Shown: positions 1-64,000 of the stretch, piece by piece
Layout: every line of letters starts with the position of its first letter
Numbering within the stretch: the first letter of the stretch is position 1
From: Kineosporiaceae bacterium SCSIO 59966
GTDB taxonomy: Bacteria > Actinomycetota > Actinomycetes > Actinomycetales > SCSIO-59966
NCBI GenBank assembly: GCA_020881835.1
Contig: CP052876.1
Location: 2,728,001 to 2,792,000 of the forward strand
Direction: 5' to 3'
Length of the DNA: 64,000 nucleotides
Made by a program: the position numbers and the translations under genes
Notes under the pieces: model-generated
The model's input: the letters and a program-made list of their open reading frames with translations, nothing else
Told to the model about the DNA's origin: nothing
The model's database searches: none

Positions 1-227
1 GTGAACTGGCTGACGACGAGGACCGGGGCACCGACGTCGAGCGCGGAGCGCTCCCCGCGCAGGATGCGCAGCTCGGCCACCTTGCCGGCGACCCGCTCGA
101 CCTGCTGGGGGCCGTCGTCGTGGGTGACCCCGAGGAGGACGAGCAGTCCCGGCCGGTCGATCCGGCCGACGACGACGTCGTCGACCGTCACCGCCGCCCG
201 GGTCACCCGCTGGACGACGGCCCTCAC
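1..227 (-). CDS. dtd: D-aminoacyl-tRNA deacylase, N-terminal part
   Basis: Dtd hydrolyses D-amino acids mischarged on tRNA in the cytoplasm. About 75 residues are inside the window. They open with [17 protein letters not shown] and continue through a [12 protein letters not shown] core to LVVSQF, which is the start of the conserved SQF(T) catalytic motif of the family. The window edge cuts the rest, roughly half of a usual ~145-residue protein. The GTG start overlaps the stop of the upstream oxidoreductase gene by 4 nt (GTGA), so it looks translationally coupled as the fourth gene of a minus-strand operon. No defect is visible in the part present. Confidence 0.88.
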
Positions 228-1255
228 CCGGCGCGGTCCTCGGCCGCCGGCTCGGGGCTCAACCCCCACGCCGCGGCGAGCAGCTCCAGCGTGCGCTCGG
301 CGACGGCCGGGTCGTGCACCGTCGAGGTCACCATCACCTCCTGCGCAGCGGTGCGGCGAGCGAGCTCACGCAGGGCGTCCGCGACCTTCTCGCCGGTCCC
401 GGTGACCTGGGTGCCCGGCAGCCCGGCGGGCGGGCCACCGAGGTCGGCCAGCAGCCGTTGCGCCGTCTCGGGGGTGACGACGGGTCCGAGCCGGTTGGTC
501 CGCAGGCCGTGGGCCATCACCCGGCTCGGCCCGGCGAGCCACTCGGCCTCCTCGTCGTCGCCCGCGGCGATCACCGAGGCGGTGACGATCGCGTACGGCT
601 CCGACAGCACCCGGCTGGGGGTGAAGCCGCTGCGGTACAGGTCGAGCGCCGCCTCGGCGTGGGGGCTGCCGAAGTGGTGGGCGAAGGCGAACGGCAGCCC
701 GAGCCGGGCGGCGACCTGGGCGCTGTACCCGCTGGAGCCGAGCAGCCAGACCGCCGGCGCCGTCGTCGCGGCCGGGGTGGCGCGGAACCGGGCCCCGAGG
801 CCGCCGTCGTCGGTGCGGGGGTCGCCCAGCAGCGACAGCAGGTCGAGCAGGTGCAGGGGGAAGTCCTCGACGCCGAGCTGCCCGGCACCCCGGCGCAGCG
901 CCGCCGCGGTGGCCGGGTCGGTGCCGGGGGCCCGGCCGATGCCGAGGTCGATCCGGCCCGGGTGCAGGGCCTCGAGCATGGCGAACTGCTCGGCGACGAC
1001 CAGCGGCGGGAAGTTCGGCAGCATGACCCCGCCCGAACCGAGCCGGATCCTGCGGGTGACGGCGCCCAGGTGGGCGATGAGCACCGGCGGGGAGGTCGCG
1101 GCGACCATCGGCATGTTGTGGTGCTCGGCCACCCAGTACCGGTGGTACCCGAGGCGGTCGGCGAGCCGGGCGAGCCGGGTCGTCCCGGCCAGGGCGTCCG
1201 CCGAGGTCCGGCCGGCGGCGACGGTGGCGAGGTCGAGGACGGACAGCCGGGTCAC
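224..1255 (-). CDS. LLM-class flavin-dependent oxidoreductase
   Basis: A 343-residue bacterial-luciferase-like monooxygenase that probably uses reduced FMN; its substrate cannot be read from sequence. Family landmarks are the N-terminal strand [13 protein letters not shown], the WVAEHHN segment near residue 40, SGGVMLPN near residue 80, and the [17 protein letters not shown] stretch typical of the YvbT/MsnO-like subgroup. The length matches single-domain members. The GTG start overlaps the stop of the asparaginase gene by 4 nt and the stop overlaps dtd by 4 nt. Coupling in this operon suggests co-expression rather than a shared pathway. Function beyond the family level is unknown. Confidence 0.88.
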
Positions 1256-2250
1256 AGCAGCGCCTCCACCGCACCGACCGGTTCCCCGTGCCCGAGCACG
1301 GGCACCCGAGCCACCTCCCGCAGCACCGGAGCGTCGACGCCGAGTCGGCGCAGCGCCGCTGCCATGACCACCGGACGCGGACGCTGGGAGCCGTCGAGCA
1401 CCTTGAGCGCCACGGCCGAGCCGTCCGGCAGCCCGACGGCGTACACCCCCTCGGCGCCGTCCTTGGCGACCAGACCGGGGACCCCGGCCATCACCAGCGT
1501 GACGTCCCGGCCGGTGCCACCCACGTACTCGGGGTGCGCGCTCATCGCCCGGCCGACCCGCGCCGGCGGGGAGGTGTCCGAGACGTCGGCGGCCGCGGCC
1601 GCCACCCGGGCGAACGCCCGGGCCAGACCGACGAGCGTGCAGGAGAACAACGGCGCCCCGCACCCGTCGACCGCCACGTGGTCCACGGCGTCGCCGGTCA
1701 TCTCGGTGACGGTCTGCCGGACGGCCCGCTGCAGCGGGTGAGCCGGGTCGAGGTAGCCGACGGTGTCCCAGCCGGCGGCGACGCACGTCGCGAGCATCGC
1801 GGCGTGCTTGCCGGAGCAGTTCTGCACGATCCGCGCGGGACCGTGGCCGGCGGCCCGCCAGGCCGCCGCGGCGTCGGCGTCCAGGGGGAGGTCCGGGGTG
1901 TTCGCCAGCGCGTCCTCGCCCAGACCGGCCCGGGCCAGGATCCGGCGGACCCCGTCGACGTGGCGCGGCTCCCCGGAGTGGGAGGCGGCGGCCAGCGCGA
2001 GCAGCTCGCCGTCGAGGTCGAGGCCGGCGGCCAGCATCGCGACCGCCTGGACCGGCTTGAGCGAGGACCGGGGCAGCACGACGGCGTCCGGGTCACCGGC
2101 CGACGCCTGCACCTGGCCGTCCGGGCCGAGGACGACGACGTGGCCGTGGTGCACGGACTCCACGACACCGTTGCGGACGACGGCGGCGACGGGGTCAGCG
2201 GTGCCCGCGACGGTCAGGTCGAGGGCGAGGTCAAGAGAACCTGAGGTCAC
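1252..2250 (-). CDS. Asparaginase (Asparaginase_II family)
   Basis: A 332-residue protein of the actinobacterial/rhizobial asparaginase family (PF06089 type), expected to hydrolyse L-asparagine to aspartate and ammonia in the cytoplasm. It is unrelated in fold to the E. coli AnsA/AnsB enzymes. Visible conserved blocks are LPRSSLKPVQAVAML near residue 50, ASHSGEPRHVDG near residue 80, QNCSGKHAAMLATC near residue 135 and AVDGCGAPLFSCTL near residue 190. The chosen GTG start overlaps the upstream acetyltransferase stop by 4 nt, and the stop overlaps the oxidoreductase start in the same way. Open frame continues upstream but runs antisense-like through the GNAT gene, so it was not used. Confidence 0.9.
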   Translation of the reverse strand: MTSGSLDLALDLTVAGTADPVAAVVRNGVVESVHHGHVVVLGPDGQVQASAGDPDAVVLPRSSLKPVQAVAMLAAGLDLDGELLALAAASHSGEPRHVDGVRRILARAGLGEDALANTPDLPLDADAAAAWRAAGHGPARIVQNCSGKHAAMLATCVAAGWDTVGYLDPAHPLQRAVRQTVTEMTGDAVDHVAVDGCGAPLFSCTLVGLARAFARVAAAAADVSDTSPPARVGRAMSAHPEYVGGTGRDVTLVMAGVPGLVAKDGAEGVYAVGLPDGSAVALKVLDGSQRPRPVVMAAALRRLGVDAPVLREVARVPVLGHGEPVGAVEALL

Positions 2251-3071
2251 CCCGGCACGGTACCCGGACGGGTCGGGGTGCCTGCGGTGAGCCGTTCGAC
2301 GGCCGAGCGCCACTGGGTGAGGTCGGTGGCGACCAGCCGTCCGGGGTGGACGGCCGCGAGCGCGGCGCACCACGGTTCGCCGTCCGGCAGCAGGTCGGCG
2401 ACGTGGTCGGCCTGCTCGACGAGCCGGCACCGGCCGTGGACGAGGAACGCGCACGGGACGGCGGCGCTGCGGCTTGGACCGGCGCACCGGCGCACGTCGT
2501 ACCCGGCGCGGCGCAGCGCCTCGGTCTGCGGGGTCTCCCACAGCGACCGGGACTCCACGAGCACGGTAGGTCTCGCCGTCCCGGGCGGCCAGCCCGGCAT
2601 CAGCCCGTCGGTGGCAACCTCGAGGAAGACGACGCCGCCCTCCGTGGCGCCGACCACGGCAGCGCCCATCCGCCGCAGCACCCGCAGCATCGGGTCGTTG
2701 TCCATCCGGACCGCGGCGGTGAAGACGCCGATGCCGCGCTGGCGAGCGAGACCGGCGAGCCGGTCGAGCAGTCGCGGGCCGAGCCCGCGGCCCTGGTGGT
2801 CGTCGGCCACGGCCACCCCCATCTCCCAGGTGCCGTCGTCGCGCTCCAGGCGCGCCTCACCCACCACCCGGTCCCCGGTGACGGCGACGACGCCGAAGGC
2901 CGCCGTGTCGTCGAGGGCGGCCAGGCGGTCGGCGAGCTCCGGCGGCACCCGGGTGGAGAAGCGCATCAGCATCGCGCGCTCGCCGAGCCCGGCGTACAGG
3001 GCGGCCACGGCTGCGCAGTCCGCGGCGGTCTCCTCCCGGACGAGCAGCGACGGGGTCACGGCGGCCGTCAT
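2247..3071 (-). CDS. GNAT-family N-acetyltransferase
   Basis: A 274-residue protein with one clear GNAT domain in the first ~150 residues. The acetyl-CoA pyrophosphate-binding motif is DDHQGRGLGPRLLDRL, preceded by a GEARLERDDGTWEMGVAVAD strand pair. The C-terminal ~120 residues (starting around GWPPGTARP) are not recognisable and may be a small accessory domain. The acceptor is unknown. The ATG was chosen because it starts just before the domain and leaves a ~155-bp divergent promoter region shared with the glycosyltransferase gene; longer in-frame starts would consume that region. It is the first gene of the four-gene minus operon. Confidence 0.82.
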   Translation of the reverse strand: MTAAVTPSLLVREETAADCAAVAALYAGLGERAMLMRFSTRVPPELADRLAALDDTAAFGVVAVTGDRVVGEARLERDDGTWEMGVAVADDHQGRGLGPRLLDRLAGLARQRGIGVFTAAVRMDNDPMLRVLRRMGAAVVGATEGGVVFLEVATDGLMPGWPPGTARPTVLVESRSLWETPQTEALRRAGYDVRRCAGPSRSAAVPCAFLVHGRCRLVEQADHVADLLPDGEPWCAALAAVHPGRLVATDLTQWRSAVERLTAGTPTRPGTVPG

Positions 3072-3226
3072 CCAGGCAGACTGTGTCGAGGCGCCGGACC
3101 CGGCGAAGGGTCGAAGGTCCCTCACCGGGGCGACCGACCGGGTGCTCGCCGACTGTTCCCCGAACCGTTCCCGACGCGACACCACGGTGTCGCGTCCTGC
3201 CCCGCCTGTCCTGGTTGCCTCGTGGT

Positions 3227-4345
3227 GTGCGGGTCGCGATCGTCACGGAGTCCTTCCTCCCTCACGTCAACGGCGTCACGAACTCGGTGCTGCGGGTGCT
3301 CGAGCACCTGCGGCGGCACGGCCACCAGGCGCTGGTGCTCACGCCCGGCTACCCGCCGCAGCGGTACGAGGGCGCTCGCGTCGTGGGCCTGCCGTCCGTG
3401 CCGATGCCGGGCTACCCCCAGGTCCGGCTCTCGGTCGCCACCGCCCGCGCCATCACCAGGGAGCTCAAGGCATTCCAGCCGGACGTCGTCCACCTCGCCT
3501 CGCCGTTCACGGTGGGCGGGCCAGCGGTGCGGGCCGCGGCACGACTCGACGTCCCGGTCGTCGCGGTCTACCAGACGGACGTCGCCGGGTTCGCCACCCG
3601 CTACGGGCTGGGCGTCACCGGGGACGTCGCCTGGCGGCGGATCCGCAACATCCACAACAGGTCCACCTTGACGCTGGCGCCCTCGCACGCGGCGGCCGAC
3701 GACCTCGAGCGGCACGGCGTGCCCGACGTCCGCCTGTGGCCGCGCGGTGTCGACACGAGCGCCTTCTCCCCGGGGCACCGGGACGCCGGGCTGCACCAGC
3801 GCCTCGGTCGCGGTTCGGTGCTCGTCGGCTACGTCGGCCGGCTGGCGGCGGAGAAGCAGGTGGAGGACCTGGCCGCGCTGCGGGCCCTGCCCGACACCCA
3901 GCTGGTCGTCATCGGTGACGGGCCCGCCCGCGGCGACCTGGAGAGGGCCCTGCCCGGCGCGGTCTTCACCGGCCTGCTGACCGGCCGGTCGCTGTCCCGG
4001 GCGGTCGCCACCTTGGACGTCGCGGTGCAGCCCGGACCGCACGAGACCTTCTGCCAGGCGGCGCAGGAGGCCATGGCGAGCGGCGTGCCGGTGGTCGCCG
4101 TCGGCGCCGGGGGCGTGCGCGAGCTGGTCGACAGCAGCCGAACCGGGTGGCTGTACCCGCCGGGCGAGCTGGGCGCGATGCGCACGGCCGTGGCCGACCT
4201 CGTCGGTGACGCGGCCAAGCGCCAAGCGATGGGGGCGGCGGCCCACGAAGCGGTCCGGTCGCGCACCTGGCCGGTGGTGTGCGAAAGCCTGCTGCGGTAC
4301 TACGAGGACGCGATCTCCCGCGCCGCTGACCGGGTGGCCCGGTGA
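3227..4345 (+). CDS. GT4-family glycosyltransferase (MgtA/PimB-like)
   Basis: A 372-residue GT-B fold glycosyltransferase. The N-terminal domain starts VRVAIVTESFLPHVNGVTNS, the hallmark of GDP-mannose-dependent alpha-mannosyltransferases such as mycobacterial MgtA and PimB-like enzymes. The C-terminal donor-binding domain has the E-x7-E motif in HETFCQAAQEAMASG, and a LVGYVGRLAAEKQ strand links the domains. A role in mannosylated glycolipid or lipoglycan synthesis at the inner membrane is likely from the family but not proven. The GTG start was chosen because homology begins there. The stop overlaps the next glycosyltransferase by 4 nt. Confidence 0.88.
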   Translation: MRVAIVTESFLPHVNGVTNSVLRVLEHLRRHGHQALVLTPGYPPQRYEGARVVGLPSVPMPGYPQVRLSVATARAITRELKAFQPDVVHLASPFTVGGPAVRAAARLDVPVVAVYQTDVAGFATRYGLGVTGDVAWRRIRNIHNRSTLTLAPSHAAADDLERHGVPDVRLWPRGVDTSAFSPGHRDAGLHQRLGRGSVLVGYVGRLAAEKQVEDLAALRALPDTQLVVIGDGPARGDLERALPGAVFTGLLTGRSLSRAVATLDVAVQPGPHETFCQAAQEAMASGVPVVAVGAGGVRELVDSSRTGWLYPPGELGAMRTAVADLVGDAAKRQAMGAAAHEAVRSRTWPVVCESLLRYYEDAISRAADRVAR

Positions 4346-5466
4346 GAGTCGTCCACGTCACGAACGCGTACGCGCCGCGCAGCGGCGGTATCCGGACGAC
4401 GGCGCACGCGCTGGGCCGCGGGTACCGGGCCCAGCGCCACGACTTCGTCCTCGTAGTGCCCGGGCGCACGGCGGCGGACGAGGAGCACGAGTGGGGCCGG
4501 CTCGTCGAGCTGCCGGGCCCGGTGGTGCCGGGCACCGGCGGCTACCGCGTCCTGCTCGACGTCCCGCGGGTGCAGGCGACGCTCGACGGCCTGGCCCCGG
4601 ACCGGCTGGAGGTCTCCGACCGGCTCTCGCTGCGCAGGCTGGGGGGCTGGGCGCGCCAGGTCGGTGTGCCGTCGCTCGTCATCGCCCACGAGCGGGTGGA
4701 CGGCGTGCTGCGCGCCCACCTGCGGCTCGGCGAGCGAGCCGCCCGAGCGGTCGCCGACCGGCACAACGCCGGCACCGCACGGATGTTCGACCGGATCGTC
4801 GCCACGACCCGGTACGCCGCGACCGAGTTCGACCGGATCGGTGTCCCGACCACGCACGTGCCGCTCGGGGTGGACCTGGACGCGTTCCGCCCCCTGGCAC
4901 GAGGGGGTTCCGGACCGTCGACCCTTTCGGGACCGTCGACCCTGGTGCTGTGCAGCAGGCTCTCCCGGGAGAAGCGCCCCGACCTCGCCGTCGACGCGCT
5001 GCGGGTGCTGGTCGGCCGCGGGCTGGAGGCCCGGCTCGTCGTGCTCGGGGACGGCCCGGTGCTGCCGTCGTTGCGGCGCCGCGCCCGGGGGCTGCCCGTC
5101 GACTTCCTCGGCCACGTCGGGCAACGGGAGCGAGTGGCCCGGCTCCTCGCCGAGGCGGACGTCGCCCTGGCGCCCGGGCCCGTGGAGACGTTCGGCCTGG
5201 CGGCCCTGGAGGCACTGGCGTCCGGGACACCGGTGGTGGCGTCGTCCACCTCCGCGGTCGCCGAGCTCGTCGCCGGCGACGCCGGCCGGTGCGCGCCGCC
5301 GGAGCCGCAGGCCCTGGCCGACGCGGTCCTGGACGTCCTGTCGTGGCCCGTCCACGTGCGCCGGGCGGCCGCGCGGCGGCGGGCCGAGCGCTTTCCGTGG
5401 GCCGCCACCACCCGGGCCATGCTGGCGGTGCACGCCGCACCGGCGCCGTCCGGAGTGGCGCGGTGA
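4342..5466 (+). CDS. GT4-family glycosyltransferase
   Basis: A 374-residue GT-B glycosyltransferase, probably acting with the preceding one. It begins VRVVHVTNAYAPRSGGIRTT; the donor-site E-x7-E motif is in VETFGLAALEALASGTP, with LVLCSRLSREKRPDLAVDAL at the start of the second domain. It resembles capsule or glycolipid glycosyltransferases. The GTG start overlaps the previous stop (GTGA). An in-frame tandem duplication encodes GPSTLSGPSTL in the linker between the two domains (around bases 4911-4944), probably a recent slippage product. It is coupled by 4 nt to the glycerophosphodiesterase gene. Donor and acceptor are unknown. Confidence 0.87.
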   Translation: MRVVHVTNAYAPRSGGIRTTAHALGRGYRAQRHDFVLVVPGRTAADEEHEWGRLVELPGPVVPGTGGYRVLLDVPRVQATLDGLAPDRLEVSDRLSLRRLGGWARQVGVPSLVIAHERVDGVLRAHLRLGERAARAVADRHNAGTARMFDRIVATTRYAATEFDRIGVPTTHVPLGVDLDAFRPLARGGSGPSTLSGPSTLVLCSRLSREKRPDLAVDALRVLVGRGLEARLVVLGDGPVLPSLRRRARGLPVDFLGHVGQRERVARLLAEADVALAPGPVETFGLAALEALASGTPVVASSTSAVAELVAGDAGRCAPPEPQALADAVLDVLSWPVHVRRAAARRRAERFPWAATTRAMLAVHAAPAPSGVAR

Positions 5467-6254
5467 GCAGGTACGGGGCGGGCGGGCCGCTGGCGATCGC
5501 GCACCGCGGCGGCGCGGCACTGGCGCCGGAGAACACCGTCGCGGCGTTCGAGCGGTCCCTCGCCCTCGGCTACCGGTACCTGGAGACCGACGTGCGGGTG
5601 ACCTCGGACGGCGTCTGCGTCGCCGTCCACGACCGCGGCCTGCGGCGGGTCACCGGCGTCGCCGGCCGCGTCGCCGACCTGTCCTGGGACGACGTCCGGT
5701 CGCTGCGGGTCCTCGGCCGCGAGCCGGTGCCACGGCTGGACGACCTGCTGACGCGCTGGCCGGACGTCCGCTGGGTGCTCGACGTCAAGCAGCCGGAGGC
5801 GCTGTCCTGCCTCGTCGCGACGGTCCGGGACTGCGGGGCGGCGTCCCGGGTCTGCCTCAGCGGCACGTGGGACCGCTGGCTGGGGCACGCCCGCCGCGCA
5901 CTGGGACCGGACGTCACCACCGCACTAGGCTGGCGGTCCCTGGTGTCCCTGCTGCGGGGCGCGAGCCCGCGATCGGACGGCGCCGGCTTCGCGCACGTGC
6001 CGCTGCGGTTCGCCGGCCGGCGGCTGCCGTCGGCCCGTCTCGTCGAGCGGGCGCAGGCCCTGGGGCTGCGGGTCGTGGTGTGGGGCGTCGACGACCGGGC
6101 CGAGATGCACCGGCTGCTCGACGACGGCGTCGCCGGCGTCATCACCGACCGCACCGACGTCCTGCGCGAGGTGCTCGTGGCCCGGGACGCCTGGACGGCG
6201 CCTGCCGACGACTCCCCTCACCCCACCGAGGGTTCGCGCCTGCAGTGGCGGTAA
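5463..6254 (+). CDS. Glycerophosphodiester phosphodiesterase
   Basis: A 263-residue GDPD of the TIM-barrel family, expected to cleave glycerophosphodiesters to glycerol 3-phosphate and an alcohol. The metal and catalytic residues are visible in AIAHRGG (His near residue 15), APENT, YLETDVRVTSDGV and VAVHD, and the C-terminal strand GVAGVITDRTDVL is typical. There is no signal peptide, so it is probably cytoplasmic. The GTG start overlaps the glycosyltransferase stop by 4 nt. The last eight residues (GSRLQWR) and the TAA stop come from a 70-bp palindromic element, so the natural C-terminus has been altered by that insertion. Confidence 0.9.
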   Translation: MSRYGAGGPLAIAHRGGAALAPENTVAAFERSLALGYRYLETDVRVTSDGVCVAVHDRGLRRVTGVAGRVADLSWDDVRSLRVLGREPVPRLDDLLTRWPDVRWVLDVKQPEALSCLVATVRDCGAASRVCLSGTWDRWLGHARRALGPDVTTALGWRSLVSLLRGASPRSDGAGFAHVPLRFAGRRLPSARLVERAQALGLRVVVWGVDDRAEMHRLLDDGVAGVITDRTDVLREVLVARDAWTAPADDSPHPTEGSRLQWR

Positions 6255-6300
6255 CCGGGGCCGTTTCGAGGCGGATTCACCGCCACTTCGTCAGCGAACC
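6231..6300. repeat. 70-bp palindromic element, copy A
   Basis: An imperfect palindrome of exactly 70 bp. It opens GGTTCGCGCCTGCAGTGGCGG and closes CCGCCACTTCGTCAGCGAACC. It is shared by two convergent genes: the left arm encodes the last residues and TAA stop of the glycerophosphodiesterase, and the right arm encodes the last residues (EVR) and TGA stop of the YciI protein. Four more full copies and one half copy occur in this window. It could act as a bidirectional terminator, but no U tract is visible. Confidence 0.85.
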
Positions 6301-6596
6301 TCGCCTGCAGCGTCGGCCCACGGGCCGATCACCGGCGTCCACTCGGTGACGGTGTAGCCGGCGACGATCCCCTCCCTGCGGAACGGGTCCCCGGCGACGA
6401 GCTCGGCCACGGCGTCCTTGTCGGGCGCCCTGACGACGATGAGCGCGCCGTGCGGCTCCCCCGGGGCGTACGCGCCGGCCGCCACGACCACCCCCCGGTC
6501 GGCGAGGTCGCGCAGGTAGGCGCGGTGCTCGGCGCGGTGGGTGTCACGGGCGGCGGTGTCCTCGGTGTAGGCGTAGTGCAGGGCGTAGACCGGCAT
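6291..6596 (-). CDS. YciI family protein
   Basis: A 101-residue protein with the YciI/muconolactone-isomerase-like dimeric alpha-beta barrel. It starts MPVYALHYAYTED and has the ALIVVRAPDKDAVAELVAGDPF block, which carries the conserved His/Asp-type pocket surroundings of the family. No definite reaction can be assigned; members have been linked to small-molecule dehydrochlorination-like chemistry or remain uncharacterised. The ATG chosen is where homology begins. The last codons and stop lie inside the 70-bp palindrome that also ends the convergent gene. It stands alone on the minus strand, about 100 bp downstream of pxpC. Confidence 0.82.
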   Translation of the reverse strand: MPVYALHYAYTEDTAARDTHRAEHRAYLRDLADRGVVVAAGAYAPGEPHGALIVVRAPDKDAVAELVAGDPFRREGIVAGYTVTEWTPVIGPWADAAGEVR

Positions 6597-6695
6597 GACG
6601 GCGAGACTGCCACACCCGCCGGGCCGAGGCCGAGGCCGCGCGAGGCCGCGCGCGGGCTCGAGGCTGCACCCACGGCGGGGCACGGGCGGGCGGCG

Positions 6696-7577
6696 CTACC
6701 CCGACCGGCCCGTCGCGTACCGGAACCTCAGCCGCTGACCGGGGCGCACCTGGGCGCACCGGTCGACGTCGGCGTCCCGGACGTACCCCGGGACCGGGTA
6801 CCCGCCGGTCACCGGGTGGTCGGCGAGGAACACCACCGGGTGCCCGGACGGCGGCACCTGGACGGCGCCGCGCAGCATGCCCTCGCTCGGCGGCTCGGCG
6901 CCGGTCCGTCGCGCCAGCGCCAGCGCCGTGCCCTCGAGGCGGACCCCGATCCGGTTGCTGTCGGCACCGACCGTCCACGCCGACCCGGTGAGCACGTCCC
7001 AGCCGGCGGGGTCGAGCACCTCCGGCCGGGGCCCGGGCAGCACCACGACCGTCACCTCCCCGGCGGCGGGCTCGGCGACCGGTGCGACGTCCACGCCCGG
7101 GAACGGGCCGCGGCGGGCCCCCACCGGCAACCGGTCCCCCGCCGCCACGACCGGCGGGCCGATCCCGGAGAGCAGGTCGGTGGCCCGCGAGCCGAGCACC
7201 GGGGTGACGTCGACACCGCCGCGGACGGCGACGTACGTGCGCAGTCCGGCCGGCGGGACGCCCAGGTCCAGGCGCGCCCCCGCCGGCAGGTGCACGGGGG
7301 TCAGGTGCGGCGCCCCCGGGCACCGGGCACCGGCGACGGCGACGTCCAGCGCGCCGTCGGCCTCGACCACCAGCCCGCCGAGGGTGACCTCCAATGTGGC
7401 GGCGTCCGGCGGGTTGCCGACGAGCGCGTTGGCGAGCCGGTGCGCGGCCCGGTCCGCCGCCCCCGAGCGACCGATCCCCAGCGCGCCGCGGCCCGGCCGG
7501 CCGAGGTCCTGGACGGTGGTCAGCGGCCCGGTCCGCAGCACGCGCAGCGCCCGCGTCCCTGCCCCGTGGGCGGTCAC
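6696..7577 (-). CDS. pxpC: 5-oxoprolinase subunit PxpC (biotin-dependent carboxyltransferase-like)
   Basis: A 293-residue protein of the KipA/PxpC family. With PxpA and PxpB it forms the ATP-dependent 5-oxoprolinase that opens 5-oxo-L-proline to glutamate. The family signature LRTGPLTTVQDLGRPGR lies near the N-terminus, followed by AANxLVGN-like LANALVGNPPDAATLE, and GVDVTPVLGSRATDLLSG in the middle. The GTG start overlaps the pxpB stop by 4 nt. Gene order pxpA-pxpB-pxpC supports the assignment over the older label of allophanate hydrolase subunit 2. No regulator is adjacent. Confidence 0.9.
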   Translation of the reverse strand: MTAHGAGTRALRVLRTGPLTTVQDLGRPGRGALGIGRSGAADRAAHRLANALVGNPPDAATLEVTLGGLVVEADGALDVAVAGARCPGAPHLTPVHLPAGARLDLGVPPAGLRTYVAVRGGVDVTPVLGSRATDLLSGIGPPVVAAGDRLPVGARRGPFPGVDVAPVAEPAAGEVTVVVLPGPRPEVLDPAGWDVLTGSAWTVGADSNRIGVRLEGTALALARRTGAEPPSEGMLRGAVQVPPSGHPVVFLADHPVTGGYPVPGYVRDADVDRCAQVRPGQRLRFRYATGRSG

Positions 7578-8197
7578 GTGGCCTCCGCGGTGAACCGCAC
7601 GCGGACGCCGGGCCGCAGCAGCGAGGGCGGGTCCCGGTCAAGGTCCACGAGCCGGACGCCGGACGACCCGATGACCTGCCACCCGCCCGGGGACTCCCGC
7701 GGGTACACGCCGGCGTACCCGCCGGCCAGGGCCACCGCCCCCGCCGGCACCCGGACCCGGGGCCGCTCGCGCCGGGGGACGTCCCAGTCGAACTGGCGGC
7801 CGGTGAGGTACCCGAAGCCCGGCGCGAAGCCGCAGAAGGCGACCATCCACTCCTCGGCCTGGTGGCGGGTGACGAGCTCGTCGACGGTCCAGCCGAGCAG
7901 GCCGGCGGCGGCGTCCAGGTCCGGGCCGTCGTACCGCACCGGGATCTCCACCGGGTCCCCGTCCGGCACCTCCCTCGGGACGCCGCTCCCGGCCGCGGCC
8001 GCCGTCCGGACGGCGGAGACGACCGTGGCGCGGTCGGCGTCCGGGGTGAGGGCGAGCAGGACGGTGCGGGCGGCCGGGACGACGTCGAGGACGCCGGGCG
8101 GCGGGTCCGCGACGAGCCGCGCGTACAGGGCGTGCACCCGCTCGAGCGAGGGCAGCTCGACGAGCAGCCCGTGGGACCCGGCCGGCAGCAGCCTCAT
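7574..8197 (-). CDS. pxpB: 5-oxoprolinase subunit PxpB (KipI family)
   Basis: A 207-residue KipI/PxpB-family protein, the partner of PxpC in 5-oxoprolinase. It starts MRLLPAGSHGLLVELPSL. The conserved core includes IPVRYDGPDLDAAAGLLG, EEWMVAFCGFAPGFGYLTG and RVRVPAGAVALAGGYAGVYP, which are typical of the cyclophilin-like fold of this family. The ATG overlaps the pxpA stop by 4 nt, and the stop overlaps the pxpC start. The length is normal for bacterial members. Translational coupling of all three genes fits assembly of one complex. Confidence 0.9.
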   Translation of the reverse strand: MRLLPAGSHGLLVELPSLERVHALYARLVADPPPGVLDVVPAARTVLLALTPDADRATVVSAVRTAAAAGSGVPREVPDGDPVEIPVRYDGPDLDAAAGLLGWTVDELVTRHQAEEWMVAFCGFAPGFGYLTGRQFDWDVPRRERPRVRVPAGAVALAGGYAGVYPRESPGGWQVIGSSGVRLVDLDRDPPSLLRPGVRVRFTAEAT

Positions 8198-8943
8198 CGG
8201 GCGAACGCGACGAGCGCCACCCCGGCCGCCTCGAGCCGGGTGCGGACCTGCCGGGCGACCTCGACCGCCCCGGGGGTGTCGCCGTGCACGCACACCGAGT
8301 CCGGGCGCACCACGAGCGGGTCGCCGTTGACGTCGGTGATCGGCTCGCCGGTGGCCATCGCCACGCAGCGCCGGGCGACCTCGTCCGGGTCGTCCAGGAC
8401 GGCGTCCGGCCGGCCGCGGGGGACGAGCGTGCCGTCCGGGGCGTAGGCGCGGTCGGCGAACGCCTCGTGGACGACGGGGAGGCCCTCCTCCTCGGCCCAG
8501 CGCAGCCACAGCGAGCCGGGCAGGCCCATCACGGCGAGCCCGGTGCCGTAGTCGCGGACGGCGCCCACGACGGCGGCGGCGTGCTCCTCGTCCTGGCCGG
8601 CCGCGTGGTAGAGGGCCCCGTGCGGCTTGACGTAGCGCACCCGGTCGCCCGCGGCCCGGGCGTGGCCGTCGAGGACGGCGATCTGGTCGAGCACCTGCCG
8701 TCGCAGGGTCGCCCCGTCCACCTCGACGCGACGGCGCCCGAACCCCTGCGGGTCCAGGTAGGAGACGTGGGCCCCGACGGCGACGCCGCGGGCCACCGCC
8801 GCCTCGCACACCCTGCGCATCGTGGTGTCGTCCCCGGCGTGGTAACCGCAGGCCACGTTGGCGCTGCTAACCAGCCCGAGCAGCGCGTCGTCGTCCCCGA
8901 CGCCCTCGCCGAGGTCGCAGTTAAGGTCCAGGGTCAGGCCCAC
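8194..8943 (-). CDS. pxpA: 5-oxoprolinase subunit PxpA (LamB/YcsF family)
   Basis: A 249-residue LamB/YcsF-family protein and first gene of the pxpABC operon. It starts MGLTLDLNCDLGEGVGDDDALLG, and shows the family blocks SSANVACGYHAGDD, GVAVGAHVSYLDPQGFGRR, VRYVKPHGALYH and VCVHGDTPGAVEVAR. PxpA is thought to carry the catalytic site for 5-oxoproline hydrolysis. The short gap to the divergent GGDEF gene (about 90 bp) probably holds both promoters; no clear operator was seen. Confidence 0.92.
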   Translation of the reverse strand: MGLTLDLNCDLGEGVGDDDALLGLVSSANVACGYHAGDDTTMRRVCEAAVARGVAVGAHVSYLDPQGFGRRRVEVDGATLRRQVLDQIAVLDGHARAAGDRVRYVKPHGALYHAAGQDEEHAAAVVGAVRDYGTGLAVMGLPGSLWLRWAEEEGLPVVHEAFADRAYAPDGTLVPRGRPDAVLDDPDEVARRCVAMATGEPITDVNGDPLVVRPDSVCVHGDTPGAVEVARQVRTRLEAAGVALVAFAR

Positions 8944-9036
8944 CGGTCCATTGTGGCGCCGCGGTCGCGGCCGCGGGGACTACGCCGGTCGGGTGATGCG
9001 CCCGGCCACTCGTACGGGCGCCGGGGCGGGACGCCG

Positions 9037-11214
9037 ATGCCCCTGGCCGTGAGACGTCCCGAGCAGGTCGCCCTCGCGGTGCTCGCTGCCGCGCTGCTCG
9101 GCTACGTCGTCCTCGGCGCGTCCGGACCCGAGCTGCCCGGCGTCTACGCGGCGATCGCGGTCGGTGCCCTGGTGACCGCGGCGACGGCGCTGCGACGGCA
9201 CCCGCCCGCGCGGCCCCGTCCGTGGCGGTGGGTGCTCGCCGGGATGACCGGCTGGGTGGCCGGCGACGTCCTCTGGGAGGTCGAGACCGGGCTGCTCGAG
9301 GTCACCGGCTTCCCGACCGGGGCGGACGTGCTGTACCTCGCCGGTTACCTGGCGCTCGGCGTCGGCGTCCTCACGATGGTGCCGCAGCGCGACCGCCGCT
9401 CGGACGTCGGCGACCTGCTCGACGCCGCCATCGTGACCGCGTGCGTGGCCGTGCCGCTGACGGTGTTCGTCCTGCTCCCGGCCGTGGAGGACCCCAGTCT
9501 CACGCCGCTGGGGGTGGTGGTGACGGCGGCCTACCCGCTGCTCGACCTGTTCCTGCTCGCCGTGCTCGTTCGGCTGCTGCACTCCACGGGCGCCCGGTCG
9601 GCGCCGGTGTGGCTGCTCACCGCCGCTGTGACCGCCGAGCTCGTCACCGACGTCTCCTACCAGGCCTGGACCCTGGCCACCGGGTTCGACCCGCAGTCGG
9701 TCTGGTTCGACGCCGGCTGGCTCCTGGGCTACCTGCTGCTGGCGGCCGCCCTGTGCCTGCGCACCGACGGCGCGGTCATTGCACGCCCGGCCCGGCTCGG
9801 CGAGGAGCCCTGGCGGGGCCGGCTCGCCGTCCTCGGCCTGGCGGGCGTCGTCCCGGTCGGCACCCTCGTCGTCGACGCGCTGACCGGCGAGCCGGTCCGG
9901 TGGCAGGTGCACGCCGTGGCCGCGCTCGTCGCGGTACTGCTCGTCGGCGCCCGGTTCGCCACCCTGCTGGCCCAGGTCCAGTCCGCTGCGCGAGAGCTCT
10001 CCCGGCTCGCCCGACACGACCCGTTGACCGGGGCGCCGAACCGGCGCAGCTGGGACCACGCGCTGCGCCGCGCCACCGACCGGGCCCGCCAGGACGGCCG
10101 GCCGCTCAGCGTCGCGATGCTCGACCTGGACCACTTCAAACGGTTCAACGACGAGCACGGCCACCTGGCCGGCGACACGCTGCTCCGCGAGGCGTTCACC
10201 GCCTGGCGGGACCACCTCGGCCCCGAGCACGTCATCGCCCGGTACGGCGGGGAGGAGTTCGCGCTGCTGTTCCCCGGGACCGACGTCTCGCAGACCCGCC
10301 GGCTGCTCACGCGGCTGCGCGCGGTCACGCCCCACCAGCAGACCTTCTCCGCCGGAGTCGCGCGCTGGGACCCCCGGACCCCACCGACGACCGCCCTGGA
10401 CGCCGCGGACGCCGCCCTGTACGAGGCCAAGCACCGCGGCCGGGACCGGGTGGTGGTCGCCCGGACGTCGACGGACGACGTCGGCGAGCCGCCACCGTTC
10501 GAGATCGTCGTCCAGCCGGTGGTCGAGCTGGCCACCGGCCAGGTGGTGGGGTACGAGGCCCTCCCCCGGTTCGCCGCCGACGAGGACGCCAGCACCGCCG
10601 TCGCCGCCGCGCACGACGCCGGCTACGGCGACCTGCTCGAGGCCGCGGTGCTGCGCGCCGCGCTGGCCCTCTCCGGCCGGCCGGAGGGCACCGACCTGTA
10701 CCTCGCCGTCAGCGCCTCGGCCGTGGACTCGGCCCGGTACCACGAACAGCTGCCCGACCGCCTCGACGGCGTCGTCCTCGGACTCACCGCGGACGACGAC
10801 GTCGTGGACTGGCCGGCCCGTGCGTCGCTGCTCGACGACCTGCGCCGTCGCGGGGCCCGCGTGGCCGTGAACGACCTGGGTGACGGCGCGGGGGACCTGG
10901 AGCGGTTCCTCACCGTCCGCCCGGACGTCGTGCGGCTCGCCTCCCGGCTCGTCGCCGGCGTCGCCGGCGACCCCGGTCGGCAGCGGCTCGTGGCGGCGGT
11001 CGCGCGACTGGTGGCCGAGTCGGGTGCGGCGGTCTGCGCCGACGGGGTCGACACGGCGGAGGACCTCGCCGCCCTGCGTGCCACCCGGGTGGCGCTGGTG
11101 CAGGGGGACGCGCTCGGCTCGGCCGCGGTGCACTGGGCCATCGGCCGTCCGCGGCAACCGGCCGCTCAGGTCGGCCCCGGACGGGACGGACCGGTCCTAG
11201 CATCGGGCACGTGA
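9037..11214 (+). CDS. Membrane diguanylate cyclase with degenerate EAL domain
   Basis: A 725-residue protein. About eight hydrophobic helices fill residues 1-320, then a GGDEF domain with an intact active site (RYGGEEF) and the LDLDHFKRFNDEHGHLAGD metal/substrate segment, so it should make c-di-GMP at the membrane. The residues before GGEEF read GPEH, so the RxxD inhibitory site is absent. The C-terminal EAL domain keeps YEAL but has lost most catalytic residues: the usual E-x-TE is GLTADD, the DD pair is ND, the KID lysine is replaced (VVRLA) and AEGVE reads ADGVD. It is therefore probably not a phosphodiesterase. The stop overlaps the next gene by 4 nt. Confidence 0.9.
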   Translation: MPLAVRRPEQVALAVLAAALLGYVVLGASGPELPGVYAAIAVGALVTAATALRRHPPARPRPWRWVLAGMTGWVAGDVLWEVETGLLEVTGFPTGADVLYLAGYLALGVGVLTMVPQRDRRSDVGDLLDAAIVTACVAVPLTVFVLLPAVEDPSLTPLGVVVTAAYPLLDLFLLAVLVRLLHSTGARSAPVWLLTAAVTAELVTDVSYQAWTLATGFDPQSVWFDAGWLLGYLLLAAALCLRTDGAVIARPARLGEEPWRGRLAVLGLAGVVPVGTLVVDALTGEPVRWQVHAVAALVAVLLVGARFATLLAQVQSAARELSRLARHDPLTGAPNRRSWDHALRRATDRARQDGRPLSVAMLDLDHFKRFNDEHGHLAGDTLLREAFTAWRDHLGPEHVIARYGGEEFALLFPGTDVSQTRRLLTRLRAVTPHQQTFSAGVARWDPRTPPTTALDAADAALYEAKHRGRDRVVVARTSTDDVGEPPPFEIVVQPVVELATGQVVGYEALPRFAADEDASTAVAAAHDAGYGDLLEAAVLRAALALSGRPEGTDLYLAVSASAVDSARYHEQLPDRLDGVVLGLTADDDVVDWPARASLLDDLRRRGARVAVNDLGDGAGDLERFLTVRPDVVRLASRLVAGVAGDPGRQRLVAAVARLVAESGAAVCADGVDTAEDLAALRATRVALVQGDALGSAAVHWAIGRPRQPAAQVGPGRDGPVLASGT

Positions 11215-12638
11215 CGGCGGGACCCGGCCAGCGTGCGGTGAGCGAGCGTGCGGTGGGCGAGCGTGCCGTGAGCGAGCGTGCCGTGGGCGAGCTGCACGCC
11301 GCCCTCCCGGCCGACGTCGTCCTGACCGACCCGGCGAGCACCGACGCCTACCGGCGGGACCACGCCGGGTTCGGCCCGGCCGGCGTCCCGCTGTGCGTGG
11401 TCCGCCCCACCTCTACCGAGCAGGTGCAGGAAGTGCTCCGCTGGGCCACCCGGCACCGGGTCCCCGTCGTGCCGCAGGGCGCGCGGAGCGGCCTGTCCGG
11501 TGGGGCGAACGCCGTGGACGGGTGCGTCGTCGTCTCGATGACCCGGATGGACCGCATCCTCGAGATCGACCCCGTGGACCAGGTGGCGGTCGTCGAGCCG
11601 GGCGTCGTCAACGCGGTGCTCTCGCGAGCCGTCCTCGAGCAGGGGCTGTTCTACCCGCCCGACCCGTCGTCGTGGGAGATCTCGACGATCGGCGGCAACA
11701 TCGCCACCAACGCCGGAGGCCTGTGCTGCGTCAAGTACGGGGTGACCACCGACTACGTCCGCGGCCTCGACGTCGTCCTCGCCGACGGGCGGCTGCTGCG
11801 GACCGGACGACGGACGGCGAAGGGCGTCGCCGGGCTGGACCTCACCCGCCTGGTCGTCGGCTCGGAGGGGACGTTGGGTGTCGTCACCCGGGCCACGCTG
11901 TCGCTGCGCCCGGCGCCGCCGCCTGCCCTCACCGTCGCGGCCGTGTTCGGCGCCGTCCCCGCCGCGCTGGCGGCCGCCAACCGCATCATGTCCAGCGGCC
12001 TGTCGCCGTCACTGCTGGAGTACCTCGACGCGACGACCGTCGCGGCGGTGCAGGCCCTTCGCGACATGGGGCTGCCGCCGGACGCCAGCGCGATGCTCAT
12101 CGCCCAGTCCGACCGGGCCGGGCTCGCCGAGCAGGACGTCGCCGAGATGGGACGCATCTGCGCCGACGAGGGAGCCGTGGACGTCGCGGTCGCCTCGGAC
12201 GCCGAGGAGTCGGCGCTGCTGCTGACCGCCCGCAGGATGGCGATCACAGCGCTGGAGCAGTTCGGCACGCTGCTCGTCGACGACGTGGCGGTGCCTCGCG
12301 CCAGGCTGGCCGACCTGCTCGCCGGTCTGGAACGGATCGCCGGGGAGCGCGACGTCCGGATCGCCTGCCCGGCGCACGTCGGCGACGGCAACACCCACCC
12401 CACGGTCGTGTTCGACCCAACCGACCCCGCAGCGGCCGAGCGGGCGCAGCTCGCGTTCGCCGACGTCATGCGGCTCGGGCTGTCTCTCGGAGGAACCATC
12501 ACCGGGGAGCACGGCGTGGGGCAGCTCAAGCGCTCCCTGCTGCGCACCGAGCTCGGCGAGGTCTCCCACGACCTGCAGCAGAGCATCAAGGACCTGTTCG
12601 ACCCCCTCGGCATCCTCAACCCCGGCAAGGCCCTCTAA
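11211..12638 (+). CDS. GlcD-like FAD-binding oxidase
   Basis: A 475-residue flavoprotein of the glycolate oxidase/D-lactate dehydrogenase (GlcD) family. The FAD-binding PCMH domain shows VPQGARSGLSGGANAVDG, PDPSSWEISTIGGNIATNAGG and VVGSEGTLGVVT. The FAD-linked C-terminal domain shows HVGDGNTHPTVVFD and GEHGVGQLKR, which carry the substrate-binding His residues. It should oxidise a 2-hydroxyacid; which one is open. The GTG start overlaps the preceding stop by 4 nt. Four 15-bp tandem repeats near the start (bases 11231-11290) encode RAVSERAVGE twice and offer several in-frame GTG codons, so the true start could be up to ~25 residues later. Confidence 0.88.
   Translation: MTAGPGQRAVSERAVGERAVSERAVGELHAALPADVVLTDPASTDAYRRDHAGFGPAGVPLCVVRPTSTEQVQEVLRWATRHRVPVVPQGARSGLSGGANAVDGCVVVSMTRMDRILEIDPVDQVAVVEPGVVNAVLSRAVLEQGLFYPPDPSSWEISTIGGNIATNAGGLCCVKYGVTTDYVRGLDVVLADGRLLRTGRRTAKGVAGLDLTRLVVGSEGTLGVVTRATLSLRPAPPPALTVAAVFGAVPAALAAANRIMSSGLSPSLLEYLDATTVAAVQALRDMGLPPDASAMLIAQSDRAGLAEQDVAEMGRICADEGAVDVAVASDAEESALLLTARRMAITALEQFGTLLVDDVAVPRARLADLLAGLERIAGERDVRIACPAHVGDGNTHPTVVFDPTDPAAAERAQLAFADVMRLGLSLGGTITGEHGVGQLKRSLLRTELGEVSHDLQQSIKDLFDPLGILNPGKAL
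11231..11290. repeat. 15-bp tandem repeat, four copies
   Basis: Four consecutive 15-mers of the form GCGTGC(G/C)GTG(A/G)GCGA lie within the first codons of the FAD oxidase gene. Copies 1/2 and 3/4 differ at the same two positions, which suggests the array doubled as a 30-bp block. Every copy contains an in-frame GTG. Confidence 0.9.
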
Positions 12639-12656
12639 CCCCCGGCCCACTCCCCC

Positions 12657-13225
12657 GTGATCATGCAATCCCGCCACCCCACCCCTTCCGTGATCATGCA
12701 ATCCCGCCACCCTGCCCACCCTCCCCGTGATCATGCAATCCCGCCACCCTGCAGCGTCACCAATTGCCTGCACAATGCTGAGCTGGCGGCACGACACGCC
12801 GGAAAACATGAAAGAAACCCAGCATTCTGCTGACGGACGCTGAGGCTCCCCGCGAGTCCACCGGCTCACCTAGGTGGTTGTCATGTCCAGAATGATCCGA
12901 CCGGGACTACGGAGTGCGGCACGTACGGAACCAAGGCGTGGTCATCCCAGAGCCACGCGTGATGAGTCGTTACGCGCCGTCCTCAGGAGGACAGCGTCCC
13001 CAGCAGCGGACGTGTGCGCCAAGACACTTGGCGGCAGGGGGGCGGACCGCAACAATCGCCTGAGTCCCCTCCGGCCACTCAGGAACTACGCCGCAAATGA
13101 GCAGGACCGAGAGCGTCGGACCATCACTACAGAAACGTACAGCATTTTGCGATGCAAACCTCGGGTACGGGTGGCGGGATTGCATGATCACGGAGAGGAC
13201 GGGGGTGGCGGAATTGCATGATCAC
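12657..13225. repeat. 22-nt repeat cluster 1 (3 forward, 2 reverse copies)
   Basis: Copies of a 22-nt motif (core TGATCATGCAATCCCGCC, preceded by G and followed by ACC) occur forward at 12657, 12690 and 12727. Reverse-complement copies occur at 13170 and 13204; the last has one change (GGAATTGC). Inside the arms sit GCACAATGCTG (12770), 21 nt after the innermost forward copy, and CAGCATTTTGC (13140), 19 nt before the first reverse copy, making the whole block symmetric. CAGCATTCTGC also occurs at 12820. A second cluster of the same kind lies at 42.6-43.1 kb. Confidence 0.9.
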
Positions 13226-13260
13226 GGGGGGAGGGCGCGATGGGGTTCGAGAACGTGAAG

Positions 13261-13296
13261 GGCCCCGTCCGGCGGGGGGGGCGCCAGGACGGGGCC
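13261..13296 (-). terminator. Terminator-like hairpin after the HBHA-like gene
   Basis: A perfect 10-bp stem GGCCCCGTCC/GGACGGGGCC encloses a loop that is itself a short GGCG/CGCC stem. It lies about 65 bp beyond the stop of the minus-strand HBHA-like gene. A second hairpin, CCGAGGC/GCCTCGG (13323-13346), lies closer to the stop. No T tract follows, as is common in high-GC actinomycetes. Confidence 0.6.
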
Positions 13297-13360
13297 TGAC
13301 CCCGGGTCAGTGACCCAGGGGACCGAGGCCGGGGGGGCAGCCTCGGAACTCGGAGGACTC

Positions 13361-13975
13361 TCAGTCCCCTACTTTACCGGCAGCGGCCTCGGTCGCCTCA
13401 GCCGCGGCCTCGGCGGTCTTGGCGGCGGACGTCGCGGCGCCCTTGGCGGCCGTCCTGGTCGCCGCGGCACGCTTGCGAGTGGTCCTCGCCGTGCGCTTGG
13501 CCGCCGCCTGGGTGCCCGTGGTACCCGTGCGCGTGGTCCGCCGTGCCTGCTCGGTGGCCTCGCCGGCCTCCCGGGTCGCGGTCGTCACCGTGGCCTTGAC
13601 GGCGGTCTCGACGTCCTCGGCGCCCCGACGCACTGTCGTCACGGCGGCCTTGGTGCGGGACACCGCCGTCTTGCCCTGGGCGAGCAGCTCCTGGGTGGCC
13701 CGCTGGTGGCGGATACGCTCGACGAGCCTCTTGCCGCGCTCAGACAGGCCCTCGTAGGCCTCCTCGACCCGCCCCGCGGCCTCCAGGCCCTTGGTGATCG
13801 CGAACGTCGGCGCGTGCTGCACGCGGTCGGACACCTTGCCCACCTCGAGCTCGGCCCGGACCTTCGCGGCGCGGGCCTGCGCCTCGCGCAGCCGCTCGAC
13901 GGCCAGGTCCGTGACGCCTACGACGGCGTAGCCGGTGTCGGCGGCGGTCTTCTTGATCTCGTCGGTGATCGGCAT
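13361..13975 (-). CDS. Heparin-binding-haemagglutinin-like protein
   Basis: A 204-residue, highly charged helical protein. The N-terminus MPITDEIKKTAADTGYAVVG, the VTDLAVERLREAQARA helix and the ERGKRLVERIRHQ helix match the coiled-coil half of actinobacterial HBHA-like proteins. The C-terminal ~80 residues are a Lys/Arg/Ala/Thr-rich tail (TARTTRKRAAATRTAAKG and similar). In mycobacteria the corresponding tail binds heparan sulphate and the protein also associates with lipid droplets; adhesion should not be assumed in a free-living species. The ATG lies 1 nt after the stop of the XRE gene, matching the Rv0474-Rv0475 arrangement of Mycobacterium. Two hairpins follow the gene. Confidence 0.8.
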   Translation of the reverse strand: MPITDEIKKTAADTGYAVVGVTDLAVERLREAQARAAKVRAELEVGKVSDRVQHAPTFAITKGLEAAGRVEEAYEGLSERGKRLVERIRHQRATQELLAQGKTAVSRTKAAVTTVRRGAEDVETAVKATVTTATREAGEATEQARRTTRTGTTGTQAAAKRTARTTRKRAAATRTAAKGAATSAAKTAEAAAEATEAAAGKVGD

Positions 13976-13976
13976 G

Positions 13977-14585
13977 TCAGTTTCCTCCTTCGGACGCCGG
14001 ACGCTTGGCCGGCGTGCGTGTACGGGTGGTGGCCGTCTTCGTCGAAGTCCGCTTCGTCGCAGCCCGCTTCGCCCCGGTCCGCGTCGTCGCAGCCGGTTTC
14101 GGAGTGATCCGCTTGGTCCCGGTCTGCTTGGTCCCGGTCTGCTTCGTCGCGGTCGCCCGCCGCCTGCTCTGGCGCGTGGCCTGCGCGCCAGCCGCTCCGG
14201 CCAGCGCCTCGTCGACGGCCTCGACGACGCCCTGCGACGCAGCACCCTCCCGCTCGTTCTCGGTCCGGAAGGTCGTGTAGATGTCGAGCAAAACCTGACG
14301 CTGTCGCTCGGTGAGGTGGGGGTCGGCGAGCACGGCGGTCTCCACCTCGATCCGGTCGCCGTGGTCCTCGAGCAGGCCAGCCCGGACGTAGAGCGCCTCG
14401 GCGGAGATGCGCAGCCCCTTCGCGATCTGCTGCAGCACCTCAGCGCTCGGCTTGCGCAGCCCGCGCTCCACCTGGCTGAGGTACGGGTTGGACACCCCGG
14501 CGGCCTCAGCGAGCTGACGCAGGGACAGCTTCGCGGACTCACGCTGCTCCCGCAGGTAGTCACCGAGCTGCTCGGTCACCCTCAT
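13977..14585 (-). CDS. XRE-family regulator paired with the HBHA-like gene
   Basis: About 202 residues. An XRE helix-turn-helix occupies residues 1-75 (LGDYLREQRESAKLSLRQLA, then AGVSNPYLSQVERGLRKPS), followed by a helical linker and, from about residue 125, a Thr/Lys/Arg/Ala-rich tail with repeats such as TKQTGTKQTGTK. The tail resembles that of the downstream HBHA-like protein. The gene order matches Rv0474/hbhA. Two ATG codons 9 nt apart (14594 and 14585) are possible. The GGGGG run sits too close to the first and about 10 nt from the second, so the second was used. It probably regulates its own operon. Confidence 0.85.
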   Translation of the reverse strand: MRVTEQLGDYLREQRESAKLSLRQLAEAAGVSNPYLSQVERGLRKPSAEVLQQIAKGLRISAEALYVRAGLLEDHGDRIEVETAVLADPHLTERQRQVLLDIYTTFRTENEREGAASQGVVEAVDEALAGAAGAQATRQSRRRATATKQTGTKQTGTKRITPKPAATTRTGAKRAATKRTSTKTATTRTRTPAKRPASEGGN

Positions 14586-14907
14586 CGCCGACATGCCCCC
14601 ATGGTGCTATCTACAGCAAGCAAATGCAAGCCCAGAGCAAGCACGAACCGCGGTGAGCCCAGCTGCGTGTGGGCTCACTGGCTGCGCACCGCGCGCTACC
14701 GACCGACGATTGGCGTCATTGCGGCATGGCCGGTCGGACCACGGTGCCGGGATGCTCGACGAGCAGGGCCGCGAGCCCCCGCGCCTCTGTTCCCCGGCAG
14801 GGCGCGGGGGTCTCGCACACCACAGCCGCAGGCCACAGCCGCGCACCGAGCACCCAGCACCAAGCACCAAGCACCGCACGTCGGGCGCCTCTGCCAGGAT
14901 TCGCCGC
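14586..14907. promoter_or_regulatory. Divergent regulatory region of the XRE operon
   Basis: No gene was found in this 322-bp stretch. Three GCAAG motifs (14616, 14626, 14637; CTTGC on the minus strand) spaced 10-11 bp lie about 30-55 bp upstream of the XRE gene. That helical phasing makes them a candidate operator for its own product. Near the other end, a run of AGCACC(A/C) microrepeats (about 14844-14878) precedes the beta-keto acid cleavage gene. Confidence 0.35.
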
Positions 14908-15747
14908 ATGACCGGCACGCTCATCACTGTCGCCCCGACCGGGGCCGAGGTCGACAAGGCCCAGTGGCCCCAGCTGCCGACCAGCCTCGAGGAGCTCGTC
15001 ACCGAGGCCCAGGCGTGCGAGGCCGCCGGGGCTGCGATGGTCCACGTGCACATCCGGGACGACGAGCACCGCCCGACCCTGGACCTCGGCCGCCTGAAGG
15101 CCACCGTCGAGGCTCTCCGGGAGCAGACCTCCCTCGTCGTCCAGCTGTCCACCGGGGGAAGCGTCCACGACAGCCTCGACAGCCGCCTGCGGGTGCTCGA
15201 CGCACTGCCGGACTCCTGCTCGCTGACCTGCGGCAGCGTGAACTTCGGCGACGACGTCTTCCTCAATCCCTGGCACCTCATGTCGGACCTGTACGTCCAG
15301 GCCCGGGAGCGGCAGATCGTGCCGGAGTTCGAGATCTTCGACCTCGGACACGTCGCCTCGCTGCGCCGCCTCATCGACACCCACGGCCTCCCGTTCGGCG
15401 GGCGCGTCCACGTCGACCTCGTCACCGGCGTCCCTGGCGGGATGCCGGGGACGACGCACGCGGTGGTGGCCGCGGTGCAGATGCTGCCGGCGGAGGTCAC
15501 CTCCTGGTCGGCCACCGGGATCGGACGCAGCCACCTGCCGGTGATGGCCGCGGCCCTGTCCCTCGGCGGGCACCTGCGGGTCGGCATGGAGGACAATCTC
15601 ATGTACGACCGCGGCCGGCCGGTCTCCGGCAACGTCGAGCTCGTCGAGCGGGCAGCCCGGTTGTCCACTGAGCTGCAACGACCGCCGCTGTCGACCGACG
15701 AGGCGCGTACTCTGCTGGGTACCACCGACCGGAGGGGAACGTCGTGA
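14908..15747 (+). CDS. Beta-keto acid cleavage enzyme (BKACE, 3-keto-5-aminohexanoate cleavage family)
   Basis: A 279-residue TIM-barrel Zn enzyme of the BKACE family (formerly DUF849), which condenses acetyl-CoA with a beta-keto acid to give acetoacetate and a new acyl-CoA. Motifs include ITVAPTGAEV at the N-terminus, AGAAMVHVHIRDDEHRPTLD with the HxH metal ligands and catalytic Arg region, SLTCGSVNFGDDVF, and HLRVGMEDNLMYDRG near residue 225, which contains the VGxED signature. The keto acid used cannot be told. The ATG was chosen where homology begins. The stop overlaps the RsiG-like gene by 4 nt, an unexpected partner. Confidence 0.87.
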   Translation: MTGTLITVAPTGAEVDKAQWPQLPTSLEELVTEAQACEAAGAAMVHVHIRDDEHRPTLDLGRLKATVEALREQTSLVVQLSTGGSVHDSLDSRLRVLDALPDSCSLTCGSVNFGDDVFLNPWHLMSDLYVQARERQIVPEFEIFDLGHVASLRRLIDTHGLPFGGRVHVDLVTGVPGGMPGTTHAVVAAVQMLPAEVTSWSATGIGRSHLPVMAAALSLGGHLRVGMEDNLMYDRGRPVSGNVELVERAARLSTELQRPPLSTDEARTLLGTTDRRGTS

Positions 15748-16295
15748 GCGACGAGGTCACACTGGCTCATCGCCGTCTGGACCGGGTGCTGCAGCCTGGT
15801 CTGGTCGAGCGTGCCGGCTCACTGGGGGACGACGAGCTGCTGGCGCTGCGGGCCGAGGCGGCCGAGGAGGAGGACGAGCTGTCCTACCGTCGCCGTCTCC
15901 TGCAGGGCCGGCTGGACCTGCTGCGCGCCGAGCTCGACCGACGCCGCAACGGCACAGGCCACGCCGTCCGCGGCGGCAGCGACGCTGAGCTGGTCGCCGC
16001 GCTCAGCGCCGTCCTCGTCGACCGGGCACGCCGCAGCTCAGGGACCCACCTCGCCGAGCCACGCCCGTCCACTGCGCCGCGGCGCCGCCGCGCCGACGAG
16101 GTGGCCGTGGACGACGTCCACCTCAGTCAGCCGGCCGACCTGACCGACGACGAGCTCACCGGCGCGGTCGAGCAGCTCGCCGCGCTGGAGAGGCATGTCT
16201 CGGCGGTCCGCCGCGAGGTCCAACAGGTCGCCGACGCCCTGGACGCCGAGGTGGAGCGCCGGGTCTCCGTCGGCGCCCTGTCCGCCGCGGACTGA
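15744..16295 (+). CDS. rsiG: RsiG-like c-di-GMP-binding anti-sigma factor
   Basis: A 183-residue protein with two charged helices separated by a ~50-residue linker. Each helix carries a perfect E(X)3S(X)2R(X)3Q(X)3D motif: E43-S47-R50-Q54-D58 and E149-S153-R156-Q160-D164. In Streptomyces RsiG the same two motifs line an antiparallel coiled coil that binds a c-di-GMP dimer and then sequesters the flagellar/sporulation-type sigma factor WhiG. Each motif is preceded by a similar (S/D)L-x-DDEL segment, which points to internal duplication. The GTG start overlaps the BKACE stop by 4 nt. No sigma factor gene lies in the window, so the partner is inferred. A terminator-like hairpin follows. Confidence 0.88.
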   Translation: MSDEVTLAHRRLDRVLQPGLVERAGSLGDDELLALRAEAAEEEDELSYRRRLLQGRLDLLRAELDRRRNGTGHAVRGGSDAELVAALSAVLVDRARRSSGTHLAEPRPSTAPRRRRADEVAVDDVHLSQPADLTDDELTGAVEQLAALERHVSAVRREVQQVADALDAEVERRVSVGALSAAD

Positions 16296-16299
16296 ACCA

Positions 16300-16323
16300 C
16301 CCGGGGCACTGAACAGCCCCGGG
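16300..16323 (+). terminator. Terminator-like hairpin after the rsiG-like gene
   Basis: An 8-bp perfect stem CCCGGGGC/GCCCCGGG with an 8-nt loop begins 5 nt after the rsiG-like stop and ends 13 nt before the next small gene. There is no T tract. It could end the BKACE-rsiG transcript. Confidence 0.6.
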
Positions 16324-16336
16324 CTACCATCGGCAC

Positions 16337-16438
16337 ATGCTCGAAGCCGTCTTCACCGCCCTCCTCGTGCTGGCGTCACTCGTCATCGGCTGGTTCGCCG
16401 TCTACACGGTGTACAAGCTGTACAAGGGCCAGAGCTGA
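16337..16438 (+). CDS. 33-residue single-pass membrane protein
   Basis: A short open frame encoding 33 residues, MLEAVFTALLVLASLVIGWF and then AVYTVYKLYKGQS. It has one hydrophobic helix (about residues 5-25) and a basic, Tyr/Lys-rich end, so it is probably inserted with the C-terminus in the cytoplasm. It ends 1 nt before the GTG of the nitrobindin gene, which suggests co-translation. I do not recognise a family. The pattern of a short acidic start, hydrophobic core and YKLYKG tail is protein-like rather than random. No strong ribosome site precedes it. Confidence 0.55.
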   Translation: MLEAVFTALLVLASLVIGWFAVYTVYKLYKGQS

Positions 16439-16439
16439 C

Positions 16440-16976
16440 GTGCCGATCGAGATCGGGCCGGACACGCCCCCGGCACTGGTCCCCTTGGCCTGGCTGATCG
16501 GTCGCTGGGAGGGCGCCGGCGTCGTCGGCTACCCGACGATAGAGGAGCGCCGCTTCGGGCAGGAGGTCGAGTTCTCCCACGACGGGCGGCCGTTCCTGCA
16601 CTACCGCTCGCAGGCCTGGCTGCTGGACGACGACGGCAACCAGGTCCGGCGGCTCGCCTCCGAGACCGGGTACTGGCGGGTGCCGCAGCCGGCGGACGAC
16701 GGCGCCCACCCCGAGCAGGCCGACCAGCCCGGCACCGAGATCGAGGTGCTGCTCGCCCACCCGACCGGGATATCCGAGATCTACCTCGGCCGGGTCCAGG
16801 GACCGCGCATCGACCTCGTCACCGACGTCGTGGCACGAACGAGCACGGCCAAGGAGTACACGGCGGCGCAACGGATGTACGGCCTCGTCGACGGGGACCT
16901 CATGTGGGTGATGGACATGGCGGCGATGGGCCAGGAGATGCAGCCGCACCTGTCGGCCCGGCTCAAGCGCGTCTGA
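16440..16976 (+). CDS. Nitrobindin (FABP-like heme protein)
   Basis: A 178-residue beta-barrel protein of the nitrobindin/DUF1794 family. Conserved features are LAWLIGRWEGAGVVGYPTIEE near residue 20, the FLHYRSQAWLLDDDG and ASETGYWRVPQ strands, and EVLLAHPTGISEIYLG. A His close to the C-terminus (QEMQPHLSARL) matches the proximal heme ligand. Related proteins bind ferric heme in a shallow pocket, react with NO and isomerise peroxynitrite. The GTG start follows the small membrane protein by 1 nt. A ~280-bp noncoding stretch with no recognisable feature follows the gene. Confidence 0.9.
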   Translation: MPIEIGPDTPPALVPLAWLIGRWEGAGVVGYPTIEERRFGQEVEFSHDGRPFLHYRSQAWLLDDDGNQVRRLASETGYWRVPQPADDGAHPEQADQPGTEIEVLLAHPTGISEIYLGRVQGPRIDLVTDVVARTSTAKEYTAAQRMYGLVDGDLMWVMDMAAMGQEMQPHLSARLKRV

Positions 16977-17257
16977 CCAGCCCCAGCCATCCGCACAAGG
17001 CCTCCACCGGCCCCACCGTGGCGACGAGCCGGCGCTCGACCTGCCCCGCAGCGGCCGACCGGGTCGCCCAGCCTTGGGCGATTCCCGCCGGTCGTCGACC
17101 TGCCTCCATGTCCCCGCACTGCAGGTGGGCACCGGCCTGTCGCGCGCCGTCCGCACCCGCGAGTCCACCCGGACGGGTGACCCGGACAACTGCGCCCAGT
17201 ACAGGTCGGCGGGTTCGGTGCCGATACCGGCGGGCAAGAAGGACGAGGTGGTCGGGT

Positions 17258-18913
17258 ATGCCGAGCAGGACGGGGGACGTGCCCGTGCGGGGACCTGCCG
17301 GTGCGCTGGAGCGCGTGGGCGACTTCGGGCCGCTGCACCCGCTTGTGATGGTGGCGCACGGGCGCTACCTCGTCGGGGACCACGAGCAGGCTGCCGCCGC
17401 GTGCGCCTGGCTGCTCCCGGTCGCGCGCCTCGCCGGCGACGACCGGACCCAGCGCTACCTGCACTACCTCGCCGCCATCGTCGCCCAGGAGCTCGGCCGG
17501 CTCGACGAGGCCGAGGAGCAGGCGCGCGCCGTACTCGCCGGACCGGCGGACCCGCTGGACCCGCTGTGGCGGGCCAAGGGCCTGAGCCTGCTCGCCGAGC
17601 TCGACCTCGAACGCGGTCACCCGGCCGAGGCGATGGACCGGATCGCGGCGGCGACCCGGCTCGTCGAGGGCGCCCCGCTGACCTACCAGCACCTGTCCGC
17701 CACCCAGGCGATCGGTCTGGCGCTGCGCCGGCTGCACCTGTACGAGCAGTCCGACGCGATGCAGATGAGCCTGCTGGGGCACCCCGGCGGCAGCCTCCTT
17801 CTGGACGCCGTCGTGCTCGCCCAGGCGGCCCTGACCCGCACCCTGTGGGGTGTCGTGGTCGAGCTCACCGGTGACCACGAGCAGGCACGTGCGCACTACC
17901 TGGAAAGCCTCAGCCGGGTGTACCGGCTGCGGCGTCTCGCCCAGCGCCTGGGCCACGACGAGTTCGCCCACCGCGCGGACCTGCACGAGGGCTTCCTCCG
18001 CCACCGGCTGGGGGACACCGACGGGGCGTGGCTGATGCTCACCACCAGGTGGGACGGCGTCCCGCCGCGCGAGACCCTGCCGGAGACCCGGCTCGGGCAC
18101 ACCGCGCTGGCCCTGCTGTCGGCCGAGGCCGGGGACGGCGAGACCGCGGCCGAGCACGTCGCCGCCGCCCGCCGGGACACGACGGACGACGTCCTGCTGG
18201 CCTGGTCGTTCGCCGTCGCCGCCCAGGTCGCCGCCGCGGGCCGGCCGCCCACGGCGGCCGCCACCGAGTGGCGCGAGCTGGCCCGGTACGCCATCAGGGA
18301 GCTGCTGACCGACCGGACCGACCGCTACGAGTCGCTGCGGCACCGCATCCTGCTGGCCGAGCTCTCCGAGGAGAGCGCGACGGCCGTGGCCAGCGCCCGG
18401 CTCGACCCGTTGACCGGGGTGGGCAACCGGCGGCTGCTGGAGGACCGGCTGGCCGCCGGCGGCCGCTACAGCGCGGTGTTCGTCGACATCGACCACTTCA
18501 AGCGGGTCAACGACGAGCACTCGCACGCCGTCGGCGACGCCGTCCTGGTGCGCCTCGGCGAGCTGCTGCGCCGGCACTGCCGCGCCGACGACCTCGTCGT
18601 GCGCTACGGCGGGGACGAGTTCGTCGTCCTCGTGCCCGGGGAGCAGCGGGACGCCGAGCGGGTCGCCACCCGGGTGCTGGCGGCGGTGCGCTCGCAGGAC
18701 TGGGGGGGCTTCGCCGAGGGGCTGCGGGTGAGCGTGTCGATCGGGGTCAGCCGGCAGCGGTCGGTGGGCAGCGCGCTGCGGTGCGCCGACGGCGCCCTGC
18801 AGCAGGCGAAGCGCCGCGGCCGGGACCGGGTCGTCGTGGCCGCCGAGACCGGTCCGCGGGAGCCGTCACCCGAGTCCGCGGGCGAGCCGCCGGCACGGTT
18901 CGCCGGCGCCTGA
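17258..18913 (+). CDS. TPR-like diguanylate cyclase
   Basis: A 551-residue cytoplasmic protein. Residues ~20-370 are alpha-helical with tetratricopeptide-like repeats (for example ARLAGDDRTQRYLHYLAAIV and LGRLDEAEEQARAVL). A C-terminal GGDEF domain has LDPLTGVGNRRLLEDRL, FVDIDHFKRVNDEHSHAVGD and the active site RYGGDEF. The RADD sequence five residues before GGDEF is a product-inhibition (RxxD) site, so activity is probably feedback-controlled. The ATG was chosen for the AAGAAGGACGAGG ribosome site ahead of it and because the upstream frame is low-complexity. It may supply the c-di-GMP read by the nearby RsiG homologue; this is inferred from proximity only. Confidence 0.88.
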   Translation: MPSRTGDVPVRGPAGALERVGDFGPLHPLVMVAHGRYLVGDHEQAAAACAWLLPVARLAGDDRTQRYLHYLAAIVAQELGRLDEAEEQARAVLAGPADPLDPLWRAKGLSLLAELDLERGHPAEAMDRIAAATRLVEGAPLTYQHLSATQAIGLALRRLHLYEQSDAMQMSLLGHPGGSLLLDAVVLAQAALTRTLWGVVVELTGDHEQARAHYLESLSRVYRLRRLAQRLGHDEFAHRADLHEGFLRHRLGDTDGAWLMLTTRWDGVPPRETLPETRLGHTALALLSAEAGDGETAAEHVAAARRDTTDDVLLAWSFAVAAQVAAAGRPPTAAATEWRELARYAIRELLTDRTDRYESLRHRILLAELSEESATAVASARLDPLTGVGNRRLLEDRLAAGGRYSAVFVDIDHFKRVNDEHSHAVGDAVLVRLGELLRRHCRADDLVVRYGGDEFVVLVPGEQRDAERVATRVLAAVRSQDWGGFAEGLRVSVSIGVSRQRSVGSALRCADGALQQAKRRGRDRVVVAAETGPREPSPESAGEPPARFAGA

Positions 18914-18954
18914 GCCCGACCGAGCCCGACTGAGCCCGACTGAGCCCGACTGAG
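18911..18954. repeat. 10-bp tandem repeat (TGAGCCCGAC) between convergent genes
   Basis: Four copies of (T/C)GAGCCCGAC and a partial fifth start at the stop codon of the GGDEF gene and run to the stop of the convergent ygfZ gene. Three of the copies begin with TGA in the frame of the cyclase stop or shifted by one base. Confidence 0.85.
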
Positions 18955-18958
18955 CGGC

Positions 18959-19996
18959 TCAGGCGCCGACGAGGACCTCCTGCGCGGCGGCGACCCCGTC
19001 GACCGTGAGCACGGCGTCCACCGGGGTGGAGCGCTTGACCAGCGCCAGCGCGACCGGTCCGAGCTCGTGGTGACGGGCGCTCGACGTGACGAACCCGACC
19101 GCTCGCTGCGGGCCGAGAACCTCGCTGCCGCGGGGCGGCAGGTGGTGCCCGGAGCCGTCGAGGTGCAGGAGCACGAGCCGCCGGGGCGGACGGCCCAGGT
19201 TGTGCACCCGGGCGACGGTCTCCTGCCCGCGGTAGCAGCCCTTGCGCAGGTGGACGGCGGTGCGCAGCCAGTCCACCTCGTGCGGGATGGTGCGGTGGTC
19301 GGTCTCGAACCCGAACCGCGGCCGGCAGGCGGCGACCCGCAGCGCCTCCGCCGCCCAGGTGCCGGCCAGGTCCCAGTCACCGACGTGGTCGACGAGCCGG
19401 TCGCGGGGCACGAGCACCTCCCGCCACGGCCGGGTAGCCCCGGGGTGGGCGTCGTCGTCCACGGGGTTGTACCGGGCGCTCACCGGCCCGGTCCGCGGCC
19501 ACGGGTCGACCCAGGCCAGCGGCTCCCCGGGCGCCGACTCCCGGCGCACCGGCTCGCCGAGCACGGCCCACTGCGCCGTGACGTCGGTGACCTGCACCCG
19601 CAGCATGAACCGCATGGAGTCCAGCCAGCCGGCCAGCGCCGGCGCGGTGCCCGGCTCGACGGTGATCCACGTCGCCTCCCCGTCGTCGACGAGGTGCAGG
19701 ACATGCTCGACGTGCCCCTTCGGGGACAGGACGAGGTCCTCGACACTGGCGCGCGGGGGGAGGTCCGCGACGTGCTGGGTGGTCAGCGAGTGCAGCCAGG
19801 ACAGGCGGTCCGGCCCGGTGACGGTGACGACACCGCGGTGGGACAGGTCGACGAAGCCGAGCCCCTGCTCGAGCAGCCGCTGCTCGCGCACCGGGTCGCC
19901 GTAGTGCCAGGCGACCCCGGCGTCCGGGCCCTCTCCCTCGACAGCGCCGTGCCGGTCGAGCAGCGGGCTGCGGTACTGGGTGGTGGTCTCGGTCAC
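18959..19996 (-). CDS. ygfZ: YgfZ-type folate-binding Fe-S assembly protein
   Basis: A 345-residue GcvT-like protein of the YgfZ/IBA57 family, which uses folate to help assemble or repair certain Fe-S clusters. The diagnostic Cys motif is K-GCYRGQE (LRKGCYRGQETVARVHNLG, around residue 240). Earlier blocks are GVVTVTGPDRLSWLHSLTTQ and LVLSPKGHVEH. It lacks the full T-protein features of glycine cleavage. The GTG start was chosen where homology begins; it sits 7 bp after the fur-type gene, so the two probably form one transcript. Confidence 0.88.
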   Translation of the reverse strand: MTETTTQYRSPLLDRHGAVEGEGPDAGVAWHYGDPVREQRLLEQGLGFVDLSHRGVVTVTGPDRLSWLHSLTTQHVADLPPRASVEDLVLSPKGHVEHVLHLVDDGEATWITVEPGTAPALAGWLDSMRFMLRVQVTDVTAQWAVLGEPVRRESAPGEPLAWVDPWPRTGPVSARYNPVDDDAHPGATRPWREVLVPRDRLVDHVGDWDLAGTWAAEALRVAACRPRFGFETDHRTIPHEVDWLRTAVHLRKGCYRGQETVARVHNLGRPPRRLVLLHLDGSGHHLPPRGSEVLGPQRAVGFVTSSARHHELGPVALALVKRSTPVDAVLTVDGVAAAQEVLVGA

Positions 19997-20003
19997 GTCG
20001 TCC

Positions 20004-20471
20004 TCAGCGTCGGGCGGACAGGTCGGATTCCCCAGGGGCGGGCCCGGGCTCGTGGGCCGCGGCGCAGTCGCTGCACAGCCCGTGCAGGGCCAGGTGCCGG
20101 ACGTCGGTGCGAAAGCCGTGCTCGCTGCGGATCCCTCGGGCGAGGGCGTGGCCGTGCTCGGCGGACGCCTCCTGGACCCGGCCGCACTGCCGGCACACGA
20201 GGTGCAGGTGCTCCTGCGGGCGGGTCGAGTGGTACGTGGGCGCACCGTGCTCGAGGTGGGCGTGGGTGACCAGGCCCAGGTCCTCGAGCAGCTCGAGGGT
20301 CCGGTAGACGGTCGCCAGGCTGACCTCCGGGCCGCGCCCCTGAAGGTGCGCGGCGACCTGCTCGGCGGTGGCGTGCCCGAGCTCGTCGACGGCGTCCAGG
20401 ACGCACCGCCGCTGCGGCGTGCTGCGCAGGCCTCGGCTGCGCAGCGCGTCGGAGAGCACGTCAGCGGCCAC
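20004..20471 (-). CDS. Fur-family metalloregulator
   Basis: A 155-residue Fur/Zur-family repressor. The winged helix covers residues ~10-85 (RSTPQRRCVLDAVDELGHATAE and VSLATVYRTLELLEDLGLV), and the dimerisation domain has the HLHLVCRQCG motif and a second CxxC pair in LCSDC that would hold the structural zinc. The sequence does not clearly separate Fur from Zur; the GAPTYHSTRPQEHLHLVC pattern is common in actinobacterial Fur-type regulators near ygfZ. The GTG start is followed directly by recognisable domain sequence. Its operator was not found. Confidence 0.88.
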   Translation of the reverse strand: MAADVLSDALRSRGLRSTPQRRCVLDAVDELGHATAEQVAAHLQGRGPEVSLATVYRTLELLEDLGLVTHAHLEHGAPTYHSTRPQEHLHLVCRQCGRVQEASAEHGHALARGIRSEHGFRTDVRHLALHGLCSDCAAAHEPGPAPGESDLSARR

Positions 20472-20492
20472 ACCCCCAGGGTAGGCCGCCCC

Positions 20493-20555
20493 GTGAACGC
20501 CGCCGGCTCAGTGGACGCCGGCGGCCCCCTGGACGCCGGCGGCTCAGTGGACGCC
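20493..20555. repeat. 18-bp tandem repeat ahead of the fur-type gene
   Basis: About 3.5 copies of an 18-mer of the form GTGGACGCCGGCGGCTCA. The TGA stop of the minus-strand carboxyltransferase lies inside the third copy, so the array covers both the promoter side of the fur-type gene and the 3' end of its upstream neighbour. Confidence 0.85.
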
Positions 20556-22046
20556 GAGGCACCGGTAGCGGGCCAGCCGGTCGGCGTAGCGCTGGCGCGG
20601 GTCCGCCTCGAGCAGCCGGACCAGGTCGTGCTGGAGCACCTGCCCGACCCGGCGGCAGAAGTCCTCCGGCTCGTCCGCGGCGTCCGGGTGCTCGGCGACC
20701 ACCCGGTCGACGATGCCGGCGCGGAGCAGGTCCAGCGAGCGGACCCCCTGCTTGTCGGCCATCTCGGCCGCGTGCTCGACGTCCCGGTGGACGATGGCGC
20801 TGGCCCCCTCCGGCGGCAGCGGCGACAACCAGGCGTGCTGCGCTGCGACCACCCGGTCAGCGGGCACGAGCGCGAGCGCGCCGCCGCCGGTGCCCTGGCC
20901 GAGCAGCAGGGAGACGGTGGGCGCGTCGAGGGTGACGAGCTCGGCGAGGCTGCGGGCGATCTCACCGGCCAGCCCGCCCTCCTCGGCCTCCTTGGACAGG
21001 GCGGCGCCGGGGGTGTCGATGACGGTGACGAGCGGCAGCCGCAGCTCACGGGCCAGCCGCATCCCGCGGCGTGCCTCGCGCAGCGCGGCCGGGCCGAGCG
21101 GGGACTCCGAGGTCTGCCCGCGGCGGTCCTGGCCGAGGACGACGCACGGGGCCCCGCCGAAGCGGGCCAGGGCGATGAGCAGGCCGGGGTCGGCCTCGCC
21201 CTCACCGGTGCCGTTGAGCGGGACGACGTCGGAGGCCGCGTACCGCAGCAGCCGGCGAACCCCGGGCCGGTCCTGCCGTCGCGAGCGGGTGACGGACTCC
21301 CAGGCGGGGACGTCGGGCAGGTCCTCCAGCGGCAGCTCGGGCACCTCCGGCAGGCCCTCGCGGGGGGACAGCAGCACGGTCAGGGCGCGGTCCAGGACGG
21401 CGGCCACCTCCTGCGGCGGCAGCACGGCGTCGACCAGGCCGCGGGCGAAGAGGTTCTCCGCGACCTGGACCCCGGGCGGGAACGGCTCGCCGTACAGGGC
21501 CTCGTACACCCGTGGGCCGAGGAAGCCGACGAGCGCACCGGGCTCGGCGACGGTGACGTGGCCGAGGGAGCCCCAGGAGGCGAGCACGCCACCGGTGGTG
21601 GGGTGGCGCAGGTAGACGAGGTAGGGCAGCCCGGCGGACTTGTGCTCGGCGATCGCGGCGGAGATCTTCACCATCTGCAGGAAGGCGACCGTCCCCTCCT
21701 GCATCCGGGTGCCGCCGGACACCGGCGCCGCCAGCAGCGGCAGCCCCTCGGCGGTGGCCCGCTCGACCGCCTGGACGAGCCGTTCGGCGGCGGCCACGCC
21801 GATCGACCCGGCGAGGAAGGCGAACTCGGTGGCCATCACGGCGACCCGGCGGCCGTTGATCCGGCCCTCGCCGGTGACGACGGCCTCGTCCAGGCCGGTG
21901 CGCTCGCGGGCGGCGGCGAGCTCGGCGGCGTAGTCGTCGTCCGCGCTGACCGCCAGCGGCGCGGCGTCCCAGCGGCTGAACGAGTCGTCGTCCAGGACGA
22001 GGTCGACGAGCTCCAGCGCGCCCAGCCGGCGTCCGGCGGCGGTCAC
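20544..22046 (-). CDS. Acyl-CoA carboxylase carboxyltransferase, fused beta/alpha type (AccD3-like)
   Basis: A 500-residue protein carrying both halves of a biotin-dependent carboxyltransferase. The beta-like half has AFLAGSIGVAAAERLVQAVE, APVSGGTRMQEGTVAFLQM and YLRHPTTGGVLASWG. The alpha-like half has GMRLARELRLPLVTVIDTPG and LLLGQGTGGGALALVPADRVV. This layout resembles mycobacterial AccD3. There is no Zn-ribbon before the beta half. The acyl-CoA substrate is unknown; no biotin carboxylase gene is in the window. The GTG start overlaps the CoA-transferase stop by 4 nt, so the two should act together or at least be co-expressed. The last codons lie in an 18-bp tandem repeat. Confidence 0.85.
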   Translation of the reverse strand: MTAAGRRLGALELVDLVLDDDSFSRWDAAPLAVSADDDYAAELAAARERTGLDEAVVTGEGRINGRRVAVMATEFAFLAGSIGVAAAERLVQAVERATAEGLPLLAAPVSGGTRMQEGTVAFLQMVKISAAIAEHKSAGLPYLVYLRHPTTGGVLASWGSLGHVTVAEPGALVGFLGPRVYEALYGEPFPPGVQVAENLFARGLVDAVLPPQEVAAVLDRALTVLLSPREGLPEVPELPLEDLPDVPAWESVTRSRRQDRPGVRRLLRYAASDVVPLNGTGEGEADPGLLIALARFGGAPCVVLGQDRRGQTSESPLGPAALREARRGMRLARELRLPLVTVIDTPGAALSKEAEEGGLAGEIARSLAELVTLDAPTVSLLLGQGTGGGALALVPADRVVAAQHAWLSPLPPEGASAIVHRDVEHAAEMADKQGVRSLDLLRAGIVDRVVAEHPDAADEPEDFCRRVGQVLQHDLVRLLEADPRQRYADRLARYRCLGVH

Positions 22047-23233
22047 AGCGACTCCACCCACGCCCGGACGGCGTCGGCGTCGCCGTCCAGCAGCGGCGGC
22101 GGGCGGTGGTCGGTGCGGGTCGTCTCGGTCTCGCCGTCCGGGCCCGGGGCGAAGAACCGCAGCGGCGGCCCGGGCAGGCTCACCCGGCCCAGCGTGGGGT
22201 GCTCGACGTCGACGAGCAGCCCCTGCGAGCGGGTCTGGTCCCACTCGTACACCTCGTCGAGGGTGCGGACCTTGCCCGCCGGGATCCCGGCCGCCGCCAG
22301 CCGGGGCAGCAGCCGCTCGGCCTCGGTGCCGGCGAACGCGTTCTCGACGAGGTCGATGACTCGCTGCCGGTTGGCGACCCGCTCGGCGTTGGTGGCCAGC
22401 CCGTCCGCGGTGGCGTCCAGGCCGAACTCGGCGCAGAAGCGCTGCCACAGGCCCTCGCTGCCGACCGCGATCTGCACCGCGCCGTCGGCACAGCGGAACA
22501 AGCCGTACGGGCAGATCGACGGGTGGTGGTTGCCCTGCGCGTGGGGCACCTCGCCGGCCACGGTCCACCGGGTGCCCTGGAAGGCGTGGACGCCGACGAT
22601 GGCCGCCAGCAGCGACGTCCGCACCACCTGGCCCCGACCGGTGCGCTCCCGCTCCAGGAGGGCGGCGAGCACGCCGTAGGCCCCGTACATTCCCGCGAGC
22701 AGGTCGCCGATCGGCACGCCGACCCGCTGCGGGTCCTCCGGCCCGGACCCGGTCAACGACATCAGCCCCGCCTCGCCCTGGGCGATCTGGTCGTACCCGG
22801 CGCGCCCGCCCTCCGGGCCGTCGTGCCCGAACCCCGAGATCGACAGGACGACGAGACGCGGGTTCAGCTCGGCCAGCCGCCCGGTGGAGTACCCGAGCCG
22901 GTCCAGCACCCCGGGCCGGAAGTTCTCCAGCAGCACATCGGCCCTGCGAACCAGCGCCTCCAGGACGTCGCGGCCCTCGTCGCTCTTGAGGTCCAGGGCG
23001 ATCGACTCCTTGTTGCGGTTGCAGGACAGGAAGTACGTCGACTGTCGCTGCCCCCCGCCCACTGGCTCGACGAACGGCGGCCCCCAGCCGCGCGTGTCGT
23101 CACCGGTGCCGGGGGTCTCCACCTTGATCACCCGGGCGCCCAGGTCGCCGAGCATCATCCCGGCGTGCGGGCCCGCCAGAGCGCGGGTCAGGTCGACGAC
23201 GACGGTGCCTGCGAGCGGGCCGGAGCGAGACAT
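22043..23233 (-). CDS. CaiB/BaiF-family (class III) CoA-transferase
   Basis: A 396-residue class III CoA-transferase that moves CoA between carboxylic acids. It begins MSRSGPLAGTVVVDLTRALAGP; DLGARVIKVETPG, YFLSCNRNKESIALDL and ADVLLENFRPGVLDRLG are family blocks, and the catalytic Asp lies in the VGVPIGDLLAGMYG region. Coupling to a carboxyltransferase suggests handling of a short carboxylated acyl-CoA, but this is inference. It is the first gene of the pair; the upstream region (next feature) has no clear promoter elements. Confidence 0.88.
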   Translation of the reverse strand: MSRSGPLAGTVVVDLTRALAGPHAGMMLGDLGARVIKVETPGTGDDTRGWGPPFVEPVGGGQRQSTYFLSCNRNKESIALDLKSDEGRDVLEALVRRADVLLENFRPGVLDRLGYSTGRLAELNPRLVVLSISGFGHDGPEGGRAGYDQIAQGEAGLMSLTGSGPEDPQRVGVPIGDLLAGMYGAYGVLAALLERERTGRGQVVRTSLLAAIVGVHAFQGTRWTVAGEVPHAQGNHHPSICPYGLFRCADGAVQIAVGSEGLWQRFCAEFGLDATADGLATNAERVANRQRVIDLVENAFAGTEAERLLPRLAAAGIPAGKVRTLDEVYEWDQTRSQGLLVDVEHPTLGRVSLPGPPLRFFAPGPDGETETTRTDHRPPPLLDGDADAVRAWVESL

Positions 23234-23516
23234 GGGGTGAAGCGTAGGGACCGCGCTGCGGTGCGCGGGCCGTCACGACTCGACGGTTCTCGCGGCGCTG
23301 ATCCGGCAGTTCTGCGCCGTCCTCGGCCGCAGTGATCGCCAGGCGAGCCGCAGTGATCGCCAGATGAGGAGGAGGAAGATGAGGTGAGGAACGGGCCGTG
23401 CGCGTGACGCGGACGACGCACCAGGCAGTTCCTCCTCCCCCGGTGGCGATCAGGACCTTGGTCACCACTGTGCAGCGGTGTGGCATACCCGCCCCGCTCC
23501 GGCGGTTGACCCGCAC
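23234..23516. repeat. Intergenic region with short GTGATCGCCAG repeats
   Basis: No gene is evident. The stretch contains two direct copies of GCCGCAGTGATCGCCAG about 22 bp apart (around 23327-23366) and a partly inverted match, GGTGGCGATCAGGACC, near 23441. A related sequence, CACCTGATCGCCAGGACC, occurs upstream of the STAS gene near 27512. The copies are short, so significance is uncertain. Confidence 0.4.
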
Positions 23517-23720
23517 GTGAGCCCCAGCCCGCCCGAGCGCCCCGCCGGCGGCGCCCGCCGTCGTCCGGCCGCGCGGTGCCCGCTGCGACCGGGCGAGCCG
23601 TGCACGCTGTGCGTCCCGGGCGCGACCGGGCCGCAGGACTGCGGGCTGGTCTACCTCGTCATGGACGACGACGAGCTGCGCGAGGAGCTGACCCGCAACC
23701 GGGTCGGCCGCACCCGCTGA
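23517..23720 (+). CDS. Small Cys-containing conserved actinobacterial protein (DUF6767-like)
   Basis: A 67-residue protein with the striking conserved block CPLRPGEPCTLCVPGATGP followed by QDCGLVYLVMDDDELREEL. The four Cys residues could bind a metal. From memory this matches a widespread uncharacterised actinobacterial family; no function is known. The GTG start leaves a Pro/Arg-rich leader of ~20 residues. The gene precedes the GntP permease by about 140 bp on the same strand. Confidence 0.72.
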   Translation: MSPSPPERPAGGARRRPAARCPLRPGEPCTLCVPGATGPQDCGLVYLVMDDDELREELTRNRVGRTR

Positions 23721-23863
23721 CCCGCGGCCGCACCGGCCGAGCCGGCCGCACCGACTGAGCCGCGGGCGCACCGGCCGAGCGGCCCCTGCCGCCGAGATGC
23801 GAACCTGGCCAAAGCGGCCATAGTGGGCACCACGCACCTGTCGCCTCGGGAGAGGGGCTCGAC

Positions 23864-25300
23864 GTGGAGTCCATCGAGCCGGCGTACGGCACCGGGCCGC
23901 TGCTGCTCGTCGCCGCGTCCGCCGTCGCCGTCCTGCTGTTCCTCATCATGCGGCTGCGGCTGCACGCGTTCGTCGCGCTCGTCCTGGTCAGCCTGCTCAC
24001 CGCGCTGGCAACCGGGATCCCGGTCGGCGACATCGTCGACATCCTGCTGGCGGGCTTCGGCTCGACGCTGGCCTCCGTCGCGCTGCTCGTCGGCCTCGGC
24101 GCGATGATCGGCAAGCTGCTCGAGGTCACGGGCGGGGCGAACGTGCTTGCCGACACGCTCGTCAACCGGTTCGGGGAGAAGCGTGCGCCGCTCGCCCTCG
24201 GGGTGACCTCGCTGCTGTTCGGCTTCCCCATCTTCTTCGACGCCGGCTTCGTGATCATGCTGCCGATCATCTTCAGCGTGGCCCGGCGCTTCGGCGGCTC
24301 GCTGCTCACCTACGCCCTCCCGTCGGCCGGGGCGTTCGCCGTCATGCACGCCTTCACACCGCCGCACCCCGGCCCGGTCGGCGCCGCCGGGATCCTCGGC
24401 GCGGACATCGGCCTCGTCCTCGTCGTCGGCCTGCTCATCGGGCTGCCGACCTGGTACATCGCCTCCTACCTGTTCGGGCTGTGGGCCGGTGGGCGGTATC
24501 CCCTTGCGCTGCCGGAGAACTCACCGTTCGGCGGCCGGGACGACCTCGAGCGGCCGGACGACGCCCCGCCGGCGTCCGCGGGGGACGTGGCCGTGGGCGA
24601 GCGCACCCACGTCCGCCGCCCCGCCTTCGGCACGGTGCTGGGGTTGCTCCTGCTGCCGCTCGTGCTGATCCTGCTCAACACCGGTCTGAACACCCTCGCC
24701 ACGGCCGGCGTCATCGACGGCGAGTCCACCGCCGTCCAGGCCCTGCGGCTGGTCGGCCAGACGTCGGTGGCCCTGCTCATCACGACACTTGTGGCGATGT
24801 GGGTGCTCGGGCGGGAGCGGTTCAGCCGCAGCGAGGTCGAGTCGATCGTCAACTCCTCGCTCGGACCGGTCGCCTCGGTCATCCTCGTCACCGGAGCGGG
24901 CGGCATGTTCGGTGGCGTGCTGCGTGCCTCCGGCATCGGGGAGGCGCTCGCCGACAGCCTGGACGCGATCGGGCTGCCGGTGATCCTGGCCGCGTTCCTC
25001 GTCGCCACCGCGCTGCGGGTAGCCCAGGGGTCGGCCACCGTGGCGCTGACGACGACCGCTGGTCTGATGTCGCCGGTCGTCGCGGCGTCGGACCTGTCCT
25101 CCGTGGCCGTCGCGCTGATCGTCGTCGCGATCGCCTCCGGGTCGACGGTGCTGTCGCACGTCAACGACTCCGGCTTCTGGCTCGTCGGCCGCTTCCTCGG
25201 GATGGACGTGAAGACGACCCTCAAGACGTGGACGGTGATGGAGACACTGATCGGCCTCGTCGGCTTCGCCCTCGCCGCGCTGCTGTACGCGTTCGTGTAG
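23864..25300 (+). CDS. GntP-family gluconate:H+ symporter-like permease
   Basis: A 478-residue polytopic membrane protein with about 12-14 predicted helices. GntP landmarks are FGSTLASVALLVGLGAMIGKLLE (shown in part), FGFPIFFDAGFVIMLPI, FTPPHPGPVGAAGILGA and VAQGSATVALTTTAGLMSP. It should import gluconate or a related sugar acid by proton symport. A central cytoplasmic loop (about residues 215-250) is acidic and variable. The GTG start has GAGAGGGG upstream. A short palindrome TGGCC-N5-GGCCA (23816-23830) lies ~35 bp before the start and may be an operator. No sugar-acid kinase is adjacent, so the substrate is not confirmed. Confidence 0.87.
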   Translation: MESIEPAYGTGPLLLVAASAVAVLLFLIMRLRLHAFVALVLVSLLTALATGIPVGDIVDILLAGFGSTLASVALLVGLGAMIGKLLEVTGGANVLADTLVNRFGEKRAPLALGVTSLLFGFPIFFDAGFVIMLPIIFSVARRFGGSLLTYALPSAGAFAVMHAFTPPHPGPVGAAGILGADIGLVLVVGLLIGLPTWYIASYLFGLWAGGRYPLALPENSPFGGRDDLERPDDAPPASAGDVAVGERTHVRRPAFGTVLGLLLLPLVLILLNTGLNTLATAGVIDGESTAVQALRLVGQTSVALLITTLVAMWVLGRERFSRSEVESIVNSSLGPVASVILVTGAGGMFGGVLRASGIGEALADSLDAIGLPVILAAFLVATALRVAQGSATVALTTTAGLMSPVVAASDLSSVAVALIVVAIASGSTVLSHVNDSGFWLVGRFLGMDVKTTLKTWTVMETLIGLVGFALAALLYAFV

Positions 25301-25343
25301 GCCCGCCTGCCCCGCCGCCCACCGCCGTCGGCTATCCCGCCGG

Positions 25344-26774
25344 CTACCCCGACCTGGACGACGACAGGCTCGGCCGGCGCCGTCCGTGGCCGGTGGCCTG
25401 CTCGTAGGCGTAGCCGACCTCGAGCACCCGACGGTCCCCCCGCGGGGGGCCGACGACCTGCAGACCGACCGGCAGCCCGTCCGGGGTGAACCCTGCCGGC
25501 ACCGACAGCGCCGGCAGGGTCGTCGCCGAGACGAGGGTGCACGAGCGCATCCACTGCAGGTAGTCCTGCTGCTCCTGGCCGTCGATCTCGGTCGGGTACT
25601 CCTGCTCGACGGGGAACGGCACCACCTGGGTGGTGGCCGCGACGAGGACGTCGTAGCGGTCGAAGAAGTCGAGCACCCGCTGGTACAGGCGGGTCCGCAG
25701 CACGTGGGCGCGTCCGACGTCCTCGGCGGTGAGCTCCCGGCCGCGCTCGACGTTCCAGTGCACGGCCGGCTTGACCTGGTCGGGGTGCTCGCGGACGAGG
25801 TCCCCGTAGGTGGTGACGAACTGCCACGCGCGCAGCGTGGCGAACACCTCGTCGGCCCCGTCGAGGTCCAGGCAGTCCTCGGTCACCTCGGCGCCGAGCC
25901 CTTCGAGCACCGCCGCCTGGCCGGTGAGGACGTCGCGCACCGCCCGGTCCAGCGGGACCCGGCCGCCGAGGTCGGGGGCGAAGGCCACCCGCAGCCCGCG
26001 GGTGGGCTCCTCGAGCGGCGGGGCGAAGGAGGAACCCGGCTCCTCCAGGGAGATCGGCGAGCGCCGGCTCGGGCCGGCCATCGCGGCCAGGGCCAGTGCG
26101 ACGTCCGAGACGGTGCGGCCCATCGGGCCCTGGACGCTGAGGTCTGCCCACGCCATGAGCTGCGGCGCCGAGGGCACCCGGCCCGGGCTGGGACGCAGCC
26201 CGACCACGTTGCAGAACGCGGCGGGGTTGCGCAGCGAGCCGCCCATGTCGCTGCCGTCGGCGAGCGGCACCAGCCCGGCGGCCAGGGCGGCCGCCGACCC
26301 CCCGCTCGACCCGCCGGCACTGCGGTCGGTGGCGTACGGGTTGCGGGTGGCACCGAACACCGGGTTGAAGGTGTGCGACCCGGCCGCCCACTCCGGGGTG
26401 TTGGTCTTGCCGACCCGGACGCCGCCGGCCAGGCGCACCCGCTCGACCACCAGCTCGTCGTCGTCCGGGATGAAGTCGGCCCGCAGCGGCGAGCCGAAGG
26501 TCGTGCGCATGCCCCCGGTGAGGTGGGTGTCCTTGTGCGCCACGGGCAGGCCGTGCAGCGGCCCCGTCGTGCCGCCGCGAGCGGTGACCTGGTCGGCTGC
26601 CGCGGCCCGGCGGCGGGCGTCCTCGGCGTCCAGGGTGACGATCGCGTTGATCACCGGGTTGACCCGCTCGACCCGGTCCAGGTGGGCCTCGAGGAGCTCA
26701 CGGGCGGAGACCCGCCGGTCGCGGACCATCGCCGCGAGCTCGGTGGCCGGGGTGAAGCACAGCTCGTCGGACAT
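25344..26774 (-). CDS. Amidase (amidase signature family)
   Basis: A 476-residue amidase signature enzyme. The Ser-cisSer-Lys catalytic triad is visible as Lys81 (GLPVAHKDTH), Ser156 in AGGSSGGSAAAL and nucleophile Ser180 in SDMGGSLRNPA. The spacing of 24 between the two serines is normal. It hydrolyses an unknown amide, and its length and motifs resemble 6-aminohexanoate- or AtzF-unrelated general amidases. It could equally be a biosynthetic or detoxifying enzyme. It stands alone between the GntP gene (convergent) and a Pro/Thr-rich protein. No GatB partner is nearby, so it is not taken as GatA. Confidence 0.9.
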   Translation of the reverse strand: MSDELCFTPATELAAMVRDRRVSARELLEAHLDRVERVNPVINAIVTLDAEDARRRAAAADQVTARGGTTGPLHGLPVAHKDTHLTGGMRTTFGSPLRADFIPDDDELVVERVRLAGGVRVGKTNTPEWAAGSHTFNPVFGATRNPYATDRSAGGSSGGSAAALAAGLVPLADGSDMGGSLRNPAAFCNVVGLRPSPGRVPSAPQLMAWADLSVQGPMGRTVSDVALALAAMAGPSRRSPISLEEPGSSFAPPLEEPTRGLRVAFAPDLGGRVPLDRAVRDVLTGQAAVLEGLGAEVTEDCLDLDGADEVFATLRAWQFVTTYGDLVREHPDQVKPAVHWNVERGRELTAEDVGRAHVLRTRLYQRVLDFFDRYDVLVAATTQVVPFPVEQEYPTEIDGQEQQDYLQWMRSCTLVSATTLPALSVPAGFTPDGLPVGLQVVGPPRGDRRVLEVGYAYEQATGHGRRRPSLSSSRSG

Positions 26775-26870
26775 GCCCGCCAGCCTGCCACCGGCCTCAG
26801 CGTGCAGTGTGTGGCGCTTCCTGCCACGCCCTGCGGTCCGTCGACGGCAGATGTCACCTGCCGTGCCGGC

Positions 26871-27446
26871 TCAGGGGCCGGACGTCGTGGTCCCGGGCTC
26901 TGTCGTCGGGGAGGTGGGCGGGCTGCTGGTCGTCGGCGCCGCCGTAGCCGAGCGCGACGTGACCGGTGCGGTCGGCACCGGACCAGAGGTGACCGGCGCG
27001 GTGACGGGCGCGGTGACGGGCGCGGTGACGGGCGCGGTGGCGGTGGGCGCGGTGGCGGTGGGCGCCAGGGACGTCGGCTCGGCGGTGCGCGTCACGGTGA
27101 CCGTGCGGGCCGGCTCCGGAGGCTGCGGGACGATGACGGTCCGGGTCGTCGGCGGCGGGACGGCCTGGAGCACGACGACCGTCCTCGTCGTGGTGCTCGG
27201 TGCTGGAGCCGGGGCGCGGTCCGTGGGCTGGGGAGCGGGTGCGGTGACGGTGCGCGGCGGCACCGGGGTGGCGGTCACCGGGACCGGGGAGACGACGGTG
27301 TCGACGTCCGGTGGCGGAGTGGCACCGATAGCGTTCCCGACGTCCGTCGTGGCACCGACGATCCCGCCGCTGACGGCCGCGGCGAGGAGGAGGACCACGC
27401 CGGCCCGGGTCCGCAGCAGAGAGCCGTCGACCGGGACGTTGCTCAT
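26871..27446 (-). CDS. Membrane-anchored or secreted Pro/Thr/Ala-rich protein
   Basis: A 191-residue protein I do not recognise. After a short basic start (SLLRTRAGVVLLLAAAVSGG) that can serve as a signal anchor, the remainder is Pro/Thr/Val/Ala-rich and low in complexity, with TVTAPAP, TTTRTVVVLQ and a run of APVT/APTAT units. Such a mucin-like stalk usually spans the cell wall. The DNA under the APVT units (about 26998-27063) is a GCGGTGACGGGC-type tandem repeat, so length may vary between strains. It may also be a spurious frame in repetitive GC-rich DNA; the clear N-terminal helix argues otherwise. Confidence 0.55.
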   Translation of the reverse strand: MSNVPVDGSLLRTRAGVVLLLAAAVSGGIVGATTDVGNAIGATPPPDVDTVVSPVPVTATPVPPRTVTAPAPQPTDRAPAPAPSTTTRTVVVLQAVPPPTTRTVIVPQPPEPARTVTVTRTAEPTSLAPTATAPTATAPVTAPVTAPVTAPVTSGPVPTAPVTSRSATAAPTTSSPPTSPTTEPGTTTSGP

Positions 27447-27557
27447 AGCCTCTCCACCCCCGGGGTGCCGACCTCCTCTGTCGTCCAGGCTGCTCCTGGC
27501 GCGCCGGGACCACCACCTGATCGCCAGGACCTTTCCCGGACCGATACCTTACGCCGT

Positions 27558-27989
27558 ATGCGCACCTTTGGCGGTGACCCGGCGGCGGACGGCGGGTCGG
27601 TGCACGTGCTCACCTACGCCGGGACGACGCGGGTCGTCCTGTCCGGTGAGATCGACGTGGCCCTGCGGGCAGAGCTGGAGGAGGCCGCCGAGGCGGTCCT
27701 CGACCTGGGCAACCCGGTGGAGATCGACGCCCAGCACGTGCGCTTCCTCGACTCGACGGCGATCGCGTTCCTTGCTCGGGTGCTGGCGCGGTCCGCACGC
27801 CCCACCCGGGTCCTGAACCCCCCGCCGATGATGACGTTCCTGCTCGAGTCCACCGGTCTGGGTGACCTGGTCACGGTCGTCGGCTCCGGCGTCCCGGACC
27901 CGCCCGTCGCCGGCGGTGTCCCGGACCCGCCGGCCGCCGGCGGCGACCCGGCCGGTCCCGAACGCGGCGCTACTCCCGAGCCCGCCTGA
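27558..27989 (+). CDS. STAS-domain protein (anti-sigma factor antagonist-like)
   Basis: A 143-residue protein. Residues ~15-105 form a STAS domain with TTRVVLSGEIDVALRAELEE and the phosphorylatable Ser in HVRFLDSTAIAFLARVL, as in SpoIIAA/RsbV-type antagonists that are controlled by anti-sigma kinases. The C-terminus has a short tandem repeat, GVPDPPVAGGVPDPPAAGG. No kinase (RsbW-like) or phosphatase gene is adjacent, so its partner is elsewhere. The ATG was chosen because the STAS strand begins soon after. It lies 110 bp from the divergent Pro/Thr-rich gene. Confidence 0.85.
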   Translation: MRTFGGDPAADGGSVHVLTYAGTTRVVLSGEIDVALRAELEEAAEAVLDLGNPVEIDAQHVRFLDSTAIAFLARVLARSARPTRVLNPPPMMTFLLESTGLGDLVTVVGSGVPDPPVAGGVPDPPAAGGDPAGPERGATPEPA

Positions 27990-28075
27990 CCCCGGACCGC
28001 GCGGTCACAGCGGTCGGGTGGTCCTGGCCACCACCCCGCACCCCCGCGCCCCGGATCCGCGACGTCGGGGCAACA

Positions 28076-28792
28076 ATGGACGGCGTGACGACTGCGACCA
28101 GGCACCGAGGGGGGCCGCTGTCGCGCGAGGTCATCATCGACGCGGCGATCGGCTTCCTGGACGACCACGGCCTGGCGGCCCTGTCCATGCGCCGGCTGGG
28201 CGAACGGCTCGGCGTCGAGGCGATGTCCCTGTACCGCTACGTCAACGGCCGGGAGGACCTGCTCGAGGCGGTCGTCGACCGGCTCGTCTCCCGCCTCCAC
28301 CTCGAGGACGGGACCCGGTTCGGCCCCGCCGACGGCTGGCAGGCCTACCTGCAGTGGCTCGCGCACGCCGTCCGGGAACTGGCCGACGAGCACCCGAACG
28401 CGTTCCCGCTCGTCGCCACCCGGCACCCGGCCGCCCCGTGGCTGCGTCCCCCGCTGCGGTCGCTGCGCGTCGTGGAGGAGTTCCTGGAGAACCTCACCTC
28501 CCGCGGCTTCGGGGACGAGGCCGCGGTGACCGCCTACCGCCAGTTCTCCAGCTTCCTGCTCGGCCACCTGCTGCTGGAGGTGACCGGCCGCGGCGGCTCC
28601 ACCCCGGCCGGCGCCGAGGAGCTCGACCAGGGGGACGGCGACGTCGGCGGCCGGGACGCCGAGGTGGACGTCGCGGAGTACCCGCTGCTGGTGCGGATGC
28701 GGCCGATGCTGTCCCGGTACGAGGCCGACGCCGAGTTCGAGGCAGCCCTCGAGGACGCCCTCGACCGGATCGATCGGCTCGTGTCGCGCTGA
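28076..28792 (+). CDS. TetR-family transcriptional regulator
   Basis: A 238-residue regulator. The N-terminal helix-turn-helix (residues ~15-65) reads REVIIDAAIGFLDDHGLAAL, MRRLGERLGVEAMSLYRYV. The ligand-binding half matches the TetR_C type found in TetR(class A)-like repressors (EDGTRFGPADGWQAYLQWLA), with an acidic insertion around EELDQGDGDVGGRDAEVDV. The target and ligand are unknown. The gene follows the STAS gene by 86 bp and faces the convergent membrane protein gene. No operator was identified. Confidence 0.88.
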   Translation: MDGVTTATRHRGGPLSREVIIDAAIGFLDDHGLAALSMRRLGERLGVEAMSLYRYVNGREDLLEAVVDRLVSRLHLEDGTRFGPADGWQAYLQWLAHAVRELADEHPNAFPLVATRHPAAPWLRPPLRSLRVVEEFLENLTSRGFGDEAAVTAYRQFSSFLLGHLLLEVTGRGGSTPAGAEELDQGDGDVGGRDAEVDVAEYPLLVRMRPMLSRYEADAEFEAALEDALDRIDRLVSR

Positions 28793-28849
28793 GCCGCGGC
28801 CGCGGAGGACCGCCTGCAGCGCTGGGGAGCGGGGCTCAGGGGGCAGGGC

Positions 28850-29581
28850 TCAGGAGAGCAGGCGGCCCAGCACGTAGACGAGCAGCCCCGAGGCCGCCAC
28901 GGGAGCAACTGCGCGCGCCGTCGCCGCCTGCACCTGCCCGGCCGTCGGCAGGTGCGCGAGCAGACGGTCGAAGGTCGCGACGACGACCCCGACGGCGAAC
29001 CCGACGAGGGCCCCGGTCACGGCGCGCTCGTCGGGCAGGAGTGCACCCGCGAGCGCGCCGACGCTCAGCGCACCGAGCAGCGCGAAGGGCCCGGTGACCC
29101 GTTGCGGCCAGGGGAGGCCGGTGGCCATCCCGGCCGCCAGGGCTCCCGCGGAGCCGAGCAGGACGACGCCGTCCCCGCCGTCGTCGTGCAGGGCCGCCAG
29201 CCAGCCGGCGCCGAAGGCGACGACCACGACGCCGGAGACCACCCCGGTCACCGACTCGACGAGACGCGGACGCATGTCCCGCCGGAACAGCTGGTGGGCG
29301 AACTCGACGAGCACCGTCACCGCCAGGACGCCGGGCAGCCAGCGCAGGTGGGCAGAGTCGTCGGTCAGCGCGGCCGCTGCGGTGGCCACGGCGCCGCCGA
29401 GGGCGATCACCGTCGTGCTGCCCCGGGGTGTCGGCAGGTTGAGCAGGGCGGCCCACCCGCCGGCGACCGCCACGGTGCCCAGGAGGAGTGCGGCTACGAG
29501 AGTCGCCGTGCCGGCGTAGGCGGCGATGCCGACGAGCACCGCGGACGCTGCGGTGATGAGGGCGGGGGCCGGCCGGGTCAC
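28850..29581 (-). CDS. Multi-pass membrane protein of unknown function
   Basis: A 243-residue Ala/Val/Leu-rich protein with about seven hydrophobic helices and few charged residues except in loops such as RRDMRPRLVES and LLPDERAVTG. I do not recognise a family. Its position divergent from glnR, separated by about 120 bp, is reminiscent of actinobacteria in which an uncharacterised membrane protein flanks glnR, but no role in nitrogen control follows from this. The GTG start gives a short basic N-terminus before the first helix. Confidence 0.72.
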   Translation of the reverse strand: MTRPAPALITAASAVLVGIAAYAGTATLVAALLLGTVAVAGGWAALLNLPTPRGSTTVIALGGAVATAAAALTDDSAHLRWLPGVLAVTVLVEFAHQLFRRDMRPRLVESVTGVVSGVVVVAFGAGWLAALHDDGGDGVVLLGSAGALAAGMATGLPWPQRVTGPFALLGALSVGALAGALLPDERAVTGALVGFAVGVVVATFDRLLAHLPTAGQVQAATARAVAPVAASGLLVYVLGRLLS

Positions 29582-29703
29582 CGCGGCATCCTGGCACGAG
29601 GTGCCGCGTGGACGGCCACCCGGCGCGCCCCGCGTACACTGCCGCGCACATCGTGCGACGGCGCCGGTCCTCCCGGGCCGGCTGCGCGTGAGGAGGCACC
29701 GCG

Positions 29704-30420
29704 TTGGCCCAGATCCTCCTGCTGACGAACGCCCTCGCGCCGTCCGCCGAGGTCCTGCCCGCGCTCGCCCTGCTACCCCACCACGTCCGGGTGCTGCCCG
29801 CCGAACCCACCGCCCTGGTCGACGTCCCGCCGACGGACGTCGTCCTGCTCGACGCCCGCCGCGACCTCGCTGCCGCCCGGTCGACGTGCCGGCTGCTGCG
29901 GACCACCGGCCTCGGCGCCCCGCTCATCGCCGTCCTCACCGAGGGGGGGCTCGCTGCGGTCGCCGCCGACTGGGGGATGGACGACGTCCTGCTGGACACG
30001 GCCGGGCCGGCAGAGGTGGAGGCGCGGCTGCGGCTCGCCGCCGGGCGGACGGCCACCCCCCTGCGGGCGGACGACGACCCCGGTGGGGAGACCCGGGTGG
30101 GCGACCTCGTCGTGGACGAGAACGCCTGGACCGTGCGGGTGCGCAACCGGCCGCTCAACCTCACGTACAAGGAGTTCGAGCTCCTGCGGTTCCTGGCGCA
30201 GCACCCGGGGCGGGTGTTCACCCGTGCTCAGCTGCTCCAGGAGGTGTGGGGGTACGACTACTTCGGTGGGACGCGCACCGTCGACGTGCACGTGCGGCGG
30301 CTGCGCGCCAAGTTGGGCACCGAGCACGAGCAGCTCATCGGCACCGTGCGCAACGTCGGCTACCGATTCGTCCCGCCACCCACGGCGACGCCGTCGCGCG
30401 CCGACCAGGCGGTCCCCTGA
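29704..30420 (+). CDS. glnR: GlnR-type response regulator (nitrogen metabolism)
   Basis: A 238-residue OmpR/PhoB-type regulator. The receiver-like half begins [20 protein letters not shown] and contains [20 protein letters not shown], which are near-diagnostic of actinobacterial GlnR. The winged helix ends with [20 protein letters not shown] and [20 protein letters not shown]. GlnR is an orphan regulator without a partner kinase that controls glnA, amt and nitrate genes. The TTG start is supported by GAGGAGG seven bases upstream, and by the homology starting at the next residue. None of the usual target genes is in the window. Confidence 0.92.
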
Positions 30421-30440
30421 CCTGCGGCGGCCCTGCGGGG

Positions 30441-30510
30441 GGTTCGCACACCCAGCGGCGGCCCTGAGGCCCCTGACGGCCGGGTTTGACCGCCACTGGG
30501 TGTGCGAACC
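30441..30510. repeat. 70-bp palindromic element, copy B
   Basis: Exactly 70 bp, GGTTCGCACACCCAGCGGCG to CCGCCACTGGGTGTGCGAACC; flanking GGGG/CCCC extends the pairing. It lies 20 bp after the glnR stop and 55 bp before the AbiEi/DUF559 gene. It belongs to the GGTTCGCACACC/CGCGCACC subgroup with copy C. Confidence 0.85.
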
Positions 30511-30564
30511 CCGGCCTGTGGATGACGCCCGACGGCCAAGCGCGCGCCGAGGCACCCTGCCCGC

Positions 30565-31551
30565 GTGGACCCTCGGCTCGCAGCCGTCGCGGCAGAGCAC
30601 CACGGCGTCGTCACCCTCGCGGACGCCGAGCGGCGCAGGCTCACCCGCGCGTGCGTGCGCTGGGCGGTCGAGCGCGGCGACCTGATGCGTCTCGCGACGG
30701 GGGCGTGGTGCCCGCGGGAGGTGTGGGAGGCGTCCGACGACCGCCAGCGCCACCTCCTGCGGGTGCGCGCCGCCCAGAGTCGCCGCCCCCGCGCGGTGGC
30801 CTGCGCCGAGTCGGCAGCCGTCGTCCTCGGCCTGCCCCTTCAGACGGTGCCGCCAGACGCCCGGCTCACCGTGGCGCGCCAACCGCCCCGGCACGGCGGT
30901 TCCGGACGCCGCGGGTCGGCGCGCGGGCGGCGAGCCTGGCTCGACGACGACGAGATAGTCGTCGTCGACGGCGTCCGCGTCACCTCCCCGGCGCGCACAG
31001 TCGTGGACCTCAGCCGCCACGCGTCGTTCCCGTGGGCGCTGGCAGCCGGGGACGCCGCGATGCGGCTCCTTGGGATCAGTGCCGACAACCTGCGTGAGGC
31101 GGCCGACCGCAACCCGTGCGCCCCGGGGCACCCGAGGGCCGTCCTGGTCGCGCGGCACGCCGACAAGCGGGCGGAGTCGGCGTTGGAGTCGGTGGCCCGC
31201 GGCGTGATGATCCACCTCGGCCTGCCCCCGGCCGAGCCCCAGGTGGTGCTGCAGCAGGACGGCCTGCGCTACCGGGTCGACCTCTTGGTGCGGACCTGCT
31301 GGACCGTCGTCGAGGCCGACGGCAAGGTGAAGTACCGCGACGATGACCCCACCGCAGCTCAGCGGGTCTGGCTCGACAAGCGGCGGCGTGACGACCTGCA
31401 CGACTGGGGGCACGAGGTGGTGCGCTTCGTCATGGCCGATGAGCGCCACCCGGTCGCCTGGGGGCGCCGGTGCGTGCGGTCGTTCAACCGGGCCTACGAG
31501 CGCCGCGGCCTGACCACCCCTGACTGGGGTTCGCGCCTGACGTGGTGGTGA
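30565..31551 (+). CDS. AbiEi-like N-terminal domain / DUF559 nuclease-fold protein
   Basis: A 328-residue protein. The N-terminal ~90 residues resemble the winged-helix AbiEi_4 antitoxin-type domain (HHGVVTLADAERRRLTRACV, LMRLATGAWCP). The C-terminal third looks like the DUF559/Vsr-type PD-(D/E)xK fold, with RYRVDLLVRTCWTVVEADGK holding the Asp and the ExDGK triad. Such proteins occur as many paralogues in actinomycetes and have no proven role; an abortive-infection cognate toxin is not present. The last residues (GSRLTWW) and TGA stop come from a half copy of the 70-bp palindrome, and copies B and C bracket the gene. The GTG start is the first with domain homology. Confidence 0.75.
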   Translation: MDPRLAAVAAEHHGVVTLADAERRRLTRACVRWAVERGDLMRLATGAWCPREVWEASDDRQRHLLRVRAAQSRRPRAVACAESAAVVLGLPLQTVPPDARLTVARQPPRHGGSGRRGSARGRRAWLDDDEIVVVDGVRVTSPARTVVDLSRHASFPWALAAGDAAMRLLGISADNLREAADRNPCAPGHPRAVLVARHADKRAESALESVARGVMIHLGLPPAEPQVVLQQDGLRYRVDLLVRTCWTVVEADGKVKYRDDDPTAAQRVWLDKRRRDDLHDWGHEVVRFVMADERHPVAWGRRCVRSFNRAYERRGLTTPDWGSRLTWW

Positions 31552-31560
31552 TCGGGCCGC
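31528..31560. repeat. Half copy of the 70-bp palindromic element
   Basis: GGTTCGCGCCTGACGTGGTGG and the following TGATCGGGCC match the left arm of copies A and E, but the right arm is missing. The stop codon of the AbiEi/DUF559 gene falls at the same offset (bases 22-24 of the element) as the stop that copy A gives to the glycerophosphodiesterase. Confidence 0.75.
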
Positions 31561-31591
31561 GACGCCTCGCCCCGCCTCCCTCGGCCCCCGA

Positions 31592-31661
31592 GGTTCGCGC
31601 ACCGGGTGGCGGTGGAACACCCGGTTTCGGGGCCAGACCACCGCCACCCGGTGCGCGAACC
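31592..31661. repeat. 70-bp palindromic element, copy C
   Basis: Exactly 70 bp, GGTTCGCGCACCGGGTGGCGG to CCGCCACCCGGTGCGCGAACC; flanking CCGAGG/CCTCGG extends the stem. It lies between the AbiEi/DUF559 gene and the SNF2 helicase. Confidence 0.88.
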
Positions 31662-31733
31662 TCGGGGAAGGGGACGCCGGACGCCGGTAAGGTGCGGTGG
31701 CTGCGAGGACGTCGCACCGAGGGAGCCGTCGCT

Positions 31734-34700
31734 GTGATCGTCGTGCATGGGTGGTGGTCCCAGGACGCCGGCCCCCAGGGCGCAGGCCGCCAAGACGCCG
31801 GCACCCACGCCGCCGGCACCCACGCCGCCGGCACCCAGGCCGCCGGCGGTCTCCTCCTGTGGGCGGAGGACGCCGACGCCCCCGCCGAGCCGCCGCGGCG
31901 CCGCGGTCGGCGCCCCCGGGTCGTGGACCACCCCTTCGCCGCCCCGGCCGAGCACCTCTCGGACCTCCTCGACCCGCTCGGCCCCTGCGAGCCCCGGGTG
32001 GCGGTGCTGGCCCTGCCGACCGCCGGGCGGGCGCCCACCGCCTCCCCCGAACTGGGCCGCACGACGCCGGAGCCCGCAGACCTGACGACCGCGCAGTGGC
32101 GCGTCCCGGCCGTCGAGCTGGACGCCGACGCCGCCCTGCCCATGCTGCTCGGCGAGCGCGTCACGCAGGCGGGTGCCGTCCCGGGCGCCGACCTGCGGGC
32201 CCTGGCCGCGCTAGCCGCCTTCGCCGCCGACCTGGCCGCCCGCGGTCGGGTGCTGCCCACGGTGGACGCCGCGGGGCCGGGTCGAGCGCGCGCCGCGTGG
32301 CGGCCCGTGGTCACCGGCCCGGACGCCGAGTGGCTGCGGGCCGCGGTGGCCGGCCTGCCGGCGTCCGTGGGGTGCGAGGTGCCGGGCCGGCCGGTGGGCG
32401 CGCAGGTGGCCGCCGCCGTGGACGCCCTGGTGGACGCCGCGGTCCGCGCGTCCCTCGGTGCGCCGCGGGGACGCCGGCAGGCGCGCACCCGGCCGCGGCG
32501 TGGCGGGCGGCGCTCCTGGGCACTGAGCGGCAGTTCGCCGCCTCCGCCGCTGACGTGGCGGCGCTGCGGTCCGCGCTGGAGGACTGGCAGCGGGACGCCG
32601 TCCGCGGCGGCGCCGTCCGGGCCTGCTTCCGCCTGGTCGAGCCGCCCGAACCCACTGAACCCCCCGACGACGCCGCAAACCCAGCCCCCGACTCCTGGTC
32701 CCTCGACGTCGCCCTGCAGGCCGCGCAGGAGCCGAGCCTGCTCGTGGACGCCACCGCCGTGTGGCGCGGCCGCGGCCTCACCGCCCTGCGCCGGCACACC
32801 AGCGACCCGCAGGAGACGCTGCTCGCCGAGCTGGGCCGCGCCGTCCGGCTCTACCCGGCGCTCGAGACGGCCCTGCGCACGGCGCGCCCGGCGTCCCTGG
32901 CCCTGGACACCGCCGGCGCCCACGCCTTCCTCACGGAGACCGCGCCCCTGCTACTCGGCGCCGGGTTCGGGGTGATCCTGCCCGGCTGGTGGACCCGGCC
33001 GGGGGCGCGGCTGGGAGCCCGGCTGACGGCGTCCACGCCGAGCCAGCCGGGTGCCACCACGGGCGCCGCCCACATCGGGCAGGAGGGCCTGGTCGAGTTC
33101 GACTGGCAGCTCGCGGTCGGTGACCACGCGCTGACCGAGCGGGAGGTCGCCGAGCTGCTCGAGGCCCACCAGCCGCTGGTCCGGGTGCGCGGTCAGTGGC
33201 TGCAGGTGGACGCCGACCGGCTGGCCCGCGCGCGGACCTTCCTGGCCCGCCGCGGCCGGCGGTCGATGACCGTCGGGGAGGTGCTGCACACGCTCGGCGC
33301 CCCGGACGAGGGGCCGGGCGGGCTGCCGGTGCTCGGGGTGGACGCCGACGGCTGGCTCGGCGACCTGCTCTCCGGTGAGGCGGAGCGGCGGCTGGAGCCG
33401 GTGCCCGCCCCGGAGGGGTTCGTCGGCACCCTGCGCCCCTACCAGGAGCGGGGCCTGTCGTGGCTGTCGTTCCTGGAGTCGGTCGGCCTGGGCGGCCTGC
33501 TGGCCGACGACATGGGCCTGGGCAAGACCGTGCAGCTGCTCGCGCTCGTCGTCCGGGACGCCGGCCGGCCGGGCACGAGGCCGACGGGGCCGACGGGGCC
33601 GACGGGGCCGACCCTCCTGGTGTGCCCGATGTCGGTGGTGGGCAACTGGCAGCGCGAGGCCGCGCGCTTCGCCCCCGGGCTGCGGGTGCACGTGCACCAC
33701 GGCGCGGAGCGCCCCCGCGGCGCGGCGTTCGAGGAGGCGGTGGCCGGCTCGGACCTCGTCGTCACGACGTACGCGATCCTCGCCCGGGACGCGGCCGCGC
33801 TGCGTAAGGTCGCCTGGCACCGCGTCGTCCTGGACGAGGCTCAGGCGATCAAGAACGCGGCCACCAAGGCGGCGGTCGCGGCCCGCTCGATCCCGGCGCC
33901 GCGGCGGGTCGCGGTCACCGGGACGCCGGTGGAGAACCGGCTGGCCGACCTGTGGTCGCTGATGGAGTTCGCCAACCCGGGCCTGCTGGGCAAGCCCGCG
34001 CAGTTCCGGCAGCGGTTCGCCGTCCCGGTGGAGCGTCACGGGGACGCCGAGGCCGCGGCCAGGCTGCGTGCCCTCACCCAGCCGTTCGTGCTGCGCCGCC
34101 TGAAGACCGACCGGTCGATCATCACCGACCTGCCGGAGAAGGTGGAGATGGACGTCGTGTGCTCGCTGACCCGGGAGCAGGCGGCGCTGTACCAGTCGGT
34201 GGTCACCGACATGCTGGAACGGATCGCGACCACCGAGGGGATCGAGCGCCGCGGGCTGGTGCTGGCGACGATGACCAGGCTCAAGCAGGTGTGCAACCAC
34301 CCGGCGCAGTTCCTGCGCGACGGCAGCGCGCTGGCGGGCCGCTCCGGCAAGCTGGCGCGGCTGGAGGAGGTGCTCGAGGAGGTGCTCGCCGCCGGTGAGA
34401 AGGCGCTGCTGTTCACCCAGTACGCCGAGTTCGGCGACATGCTCCGCACCTACCTGTCGGCGCGGTTCGGCCGGGAGGTGGCGTACCTGCACGGCGGGGT
34501 GAGCAAGGCCGGGCGGGACGCGCTGGTGTCGCGGTTCCAGGACGGCGGTCGGTCCGGGCCGCCGCTGATGGTCCTGTCGCTGAAGGCGGGGGGCACCGGG
34601 TTGACCCTGACGGCGGCCAGCCACGTCGTCCACGTCGACCGCTGGTGGAACCCGGCGGTGGAGGACCAGGCCACCGACCGCGCGTTCCGGATCGGGCAGA

Positions 34701-34888
34701 CCCGTACGGTGCAGGTCCGCAAGTTGGTGTGCGCGGGCACGCTGGAGGAGAAGATCGCTGGGATGATCCGTGACAAGCGGGGCCTGGCGGCGAGCATCGT
34801 CGGCACCGGGGAGGGCTGGTTGACCGAGCTGTCCACCGCGCAGCTGCGCGAGCTGTTCACCCTCGAGGCCGGGTCGGTGGTGGAGTGA
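31734..34888 (+). CDS. SNF2-family DEAD/DEAH helicase, apparent frameshift
   Basis: A Swi2/Snf2-type ATPase of ~1,050 residues. The N-terminal part (VIVVHGWWSQD, LLLWAEDADAP, WRVPAVELDAD) is read in one frame to about base 32470. The rest, with a SNF2_assoc-like domain, LLADDMGLGKTVQLL (Walker A), VVLDEAQAIKN (DEAQ box) and the helicase C half (YLHGGVSKAGRD, DRAFRIGQTRTVQVRK), continues in another. Adding one G to the GGGG run at 32467-32470 restores one frame (SLGAPRGTPAGAHPAAAW). So it is a pseudogene, or a 1-base sequencing deletion. A GTG start with GGGAG upstream was used. 9-bp repeats encode (TGP)n in the ATPase domain. The stop overlaps the SWIM gene. Confidence 0.85.
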
Positions 34889-35760
34889 GCCCGTCGCGCT
34901 GGTCCGCCTTCCCGCCGCCGGCCGCGCCCCGGCCGGTGAGCGGCGGGGTCGTGGCCCGCAGCACCCGGGGCCGGATCGGTGAGCAGTGGTGGTCCCGGCG
35001 CTTCATCGAGGTGCTGGAGTCCTTCGCGCTGGGGTCGCGGCTGACCCGTGGCCGCGCCTACGCCCGCAAGGGCCAGGTGGTGTCGCTGGACGTGGGGCCG
35101 GGCGAGGTGCGCGCCTCGGTGCAGGGCACCCGCCGGACGCCGTACCGGGTCCGGATCGGGCTCGCCCCGTTCCCGGAACTGGTGTGGGCGAAGGTCGAGG
35201 TAACGCTGGCCGAGCAGGCGATCCACAGCGCCCGGCTGCTCGCCGGGGAGATGCCCACCGACCTGGACGACGTGTTCGCCGCCGCGGGCGCCCCGCTGTT
35301 CCCGCAGCGGGTGGGCGACCTGTCGATGTCGTGCTCGTGCCCGGACGCCGCGGTGCCGTGCAAGCACATCGCGGCCACTTTCTACCTGCTGGCCGAGGCC
35401 TTCGACGACGACCCGTTCCGGATCCTGGCCTGGCGTGGCCGCGAGCGGACGGCGCTGCTGGCCCGGCTGCGGGAGCTGCGGGGCGTCGCGGCGGCCGATC
35501 AGCCGGACGACGAGGGGCCGGCGGTCGTGGGTGGCTCGGGTCTGGGTGCGGCGGCCGCGCTGGACGCGGACGTCACCGCCGGTGCGGCGGGGTTCTGGGA
35601 GGGCGCCGACCCGCCGCCGCTGCCGAGCCACCCCGACCTGCCGGTCGACCTGCTGCTGCGGCAGCTGCCCGCCCCGCCCGCCGCCCTGGGCGGGACGGCG
35701 CTGGCCGAGCACCTCAGCGCGCTGTACGGCCGGCTGGCTCCGGAGGCGTCGGACCGCTGA
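34885..35760 (+). CDS. SWIM zinc-finger protein, partner of the SNF2 helicase
   Basis: A 291-residue protein. The SWIM signature CxC-xn-CxH is SCSCPDAAVPCKHIAA (around residue 150), and the N-terminal half has TRGRIGEQWWSRRFIEVLES and RGRAYARKGQVVSLDV, typical of the SWIM proteins encoded next to bacterial HelZ-like SNF2 helicases. It probably binds DNA or the helicase itself. The GTG start overlaps the helicase stop by 4 nt. The C-terminal ~80 residues are Ala/Asp-rich and variable. If the helicase is really broken, this gene may be losing its function too. Confidence 0.87.
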   Translation: MSPSRWSAFPPPAAPRPVSGGVVARSTRGRIGEQWWSRRFIEVLESFALGSRLTRGRAYARKGQVVSLDVGPGEVRASVQGTRRTPYRVRIGLAPFPELVWAKVEVTLAEQAIHSARLLAGEMPTDLDDVFAAAGAPLFPQRVGDLSMSCSCPDAAVPCKHIAATFYLLAEAFDDDPFRILAWRGRERTALLARLRELRGVAAADQPDDEGPAVVGGSGLGAAAALDADVTAGAAGFWEGADPPPLPSHPDLPVDLLLRQLPAPPAALGGTALAEHLSALYGRLAPEASDR

Positions 35761-35794
35761 GCGCGGATCCCCGGCTCGGCGGCGCCGAACGCCG

Positions 35795-35977
35795 TCAGGC
35801 CCCCCGTTGGGCCGACGATGAGCGGTCCCGAGTGGCTCCCCGTGTCGCTTGGGCCGGCTTGGCTGCGGCGATGGCGCGCACCGCGGGGCTCGCCTGCCCG
35901 ATCCCCCGCTGAGCCCGCTTCACGATAAGACAGGCCGCCCGCACCTGAGCGCGGTTCGCCGTCAACGTCTTGGCCAT
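35795..35977 (-). CDS. Small basic protein of unknown function (60 residues)
   Basis: A 60-residue basic protein, MAKTLTANRAQVRAACLIVK followed by RAQRGIGQASPAVRAIAAAK, with an Ala/Arg/Ser-rich end. It has a strong ribosome site, GGAGG eight bases before the ATG, which sets it apart from the many random frames nearby. I do not recognise a family with confidence. It could be a DNA- or RNA-binding small protein. It is convergent to the SWIM gene and upstream of the phosphoesterase on the same strand. Confidence 0.58.
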   Translation of the reverse strand: MAKTLTANRAQVRAACLIVKRAQRGIGQASPAVRAIAAAKPAQATRGATRDRSSSAQRGA

Positions 35978-36025
35978 CTACTCGACCTCCAGCACGGTGT
36001 CGCCGTCATCGTAAGGCGGGCCGGG

Positions 36026-36991
36026 TCAGGGGTTCACGTGCTGCGGCTGCCAGCTGAACACGTCCGGGGTGCGGGGGTCGATGGTGAGGGCGAGCCAGTC
36101 GGAGGCCGTGTCGCCGAAGGTCTCGAGTCGGGTCAGGTTCGGCACGCCGGCGTAGCCGGGCTCGACCTCGTAGCGGTGCTCGTCGCCGTGCACGAGCAGC
36201 ACGGGTCGACCGAAGGCCGCCGCCCGCTCGGCGATCAGCGCCCGCTCGGCGGCGAAGCCGGGAGAGGCGACGGGCTCGGCCTGCATCAGCAGCAGGACGC
36301 CCGCGGCGTCGGCTCGGGCTGCCTCGTCGAACGTGGCGTCGATCCAGTCGAGGTTGGCGGCGCGGCGGGCCTCGAACTCGGCGAGCCGTTCGGTGGGCTG
36401 GTCGCCGCCGGGCAGCTGCGACCAGGGCTCGAGGTCGTTCTCGCTGCCGATCACGTGCACGGTGGCGACGACGACCTGGCTGCGGGTGAAGCGGACGTTC
36501 TCGACGTAGTCGGCGTGGGCCGGCTGCTCGACCGACTGCACCGCGGCGGTGAGGGTGCGCCGTCCCAGCGACTGGCCCGGCTCGGGGTAGAACAGCTCAC
36601 GGAAGGCGGCGAGCCGCTCGGTGGGCAGGTAGCCGCCGGCGGCGGTGCGGTGGCAGTCGGTCCACTCGTTGTCCCCCGGCGTGATCACGAACGGGTCGGC
36701 GAACGTGTCGTACAGGGCGGCGAGGTCAGCCAGCCGCGCGTCGTCGCACGTCGACCCGCCGCTCTTGACGTCACCGGCGTGCAGCACGGCGCGCACCTTC
36801 GGGTCGGCGTTGACGTCGTCCACGAGCGGGGGGAACGCCTGACGCTGGGCGTCCCCGTACGGGGTGTCGCCCAGCACGGCGAACGTCGTGGGTCCTTGGC
36901 CCATCGGGCCTCCCGGCGCCGCCACGGCTGGGGCGGCGAGCAACGGGACGGCGACGAGGACGGCGGTGGCGAGAGCAGGTAGTCGGCGCAT
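36026..36991 (-). CDS. Secreted metallophosphoesterase-like protein
   Basis: A 321-residue exported protein. A clear signal peptide (MRRLPALATAVLVAVPLLAA with an AVAAPG cleavage region) is followed by a calcineurin-like phosphoesterase core: FAVLGDTPYGD, VLHAGDVKSGGS, FVITPGDNEWTDC (the GDNE variant of GNHD) and VLLVHGDEHRYEVE (in place of GHxH). Metal ligands are thus largely kept, but the substrate is unknown. The start was placed at the ATG immediately before the signal peptide; an upstream in-frame start would bury it. No operon partner. Confidence 0.83.
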   Translation of the reverse strand: MRRLPALATAVLVAVPLLAAPAVAAPGGPMGQGPTTFAVLGDTPYGDAQRQAFPPLVDDVNADPKVRAVLHAGDVKSGGSTCDDARLADLAALYDTFADPFVITPGDNEWTDCHRTAAGGYLPTERLAAFRELFYPEPGQSLGRRTLTAAVQSVEQPAHADYVENVRFTRSQVVVATVHVIGSENDLEPWSQLPGGDQPTERLAEFEARRAANLDWIDATFDEAARADAAGVLLLMQAEPVASPGFAAERALIAERAAAFGRPVLLVHGDEHRYEVEPGYAGVPNLTRLETFGDTASDWLALTIDPRTPDVFSWQPQHVNP

Positions 36992-37408
36992 GACGGAACT
37001 GTCTGCCGGGGTCGGTGAACGGTGCACCTCACCGCCGGCTACGACGGCGTGAACATCCGCCGCTGCCCCGGCGAGCCCGGCCGGATCAGCGGGTGTAGTC
37101 GTCGTGGAGCCGCTCGATGTCGGCCTCGTCGAAGTCGCCGAACGCGATCTCCAGCACGCGGCCGGGTCGGCTCTGACTGTTACCCAGGCGGTGCAGACAG
37201 CCGGAGGCGACGAGCACCTGCCGCAACTCGGCGCACTTGGCCGCGGCGCTGCCAGAGCAACCTGTGGCTCAACCTGACCGCGACGACCTGCACCGTGATC
37301 AGCTCCACCATGACGGGCTCAACTGTGACGTGCGAGTCACGGTGTGCGACTCGATGAACATTGAGGAAACGCGATCAAGTGCCCTGCGTGTCGGGCGAGG
37401 AGTTAAGC
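36992..37408. other. Intergenic region with a possible gene remnant
   Basis: No intact gene was found. On the minus strand, bases ~37086-37250 read AKCAELRQVLVASGCLHRLG and, further on, RVLEIAFGDFDEADIERLHD, ending in a stop at 37086. The composition is protein-like but no start or family could be identified, so it may be the tail of a deleted gene. The end next to the GGDEF-EAL gene has a GAGGAG ribosome site. Confidence 0.35.
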
Positions 37409-39280
37409 GTGACCACCCTGACCGCCGACGTGCTCGGCTCGCTCAGCGCCACGCCGTTCATGGAGGACATCTCCCAGCCTGCGGAGTCGATCGACGCCTG
37501 GACCGCGGCCGACGAGGTCCGCCGGGTCTTCGGGCGGCGACCGGACCTCGACTCGCTGCTGGTGCGCAAGGGCGAGCAGGTCGGCCTGCTGATGCGGGAC
37601 GCCTTCGAGCGGGTGATGAGCGGACGCCTGGGCTACGGCAGCGCCCTGCACGGCCACCGTCCGATCGAACGGCTCACCGACTGGGACCCCCTCGTGCTGC
37701 CCGCCTCCCTGTCGGTCGTCGAGGCCACGTCGGTCGTGCTGCAGCGCAGTGACCACCGCCGGTACGACGACGTCCTCGTCCGACACGACGTCGGTCACCT
37801 GAGCATCGCGTCGGTCGCCAGGCTGCTCGAGGCGCTCACCGGCCAGCTCGCCCAGCAGGCCCTCACCGACCCGCTGACCGGCCTCGGCAACCGCGACCTG
37901 TTCCAGCGGGAGCTGGACGCCGCCACCACCCACCCGGACACTCGCGCGGCCGTGCTGTTCCTCGACCTGGACGACTTCAAACGCGTCAACGACACCCTTG
38001 GCCACCACGCCGGCGACCTGCTCCTCTCGGCGGTCGGACGCCGGATGTCCGCGGCCCTGCGCGCCCAGGACGTCGCCGTCCGCATCGGCGGGGACGAGTT
38101 CGCCGCGGTCCTGCGGCTCCCCATGTGCGCCGGCTGCCAGGCCGGCGGCCAGTGCCTCGGGACGGAGCTGGCCGAGGCCCGCACCATCGCCGACCGGCTG
38201 CTGCGCCGCTTCGACGACCCCTTCTCCGTCGACCGCCACCGCCTCGACGTCGGCGCGAGCGTCGGCGTCGCCGTCGCCGGTGACGCCGACTGCACCTCAG
38301 AAGCGCTGTTGAGCGTCGCCGACCACGCGATGTACCGGGCGAAGCACGACGGGGCCGTGCACGCCGAACTCGTCCGCAGCAGCACACCCCGCCAAGTCCC
38401 CGCACCACGCAGCGGCCCCCACCCGCCGACGGTCGGCCAGACACTGGTCACCGGCGACCTGCGCCTGCACTACCAGCCGATCGTCGATGTTACGGGCACC
38501 CGGCTCACCGGTGTCGAGGCCCTGCTGCGGTGGCAGCACCCCATCCACGGCCTGGTCGGCCCGGCGCGCCTCCTCGGTGAGATCACCCAGCACCGGCTCG
38601 CCCACGACCTCAACTCGTGGGTGTTCGAGGAGGCCTGCGCCCAGCTCGTCCGGTGGGACGCCACGGTCGAGCCCCACGCCGTCCCGTCGGTCAGCGTCAA
38701 CGCGAGCCTGCCCGGGCTCGCGCCGGGCCAGCTGCAGGACGCCGTCACCGCCGCCCTCGAGGCCAGTGGGCTCGAGCCGGCCCGGCTGCGCCTGGAGATC
38801 CCGGAGACCGCGACCCAGGACCAGCTCGCACCGGTGGCCGGCGACCTGCGCGCGATCCGCCAACTCGGCGTCCACCTCATCGTGGACGACGTCGGCACCG
38901 GCGCCGCGACGCTGCGGCACCTCAGCGAGCTGCTGCACGACGGCCTGAAGATCGACCGGTCCTTCGTCGCCGGGATGCTGACCAACGAGCGCGACCACGC
39001 CATCGTCCGGATGCTCGTCGAGCTGTCCCGGGTCGTCGGCGTCTCGATCGTCGCCGAGGGTGTCGAGACGCAGGAGCAGTGCGAGGCGCTGCGCGGCCTC
39101 GGCTGCCACGAGCAGCAGGGCTTCTTGCTCTCCCGGCCGGTCGGCGCGGACGTGATCGCGATGCTGATGCGGCAGCCCCCACCGGGGGTTCGCGCCGGTA
39201 GTGGTGGCGATCCAGCCCGCTCGGAGGCCACATCACGACCACTTCGGGCGCGAACCCCGGGGCGGGCCGACCGGGACTGA
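37409..39280 (+). CDS. GGDEF-EAL protein with CBS-like N-terminus
   Basis: A 623-residue cytoplasmic c-di-GMP enzyme. Residues ~10-140 look like a CBS-type sensory pair. The GGDEF domain (LTDPLTGLGNRDLFQRELD; RIGGDEF) has RAQD five residues ahead, an inhibitory RxxD site. It also contains an unusual Cys-rich insertion, MCAGCQAGGQCLG, just after the active site. The EAL domain keeps the catalytic set: EALLRW, VNASLP, LEIPETA, VDDVGTG, LKIDRSF, AEGVET and EQQGFLLSRP, so it can probably both make and degrade c-di-GMP. The GTG start has GAGGAG upstream. A 70-bp palindrome is inserted in frame at the 3' end and supplies the last ~30 residues. Confidence 0.9.
   Translation: MTTLTADVLGSLSATPFMEDISQPAESIDAWTAADEVRRVFGRRPDLDSLLVRKGEQVGLLMRDAFERVMSGRLGYGSALHGHRPIERLTDWDPLVLPASLSVVEATSVVLQRSDHRRYDDVLVRHDVGHLSIASVARLLEALTGQLAQQALTDPLTGLGNRDLFQRELDAATTHPDTRAAVLFLDLDDFKRVNDTLGHHAGDLLLSAVGRRMSAALRAQDVAVRIGGDEFAAVLRLPMCAGCQAGGQCLGTELAEARTIADRLLRRFDDPFSVDRHRLDVGASVGVAVAGDADCTSEALLSVADHAMYRAKHDGAVHAELVRSSTPRQVPAPRSGPHPPTVGQTLVTGDLRLHYQPIVDVTGTRLTGVEALLRWQHPIHGLVGPARLLGEITQHRLAHDLNSWVFEEACAQLVRWDATVEPHAVPSVSVNASLPGLAPGQLQDAVTAALEASGLEPARLRLEIPETATQDQLAPVAGDLRAIRQLGVHLIVDDVGTGAATLRHLSELLHDGLKIDRSFVAGMLTNERDHAIVRMLVELSRVVGVSIVAEGVETQEQCEALRGLGCHEQQGFLLSRPVGADVIAMLMRQPPPGVRAGSGGDPARSEATSRPLRARTPGRADRD
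39187..39256. repeat. 70-bp palindromic element, copy D
   Basis: Exactly 70 bp, opening GGTTCGCGCCGGTAGTGGTGG and closing ACCACTTCGGGCGCGAACC. It lies wholly inside the reading frame of the GGDEF-EAL gene and is read through without a stop. It is very similar to copy E, 640 bp away. Confidence 0.88.
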
Positions 39281-39445
39281 GAGGCGTTGCCCGCGTCAGG
39301 CGTTCGGAAGTTCCTCCGGGCCCGCCGGGGACTTGCGGTACCTCGGAAGGGGTCAGGCGCTCTTGCTCCCAGAAGACGTGCGCAAGAGCCTGTGCACACT
39401 CACTGAAAGCACCATCAAGGCTGGATGACCAAGGAGTCACCACGT
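39281..39445. other. Noncoding or decayed stretch after the GGDEF-EAL gene
   Basis: Nothing intact is visible. A short plus-strand frame ending LPEDVRKSLCTLTESTIKAG has protein-like composition and may be the end of a degraded gene belonging to the following remnant. Confidence 0.3.
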
Positions 39446-39690
39446 TGGTGCTGTCACGCAGGGTCACGCCTGCCGGCTGGCGTCTCGCCGGCGCCAGAGC
39501 GTTCTGGCACGCCGTGAGCCACGGACCGACCGCAGCGTTCCTGCCCACGCACGCGCACGCGCAGAAGATGCAGAGGGCCTTCGCAGCAGAGCTGCTCGCA
39601 CCGGCCGAAAGGAATCTCAGAACTCATCGGCGACCCTGCGACTGCCGTCGACGCCCAGACCGTCGACCACATCGGACCCAGCTCAGGACG
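39446..39690 (+). pseudogene. Fragment of an ImmA/IrrE-type (DUF955-like) protein
   Basis: Translation gives TPAGWRLAGARAFWHAVSHG and, after a short gap, MQRAFAAELLAPAE, the pattern seen near the C-terminus of ImmA/IrrE-type metallopeptidase-like proteins (arrangement R-x-FAAELLAPA). After a frameshift near 39612 it continues GISELIGDPATAVDAQTVDH in another frame. The N-terminal domain with the HExxH site is missing. It looks like a decayed antitoxin-like or phage-regulation gene. The assignment rests on short motifs. Confidence 0.5.
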
Positions 39691-39830
39691 ACATCGCCAG
39701 ACTGTCCACGCGCCTCGAGACCCTGCGTGCCGAGCTGATGTCAGGCACGGTCACCCAGACCCGGTGGATGATCGGTGTCATCACCGTGATGACCGCCATT
39801 GTCACGACGGCAACGCTCCTCGACGGGTGA
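39675..39830 (+). pseudogene. C-terminal fragment of a coiled-coil membrane protein
   Basis: Reads DDIARLSTRLETLRAELMSG followed by TVTQTRWMIGVITVMTAIVT and LLDG, then TGA. This is a short coiled coil with one C-terminal membrane helix, as in DUF1640-like proteins. No start codon lies upstream in frame, so it is a remnant. It lies between palindrome copies D and E. Confidence 0.45.
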
Positions 39831-39898
39831 CGTCGGGTACGCACCGTGGCGCCGCGCCGTCCTCACCGCCGTCCCCCACCGGAGTCCCCCTCAACGGA

Positions 39899-39968
39899 GG
39901 TTCGCGCCCGTAGTGGTGGTGATCCGGCCCGCGTGGAGGCCACGTCACCACCACTACCGGCGCGAACC
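39899..39968. repeat. 70-bp palindromic element, copy E
   Basis: Exactly 70 bp, GGTTCGCGCCCGTAGTGGTGG to ACCACCACTACCGGCGCGAACC; the most symmetric copy, with arms of about 30 bp. It ends 14 bp from the stop of the truncated phosphatase fragment. Confidence 0.9.
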
Positions 39969-39981
39969 CTAAGAAGCCGCG

Positions 39982-40152
39982 TTACCGCAGTCCGCGGGCC
40001 GCGTCGAGGAGCGCCTCGACCGCCGCGCTGGAGACCTCGACGGCCGCCGCCTGCTCGCCGCAGCGGGCCGCCAGCCCGCTGCGCAGCAACCGCTCGGCCA
40101 TCGGGGAGCGGCACACGTTGCCGGTGCAGACGGTGAGGATGCGGAACGTCAC
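39982..40152 (-). pseudogene. Truncated low-molecular-weight protein-tyrosine phosphatase
   Basis: Only 56 residues of a family that is usually ~150-190 long. The N-terminus is intact, VTFRILTVCTGNVCRSPMAE, with the catalytic CX5R loop, followed by RLLRSGLAARCGEQAAAVEV and a stop at DAARGLR. The general-acid Asp near the C-terminus is absent, so the product should be inactive. Truncation occurs right beside palindrome copy E, which suggests a deletion with an end at that element. Confidence 0.75.
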
Positions 40153-40211
40153 GGCACCAGTCTGGCGAGTGCGCCGACGACGCCGGCCGGCCCCGGGTGT
40201 CTACTGGGCCC

Positions 40212-40553
40212 ATGAACGTATGCATCCCCCTGGAGTCCGACGGCAGCACCGGACGGCGGTGGGGCAAGGCCGAGCGCGTCGCCGTCGCCGTCGTCGAGGA
40301 CGGCGACATCACCGACTGGCAGGAGCACGACGTCCGCTGGGACGTCCTGCACGACGAGGGCACCGAGGGGTCGCACCACGCACGGATCGCCCGCTTCCTG
40401 CGGGAGCACGACGTCGACGTCGTCGTCGCCGGCCACATGGGCGAGGGGATGACGCGCATGCTCGGCACGATGCAGATCCGCACCGTGCTCGGTGCCGGCG
40501 GCCCCGCCCGCGAGGCGGTCCGCGCCGCCCTGGCGGAGTCGGCCGCGGAGTAG
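40212..40553 (+). CDS. NifB/NifX-family (dinitrogenase Mo-Fe cofactor-like) protein
   Basis: A 113-residue single-domain protein starting MNVCIPLESDGSTGRRWGKA, with VDVVVAGHMGEGMTRMLGTM and IRTVLGAGGPAREAVRAAL, the RNase H-like NifX/NafY fold. In organisms without nitrogenase such proteins are uncharacterised metal-cluster or iron carriers. The WEHDVRWDVLHDE-like His/Asp segment could bind metal. The ATG was preferred over an earlier in-frame start because homology begins there. It is divergent from the truncated phosphatase. Confidence 0.8.
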   Translation: MNVCIPLESDGSTGRRWGKAERVAVAVVEDGDITDWQEHDVRWDVLHDEGTEGSHHARIARFLREHDVDVVVAGHMGEGMTRMLGTMQIRTVLGAGGPAREAVRAALAESAAE

Positions 40554-40612
40554 TCCCGCCGTGGTGCGTGCCGTCGTGGTGCGTGCCGCCAGGAGTGCCT
40601 GCCGTCAGGCCG

Positions 40613-41035
40613 TCAGGCCGTCACCCGCCTGAGCAGCAGGTACAGCTCGCAGCCCAGGCAGAACGCGAACACCGCGTTGAGGAACGCGGCGACCAGCGCG
40701 GCCGCCACGGCCAGCAGGAACAGCCACGTCACGCCCGTGAGCCCGCCGACCAGGCCGAGCAGCGCGAACACCAGCCCCACGGCCTGGGCGAACCGCGGCG
40801 GCCGCGGGTCCTCGGTCTCGCGGGTGGGGCCGAGCCGGGGGCGCACGAGCCGCGCGAACACCCAGCCGTACGGGCCGCGCCCGACCGTGCCGAGCGCGAA
40901 CACGACGGCCTGGACGGCGAGCAGCGCCACCCCGGCGGTCCCGTCGCCGAGCACCATCACCAGCGCCAGCACGACCGTCGTCACCCCGGCGGCGAAGCGC
41001 GGGCCGCGGACGTCGATGGGGGCCAGGTCAGCCAT
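40613..41035 (-). CDS. DUF4395 membrane protein
   Basis: A 140-residue protein with about four membrane helices and a C-terminal NAVFAFCLGCELYLLLRR segment. The CLGCE motif is typical of the DUF4395 family and may be redox-active or bind a metal. The gene's start overlaps the thioredoxin gene's stop by 8 nt. This thioredoxin-DUF4395 pairing is common in actinobacteria, and suggests that the membrane protein exchanges electrons with the thioredoxin; that remains unproven. Confidence 0.85.
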   Translation of the reverse strand: MADLAPIDVRGPRFAAGVTTVVLALVMVLGDGTAGVALLAVQAVVFALGTVGRGPYGWVFARLVRPRLGPTRETEDPRPPRFAQAVGLVFALLGLVGGLTGVTWLFLLAVAAALVAAFLNAVFAFCLGCELYLLLRRVTA

Positions 41036-41480
41036 GCCGCACCTCCGCGGCCTGCGGCACGGCCGCTGCCAGGGCGTGCGCCGCCTGCTCGAGCGTCGGG
41101 GCCCCGGACGCCCGGCGCACCACCCGGCCGGCGGCGTCCAGCACGAGCACCGTCGGGGTGCGCCGCACGTCGAGGCGACGGACGAGGTCGAGGTGGTGCT
41201 CGGCGTCCAGCTCGACGTGCGTCACCCCGGGCGTCGCGGCGGCGAGACGTCCGAGCACGGCCCTGGCCTGGCGGCACGGGGCACAGAACGCGCTGGACAG
41301 CTGCAGCAGCGTGGCCCGTTCACCGAGGGCGGCGCCGCCAAGGTCGGTAGAGGTCAGCACCTCACTGGTCTGCACGGCGTGGTCCCTCCCGTCCCGGCGG
41401 CGCAGCCACAGCCCGGCCACGACGGCGAAGGCGGCGACCAGCGCCAGGAGCAGCAAGCGCGCGATGAGGCTGTCGGTCAC
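41028..41480 (-). CDS. Membrane-anchored thioredoxin-like protein
   Basis: A 150-residue protein. One N-terminal membrane helix (LIARLLLLALVAAFAVVAGL) is followed by RRRDGRDH and a thioredoxin fold with the active site FCAPCRQA. The cis-Pro loop is visible as RRTPTVLVLD. The positive residues after the helix suggest the domain is cytoplasmic, but this is not certain. The GTG start was chosen because the helix begins at once. It is the first gene of a two-gene operon with DUF4395 and is divergent from mshD. Confidence 0.87.
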   Translation of the reverse strand: MTDSLIARLLLLALVAAFAVVAGLWLRRRDGRDHAVQTSEVLTSTDLGGAALGERATLLQLSSAFCAPCRQARAVLGRLAAATPGVTHVELDAEHHLDLVRRLDVRRTPTVLVLDAAGRVVRRASGAPTLEQAAHALAAAVPQAAEVRHG

Positions 41481-41631
41481 GTCGGCAGGGAACCGCACCT
41501 CGGTCCTGGCACTTCCCGGCGTCCGCATCACGGACGAGTTGTTCAGACACGTCGGCGACACGGGCACCGGGCCGGGCCGCGTGGGATCGCCGGCCCGCGC
41601 GGCAGTCGCCGCGACTCGTAGGCTGCGCCGG

Positions 41632-42633
41632 GTGAACGACGTCCGGATCACGACCCCCGACCACCTGGCTCCCGAGGACGTCGAGGCGGTCACCGCCCTG
41701 GTGGCCGCCGCCGCCGCGCAGGACGGCGCCAGCCCGGTGTCGGAGCACACCGAGCTCGCCCTGCGCCGGGGCGGGGACGGGCTGCGGCAGGTCCTCGCGC
41801 GCGCCGGCTCGGACGTCGTCGGCTGGGCGGGCGTCACCGGCGGGGGCCATGCCACCGGCGGGGACGATGCCACCGGCGGGGGCCATGCCACCGGCGGGGA
41901 CGATGCCACCGGCGGGGACGATGCCACCGGCGGGGACGGCGCGTCGGCCGAGGTCGTCGTCCACCCGTACCACCGCCGGCGAGGGATCGGCCGCCGGCTG
42001 GTGACCGCCGTCCTGGACCACGGGCCCCGGACGCGGTTCTGGGCCCACGGCGACCTGCCGGCGGCCCGGGCACTGGCTGCGGCCCTCGGGCTGGTGAAGG
42101 TGCGCGAGCTGTGGGTCATGCGCCGCCCGGCGACCGACCCGCTGCCCGACCTCACCGTGCCGCCGGGGGTGCGGCTGCGCGCCTTCCGACCCGGTCAGGA
42201 CGACGACGCCTGGGTCGCGCTCAACGCCGCCGCCTTCGCGGAGCACCCGGAGCAGGGCGCGATGACGGTGCGGGACCTGCGGGAGCGGATGGCCGAGCCG
42301 TGGTTCGACGCCGACGGCTTCATCGTCGCCGAGGACGCCGCGACCGGGGAGATGCTCGGGTTCCACTGGACGAAGACCCACCCCGCCGAGGGCGACCAGC
42401 GGCCAGTCGGAGAGGTGTACGTCGTCGGGGTGGCCCCCGCGGCACAGGGGCGGGGGCTCGGCCGGGTGCTCACCCTCGCCGGGTTGCACCACCTGGCCCG
42501 CCATGGTCTGGAGGAGGTGCTGCTGTACGTCGAGGCGGACAACGACCCCGCCGTCCGGGTCTACTCCGGCCTCGGGTTCACCCGCTCCTCCGCCGACGTC
42601 CAGTACGCCCACCCCCTCCCCACCCCTCGGTGA
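41632..42633 (+). CDS. mshD: Mycothiol synthase
   Basis: A 333-residue tandem-GNAT protein that acetylates Cys-GlcN-Ins to complete mycothiol, the main low-molecular-weight thiol of actinobacteria. The C-terminal, catalytic GNAT half has [40 protein letters not shown] and [17 protein letters not shown], all characteristic. The N-terminal GNAT half is interrupted at residues 70-105 by six hexapeptide repeats ([12 protein letters not shown]) encoded by 18-bp units. The GTG start was chosen by homology. The stop codon TGA lies in the first copy of the 22-nt repeat cluster that follows. Confidence 0.92.
41839..41946. repeat. 18-bp minisatellite within mshD
   Basis: Six 18-bp units (GGCGGGGACGATGCCACC and the variant with GGCCAT) in frame, encoding ([12 protein letters not shown])x6. 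Units alternate D and H types before two D types and a degenerate end, so the array grew by duplication of a two-unit block. Confidence 0.92.
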
Positions 42634-43104
42634 TCATGCAATCCCGCCACCCCCTCCCCACCCCAGCCCCCGCCCCCCTCGGTGATCATGCAATCCCGCC
42701 ACCCCGGAACACGTCCACATCGAGACGAGGTCGTATGACCGCCCCATGGCCCCACCTCGACCGCGTCGGCGAGAGCAGATGGACCCTCGCGGCCTTGGCA
42801 GGTCTGGCAGGTCTGGCAGCTCTGGTGACTCTGGCGGCGCTGGCGGCTCCGGCGACCCTGCGACGCTGGGCCCGCTCTCGGTCACGGAACTCGTTCGCGC
42901 GCGGGGTCCGCCACGGCCTAGCCGGCATGTCGCGCCCCGAACGCAGCATTCTGCGGGCCGGCCGCGGGGCCACGAGGCCCTGTGCGAGGTGGCGGGATTG
43001 CATGATCACCGAGGGGAGCGGGGGGGTAGGGCGGCAGGGGTGGCGGGAATGCATGATCACCGAGGGGGTGGGGGCGCGCAGGGTGGCGGGATTGCATGAT
43101 CACC
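42630..43104. repeat. 22-nt repeat cluster 2 (2 forward, 3 reverse copies)
   Basis: Forward copies of the same motif as in cluster 1 begin at 42630 and 42682; reverse copies begin at 42988, 43039 (one change, GGAATGC) and 43083. CAGCATTCTGC, the box found in cluster 1, lies at 42944, 33 nt before the first reverse copy. The first forward copy provides the mshD stop codon. The cluster fills almost the whole gap between mshD and ppk1. Confidence 0.9.
42704..42987. other. Central segment of repeat cluster 2, no supported gene
   Basis: The frame of ppk1 is open through this segment from an ATG at 42735 and would encode a hydrophobic Leu/Ala-rich stretch ([16 protein letters not shown]), generated by short GGTCTGGCA repeats. 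No family match or ribosome site was seen, and the frame crosses the reverse repeats, so it is not called. The region probably contains the ppk1 promoter. Confidence 0.4.
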
Positions 43105-43151
43105 GAGGGAGGGACGGGGCGGGTGGGGGGTGTGCCTGTCATGATGCAGGC

Positions 43152-45356
43152 ATGAGTCAGCCGGCCACCCGGACCAGCCGCCTCCGGCACGGGGAGAGCT
43201 CGACCCGAGCCTCCTCCACCGGCCTGACGCGTGCGGCCACCGTCACCCCGGCCGGCGCCGACGGGGCCGAGCTGCCCGCCGACCGCTTCCTCGACCGGGA
43301 GCTCAGCTGGCTGGCGTTCAACGAGCGGGTCCTGGAGCTCGCCGAGGACGAGACCCAGCCGCTGCTCGAACGGGTCCGCTTCCTGGCGATCTTCGCGAGC
43401 AACCTCGACGAGTTCTTCATGGTCCGGGTGGCCGGGCTCAAGCGCCGGATCGCGACCGGCCTCGCCGTCACCGCGGCGTCCGGGCTCGAGCCCCGTGAGG
43501 TCCTCGACGCGATCAGCGAGCGCGCCCACGAGCTGACCGCCCGCCACGCCCGGGTGTTCACCGAGTCGGTGCGCCCCGCCCTGGCCCAGCAGAACATCAC
43601 CTTGGTCCGCTGGCACGACCTGTCGGACGCCGAGCAGGCCAGGTTGCACGCGTTCTTCCGGCAGAACGTGTTCCCGGTGCTCACCCCGCTCGCGGTGGAC
43701 CCGGCCCACCCCTTCCCGTACATCAGCGGGCTGTCCCTCAACCTCGCCGTCGTCGTGCAGAACCCCACCTCGGGCAAGGAGCACTTCGCCCGGGTCAAGG
43801 TGCCGCCGCTGCTGCCCCGCTTCGTCGAGGTCGACACGACCGGGCGCGGTGCCCGGTTCGTCCCCCTCGAGGAGATCATCGCCGTTCACCTCGACCAGCT
43901 CTTCCCGGGCATGACGGTGCTGCAGCACCACACGTTCCGGGTCACCCGCAACGAGGACCTCGAGGTCGAGGAGGACGACGCCGAGAACCTGCTCCAGGCG
44001 CTGGAGAAGGAGCTGCTGCGGCGCCGGTTCGGGCCACCGGTGCGCCTCGAGCTCGCCGCGGACGCCGACGACACGGTGCGGGACCTGCTCGTGCGCGAAC
44101 TCGGCGTCCACGACAAGGAGGTCTACGACCTGCCCGAGCCGCTCGACCTGCGCGGGCTCAACGACGTCGCGGACCTCGAGCGCAACGACCTGCACTACCC
44201 GAAGTTCGTGCCCCGCACCCACCGTCAGCTCACCCAGGGCCGGGAGACCGCCAAGCCCAGCGACGTCTTCGCGGCGATCCGGCAGCGGGACATCCTGCTG
44301 CACCACCCGTACGACTCGTTCTCCACGAGCGTGCAGGCCTTCCTGGAGCAGGCGGCCGACGACCCGCAGGTGCTGGCGATCAAGCAGACGCTGTACCGCA
44401 CGAGCGGCGACTCCCCGATCATCGACGCGCTCATCGACGCCGCCGAGTCCGGCAAGCAGGTGCTGGCCCTCGTGGAGATCAAGGCACGCTTCGACGAGCA
44501 GGCGAACATCACCTGGGCCCGCAAGCTCGAGCAGGCAGGCGTGCACGTCGTCTACGGCATCGTCGGCCTGAAGACCCACGCCAAGCTCAGTCTCGTCGTC
44601 CGGCAGGAGGCCGGACGGCTGCGGCGCTACTGCCACGTCGGCACGGGCAACTACAACCCCAAGACCGCTCGTCTGTACGAGGACCTCGGCCTGCTGACCT
44701 GCGACGACGACGTGGGCGAGGACCTGGCCAAGCTGTTCAACCAGCTCTCCGGGTACGCACCGAAGACCACCTACCGCCGGCTGCTCGTCGCCCCGCACTA
44801 CCTGCGCAACGGCCTCATCGACCACATCGAGCGGGAGGTGGACCACCACCGCGCCGGCCGCCCCGCCGCCGTGCGGCTCAAGTTCAACTCCCTGGTCGAC
44901 GAGGCGATCATCGACGCCCTGTACCGGGCGTCCCGGGCCGGTGTGCCGGTGGACATCTCGGTCCGCGGCATCTGCGCGCTGCGTCCGGGCGTGCCGGGGC
45001 TGTCCGAGACGATCCGGGTCCGCAGCGTGCTCGGCCGCTTCCTCGAGCACAGCCGGGTGTTCTGGTTCGCCAACGGCGGCGACCCGCTGGCGTACATCGG
45101 CAGCGCGGACATGATGCACCGCAACCTCGACCGGCGGGTGGAGGCGCTCGTCCGGCTCACCGACCCCGAGCTGATCGCGACCGCCGGCGAGCTCGTCGCG
45201 CTCGCGGTGGACGACCGGACGTCGTCCTGGCACCTCGGCCCGGACGGCGTGTGGACGCGGCACGCCGTCGACGAGGACGGCAGGCCGCTGCGAGACCTGC
45301 AGCAGCACCTCATCGACCTCAACCGGGGGCAGCCGGCCACCCGGCGGCTCACGTGA
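43152..45356 (+). CDS. ppk1: Polyphosphate kinase 1
   Basis: A 734-residue PPK1, which reversibly makes polyphosphate from ATP. Its domains run in normal order: N-terminal helical domain ([38 protein letters not shown]), head domain ([18 protein letters not shown]) and two C-terminal phospholipase D-like domains, with the autophosphorylated His in [14 protein letters not shown] and a second catalytic His in [12 protein letters not shown]. The first ~45 residues are a Ser/Thr/Arg-rich extension. The ATG was chosen because upstream frame passes through repeats. The stop overlaps mutT1 by 4 nt, the arrangement seen in mycobacteria. Confidence 0.93.
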
Positions 45357-46327
45357 CCGTGGCGCAGGACGCCGGCCGGTCCGCCCGCCGGGACGGCCGC
45401 TGCGGCACCGTCCTGGCGGCCGGCGCCCTGTGCTGGCGGCGTCGTCCGGACGGCACCCTGGAGGTGCTGCTGGTCCACCGCCCCGCCTACGACGACTGGT
45501 CGTGGCCGAAGGGCAAGCTGGACGACGACGAGCCGGCCGCGGTGGCCGCCGTCCGGGAGGTCGAGGAGGAGACCGGCCTGCGGGTCACCCTCGGCATCCC
45601 GCTGCCCCCGGCGCGCTACCGGCTGGCGTCCTCGCTGGACAAGCACGTCGCGTACTGGGCCGCGCACGTCCCGGACGCCGAGCTGCCGGCGCCGCCGCGG
45701 CCCCAGGAGGTCGACCGTGCGGAGTGGGTCGGTGCGGACGAGGCGATGCAGCGGCTCACCCGCCGCGGTGACCGCCAGCAGCTGCAGGCCCTCCTCGACG
45801 CGGACGCCGAAGGGATCCTGGACACCTACGCGTTGCTCGTGCTGCGTCACGGGGACGCCGTCGCCCGCGCGACGTGGCCCGGCCCGGACGACGAGCGGCC
45901 CCTGGACCCCCGGGGGCGCGAGCAGGCCGCGGCCCTGGTCGGTCTGCTCGGCGCCTGGAGCCCGGCACGGGTGGTGAGCAGCCCCGCCGCCCGGTGCACG
46001 CAGACCGTCGAGCCGTTCGTCCGGGCGACCGGCACGCCGTTGCGGACCAAGGGCCGGCTGTCGGAGGACGGGCACCGGGCGGACCCGACGACGGTGCGCG
46101 CCTACGTCTCCCGGCTGCTGGCCCGCGGCGAGTCCGCCGTGGTGTGCACGCACCGGCCGGTGCTCGGCACCCTGCTCGGCGCCCTGGCCGGCAACGCCAC
46201 CCCTGGCGTCGCGGACGGCATCCCGCGCCGGGACCCGTTCCTGGCACCGGCGGAGGTGCTGGTGCTGCACGTGTCCCGGCGCAGCGGCCGGGTGGTCGCC
46301 ACCGAGCGGCACCGGCCCTGCGACTGA
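45353..46327 (+). CDS. mutT1: MutT1-type Nudix hydrolase / histidine phosphatase fusion
   Basis: A 324-residue two-domain protein. Residues ~15-150 form a Nudix domain with a perfect box GX5EX7REUXEEXGU ([20 protein letters not shown]). Residues ~170-320 form a histidine phosphatase domain with LVLRHGDA and [12 protein letters not shown]. In mycobacteria MutT1 removes 8-oxo-dGTP and diadenosine polyphosphates, and the second domain cleaves the product further. Coupling to ppk1 by GTGA overlap is conserved in actinobacteria and may link nucleotide sanitation to polyphosphate turnover. Confidence 0.92.
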
Positions 46328-46435
46328 CCGGCCGCCCCCGCAGCGGATGATCGAGATGCCGGTCCGGGCCTGCGGCCCTACCGTGGACCAGGTCGGCCGA
46401 CCGGCCGGAGACACCTTCTCGGAAGGAACTGCGCC

Positions 46436-46609
46436 ATGGGCATGGACGACAAGCTGAGCAACAAGGGCGAGGACCTCGGCGGCAAGGCCAAGGAGGCCAC
46501 CGGCCGGGCCACCGGCGACGAGGAGATGGAGACCGAGGGCCGCGCCGACCAGGTGAAGGCCGACCTCAAGCAGGCCGGCGAGAAGGTCAAGGACGCGTTC
46601 AAGAAGTAG
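46436..46609 (+). CDS. CsbD-family stress protein
   Basis: A 57-residue hydrophilic helical protein starting MGMDDKLSNKGEDLGGKAKE, then ATGRATGDEEMETEGRADQV and AGEKVKDAFKK, as in CsbD-like general stress proteins of unknown biochemical role. A strong GGAAGGA ribosome site sits eight bases ahead of the ATG. An ATG two codons later is possible. A GAAGTAGGCACG repeat (three copies, 46603-46645) begins at its stop codon. It is monocistronic, between mutT1 and a convergent permease gene. Confidence 0.88.
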   Translation: MGMDDKLSNKGEDLGGKAKEATGRATGDEEMETEGRADQVKADLKQAGEKVKDAFKK

Positions 46610-46645
46610 GCACGTTCACGAAGTAGGCACGCAGAAGTAGGCACG
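46603..46645. repeat. GAAGTAGGCACG repeat at the csbD 3' end
   Basis: Three copies of a 12-mer starting at 46603, 46620 and 46634; the first contains the csbD TAG stop. Between two convergent genes. Confidence 0.8.
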
Positions 46646-46650
46646 CGCCT

Positions 46651-47766
46651 TCAGGGCACCGCCCCCTGCGGGTCCGCGGACGGCTCCGGCGGTTCGTGGA
46701 CCGGGGGCGGCTCCCGCCAGGTCGAGACGACCATCCAGGCCAAGGCGGCGAACGGGACCGCGAGGATCGCGCCGATGATCCCGGCAAGGATCGTCCCGGC
46801 GGTCAGGGCGAGCAGGATGGCCAGCGGGTGCAGCGACAGGCTGCGGCCCAGCACCACCGGGGCCAGCACGTCCCCCTCGATCTGGTTGATGGCGACGACG
46901 ACCGCGACGACGATGAGGGCGGTGACCAGGCCGTTGGAGACCAGGGCGATGAGCGCGGCGAGCGCCCCGGCCACGGTCGCCCCCACGAGCGGCACGAAGG
47001 CACCGAGGAACACGACGGCGGCGAGCGGCAGGGCCAGCGGCACCTTGAGCACCGCGAGGGCGATGCCGATGAGGACGGCGTCGACGAACGCGATCACCGC
47101 CGTCCCCCGCACGTACCCACCGAGGACGTCGACCGACCGGGCGGCGACGAGCTCGTAGCGGTCGTCGTCGCGCTCGGGCAGGAACTGCCGGATGAACGCC
47201 CAGATCTGGTCCCCGTCACGCAGCACGAAGAACAGCAGCACGAAGCCGAGGAGGATGCCGGTGATCACCTCGGCGACCAGGGTGGCGCCCGAGATCGCCC
47301 CCGACTGGACGCCGGAGCTCTGCAGCAGCTCGGCGAGGGACTGGAGCGCCGCGTCCAGCTGCTGCTGACTCAGCCCGAGCGGCCCCTCGGTGAGGAACCG
47401 GAGGAGCTCGTCCAGACCCTCCTGGGCGCCCTGCACCAGCTCGTCCCACTGGTCGGTCACCGCGCGGCCGACGAGCCACCCTGTCCCGCCGATCGCCCCC
47501 AGCCCGGCGAGCATGGTCAACCACACGCCGAGGGTTCGTGGAACCCCTCGCCGGCCCAGCCACGCCACCAGCGGCGCGGCGGCGGCGGCGATCAGGGTGG
47601 CGATGAGGAAGGGCACGACGACGAGCCGCAGGGACACCCCGGCGTAGGCGACGACGACGACGAGCGTCACGACGAGCAGGACCTGCAGGCTGCGGACGGC
47701 GGCCCGTCCGAGCCCGTCGGTCCACAGGTCCCGGTCCGGTCTGGTCGGGTCGCGGTCCGTTCTCAT
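46651..47766 (-). CDS. AI-2E family (DUF20-type) transporter
   Basis: A 371-residue membrane protein of the AI-2 exporter/YdiK-type family, with about eight helices and a long amphipathic cytoplasmic segment between helices 3 and 4 (QGAQEGLDELLRFLTEGPLG). The family blocks are VVPFLIATLIAAAAAPLVAWL, FVLRDGDQIWAFIRQFLPER, ALPLAAVVFLGAFVPLVGAT and NQIEGDVLAPVVLGRSLSLHPL. Some members move autoinducer-2, others act as Na+/H+ antiporters; the substrate here is unknown. An ATG 15 nt inside the longest frame was chosen. It ends with a Pro/Glu-rich tail. Confidence 0.87.
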   Translation of the reverse strand: MRTDRDPTRPDRDLWTDGLGRAAVRSLQVLLVVTLVVVVAYAGVSLRLVVVPFLIATLIAAAAAPLVAWLGRRGVPRTLGVWLTMLAGLGAIGGTGWLVGRAVTDQWDELVQGAQEGLDELLRFLTEGPLGLSQQQLDAALQSLAELLQSSGVQSGAISGATLVAEVITGILLGFVLLFFVLRDGDQIWAFIRQFLPERDDDRYELVAARSVDVLGGYVRGTAVIAFVDAVLIGIALAVLKVPLALPLAAVVFLGAFVPLVGATVAGALAALIALVSNGLVTALIVVAVVVAINQIEGDVLAPVVLGRSLSLHPLAILLALTAGTILAGIIGAILAVPFAALAWMVVSTWREPPPVHEPPEPSADPQGAVP

Positions 47767-47817
47767 CGGGTCACGTCGCACGCCCGAACCTTGGCACGAC
47801 CCACCGACCGCGGCACG

Positions 47818-48864
47818 TCACTGCCGGTGCTGGCCGGCGTCGACGACGTCCCCGACCAGCTCCTCGAGCACGTCCTCGAGCGCGGCCACGCCCAGGAGCC
47901 GGTCGTCGTGGGGGTCGACGACCCGGGCCAGGTGCGCCCCCCGGGCCTGCATGGTCGCCAGCGCGTCGCGCAGCGACTGGTCGACCCCGACGGTGACGAG
48001 CGGCCGCACCCACTTGCGGTGCACCGGCTCGTCCCGCCGGGCCGCGGGCGTGCCGAGCACGTCCTTGAGGTGCACGTAGCCGGACAGGTCGCCGCGGTCG
48101 TCGACCACCGGGAAGCGGGAGAAGCCGGTGCGGGCGCACACCGCCTCCAGGTCGGCGACGCTGACGTCCTGCGGGACCGTGACGAGGTCGTCGACGGCCA
48201 GGACGACGGCGCGCACGGTCGCGTCGGTGAACTCCAGGGCACCGGTGAGCAGGTCGTGCTCGTCGTCGTCCAGAAGGCCCTCCCGCCGGGACTGGGCGAT
48301 GAAGCCGGCGACCTCGTCGGCGGTGAACGTCGAGGTCACCTCGTCCTGCGGCTGGACCCGAATGACGCGCAGGACGACGTTCGCGAGCGCGTTGAGGGCG
48401 ACGATGACCGGCTTGAGCACGGTGACGAACCCGTACAGCAACGGTCCGAGGGCGATCGCCGACCGCTCCGGACCGGCGATCGCGATGTTCTTCGGCACCA
48501 TCTCGCCGAGCACCATGTGCAGGGTCACGACGATCGCCAGCGCGACGACGAGGGCGACCGGGTGCACGAGCCCCTCGGGCAGCCCGACCGCCTCGAACAG
48601 CGGCTCGAGCAGGTGGGCGACCGCGGGCTCGCCGACCGCGCCGAGACCGAGCGAGGCCATCGTGATCCCGAGCTGGGCGCCGGCCATCATCAGCGAGACG
48701 TTCTCCATCGCCCGCAGCGTGATCCGGGCGAACCGCGACCCGGCCTCGGCTCGAGGCTCGATCTGGGTGCGGCGGGCGGAGATCAGCGCGAACTCGGCGC
48801 CGACGAAGAAGGCGTTGGCGATGAGCAGCAGGACGGCGACGCCGAGGGCGGTGAGGTCACTCAT
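47818..48864 (-). CDS. CNNM/hemolysin-C-type CBS-domain membrane protein
   Basis: A 348-residue protein with an N-terminal CNNM (DUF21) membrane domain (LLIANAFFVGAEFALISARR, MVLGEMVPKNIAIA) and a pair of CBS domains (about residues 200-340; FSRFPVVDDRGDLSGYVHLK). It lacks the C-terminal CorC/HlyC domain of its neighbour. Family members transport or regulate Mg2+ or Co2+. The ATG overlaps the upstream paralogue's stop by 8 nt, so the two are co-translated and may form a heteromer. Confidence 0.88.
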   Translation of the reverse strand: MSDLTALGVAVLLLIANAFFVGAEFALISARRTQIEPRAEAGSRFARITLRAMENVSLMMAGAQLGITMASLGLGAVGEPAVAHLLEPLFEAVGLPEGLVHPVALVVALAIVVTLHMVLGEMVPKNIAIAGPERSAIALGPLLYGFVTVLKPVIVALNALANVVLRVIRVQPQDEVTSTFTADEVAGFIAQSRREGLLDDDEHDLLTGALEFTDATVRAVVLAVDDLVTVPQDVSVADLEAVCARTGFSRFPVVDDRGDLSGYVHLKDVLGTPAARRDEPVHRKWVRPLVTVGVDQSLRDALATMQARGAHLARVVDPHDDRLLGVAALEDVLEELVGDVVDAGQHRQ

Positions 48865-50221
48865 CGTCACCCTCCGGCACCGGGTGCCGGGTGAACCGCA
48901 GCCGGTCGACCCGGCGGCCGTCGAGCCGGGTCACCTCCAGGGTGACCGGCACGGGGGCGGGCACGCCGTCGGCGTCCCGGTCCTCGACGTCGGCGGCCAC
49001 GAGGTCGACCGAGTCGCCGACGGCGGGCATCCGGCCGAGGTGCTCGGTGACCAGGCCGCCGAGGGTGTCGGACTCCTCGGCGTCCGGCAGGCGCAGCCCG
49101 GTGAGGTCCTGCACCTCGTCGGGGCGCAGCAGGCCGGACAGCACCCACCCGCCGCCGGGCAGCTCGCGGACCCGGCCGACGGGTCGGTCCTGCTCGTCCT
49201 CGATCTCGCCGACGATCTCCTCGACGAGGTCCTCGAGGGTTACGATGCCGTCGGTGCCGCCGTACTCGTCGACGACGAGGGCCATCTGCGGGCCCGACCG
49301 GCGCAGCACGCCGAGAAGCGGGTCGAGCTCCATGCTCGCGGGCACCGCGGGCAGGTCGTGCACCACCTCGCGCACGGTGCGCGTCGCCCGCTCCTGCGGT
49401 GGGACGGCGACGGCGTGCTTGAAGTGGACCATCCCGATGACGTCGTCGACGCCGTCCTCGATGACCGGGAACCGGGCGTGGCCGGTGGCGGACACCAGCT
49501 CCAGGACGTCGGCGACCGCCTGGCCGGCCTCCACGAACCGGACCCTGGGCCGGGGGGTCATGACGTCGGCGGCGCGCCGGTCCCCGAACTCGATGGAGCG
49601 GGCGAGCAGCTCGGCGGTGCTCTCCTCCAGGGTTCCCCGCTCGGCCGAGCGCCTGGCCAGCGAGACGAGCTCGGCGCCGCTGCGGGCGGAGGCCAGCTCC
49701 TCGGCCGGCTCCATCCCCAGGGCCCGCACGATCCCGTTCGCCATCCCGTTGAGGACGACGAGCAGCGGCCCGGCGGCCCAGGTGAAGCCCCGCTGGAACC
49801 CGGCAACGGCCCGACCGACCCGCATCGGCTCGGCGATCGCCCAGTTCTTCGGGACCAGCTCGCCGAACACCATCTGGGTGGCGGTGACGACGACGAAGGC
49901 CACGGTGAACGCGGTCCCCGTGACCGCGGCGTCCGGCAGGCCGGTGAGACCCAGCGGCCCGCGCAGGAGCTCCCCGAGCGACGGCTCGGCGAGGTAGCCG
50001 ACGACGAGCGAGGTGACGGTGATGCCGAGCTGGGCCCCGGACAGCTGGGTGGACAGCCGCCGCAGCGCGGCGAGCAGACCCCCCGCCCGGCGGTCCCCGG
50101 TCTCGGCGAGACGCTCCACCGAGGGGCGGTCGACGGTGACCAGGGAGAACTCGGCGGCGACGAACAGGGCGTTGGCGACGATGAGCAGAACCGCGAGACC
50201 CAGGAGCAGAAGCTCAGGCAT
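48857..50221 (-). CDS. CNNM/hemolysin-C-type protein with CBS and CorC_HlyC domains
   Basis: A 454-residue paralogue of the following gene. Its domains in order are CNNM membrane (residues ~5-190; FVAAEFSLVTVDRP, VFGELVPKNWAIA), a CBS pair (ADVMTPRPRVRFVEAGQAVA; ARFPVIEDGVDDVIGMVHFK; LVVDEYGGTDGIVTLEDLVE) and a C-terminal CorC_HlyC domain. Bacterial relatives export Mg2+. Its start codon faces pstS across a 227-bp region containing pho-box repeats, so phosphate control of this pair is possible. Confidence 0.9.
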   Translation of the reverse strand: MPELLLLGLAVLLIVANALFVAAEFSLVTVDRPSVERLAETGDRRAGGLLAALRRLSTQLSGAQLGITVTSLVVGYLAEPSLGELLRGPLGLTGLPDAAVTGTAFTVAFVVVTATQMVFGELVPKNWAIAEPMRVGRAVAGFQRGFTWAAGPLLVVLNGMANGIVRALGMEPAEELASARSGAELVSLARRSAERGTLEESTAELLARSIEFGDRRAADVMTPRPRVRFVEAGQAVADVLELVSATGHARFPVIEDGVDDVIGMVHFKHAVAVPPQERATRTVREVVHDLPAVPASMELDPLLGVLRRSGPQMALVVDEYGGTDGIVTLEDLVEEIVGEIEDEQDRPVGRVRELPGGGWVLSGLLRPDEVQDLTGLRLPDAEESDTLGGLVTEHLGRMPAVGDSVDLVAADVEDRDADGVPAPVPVTLEVTRLDGRRVDRLRFTRHPVPEGDDE

Positions 50222-50276
50222 CAGCAGGGCCCCGGATGTGAGGTCATGGTGGGACAGATTAGAGGAGACCCGCCCG

Positions 50277-50353
50277 GTTCACCTTCCGGCCGCCGCCGCG
50301 TGCCCCGTGGGTCAACGAATGACCCACGTGCGTTCACTCGGCGTTCACCCATG
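50277..50353 (+). promoter_or_regulatory. PHO box (PhoP-type 11-bp direct repeats) upstream of pstS
   Basis: GTTCACTCGGC and GTTCACCCATG are adjacent 11-bp direct repeat units (50332 and 50343) matching the GTTCACC consensus of actinobacterial PhoP sites. Two more units fall in the same 11-bp register: GGTCAACGAAT (50310) and GTTCACCTTCC (50277). The site lies ~95 bp upstream of the pstS start, in the gap shared with the divergent CNNM gene. Confidence 0.75.
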
Positions 50354-50448
50354 TCGCCGCGACGCGTCACCTCCGCTCCCTAGCGTCCACCCCGTCAGCA
50401 GAGGTCGCGGCACCCGTCGCGATCGCACGACGTGAGAGAGGCAGCTAC

Positions 50449-51513
50449 GTGAAGCGCAGCATCACGGGTCGCGCGGCGTTCCTTCCGGCGGCCGTCATCC
50501 TGGCCCTCGGCCTGACCGCCTGCGGCGCCGCAAACGAACCAGAGACCGACCCTGCGGGGAACGGCGAGACCGATGGCGGCACCACGAGCAGCGAGGTCAC
50601 CGACAGCGAGGTGACCGGCACCATCTCCGGCGCCGGATCGTCCGCGCAGGGTGCCGCGATGCAGGCCTGGATCGCCGGGTTCACCGAGGTGGCGCCCGAG
50701 GCCACCGTCAACTACGACCCCATCGGTTCCGGCGGCGGTCGAGAGCAGTTCACCTCCGGTGGTACCGACTTCGGCGGCTCTGACGCCTACCTCGACGAGG
50801 AGGAGATCGCGGCCGCCCAGGAGACCTGCGGGGGAGAGTTCATCGAGTTCCCCGCCTACATCAGCCCGATCGCGGTGGCCTACAACCTTCCGGGCGTCGA
50901 CACGCTCAACCTGTCCGCCTCGCTGATCGCGCGCATCTTCGACGGCAAGATCACCAACTGGAACGACCCGGCGATCGCCGAGCTCAACCCGGACGCCGAG
51001 CTGCCCGACCTGGCGATCACCGCGGTGCACCGGTCCGACGAGTCCGGGACGACCGAGAACTTCGTCGACTACCTCGCGAAGGCCGCCCCGGAGGACTGGC
51101 CCTACGAGGTCAGCGGCGAGTGGCCGGCCCCGGGAGGCGAGGCCGCACCGCAGACGCAGGGTGTCGCCGCCGCGCTCAACGGTGGTGAGGGCACCATCGG
51201 CTACATCGACGCGTCGCAGGCCGGTGACCTCGGCGTCGCCGCCGTCCAGGTGGGCGAGAACTTCGTCGAGTACTCCCCCGAGGCAGCCGCCGCGGTGGTC
51301 GACGCAGCCGAGGTCGTCCCCGACCGCCCGCAGTACAGCTACGCGATCGACCTGCCGCGGGACACCACGGAAGAGGGCGTCTACCCCATCGTGCTGGTGT
51401 CCTACCAGCTGGCGTGCACGACGTACGAGGACGAGGAGACGGCCAACACCGTGAAGGCCTTCTTCGAGTACATCATCAGCGAGGAGGGCCAGCAGGCCTC
51501 TGCTGAGCCCTGA
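50449..51513 (+). CDS. pstS: Phosphate-binding lipoprotein PstS, C-terminus cut by an IS
   Basis: A 354-residue product. A lipoprotein signal peptide ends in LGLTAC (Cys25), then an acidic Thr/Ser-rich linker and the phosphate-binding core: ISGAGSSAQGAAMQAWIAGF, GSGGGREQFTSGGTDFGGSD, FDGKITNWNDPAI and RSDESGTTENF. It binds phosphate outside the membrane for PstCAB. After codon 353 (GAG) the IS adds only CCC TGA, so the protein ends AEP. The missing 26 codons are found beyond the element. Joining them gives QQASAENAGSAPISDELRSR and a normal 379-residue PstS. The truncated form lacks the last helix and may fold poorly. A GTG start with GAGAGAGG upstream. Confidence 0.92.
   Translation: MKRSITGRAAFLPAAVILALGLTACGAANEPETDPAGNGETDGGTTSSEVTDSEVTGTISGAGSSAQGAAMQAWIAGFTEVAPEATVNYDPIGSGGGREQFTSGGTDFGGSDAYLDEEEIAAAQETCGGEFIEFPAYISPIAVAYNLPGVDTLNLSASLIARIFDGKITNWNDPAIAELNPDAELPDLAITAVHRSDESGTTENFVDYLAKAAPEDWPYEVSGEWPAPGGEAAPQTQGVAAALNGGEGTIGYIDASQAGDLGVAAVQVGENFVEYSPEAAAAVVDAAEVVPDRPQYSYAIDLPRDTTEEGVYPIVLVSYQLACTTYEDEETANTVKAFFEYIISEEGQQASAEP
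51503..51507. repeat. Target-site duplication, left copy (CTGAG)
   Basis: CTGAG directly precedes the left inverted repeat; the same five bases occur at 53148-53152 just after the right one. Removing the element and one copy restores the pstS frame exactly. Confidence 0.88.
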
Positions 51514-53147
51514 TCCACCGACCGGGTTCGGCGGTGTGAGCGTGGCGTAGGGCGAGAATGCCCTCTTGAGCTGGGAGGATGTGGATTGCGACGTCTACGT
51601 CCAACCGCTCAAGAGGAGCACCTCGCAAGTGAAACCTTCTCACACGATCCGGCCGGTCTTCGATGACCCGAACCTGGTGTCGTCGGCGGGCCTGGTCCCT
51701 GCGTTGCGGCTGGCCGAGACCGCCGGCCTGTACGACCTCCTGGAGGAGGTGACGGTGCCTTCGCCGAACGCTGCGGTGAAGGCGGCGTGCGTGGTGGCCG
51801 GGATGCTGGCCGGCGCGGACTGCATCGATGACATGGACCTGCTGCGGCACGGCGGGATGACGAAGGTGTTCGGTGGGGTCCGCGCGCCCTCCACGCTGGG
51901 CACGTTCCTGCGGTCGTTCACCCACGGGCACGTCCAGCAGCTCGACAAGGTCAACGCCAGGCTGGTGGCGGGCCTGGCGGTGCGGGTCCCGGGCCTGCTG
52001 GCCGGCGCGGACACCGGCGGGATCGCCACGGTCGATGTCGATGACACCGTGCGGGAGGTCCACGGCTACGCCAAGCAGGGCGCCGCGTTCGGGTACACCA
52101 AGCAGCGTGGCCTGAACATCCAGCTCGCCACGGTCTCGACCCCGCTGGCCGCGCCGGTGATCGCCGGCGCGAGGCTCCGGTCGGGGAACACCGCCTCGGC
52201 CACGGGCGCGGGCCGGCTGCTGGCCCAGGGGATCACCACCGCCCGCGCCGCTGGCGTGAGGGGCCGGATCCTGGCCCGGGCGGACTCGGCCTACTACGGG
52301 GTGGGCGTTCGTCGGCACCGCGATCAGGCACCAGGCGTGGTTCTCGGTCACCGCCCGGATGACCAAGACCGTCACCGCAGCGATCGCCAGCATCCCCGCC
52401 GACGCGTGGCAGCCGATCGAGTACCCGGACGCGATCTACGACGAGGCCGAGCAGCGGTGGGTCTCCCACGCCGAGGTCGCCGAGATCCCGTTCACCGCGT
52501 TCACCTCCCGCCGCAGGGGCGAGCACGTCACCTGCCGGCTCATCGTCCGCCGCGTGAAACGCCTCCAGCCGTTCGCCTGCGATGGGACCGAGCAGGGCGA
52601 GCTGTTCGCCACCTACCGCCACCACGCCTTCATCACCAACAGCACGTTCTCGACCATCGAGGCCGACGAACGTCACCGCGACCACGCGATCGTCGAGCAG
52701 GTCATCGCCGAGCTCAAAGACAACGCCCTGGCCCACCTGCCCAGCGGACGATACGCGGCGAACGCCGCCTGGGTCGCCCTGGCAGTGATCGCGTTCAACC
52801 TGGCCCGCGCCACCGCCGTCGCAGCAGACATGGCCAAGGCCAGATGGGCCAGCCTGCGCACCAAGATCATCGCCGTCCCCGCCAGGATCGCCACCACCGC
52901 CCGCAGGCTCGACCTCCACCTGCCCCGCGACTGGCCCTGGGCACCCGGATGGGAGTCGCTGTGGACGGCCGCGACCGGCCCACCCACCCTGGCAACGACC
53001 TGACCATCCAGCCCCAGCAGGGCGCGACTCGAGGAACCCGACGTGGAAGAGCCGGCACAGGCCGGCGGACCAGCCACGCCCACGACACCGACCGACCTCA
53101 TCAGGCCACCGAAACCACCCAAGCCGAATCAGCGCGGTGGATCAGGG
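51508..53147. mobile_element. IS1380-family insertion sequence
   Basis: A 1,640-bp element bounded by perfect 13-bp inverted repeats CCCTGATCCACCG/CGGTGGATCAGGG and a 5-bp target duplication CTGAG. It holds one transposase gene in the same direction as pst. The size, the CC-starting ends and the transposase type fit the IS1380 family. It sits in the 3' end of pstS, 26 codons before the original stop, and separates pstS from pstCAB. Confidence 0.92.
51629..53003 (+). CDS. IS1380-family transposase, frameshifted
   Basis: A DDE transposase of about 457 residues in two frames. The first part (FDDPNLVSSAGLVPALRLAE, TVDVDDTVREVHGYAKQGAA, ILARADSAYYG) holds the first two catalytic Asp residues. The second (MTKTVTAAIASIPADAWQPI, HAIVEQVIAELKDNALAHLP) holds the Glu. 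The frame breaks in a GGGG run at 52298-52301; removing one G restores YYGWAFVGTAIRHQAW. Either the copy is inactive or this is a 1-base sequencing insertion. The GTG start has AAGAGGAG upstream. Confidence 0.88.
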
Positions 53148-53152
53148 CTGAG

Positions 53153-53233
53153 AACGCCGGTAGCGCCCCGATCTCCGACGAGCTGCGCTCCCGGGCGCAG
53201 GAGGCCATCGACACCATCTCCGCCGGAAGCTGA
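53153..53233 (+). pseudogene. pstS: Severed 3' end of pstS
   Basis: Encodes NAGSAPISDELRSRAQEAID and TISAGS followed by the original TGA. It is the last 26 codons of pstS, cut off by the IS. It has no start of its own and is in frame with the transposase's first frame, so a fused read-through product is possible but meaningless. It ends ~110 bp before pstC. Confidence 0.9.
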
Positions 53234-53343
53234 GTGGCCTCGGTCCTTCCTAACGCTAGAGTCGGCTCGGGCGGTCGCTCCTCGACCGCCCGAGCCGTCT
53301 CGCCCCAGCACAAGTCGAGCACCAGCCGCGAGGAGAGGCAGAC

Positions 53344-54327
53344 GTGACGACACCCGCCACAGCACGCAGCGGGGCCCCCGCCGGCGAAGGCGGAGACGGT
53401 CTCCTCGTCACCCGCGCCAGCCGCCGTCCAGGGGATCGCATCTTCTCAGGCGCGGCGACGACCGCCGGCCTCGTCATCCTGGTGACGCTGGCCGGTGTCT
53501 TCGGCTTCCTGCTCTACGAGGGCTACCCGGCACTTGTCGCCGACGCCGAGGAGCTGCCTGGCGGGGAGGGCTTCCTGTCCTTCGTGGGCCCCCTGCTCTT
53601 CGGCACGGTGCTCGCTGCGGTCATCGCCCTGCTCATCGCCACACCGCTGTCCATCGGGATCGCCCTGTTCATCTCGCACTACGCGCCACGCCGGGTGGCC
53701 TCCACGCTCGGGTACATCGTCGACCTGCTCGCCGCGGTCCCCAGCGTGATCTACGGCCTGTGGGGCATCTTCTTCCTCGCACCCCAGCTCGTTCCGGTGT
53801 TCAGCTGGCTGGCGACGAACCTCGGGTTCATCCCGTTCTTCGCCGGACCTCCGTCCGCGACCGGGCGGACCATGCTGACCGCAGGCGTGGTGCTGGCGGT
53901 GATGATCCTGCCCATCATGACGGCGGTGAACCGCGAGGTCTTCCTCCAGACTCCCCGGCTGCTCGAGGAGGCGTCCTTGGCCCTCGGGGCGACCCGGTGG
54001 GAGATGATCCAGATGACGGTTCTCCCGTTCGGCCGGTCCGGCATGATCAGCGGCGCGATGCTCGGCCTGGGCCGAGCGCTCGGCGAGACCATGGCGATCG
54101 CCCTGGTGCTGTCGCCCTCCAACGTCGTGACGGTCAACCTCATCGGCTCCGTCAACACCTCGACCATCGCGGCGAACATCGCCCTGGACTTCCCCGAGTC
54201 CAGCGGACTGGCAGTCAACGCGCTCATCGCCTCAGGCCTCGTGCTGTTCGCGCTGACTTTCGCCGTCAACTTCCTCGCCCGGGCACTGATCGCCCGCCGG
54301 CAGGAGTTCTCTGGAGCCAACGCATGA
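53344..54327 (+). CDS. pstC: Phosphate ABC transporter permease PstC
   Basis: A 327-residue permease with six main membrane helices: PLLFGTVLAAVIALLIATPL, TLGYIVDLLAAVPSVIYGLW, and the EAA-type cytoplasmic loop EEASLALGATRWEMIQMTVL that contacts PstB. It imports phosphate with PstA, PstB and PstS. A GTG start with GAGGAGAGG upstream. The IS in pstS lies upstream and may be polar on this gene unless a promoter at the IS end or in the ~110-bp gap serves it. Overlaps pstA by 4 nt. Confidence 0.93.
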   Translation: MTTPATARSGAPAGEGGDGLLVTRASRRPGDRIFSGAATTAGLVILVTLAGVFGFLLYEGYPALVADAEELPGGEGFLSFVGPLLFGTVLAAVIALLIATPLSIGIALFISHYAPRRVASTLGYIVDLLAAVPSVIYGLWGIFFLAPQLVPVFSWLATNLGFIPFFAGPPSATGRTMLTAGVVLAVMILPIMTAVNREVFLQTPRLLEEASLALGATRWEMIQMTVLPFGRSGMISGAMLGLGRALGETMAIALVLSPSNVVTVNLIGSVNTSTIAANIALDFPESSGLAVNALIASGLVLFALTFAVNFLARALIARRQEFSGANA

Positions 54328-55379
54328 CGGTCAGCTCTGCCTCGCTCACGACGTCGACAGCGATGACACAGGCAACCCTCCCCCGGTGGGTGGTGCCCGG
54401 CCTCATCGGTGCCAGCGCCGCGGCCGGCTTCCTGCTGTGGCTGCTCGGCCTGTCCGCGGCCCTGGCCGCCGTGCTCGCGGTGCTCCTGCTGGGAGTCGCC
54501 GTGCCGCTGGCCTCTCGCGCCGTCGAGGGGCCTCGCCGGGCGACGGACCGGTTCCTGACCATCGTCGTCAGCGTCGCCTTCAGCCTTGCCATCCTGCCGC
54601 TGCTGTCGCTCATCATCACGGTCGTCCAGAACGGCATCGGCCGGTTCGACCTCCAGTTCTTCACGTGGGACATGCGAGGGGTCCTCGGCGAGGGTGGTGG
54701 CGCCTACCACGCGATCGTCGGGACGCTCCTCGTCACCGGTGCCGCCGCGGTGATATCGGTACCCGTCGGCGTGATGGCGGCGGTGTACCTCGTGGAGTAC
54801 GGCCACGGCCGGCTGGCGCGAGGCCTCACCGTGCTCGTCGACGTCATGACCGGCATCCCGTCGATCGTCGCGGGCCTGTTCGCCTACGCCTTCTTCGCTC
54901 TGTTCTTCGGGCCCAGCATCCGGTTCGGCTTCGGCGGCGCAGTCGCCTTGTCGGTGCTGATGATCCCCATCGTCGTGCGGTCGGTCGAAGAGATGCTCAA
55001 GCTCGTACCGAACGAGCTCCGGGAGGCGGCCTACGCCCTCGGCGTGCCGAAGTGGCGCACGATCGTCAAGGTCGTGCTGCCCACTGCCGCGGCCGGCATC
55101 GCCACCGGCGTCACCATCGCCGTCGCCCGGGTCATCGGCGAGACGGCGCCACTGCTCATCATCGCCGGCAGCACCAACGGCGTGAACTGGGACCTGTTCG
55201 ACGCCCGGATGTCGACACTCCCCGTGTACACGTACTACTCGTACACGATTCCCGGCATCCCGCCCGAGTTCGGGATCGAGCGGGCCTGGGCAGCCGCCCT
55301 GACCCTGTTCGTCATCGTGATGGGCCTGAACCTGATCGCTCGACTCATCTCCCGTGTCTTCGGCGTCCAGGCCCGCTGA
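54324..55379 (+). CDS. pstA: Phosphate ABC transporter permease PstA
   Basis: A 351-residue permease. Two additional N-terminal hydrophobic helices (PGLIGASAAAGFLLWLLGLS and following) precede the usual PstA core, which contains YHAIVGTLLVTGAAAVISVP, DVMTGIPSIVAGLFAYAFFA, the EAA loop NELREAAYALGVPKWRTIVK and VARVIGETAPLLIIAGSTNG. The ATG overlaps the pstC stop (ATGA). It is longer than typical PstA (~300 residues) because of that N-terminal extension. Confidence 0.93.
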   Translation: MTVSSASLTTSTAMTQATLPRWVVPGLIGASAAAGFLLWLLGLSAALAAVLAVLLLGVAVPLASRAVEGPRRATDRFLTIVVSVAFSLAILPLLSLIITVVQNGIGRFDLQFFTWDMRGVLGEGGGAYHAIVGTLLVTGAAAVISVPVGVMAAVYLVEYGHGRLARGLTVLVDVMTGIPSIVAGLFAYAFFALFFGPSIRFGFGGAVALSVLMIPIVVRSVEEMLKLVPNELREAAYALGVPKWRTIVKVVLPTAAAGIATGVTIAVARVIGETAPLLIIAGSTNGVNWDLFDARMSTLPVYTYYSYTIPGIPPEFGIERAWAAALTLFVIVMGLNLIARLISRVFGVQAR

Positions 55380-55400
55380 CAGCAGACGAAGGAAATCACC

Positions 55401-56180
55401 GTGGCAACCCGAATCGACGTCTCCGACCTGAACATCTACTACGGCGACTTCCTCGCTGTCGAGGGCGTCTCCATGACGATCGAGCCCAGCTCCGTGACCG
55501 CCCTCATCGGCCCGTCAGGATGCGGCAAGTCGACGTTCCTGCGCTCCCTCAACCGGATGCACGAGGTGATCCCGGGGGCCCGCGTCGAGGGCAAGGTCGT
55601 CATCGACGGGCAGGACCTCTACGGGCCCAACGTCGACCCGGTCAACGTGCGCCGGCAGATCGGGATGGTCTTCCAGCGGCCCAACCCGTTCCCGACGATG
55701 TCGATCTACGACAACGTCGCGGCAGGCATGCGTCTCAACGCCAAGCGGATGCCCAGGTCGGAGATGGACGACCTCGTGGAGCAGTCGCTGCGGGGCGCCA
55801 ACCTGTGGAACGAGGTCAAGGACCGTCTCAACAGACCGGGCTCCAGCCTGTCCGGCGGGCAGCAGCAGCGGCTGTGCATCGCCCGGGCGATCGCCGTCAG
55901 GCCACGCGTGCTGCTGATGGACGAACCGGCTTCGGCGCTCGACCCGATCTCGACCCTGGCGATCGAGGACCTCATCGACGAGCTGAAGAAGGAGTACACG
56001 ATCGTCATCGTCACCCACAACATGCAGCAGGCGGCCCGGATCAGCGACCGCACCGGCTTCTTCAACATCGCCGGGACCGGGATGCCGGGCAAGCTCATCG
56101 AGATGGACGACACCGCGACGATCTTCTCGAACCCGAAGGTCAAGGCGACCGAGGACTACATCTCCGGCCGCTTCGGCTGA
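55401..56180 (+). CDS. pstB: Phosphate ABC transporter ATP-binding protein PstB
   Basis: A 259-residue ABC ATPase with Walker [10 protein letters not shown], the Q-loop [17 protein letters not shown], signature LSGGQQQR and Walker [14 protein letters not shown] followed by the H-loop [14 protein letters not shown]. It powers phosphate import. A GTG start 21 bp after pstA with AAGGAAA upstream. It ends 9 bp from the convergent arsC. No phoU follows, unlike many pst operons. Confidence 0.95.
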
Positions 56181-56189
56181 CAGCCGGCG

Positions 56190-56600
56190 TCAGCCGCGTT
56201 CGGCGTCCAGCTCGGCGAGCAGCCCCCGCACCAGCCGGTCGATCTCGTCCCGGATCGGGCGGACGTCCTCCACACCCTTGCCCGCCGGGTCCGGCAGGTC
56301 CCAGTCCAGGTACCGCTTGCCCGGGTAGAACGGGCACGCGTCCCCGCAGCCCATCGTGATGACGACGTCGGAGGCCTGAACCGCCTCGTCCTCCAGCTTC
56401 TTGGGCACCTCCTGGCGGATGTCGATGCCCACCTCCGCCATCGCCTCGACGACGGCCGGGTTCACCGTGTCCGCCGGCGCCGACCCCGCCGAGCGCACCC
56501 GGACCCGGTCACCGCCGTGGTGCTGGAGCAGTGCCGCGGCCATCTGGGAGCGGCCCGCGTTGTGGACGCAGACGAACAGCACCTCGGGTACGCGGTCCAT
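56190..56600 (-). CDS. arsC: Arsenate reductase, LMW-phosphatase type (ArsC)
   Basis: A 136-residue enzyme that reduces arsenate to arsenite with thioredoxin or mycothiol/mycoredoxin. The CX5R loop is VCVHNAGRSQ (Cys11, Arg17), and TMGCGDACPFYPGKRYLDWD holds the downstream Cys residues. The start at ATG is supported by AAGGAGATCCG upstream. A longer in-frame start would add a repetitive MTNETNQTNEMNETNER leader. It is the last gene of the ars operon and is convergent with pstB. Confidence 0.92.
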   Translation of the reverse strand: MDRVPEVLFVCVHNAGRSQMAAALLQHHGGDRVRVRSAGSAPADTVNPAVVEAMAEVGIDIRQEVPKKLEDEAVQASDVVITMGCGDACPFYPGKRYLDWDLPDPAGKGVEDVRPIRDEIDRLVRGLLAELDAERG

Positions 56601-56716
56601 CGGATCTCCTTGTCGCTCGTTCGTCTCGTTCATCTCGTTCGTCTGGTTCGTCTCGTTGGTCATGTCGCTGGTTCGTCCTGTCGCTCGTCGTCCGGGCCCG
56701 GACGACGTGGGCTGGC
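56601..56716. repeat. Intergenic TCGTTCGTC-type repeats between the two arsC genes
   Basis: Short TCGTTC/TCGTCTCGTT units repeat about seven times (about 56612-56690). On the minus strand they read ACGAACGAGA and could be translated in frame as Thr-Asn-Glu units, but the ribosome site at the downstream ATG argues that they form a leader or spacer. Confidence 0.55.
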
Positions 56717-57421
56717 TCACTCGGTCAGCTCGGCCAGCAGGGCCCGCACCCGCCGGTCCAGCTCCTCGCGCAGCTCGCGGACGCCGTCCAGGGACAGACC
56801 GGCCGGGTCCGGCAGGTCCCACTCCAGGTACGTCGTCCCGGGCACGATCGGGCAGGCGTCGCCGCAGCCCATCGTCACCACGACGTCGGCGGCGCGGATG
56901 ACCTCGTCGGTGATCGGCTTGGGGTAGGCGGTGCGCAGGTCGATGCCGACCTCGCCGAGCGCCTGGACGACCAGCGGGTTGAGCTCGCCCACCGGCTCGG
57001 AGCCGGCGGAGCGGACGTCCACCCTGCCGCCGGCGTGGTGCTCGAGCAGGGCGGCGGCCATCTGGGAGCGGCCGGCGTTGTGCACGCAGAGGAACACGAC
57101 CTTGGGCACCGGGCGACCGGTCAGCCCACGCACCTGGGCCAGGTCGGCGATCCGGGTGGCGGCGAAGTGCCGTGCCAGCAGGGGCAGGTAGGCCCGCACC
57201 GCCGCCCCCCGGGCGAGCAGCTGGTAGGAGTCCTGGACGAGGTCGTCCACCTCCTGGCTCGTCATCACCCCGCGGTAGCGGGCGGCGAGGTCGTCCGCGA
57301 CCCGGTGCAGGACCGCGCTGTGGTCCGTGCTGTCGCTGGAGCCGCGGCCAGAGGCCTGGGTGCTCACGTCGTCCTGCTTGCTCACGTCGTCCTGCTTGCT
57401 CACGTCGTCCTGGGTGCTCAC
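56717..57421 (-). CDS. Arsenate reductase with N-terminal three-helix domain
   Basis: A 234-residue two-domain protein. Residues ~30-100 form a helical bundle (AVLHRVADDLAARYRGVMTS, YLPLLARHFAATRIADLAQV) as found fused to actinobacterial ArsC-like arsenate-mycothiol transferases. Residues ~105-234 form an ArsC domain with FLCVHNAGRSQ and MGCGDACPIVPGTTYLEWDL. The N-terminus is a repeat of QDDVSK units encoded by an 18-bp tandem array. The GTG start overlaps the aquaporin stop by 4 nt. Two arsC types in one operon may use different reductants. Confidence 0.9.
   Translation of the reverse strand: MSTQDDVSKQDDVSKQDDVSTQASGRGSSDSTDHSAVLHRVADDLAARYRGVMTSQEVDDLVQDSYQLLARGAAVRAYLPLLARHFAATRIADLAQVRGLTGRPVPKVVFLCVHNAGRSQMAAALLEHHAGGRVDVRSAGSEPVGELNPLVVQALGEVGIDLRTAYPKPITDEVIRAADVVVTMGCGDACPIVPGTTYLEWDLPDPAGLSLDGVRELREELDRRVRALLAELTE
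57361..57420. repeat. 18-bp tandem repeat at the start of the fused arsC gene
   Basis: Just over three copies of TGCTCACGTCGTCCTGCT (plus-strand sense) at the very start of the minus-strand gene. They encode (DDVSKQ)n and each contains an in-frame GTG. Confidence 0.88.
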
Positions 57422-58173
57422 GGCGTCTCATCTCCCAGTGCTGGTCCGGATGTCACGAGCGCGTCCTCGCCGGTCACCGGGTGCAGGACGGCGAGGGCCC
57501 CCAGGGCGAGGACCGTGCCGGCGAGCTGGGCCAGGACGAACGGGGGGACCGACGCGGGAGCGATCCCCGCGAACGTGTCCGTGATGCTCCGCCCGACGGT
57601 GACGGCGGGGTTCGCGAAGGACGTCGAGGACGTCCACCAGTAGGCGGCGCCGATGTAGGCGCCGACGAGGGGCGCGGCCAGGTGCTCGCGACGTCCGGCG
57701 ACCAGGGCGCCGACGAGCGCCACGAGCCCGAAGGTGGCGACCACCTCACCCAGCAGCGTCCCGGCGCCGACCCGCTCGGTGCCGGAGACCTGGACGGGGG
57801 CCAGCTCGAACATCAGCGAGGCCAGGACCGAGCCGGCGAGCCCGCCGCCCACCTGTGCGCCGATGTACGGCAGGACCTCCGGCCCGCTCAGACCCGTACC
57901 CGGTCGGGGTCCACCAGGCCGGCCCCACCACCAGGAGGCCAGGCTGACCGCGGGGTTGAGGTGGGCGCCGGAGACGGGTCCCAGCCAGGCGATGAGGACG
58001 GCGAGCCCGAGGGCGGTGGCGACGGAGTTCTCCAGCAGCTGCAGGCCGACGTCCTGCGGGGAGAGCCGAGCGGCCATGATGCCGCTGCCGACGACGACCG
58101 CGACGAGCAGGCCCGTCCCCAGCGCCTCGGCCACCAGCCGTCGCGGCAGCGCCGGAGCCGACTCAGCAGGCAC
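57418..58173 (-). CDS. Aquaporin/aquaglyceroporin of the ars operon
   Basis: A 251-residue MIP channel with two NPA motifs, HLNPAVS and FANPAVT, and six helices (LVAEALGTGLLVAVVVGSGI to FVLAQLAGTVLALGALAVLH). In some bacteria (AqpS type) such channels in ars operons let arsenite flow out after arsenate reduction. No ArsB or Acr3 pump is present here, which supports that role. The GTG start overlaps the arsR stop by 11 nt; the stop overlaps the fused arsC start by 4 nt. Confidence 0.92.
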   Translation of the reverse strand: MPAESAPALPRRLVAEALGTGLLVAVVVGSGIMAARLSPQDVGLQLLENSVATALGLAVLIAWLGPVSGAHLNPAVSLASWWWGRPGGPRPGTGLSGPEVLPYIGAQVGGGLAGSVLASLMFELAPVQVSGTERVGAGTLLGEVVATFGLVALVGALVAGRREHLAAPLVGAYIGAAYWWTSSTSFANPAVTVGRSITDTFAGIAPASVPPFVLAQLAGTVLALGALAVLHPVTGEDALVTSGPALGDETP

Positions 58174-58474
58174 GGCGGGGGGGCTCCTCGGCCGCGGCGG
58201 AGGAGAGGCGTCCGACGAGGTCGGCCAACGCGTCCAGACCGTCCGGCGTCAGGCCGTAGTAGGTGTAGCGACCGTGCGGGTGCGCCTGCACCACCCCTGC
58301 CTCCCGGAGCACGCGCAGGTGGTGACTGACCAGGGTCTGCCCCGCCTGCAGGATCTCCTGGAGGTGGCAGGTGCACAGCTGCTCCTCGGTCAGCAGGTCG
58401 AGGATCCGCACCCTCATCGGGTCCGCCAGGGCCCGCGCGAGCCGACTCACATCAACGGCGGCTGATACCAGCAC
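58163..58474 (-). CDS. arsR: ArsR-family repressor
   Basis: About 103 residues: a winged helix (VSRLARALADPMRVRILDLL; QTLVSHHLRVLREAGVVQAH) with the As/metal site ELCTCHLQE. It probably represses the ars operon. Starts are possible at GTG 58492, 58474 and 58450; none has a good ribosome site. The middle one is used, but the last would place a candidate operator upstream instead of inside the gene. It ends with a second Cys near the C-terminus (PRRAC). Confidence 0.87.
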   Translation of the reverse strand: MLVSAAVDVSRLARALADPMRVRILDLLTEEQLCTCHLQEILQAGQTLVSHHLRVLREAGVVQAHPHGRYTYYGLTPDGLDALADLVGRLSSAAAEEPPRRAC

Positions 58475-58480
58475 GTGCTG
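58451..58480. promoter_or_regulatory. Candidate ArsR operator
   Basis: ATCAACGGCGGCTGAT (58451-58466) fits the ATCAA-N6-TTGAT pattern of ArsR sites with one mismatch. Next to it CAGCACGTGCTG (58469-58480) is a perfect 12-bp palindrome. Both lie between arsR and the divergent permease gene, so either could control both. Confidence 0.5.
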
Positions 58481-58513
58481 ATTGAACCACACCCCGGCGG
58501 TACCGTCATCGCC

Positions 58514-59677
58514 ATGGACGGCGCGCGCCTGGCCCGCAGGCTCACGACCACGGACGCCGTCGTCGTGGGTCTGGGCTCGATGCTCGGGGCCGGGGTGTTC
58601 ACGGCGTTCGCCCCGGCGGCCGCCGCCGCCGGGTCGTGGCTGCTCGGCGGTATGGCCGTGGCCGCCGTGGTCGCGTACGCGAACGCCGTCTCCAGCGCCC
58701 GGCTGGCCGCCCGCTACCCGGAGTCGGGCGGCACCTACGTCTACGGCCGCGAGCGCCTCGGCCCCGGGTGGGGCGCCCTGGCCGGCTGGGCGTTCGTCGT
58801 CGGCAAGTCCGCGAGCGCCGCCGCGATGGCACTGACCATCGGCTCCTACGCGTGGCCCGACGCGCAGCGGGCGGTCGCCGTGGCGGCCGTGCTGCTGTCC
58901 GTGGCCCTGACCTACCGCGGGGTGCGCAAGGGGGCCCTGGCCACCCGCGTCCTGGTCGTGCTCGTGATCGCGGTGCTCGTGGTCGCGTCCGCGGCTGCCG
59001 TCCTCGGCCCCCGCCCGGACACCGGAGCCGGCGCCGCGCTGGAGCCGGTGGCACCCGGGGTGTCCGGCGTCCTGGCGGCGGCCGGCTTCCTCTTCTTCGC
59101 CTTCGCCGGCTACGCGCGGATCGCCACCCTCGGGGAGGAGGTCCGCGACCCGGAGCGCGCGATCCCCCGCGCCATCCTCATCGCCCTCGCCGTCGTCCTG
59201 GGTCTGTACGTGCTGGTCGCGGTCGCACTGCTGGTCGCGCTGGGCCCCGGTGGGATGGCGGCGTCACCGACGCCGCTGGCAGCAGCAGTGGCCGGTACCG
59301 CGTGGCTGGAGCCGGTGGTCCGGGTCGCCGCGGTGGCGGCCGCAGGAGGGTCGCTGCTCGGCCTGCTGCTGGGGGTGTCCCGGACGACGCTGGCGATGGC
59401 GCGGGACCGGCGGCTGCCCCACGCGCTGGCCGCTGTGCACCCGCGCTACGGCGTCCCGCACCGCGCCGACGTCGCCGTCGGCGTGGTGGTGACCCTCCTC
59501 GTCCTGGTCAGCGACCTGCGCGGGGCCATCGCGGTCTCCTCGGTGGCCGTGCTCATCTACTACGCCGTCGCCAACGCGGCCGCGCTCACCCTCGACCGGT
59601 CGGCCGGCTCACGCGTCGTCCCGGTGATCGGGCTGGTCGGCTGCCTCACCGTGGCCCTGTCGCTCGTCGTCCGCTGA
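58514..59677 (+). CDS. APC-family amino acid/polyamine permease
   Basis: A 387-residue permease with about 11-12 helices. It starts MDGARLARRLTTTDAVVVGL and has the GLGSMLGAGVFTAFAPAAAA helix 1 with the glycine-rich bend, PESGGTYVYGRERLG, and GEEVRDPERAIPRAILIAL after helix 6, all APC hallmarks. The substrate is unknown. It is divergent from arsR across 39 bp, so it might be arsenic-responsive. Its 3' end overlaps the convergent small gene by 69 bp. Confidence 0.87.
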   Translation: MDGARLARRLTTTDAVVVGLGSMLGAGVFTAFAPAAAAAGSWLLGGMAVAAVVAYANAVSSARLAARYPESGGTYVYGRERLGPGWGALAGWAFVVGKSASAAAMALTIGSYAWPDAQRAVAVAAVLLSVALTYRGVRKGALATRVLVVLVIAVLVVASAAAVLGPRPDTGAGAALEPVAPGVSGVLAAAGFLFFAFAGYARIATLGEEVRDPERAIPRAILIALAVVLGLYVLVAVALLVALGPGGMAASPTPLAAAVAGTAWLEPVVRVAAVAAAGGSLLGLLLGVSRTTLAMARDRRLPHALAAVHPRYGVPHRADVAVGVVVTLLVLVSDLRGAIAVSSVAVLIYYAVANAAALTLDRSAGSRVVPVIGLVGCLTVALSLVVR

Positions 59678-59866
59678 CCGGTCGGCGGAGCGCGACGGCG
59701 GGTCGGCCGAGCCCGACGGCGGCTGGGTCAGGCCGAGGGCGGCGTCGATCTGCTGCACGGTCAGCCGGCACGGGGACTCGGTGGCGGCCAGGACGAGGTC
59801 GCTGTAGATCTCGATCTCCTCCGCGAGCGCCTCGTCGGCCAGCCGCGGGGTGCCCCCAGCGTCCAC
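59609..59866 (-). CDS. Small acidic conserved protein (85 residues)
   Basis: Contains RLADEALAEEIEIYSDLVLA and TVQQIDAALGL, a helical pattern seen in short uncharacterised actinobacterial proteins. The remainder is a hydrophilic Ser/Asp/Gln-rich tail that overlaps the permease gene on the other strand. A short GGGGAG-like site precedes the GTG. The function is unknown. The N-terminal half is convincing; the tail may be recent read-through. Confidence 0.6.
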   Translation of the reverse strand: MDAGGTPRLADEALAEEIEIYSDLVLAATESPCRLTVQQIDAALGLTQPPSGSADPPSRSADRSADDERQGHGEAADQPDHRDDA

Positions 59867-59915
59867 AGCACTCCCCTTTCCCTCAGGCGTCGTCCCCGTC
59901 GGGAAGCCCCGTCCC

Positions 59916-61418
59916 TCACCGGCCCACGCTAGCCGGGGACGTCGGCGCCGTCACGGGTTCGGCGGCATCGGCCGCTGGTGGGTCCACGACCGTGCGCTCC
60001 ACGGTCACCGACGTCAGGCCGAGCCCGCCGACGGTCACCTCGTCGAAGGCCAGCAGCTCACCGGCCCGTTCGCCCTCGGCGGCGAAGTGCAGCAGGGTCG
60101 CGGTCAGCGGCAGCGGCTCGCCGTCCTCGAGCCGGCGCAGCCCGGCGGCGGACAGCCCCGCCCCGCCGGTGGACCCCTGGACCATCACCTGGGTCCCGGT
60201 GTCGTCCCGGCGCACGACCCGGTAGTGGTAGTGCCCGGCCAGCACGAGCGGCACCCGGCCCAGGACGGCGTCCAGGTTGCTCGGGTCGTGCACGAGGGCG
60301 ACGTCGACGCGGTCGTCGGTGCGCCGCTCGTAGCCCTCGATCACCTCGGCGAGCCGCTCCACCGACCGTCCGACGACCTCCCGGCGCTCCTGGCCGCCGG
60401 CGCCTTGCCCCTCCTCGGGGGTGAACTGAGGGTCGCCGATCCCGGCGAACGTCAGCCCCGCCACCTTGGCGACGTCCCCGTCGAGAACCACGGCATTGGG
60501 ATGCTCGGCGACCGCGGCCTGGGTCACCCGGGAGTCGTGGTTGCCGCGGACGAAGACGTACGGGACGTCGATGTCGCCGATCCCGTCGAGGAACGTGGAC
60601 TCCACCGGGGTGCCCCACGTCGTGATGTCCCCGGTGTCGACGACGGCGGCCGCCCCGAACTGGTCGACGAGCCGCTGGGTGACGTCGAGACCGAGCGGGT
60701 TGAGGTGGATGTCCGAGACGTGCAGCACGGTGGTGACACCGTCGGCGGCGGGCAGGATCGGGACCCGGTCGGCGGTCGTGTACAGCGTGCTGACCGCGGA
60801 GACGAAGTCGGCCAGGCCGCTGCGGTAGGACTCCAGGCGGTCCAGCGCCCCGGTCGTGGCCCCGGCCAGGTACGGGGCGCGTGAGAGCAGGCCGGTGAAC
60901 CGTGGCTGCTGCAGGGCGGCCGGGTCGGCGGTGAGAGCCGTGATCCCGCCCAGGGCCAGCACCGCGACGAGCCCGCCGGAGCCGGCGCGCAGCACGGTCC
61001 GCGGCCGGCGGTAGACGAGCGCGGTGACGACGAGGACGCCGAGCAGGGCGCTGGCGGCCGCGCTGAGCGCAGCCCTGGTGACGACGTCCCGCAGCACCTG
61101 CGGTGCGGCGACCTGGAGGGCCAGCAGCCCCTGCGGGGAGTCGACGAGGGCCTCGGCGCTGTCCAGGTCCACCGAGGTCACCGAGGCGTTGACCGCCACA
61201 GGTGCCTGGTGGGTGGCGAACTGGACCTCCCCCACCGGCGGCAGCTGCACGGCCGCGCCCGGGTGCAGGCTCGGCACGACCTCGACCTCGAGCTCCAGCG
61301 GGCCGAGGTACGTCGACGCCGGAGGTGCCAGGGCCCAGCCGGTGGCCCCGCCCGCGACGAGGACGGCGGCCAGCGCCAGGGAGCGCAGGCCGCGACGTAC
61401 ACGAGTCGGCAGGGTCAT
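59916..61418 (-). CDS. Membrane-anchored metallophosphoesterase
   Basis: A 500-residue protein. An N-terminal helix (LRSLALAAVLVAGGATGWAL), an exported beta-rich region of ~100 residues and two further helices (about residues 125-175) precede a calcineurin-like phosphoesterase domain: HVSDIHLNPLG, VVDTGDITTWG, FVRGNHDSR, LVHDPSNLDA and VLAGHYHYRVV. All metal ligands are present. The catalytic domain probably faces outward. The substrate is unknown. The ATG is supported by the hydrophobic N-terminus. Confidence 0.87.
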   Translation of the reverse strand: MTLPTRVRRGLRSLALAAVLVAGGATGWALAPPASTYLGPLELEVEVVPSLHPGAAVQLPPVGEVQFATHQAPVAVNASVTSVDLDSAEALVDSPQGLLALQVAAPQVLRDVVTRAALSAAASALLGVLVVTALVYRRPRTVLRAGSGGLVAVLALGGITALTADPAALQQPRFTGLLSRAPYLAGATTGALDRLESYRSGLADFVSAVSTLYTTADRVPILPAADGVTTVLHVSDIHLNPLGLDVTQRLVDQFGAAAVVDTGDITTWGTPVESTFLDGIGDIDVPYVFVRGNHDSRVTQAAVAEHPNAVVLDGDVAKVAGLTFAGIGDPQFTPEEGQGAGGQERREVVGRSVERLAEVIEGYERRTDDRVDVALVHDPSNLDAVLGRVPLVLAGHYHYRVVRRDDTGTQVMVQGSTGGAGLSAAGLRRLEDGEPLPLTATLLHFAAEGERAGELLAFDEVTVGGLGLTSVTVERTVVDPPAADAAEPVTAPTSPASVGR

Positions 61419-61484
61419 CGTGGTGCGATTCTGCCCCGGGAGGACCCCGGTGCCCGACCAGGACGCCGCGACGCGGGGACTGGG

Positions 61485-61544
61485 CCCGTCTCGCGTCCGG
61501 CCCGTCTCGCGTCCGGCCCGTCTCGCGTCCGGCCCGTCTCGCAC
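61485..61544. repeat. 16-bp tandem repeat between divergent genes
   Basis: Nearly four copies of CCCGTCTCGCGTCCGG in the 146-bp region between the phosphoesterase and PHP genes. It could influence either promoter. Confidence 0.88.
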
Positions 61545-61564
61545 CAGCGCGCGGCTGGGGCAGC

Positions 61565-62647
61565 ATGACCGGCGTGCATCCCGTCGACGCCGTGCGCCGC
61601 GTGGCCTTCCTGCTCGAGCGCTCCTCGGCGCCGTCGTTCCGGGTCAAGGCGTTCCGGACCGCGGCGGCCGCCCTCGCCCGGCTCGACGACGACGAGCTGG
61701 CCCGCCGGGCCCGCGGCGGGAGCCTGACGGACCTGCCCGGGGTAGGCGCGACGACCGCCCGGATCGCGACCGAGGCCCTCGCCGGGCAGGTCCCGGCGTA
61801 CCTGCAGCGCCTGGAGGACGAGGCGGCTGTGCTGGCCGAGGGCGGGCAGGAGCTGCGCGCCGCGCTACGCGGTGACCTGCACGTGCACTCCGACTGGTCC
61901 GACGGCGGCAGCCCGGTCGAGGAGATGGCGCTCACCGCCGTCGAGCTCGGGCACGACTACATCGCCCTGACCGACCACTCCCCGCGGCTGACCGTGGCCC
62001 ACGGCCTGTCGCCGGAGCGGCTCGCCGAGCAGCTGGACGTCGTCGACCGGCTCAACGAGCGCCTTGCGCCGTTCCGGATCCTCAGCGGGATCGAGGTCGA
62101 CATCACCGAGGACGGTGGCCTGGACCAGACCGAGGAGCTGCTGGGCCGGCTCGACGTCGTCGTCGCGTCGGTGCACTCCCGGCTGCGCGCGGACGCCGCG
62201 GAGATGACCCGGCGGATGCTCGGCGCGGTGGCGAACCCGCACACCGACGTCCTCGGGCACTGCACCGGCCGGCTGGTGGCCGGTCCCCGCTCCCCCCGCC
62301 CGGAGTCGCAGTTCGACGCCGACGCGGTGTTCGCGGCCTGCGCCGCCCGCGGCGTCGCCGTCGAGATCAACTCCCGGCCGGAACGGCTCGACCCGCCGAT
62401 GCGGCTGCTGCGCCGTGCGCTCGACGCCGGCTGCCTGTTCGCCGTGGACACCGACGCGCACGCCCCGGGCCAGCTGGACTGGCAGCAGATCGGCGCCGCC
62501 CGGGCGCAGGAGGCCGGGGTGCCGACCGACCGGGTGGTCAACACCTGGGACGCCGAGCGGCTGCTGGCCTGGACCGGACGGCATGCCCAGTCCGGCCAGG
62601 TTCAGCCCGGCCATGCTCGACCCGGCCAGGGTCAGTCGGGCGGGTAG
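61565..62647 (+). CDS. PHP-domain protein with helix-hairpin-helix N-terminus
   Basis: A 360-residue protein. Residues ~10-85 resemble the DNA polymerase X/beta 8-kDa-type HhH region (FLLERSSAPSFRVKAFRTAA, LTDLPGVGATTARIA). Residues ~105-340 form a PHP phosphoesterase domain with GDLHVHSDWSDGG, YIALTDHSP, GIEVDI, ASVHS, HTDVLGHCTGR and FAVDTDAHAPGQL, so the nine metal ligands appear complete. The polymerase domain itself is missing. A role in DNA repair or histidinol-phosphatase-like chemistry is possible. The C-terminal QPGHARPGQGQ tail is repetitive and overlaps galE by 16 bp. Confidence 0.87.
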   Translation: MTGVHPVDAVRRVAFLLERSSAPSFRVKAFRTAAAALARLDDDELARRARGGSLTDLPGVGATTARIATEALAGQVPAYLQRLEDEAAVLAEGGQELRAALRGDLHVHSDWSDGGSPVEEMALTAVELGHDYIALTDHSPRLTVAHGLSPERLAEQLDVVDRLNERLAPFRILSGIEVDITEDGGLDQTEELLGRLDVVVASVHSRLRADAAEMTRRMLGAVANPHTDVLGHCTGRLVAGPRSPRPESQFDADAVFAACAARGVAVEINSRPERLDPPMRLLRRALDAGCLFAVDTDAHAPGQLDWQQIGAARAQEAGVPTDRVVNTWDAERLLAWTGRHAQSGQVQPGHARPGQGQSGG

Positions 62648-63648
62648 CCCTGCGGGTTGGCGGCCTGCCAGGCCCAGGCGTCCTGGACCATCTCCTCGAT
62701 CCCGAGCTTCGCCGTCCAGCCGAGGTCGGCCTCCGCCTGGAGCGGGTCCGCGTAGCAGACCGCGACGTCCCCGGGGCGGCGGTCGACGACGTCGTGGGGC
62801 ACTACCCGCCGGGCGGCCCGCTCAAAGGCGGCGACCACCTCCAGCACGCTGTACCCGCGGCCGGTGCCGAGGTTCCAGACGTGGCAGCCGGTGCGGTGGC
62901 CGAGAGCGTGCAGCGCGGCGAGGTGACCGGCGGCGAGGTCGACGACGTGGATGTAGTCGCGTACCCCGGTCCCGTCCGGGGTGGGGTAGTCGTCGCCGAA
63001 GACGTGCAGCCGGTCGCGTCGGCCGACCGCCACCTGGCAGACGTACGGCAGCAGGTTGCTGGGGACGCCGAGCGGGTCCTCGCCGATGCGGCCCGAGGGG
63101 TGGGCGCCGACCGGGTTGAAGTACCGCAGCAGCGCGACGCGCCAGGTGGGGTCGGCCGCGGCGACGTCGCGGAGCACCTGCTCGACCATGAGCTTCGAGC
63201 GGCCGTAGGGGTTCGTCGGCTGCAGGGGGAAGTCCTCGCGCACCGGCACCGCGGCGGGGTCGCCGTACACCGTCGCGCTGGAGCTGAACACGAGCACCCG
63301 GCAGCCGGTGCGCTGCATCGCGCGGACCAGGTTGAGCGTCCCGGCCACGTTGGTGCGGTAGTACCGCTCCGGGTCGCCGACGGACTCACCGACCGCCTTG
63401 AGCCCGGCGAAGTGGACGACGGCGTCCGGCCGGACGTCGTCCAGGACGGCCTGTACCTGGGCCTCGTCGCGCACGTCGACCTGGCGCAGCGGGACCGGGG
63501 CGCCGACGAGGCCGGCGACCCGGTCCAGGGCCGCGCGGCGTGAGGTGCACAGGTTGTCCAGGACGACGACCTCGTGGCCGGACTCGACGAGCTGGACGAC
63601 CGTGTGGCTGCCGATGTACCCGGCACCGCCCGTCACCAGCGTCCTCAT
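62632..63648 (-). CDS. galE: UDP-glucose 4-epimerase
   Basis: A 338-residue short-chain dehydrogenase-type epimerase that interconverts UDP-glucose and UDP-galactose. NAD binding is shown by VTGGAGYIGSHTVVQL, and catalysis by SSSATVYG and NPYGRSKLMVE (YxxxK). Substrate-binding blocks RYFNPVGAHPSG and GTGVRDYIHVVDLA are intact, and the length is normal. No other gal gene is adjacent; it may feed cell-wall or glycolipid synthesis. The ATG is at the Rossmann strand. Confidence 0.94.
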   Translation of the reverse strand: MRTLVTGGAGYIGSHTVVQLVESGHEVVVLDNLCTSRRAALDRVAGLVGAPVPLRQVDVRDEAQVQAVLDDVRPDAVVHFAGLKAVGESVGDPERYYRTNVAGTLNLVRAMQRTGCRVLVFSSSATVYGDPAAVPVREDFPLQPTNPYGRSKLMVEQVLRDVAAADPTWRVALLRYFNPVGAHPSGRIGEDPLGVPSNLLPYVCQVAVGRRDRLHVFGDDYPTPDGTGVRDYIHVVDLAAGHLAALHALGHRTGCHVWNLGTGRGYSVLEVVAAFERAARRVVPHDVVDRRPGDVAVCYADPLQAEADLGWTAKLGIEEMVQDAWAWQAANPQGYPPD

Positions 63649-63786
63649 ACCGCGACGGTAGGAACGCATTGCGCTGCGCCGAGGTGCGAACGCCGGAACC
63701 GGGAGCCGGAAACAGCACAGTGTGACCGGCCCGCTGCGGGGCGCTGCCGGATGGTCGCCGGACCGGCGCCGTGCCAGGGTGACCCG

Positions 63787-64000
63787 GTGACGGACACCGT
63801 GCTGCTCGACGTCGACGGGACACTGGTCGACTCCACCTACCACCACGTCGTCGCCTGGCGGGCGGCGTTCGCCGGCGTCGGCGTCGACGTCCCGGCGGCC
63901 CGCATCCACCGGGCCGTCGGGATGGGCGGTGACCGGCTGCCGGCGGCGGTCGCCGGGGACGACGTCGAACGCGACCACGGCGACGCCCTACGGCAGGCGT
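63787..64000 (+). CDS. HAD-family hydrolase, N-terminal part
   Basis: About 71 residues lie within the window: VTDTVLLDVDGTLVDSTYHH, with the nucleophile motif DVDGT, and VVAWRAAFAGVGVDVPAARI, a cap region typical of phosphoglycolate phosphatase-like or beta-phosphoglucomutase-like enzymes. The rest is beyond the edge. A GTG start, about 140 bp from the divergent galE. The substrate is undetermined. Confidence 0.82.
   Translation, partial: MTDTVLLDVDGTLVDSTYHHVVAWRAAFAGVGVDVPAARIHRAVGMGGDRLPAAVAGDDVERDHGDALRQA

Follow-up and report, generated by a model that had tools for sequence, protein, structure and literature searches.

A high-copy family of mosaic intergenic repeats in the chromosome of Kineosporiaceae bacterium SCSIO 59966

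Short repeats that face one another across an intergenic region may be a mobile element, a set of protein-binding sites or the two sides of an RNA structure, and the question raised by one such block (locus 1) in the chromosome of Kineosporiaceae bacterium SCSIO 59966 is which of these it represents. A preliminary description of the block, made from its letters, had proposed all three. The genome consists of one contig of 3,095,448 bases, and the window, meaning the whole stretch of 64,000 nucleotides that was analysed, corresponds to bases 2728001-2792000. The repeated unit, here termed M, is the 21-mer GTGATCATGCAATCCCGCCAC.

Locus 1 and its copies across the chromosome

The three forward and two reverse motif copies first reported at locus 1 are present and face inward across 423 bp, four of them exact and one with a single mismatch (Table 1). 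An 18-mer of the motif occurs 10 times in the window against 0.01 expected, a number reached in none of 100 shuffles. The accessory boxes inside the two arms are also present, GCACAATGCTG lying 22 nt inside the left arm and CAGCATTTTGC 20 nt inside the right arm (formerly given as 21 and 19), and the centre is less GC-rich than its surroundings, as had been noted (about 57-68% versus about 73-75% outside). Taken alone, the box is weakly significant (4 matches versus 1.0 expected). The pairing of the two boxes across the block has to be revised: the left box does head a complete structure, but its nearer partner, CAGCATTCTGC, had been overlooked and completes a 61-bp core, while the right box is the half-core remnant of a right-hand core whose GGTTGGTGGCGCGACACGCC part is missing beside it. 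A second element of the same type spans window positions 42630-43103. Downstream of locus 1 (window 13361-13975) lies a gene for a small protein without a Pfam match.

Table 1. Positions of repeat modules of locus 1 and of the second element in the window
Feature	Position in window	Strand	Remarks
Locus 1, M copy 1, left arm	12657..12677	+	exact GTGATCATGCAATCCCGCCAC
Locus 1, M copy 2, left arm	12690..12710	+	exact GTGATCATGCAATCCCGCCAC
Locus 1, M copy 3, left arm	12727..12747	+	exact GTGATCATGCAATCCCGCCAC
Locus 1, core, complete, 61 bp	12770..12830	+ orientation	end boxes GCACAATGCTG (12770-12780) and CAGCATTCTGC (12820-12830); alignable to 65 other genomic cores
Locus 1, box CAGCATTTTGC, half-core remnant	13140..13150	-	GGTTGGTGGCGCGACACGCC part missing
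Locus 1, M copy 4, right arm	13171..13191	-	exact
Locus 1, M copy 5, right arm	13205..13225	-	one mismatch
Second element, M copy	42630..42650	+	motif search of window
Second element, M copy	42682..42702	+	motif search of window
Second element, partial core	42923..42953	- orientation	partial
Second element, M copy	42989..43009	-	motif search of window
Second element, M copy	43040..43060	-	one mismatch
Second element, M copy	43083..43103	-	motif search of window

The preliminary description had staked its reading on the motif recurring elsewhere and on a fixed relation between motif and box. A search of the 3.1-Mb chromosome allowing up to 3 mismatches recovered 432 copies of M (210 on the + strand and 222 on the - strand), whereas the reversed sequence, used as a control, gave 0. 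Among the matches listed, exact copies are found throughout 0-1.51 Mb with the strands about equally represented, so that a check for origin-to-terminus polarity found none there; further copies occur in the window and in the stretches sampled from the second half of the chromosome. Because the copies are so widely spread and the strands nearly balanced, the suggested role in partition or replication control is unlikely. About 386 kb of the genome was sampled more closely in 63 stretches, four of which, each 20 kb long, were chosen regardless of M, and 186 of the 232 copies sampled are exact. Neighboring copies less than 900 bp apart in these stretches are arranged ++ in 59 cases, -- in 62, +- in 34 and -+ in none (p = 1e-10). 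The strand switch is thus inward at all 34 two-armed loci, which fits the original term "extended inverted repeat" and provides terminal inverted repeats, a feature of MITEs.

Module structure of the elements

Each arm carries one to six copies of M, with the consensus CCCYCTYS-GTGATCATGCAATCCCGCCACCC and, including its surroundings, CCCYCTYS-GTGATCATG...CCGCCACCC. Information content is high across 23 bases (M plus CC), weak in the 8 Y-rich bases upstream and near background elsewhere. Per-site divergence is 1.4% for M (98.6% identity) and 15% for the core, and linkers are near background; this extreme conservation relative to its own surroundings speaks for M being recognized as a sequence, presumably by a protein. 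M spacings range from 23 to 130 bp and show no clear helical phasing. Inside arms the modal spacing is 37 bp, and the linkers of that class appear conserved as judged by eye. Some arms are bordered on the outside by a related repeat, GTGATCAGTCGAAAATCCCCTC.

The second module is a core of 64 bp (CAGAATGCTGGGTTGGTGGCGCGACACGCCG...CAGCATTCTG) with an imperfect palindrome at its ends, of which 66 copies were aligned. The relation between motif and core is a fixed one genome-wide, so that the original reading withstands both of its refuting conditions: 60 of the 66 cores lie on the inner side of an arm in a fixed orientation, and the gap to M most often measures 21-25 nt (about 40 of 61). A third module, a tail of ~105 bp, follows the core in some copies (about ten) and terminates with TTCATGCAATCCCGCCAC, part of M. 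Two-armed elements have a modal inner offset of 113-120 bp, five having only 29-40 bp; most arms in this genome are at least 113 bp apart, solo arms occur, and many intergenic regions contain one arm only. At the 34 two-armed loci, whose element ends are imprecisely known, a search for target-site duplications found no direct repeats above the level of shuffled flanks. In one sampled stretch (L075 6098-6541 and 10140-10546, near 646.6 and 650.6 kb of the genome) units of M and core form tandem arrays that repeat about every 131 and 129 bp, each with four or five M copies in near-identical units.

The core consensus folds with -38.5 kcal/mol, which is the observation in favor of a structured non-coding RNA in which the core would form a three-way junction closed by the M arms. 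The pairs of the 66 cores show no covariation, however (212 broken cells versus 208 in shuffled alignments; 10 double changes versus 11), an Rfam scan returned no match, and there is no strand preference, solo arms in tandem regions being sense in 14 cases and antisense in 17. The RNA reading offered at the outset is therefore unsupported and very improbable. A single M with its flanks folds with -0.9 kcal/mol and forms no stem.

Genomic placement and turnover in relatives

Nearly all sampled copies of M are intergenic (230 of 232), only 2 lying deep in genes. Intergenic regions bearing M are convergent in 29 cases, tandem in 44 and divergent in 6, compared with 6, 30 and 21 in the unbiased stretches; these counts are approximate, as genes were called within this analysis by codon usage, and the M stretches had been picked for M while the baseline stretches had not. 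Convergent regions are in excess (p = 0.0006) and divergent regions depleted (p = 5e-5, Fisher), and placement is biased to the 3' ends of genes.

Relatives were sought in 396 genomes of the order Actinomycetales. Several near-exact copies were found in only one of these, the MAG G015, and a looser pattern recovered G015 again together with a genus of another family (g7), placing related elements in two other Actinomycetales families. The seven other genomes searched from the g7 family contained no copies, and outside the order there was one single match among 120 genomes of the class. Neither the exact motif nor the core pattern occurs in the viral contigs searched, and blastn of the M-core-M unit against plasmids and phages gave no match. 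In six species of g7, GTGATCATG(N5)CCGCCAC occurs 108, 61, 30, 11, 6, and 4 times, usually in pairs that form short-looped hairpins and have the same convergent geometry; the hairpins are near-perfect (e.g., -56.5 kcal/mol), and the arms of a pair agree in 28 of 38 cases versus 15.4 expected. In G015 (L067, L068, L071, L106), other core-like hairpins (GCGACGTTCT...AGAACGTCGC), constituting a different core module, lie beside degenerate M arms.

The family to which the Kineosporiaceae genome belongs comprises that one genome, so evidence on presence and absence comes from g7, where turnover is shown, and any movement in the genome itself is presumed. Within a syntenic 11-kb segment of g7, G100 has an element at site A, which is vacant in G142 and G156. 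At site B of this segment, the hairpins of G142, G006, and G086 differ in their stems, G156 has half a hairpin, and G114 has none.

Both the position of M 3' of stop codons and between convergent genes, and the near-perfect, co-varying hairpins of g7, are what one would expect of transcription terminators acting in both directions or of hairpins at mRNA 3' ends. Such a function is nonetheless improbable, as arms in the Kineosporiaceae genome mostly lie at least 113 bp apart and are single in many intergenic regions, solo arms are divided between sense and antisense, a U-tract terminator sought at locus 1 was not found beyond chance, some orthologous sites are without any hairpin, and identity over 21 letters is unnecessary for a terminator.

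Comparison with known repeat systems and interpretation

The closest architecture is that of the neisserial mosaic elements (NIMEs), in which dRS3, a tag of ~20 bp present in almost 700 copies, is combined with RS modules of 30-160 bp in arrays of 200-2700 bp and doubles as a phage integration site (PMC3898611). Both systems build intergenic arrays from modules and a conserved tag of ~20 bp in hundreds of copies, but the sequences are unrelated, the host phylum differs, M is strictly inward-facing, and dRS3, unlike the non-palindromic M, is bounded by 6-bp terminal inverted repeats of its own. M and its modules do not match the tag ATTCCC(N8)GGGAAT plus RS modules, and the likeness is thus one of mosaic architecture rather than membership.

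REPs are short extragenic repeats that occur by the hundreds, as inverted pairs between tandem or convergent genes (PMC3733652; PMC1525189), are known targets of insertion sequences (PMC1525189), and include a CGTC group without a RAYT transposase (PMC3733652). A REP survey leaves Actinobacteria unmentioned, and within a limited literature search few such families seem to have been described in this group. M resembles REPs, which are extragenic repeats of 20-40 bp, and also REPINs and BIMEs, in its copy number, its near-absence from genes, its inverted pairing, and the insertion sequences associated with it. It differs in that REPs are palindromic and form stem-loops, in having no unpaired GTAG or CGTC tag at one end, and in that RAYT (Y1_Tnp, PF01797) was found in 0 of 8 carrier genomes, the present one and seven relatives, with positive controls. 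Membership in the REP/REPIN class thus fails on three of the features tested (self-palindrome, tag, and RAYT). Pneumococcal BOX elements contain a variable number of modules in direct order, not in mirrored arrays. They are likewise modular small interspersed repeats, judged mostly parasitic (PMC3049150), but have no sequence relation to M.

The family is real and distinct, and of a mosaic-repeat kind already known. Locus 1 is probably one copy of such a high-copy intergenic family, similar to NIMEs, BIMEs, and REPINs, with M recognized by a candidate sequence-specific protein. Turnover at orthologous sites in g7, the high and uneven copy number, and the mosaic structure argue for dispersed, probably non-autonomous DNA, and in this sense the earlier term "mobile cassette" fits. 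The elements would be spread in trans, M being retained through recognition by a candidate recombinase, transposase, or integrase, and arms would lengthen and shrink via tandem duplication. The relatives, with their simple inverted pairs of M, likely show the ancestral form, to which the core may later have been added between the arms in the Kineosporiaceae genome. Against this interpretation, no mobilizing gene was found for the family, RAYT is missing in the eight carriers, and solo arms exist. The preliminary interpretation as a whole is partly supported.

M is also better kept than decaying mobile copies should be, which makes a host function conceivable. A protein-binding array is possible for M, given how much better it is preserved than its surroundings, and M might be the binding site of a nucleoid, topoisomerase, or chromosome-organizing protein, its clusters acting as functional arrays at gene 3' ends, comparable to gyrase on some E. 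coli BIMEs. The sharp borders of M amid random linkers and diverged cores, together with the enrichment between convergent genes, would suit this idea, as would the lack of arm-to-arm covariation within loci beyond chance (p = 0.15), which suggests that every copy is maintained by virtue of its own sequence. This host-site reading is unlikely, given the variable spacings without clear phasing, the copy number of 4 to 108 among g7 species with sites gained and lost, and the core and tail modules, which it does not explain. Somewhat tentatively, M could instead be the site of a candidate actinobacteria-specific DNA protein, a recombinase or chromosome-organizing factor, that both spreads and uses the inward arrays, which would make this a mosaic-repeat system with neither RAYT nor a palindromic tag. 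With a near-perfect tag amid decay, a strict orientation rule, and copy numbers from 4 to about 430, the family offers a clean system for finding the tag recognizer and could show why bacterial genomes retain mosaic repeats.

The elements also look like landing sites for insertion sequences, which would land between arms because these sites may be dispensable. Transposase genes of the rve-type/IS3 (L075), ISL3 (L077), and DDE_Tnp_1_4/IS1380 (L088) types and, as judged by eye, an IS110-like gene (L053) lie between M arms, four different types in all, and look like separate insertions. In g7, a short element with terminal inverted repeats of ~20 bp (GAGCCTGTTGCGAAAT...) is seemingly inserted in a copy of M in G100 (L096 1309-1530), with GATC on each side.

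Follow-up and report, generated by a model that had tools for sequence, protein, structure and literature searches.

The gene at 15744-16295 of the window (by which we mean the whole 64,000-nucleotide stretch of DNA analyzed) most likely codes for an RsiG of the ordinary twin-motif kind, because its product matches the RsiG family and because the same genome encodes a WhiG that keeps the three residues used for contacting c-di-GMP. We put at about 0.83 the probability that this protein, RsiG1, acts as a monomer that binds a c-di-GMP dimer, holds the WhiG encoded at C1:925527-926543, and frees it when c-di-GMP falls. RsiG1 is a further RsiG of an already known type, and the part of the analysis that deserves pursuit is a second branch of the family. 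The features of the locus are as follows:

13977-14594, minus strand: HTH regulator (PF01381), part of the block near rsiG in some relatives
14908-15747, plus strand: BKACE-family gene, 279 aa, with HVH and ED residues present (PF05853, 299 bits)
15731-15737, plus strand: GGAGGGG ribosome-binding site for rsiG1, within the BKACE gene
15744-15747, plus strand: GTGA overlap of the BKACE stop and the rsiG1 start
15744-16295, plus strand: rsiG1, twin-motif RsiG-type anti-sigma gene, 183 aa (PF22802, PDB 6pfj, AF2 model, Foldseek)
15870-15917, plus strand: c-di-GMP motif 1 of rsiG1, EDELSYRRRLLQGRLD, E43-D58 (E43, S47, R50, Q54, D58)
16188-16235, plus strand: c-di-GMP motif 2 of rsiG1, ERHVSAVRREVQQVAD, E149-D164 (E149, S153, R156, Q160, D164)
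16440-16976, plus strand: THAP4-type heme-binding (nitrobindin-like) gene of the conserved neighborhood (PF08768, 195 bits)

Identification of RsiG1

Translation of rsiG1 starts at a GTG codon, with the GGAGGGG sequence six bases 5′ of it forming a good ribosome-binding site. The initial annotation had described the product as an RsiG homologue in which residues 43-58 and 149-164 match E(X)3S(X)2R(X)3Q(X)3D exactly; both motifs were confirmed, and the RsiG identification is supported. No further copy of the motif turned up when all six frames of the window were scanned strictly. When the RsiG1 protein was shuffled 300,000 times, one motif arose in 157 cases and two motifs in 0. Homology is borne out by Pfam, by the match to a solved sequence, by the predicted fold and by the tree: RsiG1 matches the Pfam RsiG family PF22802 in two stretches with 90.6 bits (cut-off 27), and its nearest solved chain is the Streptomyces venezuelae RsiG of PDB 6pfj (E 2.8e-16). 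Among canonical RsiG proteins, 95 of 109 carry both motifs when either Q or H is allowed at the glutamine position.

The AF2 model of RsiG1 (A3-based, pLDDT 83.8) contains the expected long helices at residues 29-68 and 135-175, mostly at pLDDT >90. Searched with Foldseek, the model returned the RsiG chains of 6pfv and 6pfj at ranks 1-4 (best E 3.1e-4, TM 0.59-0.71), followed by an unrelated match at E 1.1. By prediction, RsiG1 scores as an antiparallel coiled coil, as 6pfj does. In the tree, RsiG1 lies within the canonical branch beside the protein of locus L041 (support 99/93).

WhiG and its co-occurrence with RsiG

The genome is a single contig of 3,095,448 bases with one canonical WhiG, which at 282 bits clears the cut-off of 189.6 and matches the S. 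venezuelae WhiG at E 2e-110. A WhiG-like sigma factor, whose absence had been named in the initial annotation as evidence against its proposal, is thus present. The S. venezuelae protein contacts c-di-GMP through K57, G61 and R62, according to PMC8325347. All three residues are conserved in the WhiG of this genome, in 30 of 30 WhiG loci (L146-L175), and in L139 and L193-L195.

Across 394 genomes of the class, a PF22802 place accompanied a sigma of at least 240 bits to TIGR02479 in 114 of 114 genomes and one of at least 200 bits in 119 of 122, both thresholds having been set after the lists were inspected, and 9 of the 128 genomes with RsiG had no sigma of at least 200 bits; the genomes counted are related, many of them belonging to one genus (g91), and are not phylogenetically independent. 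Co-occurrence is looser in the order sample, where 22 of 59 genomes have a WhiG of at least 240 bits, 18 of these with a PF22802 match at E ≤ 0.001 and four with none (G039, which is 73% complete, and G008, G027 and G044 of family f9). The same two reservations, on the relatedness of the genomes and on the choice of threshold, apply to these counts. G008 and G027 have T-S-R or T-T-R as the contact triad of their WhiG-like sigmas, and G362, which also has no PF22802 match, has R-S-R. A counter-example is G352, where K-G-R is retained and PF22802 finds nothing, the RsiG3 query (see below) giving the only match, a weak one.

From the gene, its motifs and family, its predicted fold, its conserved neighborhood, and a WhiG with the contact residues, we infer a course of events of the Streptomyces kind. 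The two motif helices of RsiG1 would pair into an antiparallel coiled coil, the coiled coil would bind a c-di-GMP dimer, and RsiG1 so armed would hold WhiG; a fall in c-di-GMP would then release WhiG for transcription of its regulon. A search for that regulon with a flagellar-type promoter consensus gave 0 exact matches and, with two mismatches allowed, 4 matches against 3 in a reversed control, so that the regulon was not recovered.

Three RsiG genes in one genome

A PF22802 search of the genome found three RsiG-type places. Within the order sample of 198 genomes, 52 have PF22802 matches at E ≤ 0.001, always in a single place except for the source genome with its three; the source genome is also the sole representative of its genus and family in the sample. 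Besides rsiG1, the genes are:

C1:418749-419342: RsiG2, motif 1 exact, motif 2 with H for Q
C1:227973-228455, minus strand: RsiG3, between nth and crp (PF22802, 46.9 bits)

RsiG2 has a 2-oxoacid:ferredoxin oxidoreductase gene on one side and the flagellar cluster on the other. It is oriented convergently to flagellar genes, flhA among them, and the gene for the flagellar sigma is some 7.7 kb away. The cluster itself is large (C1:408001-444000, loci L014 and L015), with flhA recognized by the Pfam FHIPEP family and the other genes by reading their translations; scanning it with the flagellar sigma promoter consensus gave no good match. RsiG3 retains no motif: helix 1 is missing the E and the Q, and several motif residues of helix 2 are gone as well. 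Searching relatives with RsiG3 gave a weak match in G003 (E 2.4e-5, with one internal stop), and a decayed copy may therefore exist there. In the tree RsiG2 branches off at the base of the canonical group, whereas RsiG3 belongs to the other group; both branches are long, and their exact places are unsure.

Either of the two additional proteins could share WhiG with RsiG1 or split it between them. A stronger version of this idea holds that the paralogues have divided the labor, with RsiG2 as the working switch on FliA or WhiG and RsiG1 acting on another sigma or being redundant. The nearly intact motif pair of RsiG2 and its proximity to the flagellar sigma gene speak for such a division; we nevertheless regard it as unlikely, as RsiG1 is the copy that groups with the single RsiG of relatives, the flagellar sigmas of the source genome and of 15 relatives are all without the K-G-R contacts, and the flagellar regions of those 15 relatives yielded no RsiG ORF. 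FliA was set aside as a partner of RsiG1 for the same want of K-G-R in flagellar sigmas.

The BKACE gene and the wider neighborhood

The protein encoded upstream of rsiG1 matches PF05853 over its whole length (profile positions 3-273 of 274) and has the HVH and ED residues, which we take to be catalytic. Against the NCBIfam equivalogs its best score is 270.3 bits where the cut-off is 382, and it stays under every equivalog cut-off, so that none of these subfamilies of known substrate claims it.

The GTGA overlap pointed out in the initial annotation is present, and the question raised there of whether the junction is conserved in relatives has a divided answer. Among 109 scored rsiG loci (L017-L125, some representing the same genome met twice), BKACE is directly upstream in 21 and 1.3-2.4 kb upstream in 4; in the remaining 84 no BKACE precedes rsiG on its strand, 6 of these having <1.2 kb of upstream DNA. 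The 21 adjacent cases come from separate families, including Pseudonocardiaceae (Kutzneria, Actinophytocola, Saccharothrix, Kibdelosporangium), Frankiales-type MAGs, and families f4 and f18 of the same order. Gaps vary where the genes are adjacent, with start codons that would yield the same 4-base overlap in L075, L097, L106 and L108. The block near rsiG includes other genes as well: a THAP4-type gene occurs in 63 of the 109 loci, within the DNA covered for each, and the HTH gene lies near rsiG in several relatives.

Some observations on these loci stand apart from the pairing. Five of them (L053, L073, L083, L109, L118) bear record titles that seem wrong, such as Spirochaetaceae, Bifidobacterium breve and Melainabacteria, and are likely mis-binned or misnamed; Streptomyces sp. 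NP160, another of the doubtful titles, has the same RsiG as G086 of family f7. Locus L029, of the same order as the source genome, has an RsiG identical to that of Kineococcus xinjiangensis (L059), and Kineococcus belongs to the order. Just 5′ of the THAP4-type gene of the window, positions 16337-16438 on the plus strand hold an ORF of 33 residues, probably with a single membrane stretch. Small ORFs of this kind (WFAVYVVYRLY-type) precede the THAP4-type gene in 45 of 62 loci, pointing to a conserved and apparently unnamed small membrane protein.

Adjacency in separate families, together with the lack of BKACE in 84 of the 109 loci, makes the pairing look like inherited gene order. Co-transcription and translational coupling of BKACE and rsiG1 would be a plausible outcome of such an order once compacted, with no metabolic input implied. 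The initial annotation had entertained a tie between c-di-GMP signaling and acyl-CoA metabolism, for which these counts give no support. In its fuller form that proposal would make BKACE and rsiG1 a functional unit, in which a beta-keto acid or acyl-CoA product, or co-translation, sets the level or activity of RsiG1 and so links metabolism to WhiG. The overlap and the recurring adjacency are what one would expect of such a unit, but most rsiG loci do without BKACE, four hold it at a distance, spacing is variable, and the accompanying THAP4-like, HTH and other genes are what inherited order predicts; we therefore consider it improbable, somewhat more so than a division of labor among the paralogues. 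A specific metabolic coupling was accordingly set aside, the pairing being part of a wider block and missing from most rsiG loci. Coupling through expression is possible, and nothing suggests acyl-CoA sensing.

GGDEF genes near rsiG1

The window contains genes for two GGDEF proteins. The first, a GGDEF-EAL protein (8983-11214, plus strand) 4.5 kb upstream of rsiG1, has a GGEEF motif, and several catalytic residues of its EAL domain appear to be replaced (e.g. NDLG for the usual DDFG); the protein is probably a cyclase whose EAL part is inactive. The second (16904-18913, plus strand) directly follows the rsiG1 block, within about 1 kb, and an overlap of its ORF with the THAP4 gene leaves its start uncertain. 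GGDEF genes also occur near rsiG in L049, L058 and L109. A local signaling role for these neighbors is possible by analogy with Streptomyces, where the GGDEF-EAL protein RmdB displaces RsiG from WhiG (PMC13232838).

That RsiG1 carries its motifs yet works as no c-di-GMP switch here, for example owing to an altered WhiG-docking loop, is very improbable: the linker between its helices does depart from the order consensus PSRVGEHRR and is modeled at low confidence (residues 91-110, pLDDT about 53-61), but the window encodes two GGDEF proteins, and both RsiG1 motifs are intact while those of RsiG3, from the same genome, are lost, so that constraint seems to persist on RsiG1.

A second RsiG branch

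RsiG3 is the member in this genome of a second branch, which we label RsiG-B. The split between RsiG-A, with RsiG1, and RsiG-B, with RsiG3, has support of 100/99 in the tree, and the two branches are homologous by hhalign (probability 98.3). Twenty further RsiG-like loci were chosen from the weaker PF22802 places in the class sample. In 16 of these 20 the gene has crp on one side and nth on the other, the names Crp and Nth resting on reading of the translations and on conservation in relatives. Nineteen of the 20 members have an exact motif 1 and 4 have both motifs exact, with mostly one or two substitutions in the other second motifs; RsiG3, with no intact motif 1, departs from these 19.

An alignment of RsiG-B proteins from 17 of the 20 loci (A4) has 17 of 17 rows matching PF22802, and its profile finds 6pfj at E 5.4e-17. 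At a threshold of at least 140 bits, the profile marks 82 places in 76 of the 394 class genomes, spread over 26 families. A further RsiG match is carried by 59 of the 76 genomes, and six genomes of family f27 have two RsiG-B places, one copy being at nth-crp and the other elsewhere in loci L201, L204 and L206. The RsiG-B genes of family f31 (L130, L143, L144) belong to type IV pilus clusters, where they neighbor pilB- and pilT-type ATPase genes and a WhiG-like sigma is encoded at a distance of 6-7 kb. Family f45 shows two arrangements: in G334 the RsiG-B gene and that for a WhiG-like sigma point away from each other, and in G539 the RsiG-B ORF continues into such a sigma gene. The WhiG-like sigmas near the f31 and f45 genes retain K-G-R. 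As a separate observation, the PilB-type ATPase beside RsiG-B in L144 carries an MshEN domain, a binder of c-di-GMP, and this one cluster may therefore hold two c-di-GMP control points.

PMC8325347 reports a second RsiG copy, by reciprocal BLAST, in one of 134 genomes, and the partial texts returned by our literature searches on RsiG describe no second branch. One hypothesis, for which we see about even odds, is that RsiG is a two-branch family of c-di-GMP anti-sigma factors serving different surface-appendage programs, in which the ancient RsiG-B would also hold a WhiG-like sigma via c-di-GMP and the copy by the flagellar cluster would be a further recruitment to motility.

Comparison with known systems and significance

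The closest counterpart of RsiG1 is the RsiG-(c-di-GMP)2-WhiG system of S. venezuelae (6pfj, 6pfv), with which it shares twin motifs, similar length, the predicted coiled-coil fold and a WhiG with K-G-R; the source genome adds RsiG2, RsiG3, the overlap of rsiG1 with BKACE, and a flagellar cluster. The S. venezuelae protein is reported to bind c-di-GMP at micromolar strength, and more tightly once WhiG is present. The (RsiG)2-(c-di-GMP)2-WhiG system of Rubrobacter radiotolerans (7lq2-7lq4) shares the motif and the conserved helix 1 (E 8.7e-8 to 3e-7), but its RsiG has one motif and forms a homodimer (PMC8325347), whereas RsiG1 has two motifs. With the BKACE family, such as the 3-keto-5-aminohexanoate cleavage enzyme, the upstream gene of the window shares the whole-length match and the HVH and ED residues, and it differs from enzymes of known substrate in its equivalog scores.

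PMC8325347 describes RsiG-WhiG as the sole sigma/anti-sigma pair for which targeting by c-di-GMP is known. The rsiG1 locus extends this pair to an unplaced actinomycete with a flagellar cluster. If RsiG-B binds c-di-GMP, the actinobacterial layer leading from c-di-GMP to sigma factors would be wider than reported. One RsiG branch would then also be tied to type IV pili by gene order, a link that in Rubrobacter comes from promoter mapping.

Follow-up and report, generated by a model that had tools for sequence, protein, structure and literature searches.

Dispersed palindromes probably associated with an AbiEi-like/nuclease gene unit in a Kineosporiaceae genome

RESULTS

Palindromes D and E and the genes beside them

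The window considered here is a stretch of 64,000 nucleotides from the genome of Kineosporiaceae bacterium SCSIO 59966 (GenBank contig CP052876.1, positions 2,728,001 to 2,792,000), in which two palindromes, D (39186..39257) and E (39899..39969), enclose decayed DNA (39258..39898; none of the three is assigned a strand). D and E share the same orientation and are 642 bp apart, the interval with its ends measuring 785 bp. D lies inside the 3' end of the frame of a GGDEF-EAL protein (37361..39280, plus strand), which has a complete EAL domain (residues 361-593) and reads through D to a stop 23 bases past it, a feature overlooked in the initial annotation. On the far side, E ends 12 bp (first given, roughly correctly, as 14 bp) from the stop codon of an LMW protein-tyrosine-phosphatase stub (39982..40152, minus strand); the reported reduction of this gene to 56 residues is confirmed, as the stub covers positions 1-42 of the 144 in the Pfam LMWPc model.

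D and E had been described as near-identical palindromes. Both are indeed long, imperfect palindromes beyond chance expectation, but their identity is 87% over 71 bp. A 23-mer of the D/E type, with up to three mismatches allowed, occurs 4 times in the window versus a mean of 0.00 in 100 shuffles; for palindromes of any kind with a span of 40-125 and a score of at least 14, the count in 1,005,675 bases of other actinobacterial DNA is 56.

The G+C content of the interior is 67.8%, against 74.3% for the window, a value as low being found in 3.5% of equal-length window segments. Two gene remnants had been proposed here. The supposed ImmA-like piece (39445-39633) is an open frame whose identification is not confirmed: it has no Pfam match and no convincing relative in 396 genomes of the order (best E value per genome, 0.002, self excluded), and a search of 72,556 plasmid records gave no match. 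For the supposed coiled-coil membrane protein (39651-39827), what survives is a weak match to the Pfam CCDC90-like family (E = 0.009; 16.3 bits, below the cut-off of 33.5); clear relatives are lacking, with weak matches in the 396 genomes (best E value, 5.8e-4) and none in the 72,556 plasmid records.

The initial explanation for the missing parts of the phosphatase and of the interior genes was recombination or slippage, either involving both D and E or at E alone. Long palindromes are known to provoke deletion, both genes adjacent to a palindrome have odd 3' ends, and the interior is decayed, all of which speak for this explanation; palindrome involvement more generally is suggested by a site in another genus at which a whole unit, as described below, is present or absent. 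However, recombination between two direct copies leaves one copy, and here there are two; neither neighboring gene breaks off at a palindrome, the EAL domain next to D being complete; and the phosphatase gap is separated from E by 13-14 codons plus 12 bp. The tail residues encoded there show a weak similarity to the C-terminal part of phosphatase homologues, 15 of which were compared (shuffling p = 0.034); if this similarity is real, the loss would be an internal deletion and E would stand where the gene naturally ends. The available evidence thus leans against palindrome-driven deletion, which we regard as quite improbable: the interval is probably intergenic sequence undergoing ordinary decay between a pair of palindrome insertions, and its deletions need not have involved D or E. 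The search for relatives, drawing on the genus and family first, covered 38 genomes, all of them related at the level of the order only; a scan of 84,980 species genomes for the neighboring FeMo-cofactor-type gene yielded 67 loci (47-68% identity), with no phosphatase motif on the fetched stretches.

A family of 12 palindromes

D and E belong to a family of 12 copies in this genome, each 70-72 bp long with GGTTCGC ends; a search for the end pattern gives 14 places, 2 of which are not palindromes. A covariance model built from 11 copies recovers all 12 (D, E = 5.3e-14; E, E = 1.5e-14), and its next match has an E value of 0.21. In 197 other genomes of the order the model finds nothing strong, with single matches in three (E values of 4.6e-4 to 0.008), one of which is part of a 108-bp palindrome of a different family. 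Three of five covariation measures exceed all 500 shuffles and the other two are reached by 55 and 190 of the 500, in a test in which 7 of 24 pairs are invariant by design, the copies having been selected by those ends.

Two of the copies, B (30440..30511) and C (31591..31662), form the left and right ends of a 1,223-bp unit (30440-31662) that lies 7.5 kb upstream of D and E and encloses a single gene (30565..31551, plus strand). Both are recognized by the covariance model, and they are 69% identical to each other, near the family median of 0.68. At the right end, C is preceded by a half copy (31527..31560, left half only) that overlaps the 3' end of the gene, whose frame ends within it. Among the 10 copies outside the unit, 4 lie within 45 kb of it, a result equaled in 29 of 200,000 random trials; with D and E taken as one copy, the count is 3 of 9 (316 of 200,000 trials), the 45-kb limit in both cases having been chosen after the positions were seen. 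One of these solo copies, palindrome A (6230..6301, no strand), overlaps the 3' end of the right-hand gene, which is on the minus strand; inspection of the sequence indicates the same overlap for the left-hand gene.

The unit protein

The N-terminal part of the unit protein matches the PADLOC AbiEi profile over residues 4-183 (E = 2.5e-16) and Pfam AbiEi_4 (26.2 bits; cut-off, 25). The C-terminal region is nuclease-like, of PD-(D/E)XK type, and matches its nearest Pfam models below their cut-offs: DUF559 on the window protein (13.4 versus 20.6 bits) and the Vsr-like REase_MTES_1575 on the homologue from genome G223 (17.9 versus 38.2 bits). It shares with these families an E..Q..D..ExDG..K pattern: with three proteins shorter than 280 residues excluded, all 66 proteins compared retain E208, D239, E250, G253, and R274, 65 have Q226, and 63 have K256, and by the family pattern E208, D239, E250, and K256 are predicted to be catalytic. 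There is also a weak match to 3hrl, "Endonuclease-Like Protein" (E = 0.33). The AlphaFold model is poor (mean pLDDT of 50), so assignment of the nuclease fold is based on sequence motifs and the subthreshold Pfam matches. Pfam searches of the unit proteins detected no Y1 transposase, only AbiEi-type and DUF559/MTES_1575 domains and one chance-level NHase_beta_C match; Rfam gave no matches on eight unit loci.

Homologues of the gene are present in 92 of 169 genomes of the order. Of 12 family members, up to 10 are matched by PADLOC AbiEi profiles, and this, together with the retained nuclease-type residues, would fit a defense or addiction gene resembling AbiE, with palindromes that mark or protect self DNA. 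In AbiE type IV toxin-antitoxin systems, however, the AbiEi protein has a toxin partner, AbiEii, and between the palindromes of the window unit there is none, a single gene lying there and the median unit length (1,279 bp) leaving little room for a second gene of this size; the C-terminal nuclease-like region and the palindromes, which flank the gene at either end and are dispersed elsewhere, are further differences. Homologues are also nearly absent from plasmids (3 of 72,556 records, at 34.9-36.5% identity over 42-52% of the protein). We consider a defense or addiction role very unlikely.

Palindrome-gene-palindrome units across the Actinomycetales

Seventy-two homologue loci were compared, a nonrandom sample in which 30 were returned by the search for top matches (the window's own included), 40 were hand-picked (following rank order for the most part, plus extras from genus g57), and 2, L205 and L208, were reached through their palindromes; L232 was excluded for its short flank. 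At 53 of the 71 remaining loci, left and right flanks share a repeat of at least 40 bits (17 of 29 search-returned, 34 of 40 hand-picked, and both L205 and L208, where one gene again lies between the palindromes), compared with 22 of 4,970 cross-locus pairs (most of them linking related genomes or orthologous sites) and 2 of 344 ordinary genes. The window's B-C unit is among the 18 loci that miss this threshold, at 34.6 bits. The repeat has a median length of 78 bp (5 of the 53 matches are far longer than one palindrome, at 139-304 bp), is palindromic (score of at least 10) at 47 of 53 loci versus 7 of 300 random pieces, and occurs in direct (29) or inverted (24) orientation. It lies a median of 17 bp past the stop codon, an approximate distance, as frames were chosen by a simple GC-position rule without a gene finder. 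In two homologues on background contigs outside the sample, L119 and L115, the flanks share no repeat at all; the L115 frame does not cover the nuclease motif.

Where a palindrome was found on both sides (25 loci, not counting L263, L268, and L295, which lack a tblastn match and were kept in the 71-locus test), the two members of the pair are 0.61-1.00 identical at 20 loci, whereas cross-locus pairs average 0.36 and do not exceed 0.61; most of the paired palindromes are about 65-90 bp long. The palindrome-gene-palindrome plan is thus widespread in the Actinomycetales, and units carry their own palindromes.

This likeness within units bears on whether D and E are themselves the ends of one former unit whose nuclease gene was lost or replaced, leaving decayed DNA. 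Among the 12 copies no pair is more similar than D and E (0.87, a value shared with one other pair), their separation is 642 bp with orientation conserved, and the palindromes of other units are, as just described, usually alike. Against this, their 785-bp span falls below the 10th percentile of unit length (1,166 bp), and neither a profile search nor tblastn queries with 66 proteins detected a nuclease remnant in the interior: the best tblastn match (E = 0.006, from 1 of 66 queries on a tiny target) is not significant, and blastn against the B-C interior likewise returned nothing significant. A decayed unit with a still recognizable gene is thereby rejected, and we judge a former unit with these ends to be unlikely.

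Solo copies and variable sites in other genomes

The GGTTCGC end pattern occurs at seven or more places in only three of the 396 genomes of the order (12 in SCSIO 59966, 9 in G276, and 7 in G223; two others have 6), and in all three the nuclease gene is enclosed by two palindromes. Solo copies are dispersed in all three: outside the unit there are 5 palindromes in G223 and 7 in G276, besides the 10 in SCSIO 59966. Clustering around the unit is seen in G223 (2 of the 5 solo copies located on the same contig, p = 0.006) and is not clear in G276 (1 of 7, p = 0.17).

In six genomes of one genus, the site between eno and psuG (names for these genes, and for clpP and clpX, come from reading translations, without a family search) contains the unit in G223, G276, and G295 and lacks it in G121, G358, and G149, a difference between congeners that is compatible with either gain or loss. 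G121 and G358 have solo palindromes at one site, 71-75% identical to the worn flanks of a unit located elsewhere in G121. Where units share a site, divergence is greater in the gene than in the flanking sequence (67 versus 88% and 65 versus 85-91% identity), and the gene can be in the opposite orientation. The spacers at eno-psuG suggested insertion into the loops of host hairpins, which was rejected: in sets of 12 and 15 copies, complementarity between a copy's own flanks does not exceed that of re-paired flanks (p = 0.47 and 0.76).

These distributions must also be weighed against an immobile origin, in which the palindromes would be operators or transcription ends co-evolving with an autoregulating AbiEi-like protein, solo copies being other operators. 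AbiEi binds inverted repeats at its own promoter, in a paired 23-3-23-bp arrangement (PMC3985639); arm motifs repeated 19-20 bp apart (matches scoring at least 8) occur in at least one palindrome of 8 of 20 units, as in multimeric binding sites; and about 13 of the 21 solo copies with a fetched locus lie within 65 bp of a stop codon (by simple ORF picking). Left unexplained are the matching palindrome after the gene, the copies at the 3' ends of unrelated genes, the clustering around the unit, and the presence or absence of whole units between congeners. As transcription ends, the hairpins lack a following T-run (0-4 T in the 15 nucleotides after each of the 12 copies) and hence are not canonical intrinsic terminators; the region 38900-40400 contains no terminator-like site. 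An operator or transcription-end origin thus seems to us a minority prospect, on a par with the former-unit origin of D and E.

DISCUSSION

We interpret D and E as solo copies of a palindrome that is recognized, and probably spread, by the AbiEi-like/nuclease unit, and we assign this reading a probability of roughly 0.6. The AbiEi-like region would bind the approximately 70-bp palindrome, in line with the known binding of inverted repeats by AbiEi proteins (PMC3985639), and the nuclease region would cut at it, after which copying or recombination could place the unit at new intergenic sites, in many cases close to a stop codon; solo palindromes could spread in trans in the same way, with the B-C unit as the cognate and likely source of D and E.

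The closest parallel is with REP sequences and their RAYT transposases. As described in two studies (PMC2817692; PMC3733652), these systems likewise consist of one enzyme gene with a palindrome on either side. In them, too, the gene varies from genome to genome together with its palindromes and evolves faster than its neighbors, and there are dispersed solo copies, often close to the 3' ends of ORFs. Their differences are as clear: RAYTs are Y1/HUH (IS200/IS605-like) tyrosine transposases, whereas the enzyme here is AbiEi-like and PD-(D/E)XK-like; REPs measure 20-40 bp, compared to about 65-90 bp for most paired palindromes here; the window palindromes lack a GTAG or CGTC end tag; and REPs are present in high copy, whereas counts in three genomes here range from 7 to 12. 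On best reading, the unit would work like a REP/RAYT system with an unrelated enzyme. Integron attC sites, also considered, were dropped, the orientation of the end motif being wrong for R boxes.

More broadly, and at slightly less than even odds, we propose a widespread actinobacterial class of single-gene mobile elements, a nuclease-based counterpart of REP/RAYT systems. In such elements an AbiEi-derived DNA-binding protein, fused to a nuclease with a restriction-endonuclease fold and unrelated to any known transposase, would recognize a palindrome of about 70 bp (built in some units from four copies of one motif) at both ends of the unit, and would spread the unit and its nonautonomous palindromes to intergenic sites. 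To our knowledge, no role has been assigned to AbiEi/DUF559-like genes, and the results listed by the literature searches contained no earlier link between the DUF559/MTES_1575 domain and palindromic repeats. Were the palindromes the substrate of the enzyme, a large set of "hypothetical" genes would become a class of mobile elements, and the spread of small intergenic palindromes without RAYTs would become testable; a route by which an antitoxin-type DNA-binding domain entered a selfish element would also be suggested.

The palindromes and the gene that they enclose

Palindromes D (39186-39257) and E (39899-39969) have the same 70-bp core plan, GGTTCGC...GCGAACC, and are 87% identical. The pattern of their two ends occurs at 14 places in the 3,095,448-base genome, 12 of which are palindromes and 2 of which (340515 and 1953693) are not, and a covariance model built from 11 copies recovers the same 12 palindromes, the next-best match having an E value of 0.21. 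Because 85.6% of stem cells pair in the aligned copies, versus 36 to 45% when the partner is slid by 1 to 3 columns, and because 8 of 24 pairs have changed on both sides, the arms, judged from the alignment, have drifted and yet kept most of their complementarity, leaving aside the end block used for selecting copies.

Two other copies, B (30440-30511) and C (31591-31662), form the ends of a unit with a sole gene between them (30565-31551), whose end is overlapped by a half copy of the palindrome (31527-31560). Residues 4-183 of the unit protein match AbiEi profiles (PADLOC E value of 2.5e-16), the match to Pfam AbiEi_4 exceeds its cut-off, and the C-terminal region weakly matches DUF559; homologues give weak matches to MTES_1575 as well. 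In 66 aligned proteins (window numbering), E208, D239, E250, G253, and R274 are invariant, and Q226 and K256 are conserved in 65 and 63, respectively, as would be predicted for a functional PD-(D/E)XK nuclease. A search of solved structures with a 12-member profile gave no more than a weak match (3hrl; E value of 0.33), and the AlphaFold model, built with two sequences, was too poor for use. Since AbiEi is known to bind paired inverted repeats with 11-bp ends (PMC3985639), the palindromes are plausible binding sites. Judged by the genes inside palindromes, to which typing was confined, the window unit does not look like a plain AbiE toxin-antitoxin pair, since it holds one gene.

The same plan in other genomes

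Over 396 genomes of the order Actinomycetales, the end pattern has at least one place in 155, mostly one to three, and at least seven in just three: 12 in the window's genome, 9 in G276, and 7 in G223, with 6 in two others. G276 and G223, which are members of another taxonomic family, have a different palindrome built on the same plan; a wider-gap pattern has nine places in each, of which 7 (G223) and all 9 (G276) are such palindromes. Both genomes, which were found through palindrome ends with no part played by the unit protein, have a homologue of the unit gene between two palindrome copies in the eno-psuG interval.

The unit protein was matched in 92 of 169 order genomes, and 71 homologue loci with both flanks were available for a flank-repeat test. 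A match of at least 40 bits between the upstream and downstream flanks of the same gene was present at 53 of these loci (17 of 29 machine-returned and 34 of 40 hand-picked, plus L205 and L208), against a background of 22 of 4970 cross-locus pairs, most of them between related genomes or at orthologous sites, and 2 of 344 ordinary genes encoding 250 to 450 amino acids. The window's own unit, at 34.6 bits, is one of the 18 failing loci, and the test shows nothing for two further homologues on background contigs (L119 and L115). With a median length of 78 bp, the shared repeat begins at a median distance of 17 bp past the stop codon. In 29 cases the repeats are direct and in 24 they are inverted; 47 of the 53 are palindromic, versus 7 of 300 random pieces. 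The median unit length is 1279 bp. When loci are judged solely by palindrome score, 25 of 69 are flanked by a palindrome on both sides, 23 are flanked on one side only, and 21 are not flanked at all. Pair identity is 0.61 to 1.00 in 20 of these 25, the window unit being lowest; cross-locus identity has a mean of 0.36 and a maximum of 0.61. In background DNA (1,005,675 bases at 67 loci), 56 palindromes of this kind occur; a single pair lying within 3 kb matches, and its locus lacks a homologue.

A motif repeated 19 to 20 bp apart within an arm, giving four copies per palindrome, occurs in at least one palindrome of 8 of 20 paired units; the window's palindromes have no motif repeated at this spacing. 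At four loci (L254, L271, L291, and L239), the flanks of the nuclease gene share repeats of 168 to 304 bp, far longer than one palindrome. A further palindrome family is represented at L066 of family f18 (1485-1592), where the window's model weakly matches a 108-bp palindrome containing repeated GGCAGGCG motifs, and L186 of genome G174 has a near-perfect 68-bp palindrome, GGTTCGCGAACGCTCGCC..., at 1501-1568.

In their arrangement, the units closely parallel REP/RAYT systems (PMC2817692, PMC3733652): both have an enzyme gene between two palindromes, a gene and palindrome that differ together, a fast-evolving gene, and solo copies (those standing outside a unit) often near 3' ends. Membership is nevertheless rejected, as the defining Y1 transposase is absent from the units and their palindromes differ in size, tag, and copy number. 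No earlier description of such AbiEi/DUF559-type palindrome units is apparent among the matches listed from the open-access PMC literature, as far as their available text goes.

Signs of movement

In the eno-psuG spacer of six genomes of genus g57, the unit is present in G223, G276, and G295 (where the gene was confirmed by profile and the 3' palindrome is worn to about 12 bp) and absent from G121, G358, and G149. In its place, the spacers of G121 and G358 contain a solo palindrome from another family, which is 71 to 75% identical to the worn flanks of a unit at a different position in G121; the hairpin in the G149 spacer is unrelated. Between eno and psuG in two species (L298, 2911-2968; L300, 2903-2968), solo palindromes belonging to a CGAGACGA-motif family match the worn flanks of the nuclease unit in L295.

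At two further sites, one of which is flanked by clpP-like and clpX-like genes, the unit has opposite orientations in different genomes; host flanks agree at 79 to 91% and unit genes at 65 to 74% where alignable, those of L251 and L290 not aligning at all. At L251, flank homology ends within 8 bp of the palindromes on both sides; at L290, it fails to reach them by 35 and 58 bp. In the window's genome, 4 of 10 non-unit copies lie within 45 kb of the unit (29 of 200,000 random placements), or 3 of 9 with D and E counted once (316 of 200,000), a limit chosen after the positions were known; for solo copies on the unit's contig, P is 0.006 in G223 and 0.17 in G276. These presence/absence, orientation, and clustering data fit gain, loss, and local spread at some time, perhaps in the past, for which the unit protein is a candidate enzyme.

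Surroundings of D and E

D and E are the solo copies closest to the window unit (8.2 and 8.9 kb from its middle). Each may have been inserted independently, or the two may once have bounded a unit whose gene has since been lost. The interior retains no trace of a nuclease gene. This interior has a G+C content of 67.8%, versus 74.3% for the window. The initial annotation placed remnants of two genes here: the ImmA-like label is without support, and the coiled-coil piece has a weak match that falls below threshold.

A GGDEF-EAL open reading frame (37361-39280) runs through D, its EAL domain finishing intact upstream of the start of D. Beyond E, a phosphatase stub (39982-40152, minus strand) covers positions 1-42 of 144 in Pfam LMWPc; its final 14 residues agree with the C-terminal 40 residues of 15 homologues more closely than the same residues do when shuffled (P = 0.034), which hints at loss of the middle and retention of the end. 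Recombination or slippage at D and E, as first proposed, is a possible cause of the deletions, although nothing beyond proximity speaks for it. The search for relatives returned 38 genomes, all from other families of the order. A neighboring FeMo-cofactor-type protein, scanned against 84,980 species genomes, matched 67 loci at 47 to 68% identity, and the phosphatase motif is absent from the stretches fetched there.

The window holds other repeats. One with the core GTGATCATGCAATCCCGCCACC is present at two places separated by 30 kb (12638-12755 with 13169-13242, and 42611-42710 with 42985-43120); at each, two to three direct copies are followed, about 280 to 410 bp on, by two to three inverted ones. 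Several units of an 18-bp tandem repeat (GGCGGGGACGATGCCACC-like) lie at 41802-41953 within a reading frame labeled, from reading, as acetyltransferase-like. At 56208-57109, blocks of 198 and 177 bp are each repeated 518 bp apart at 74 to 77% identity, which suggests a tandem gene or domain duplication.
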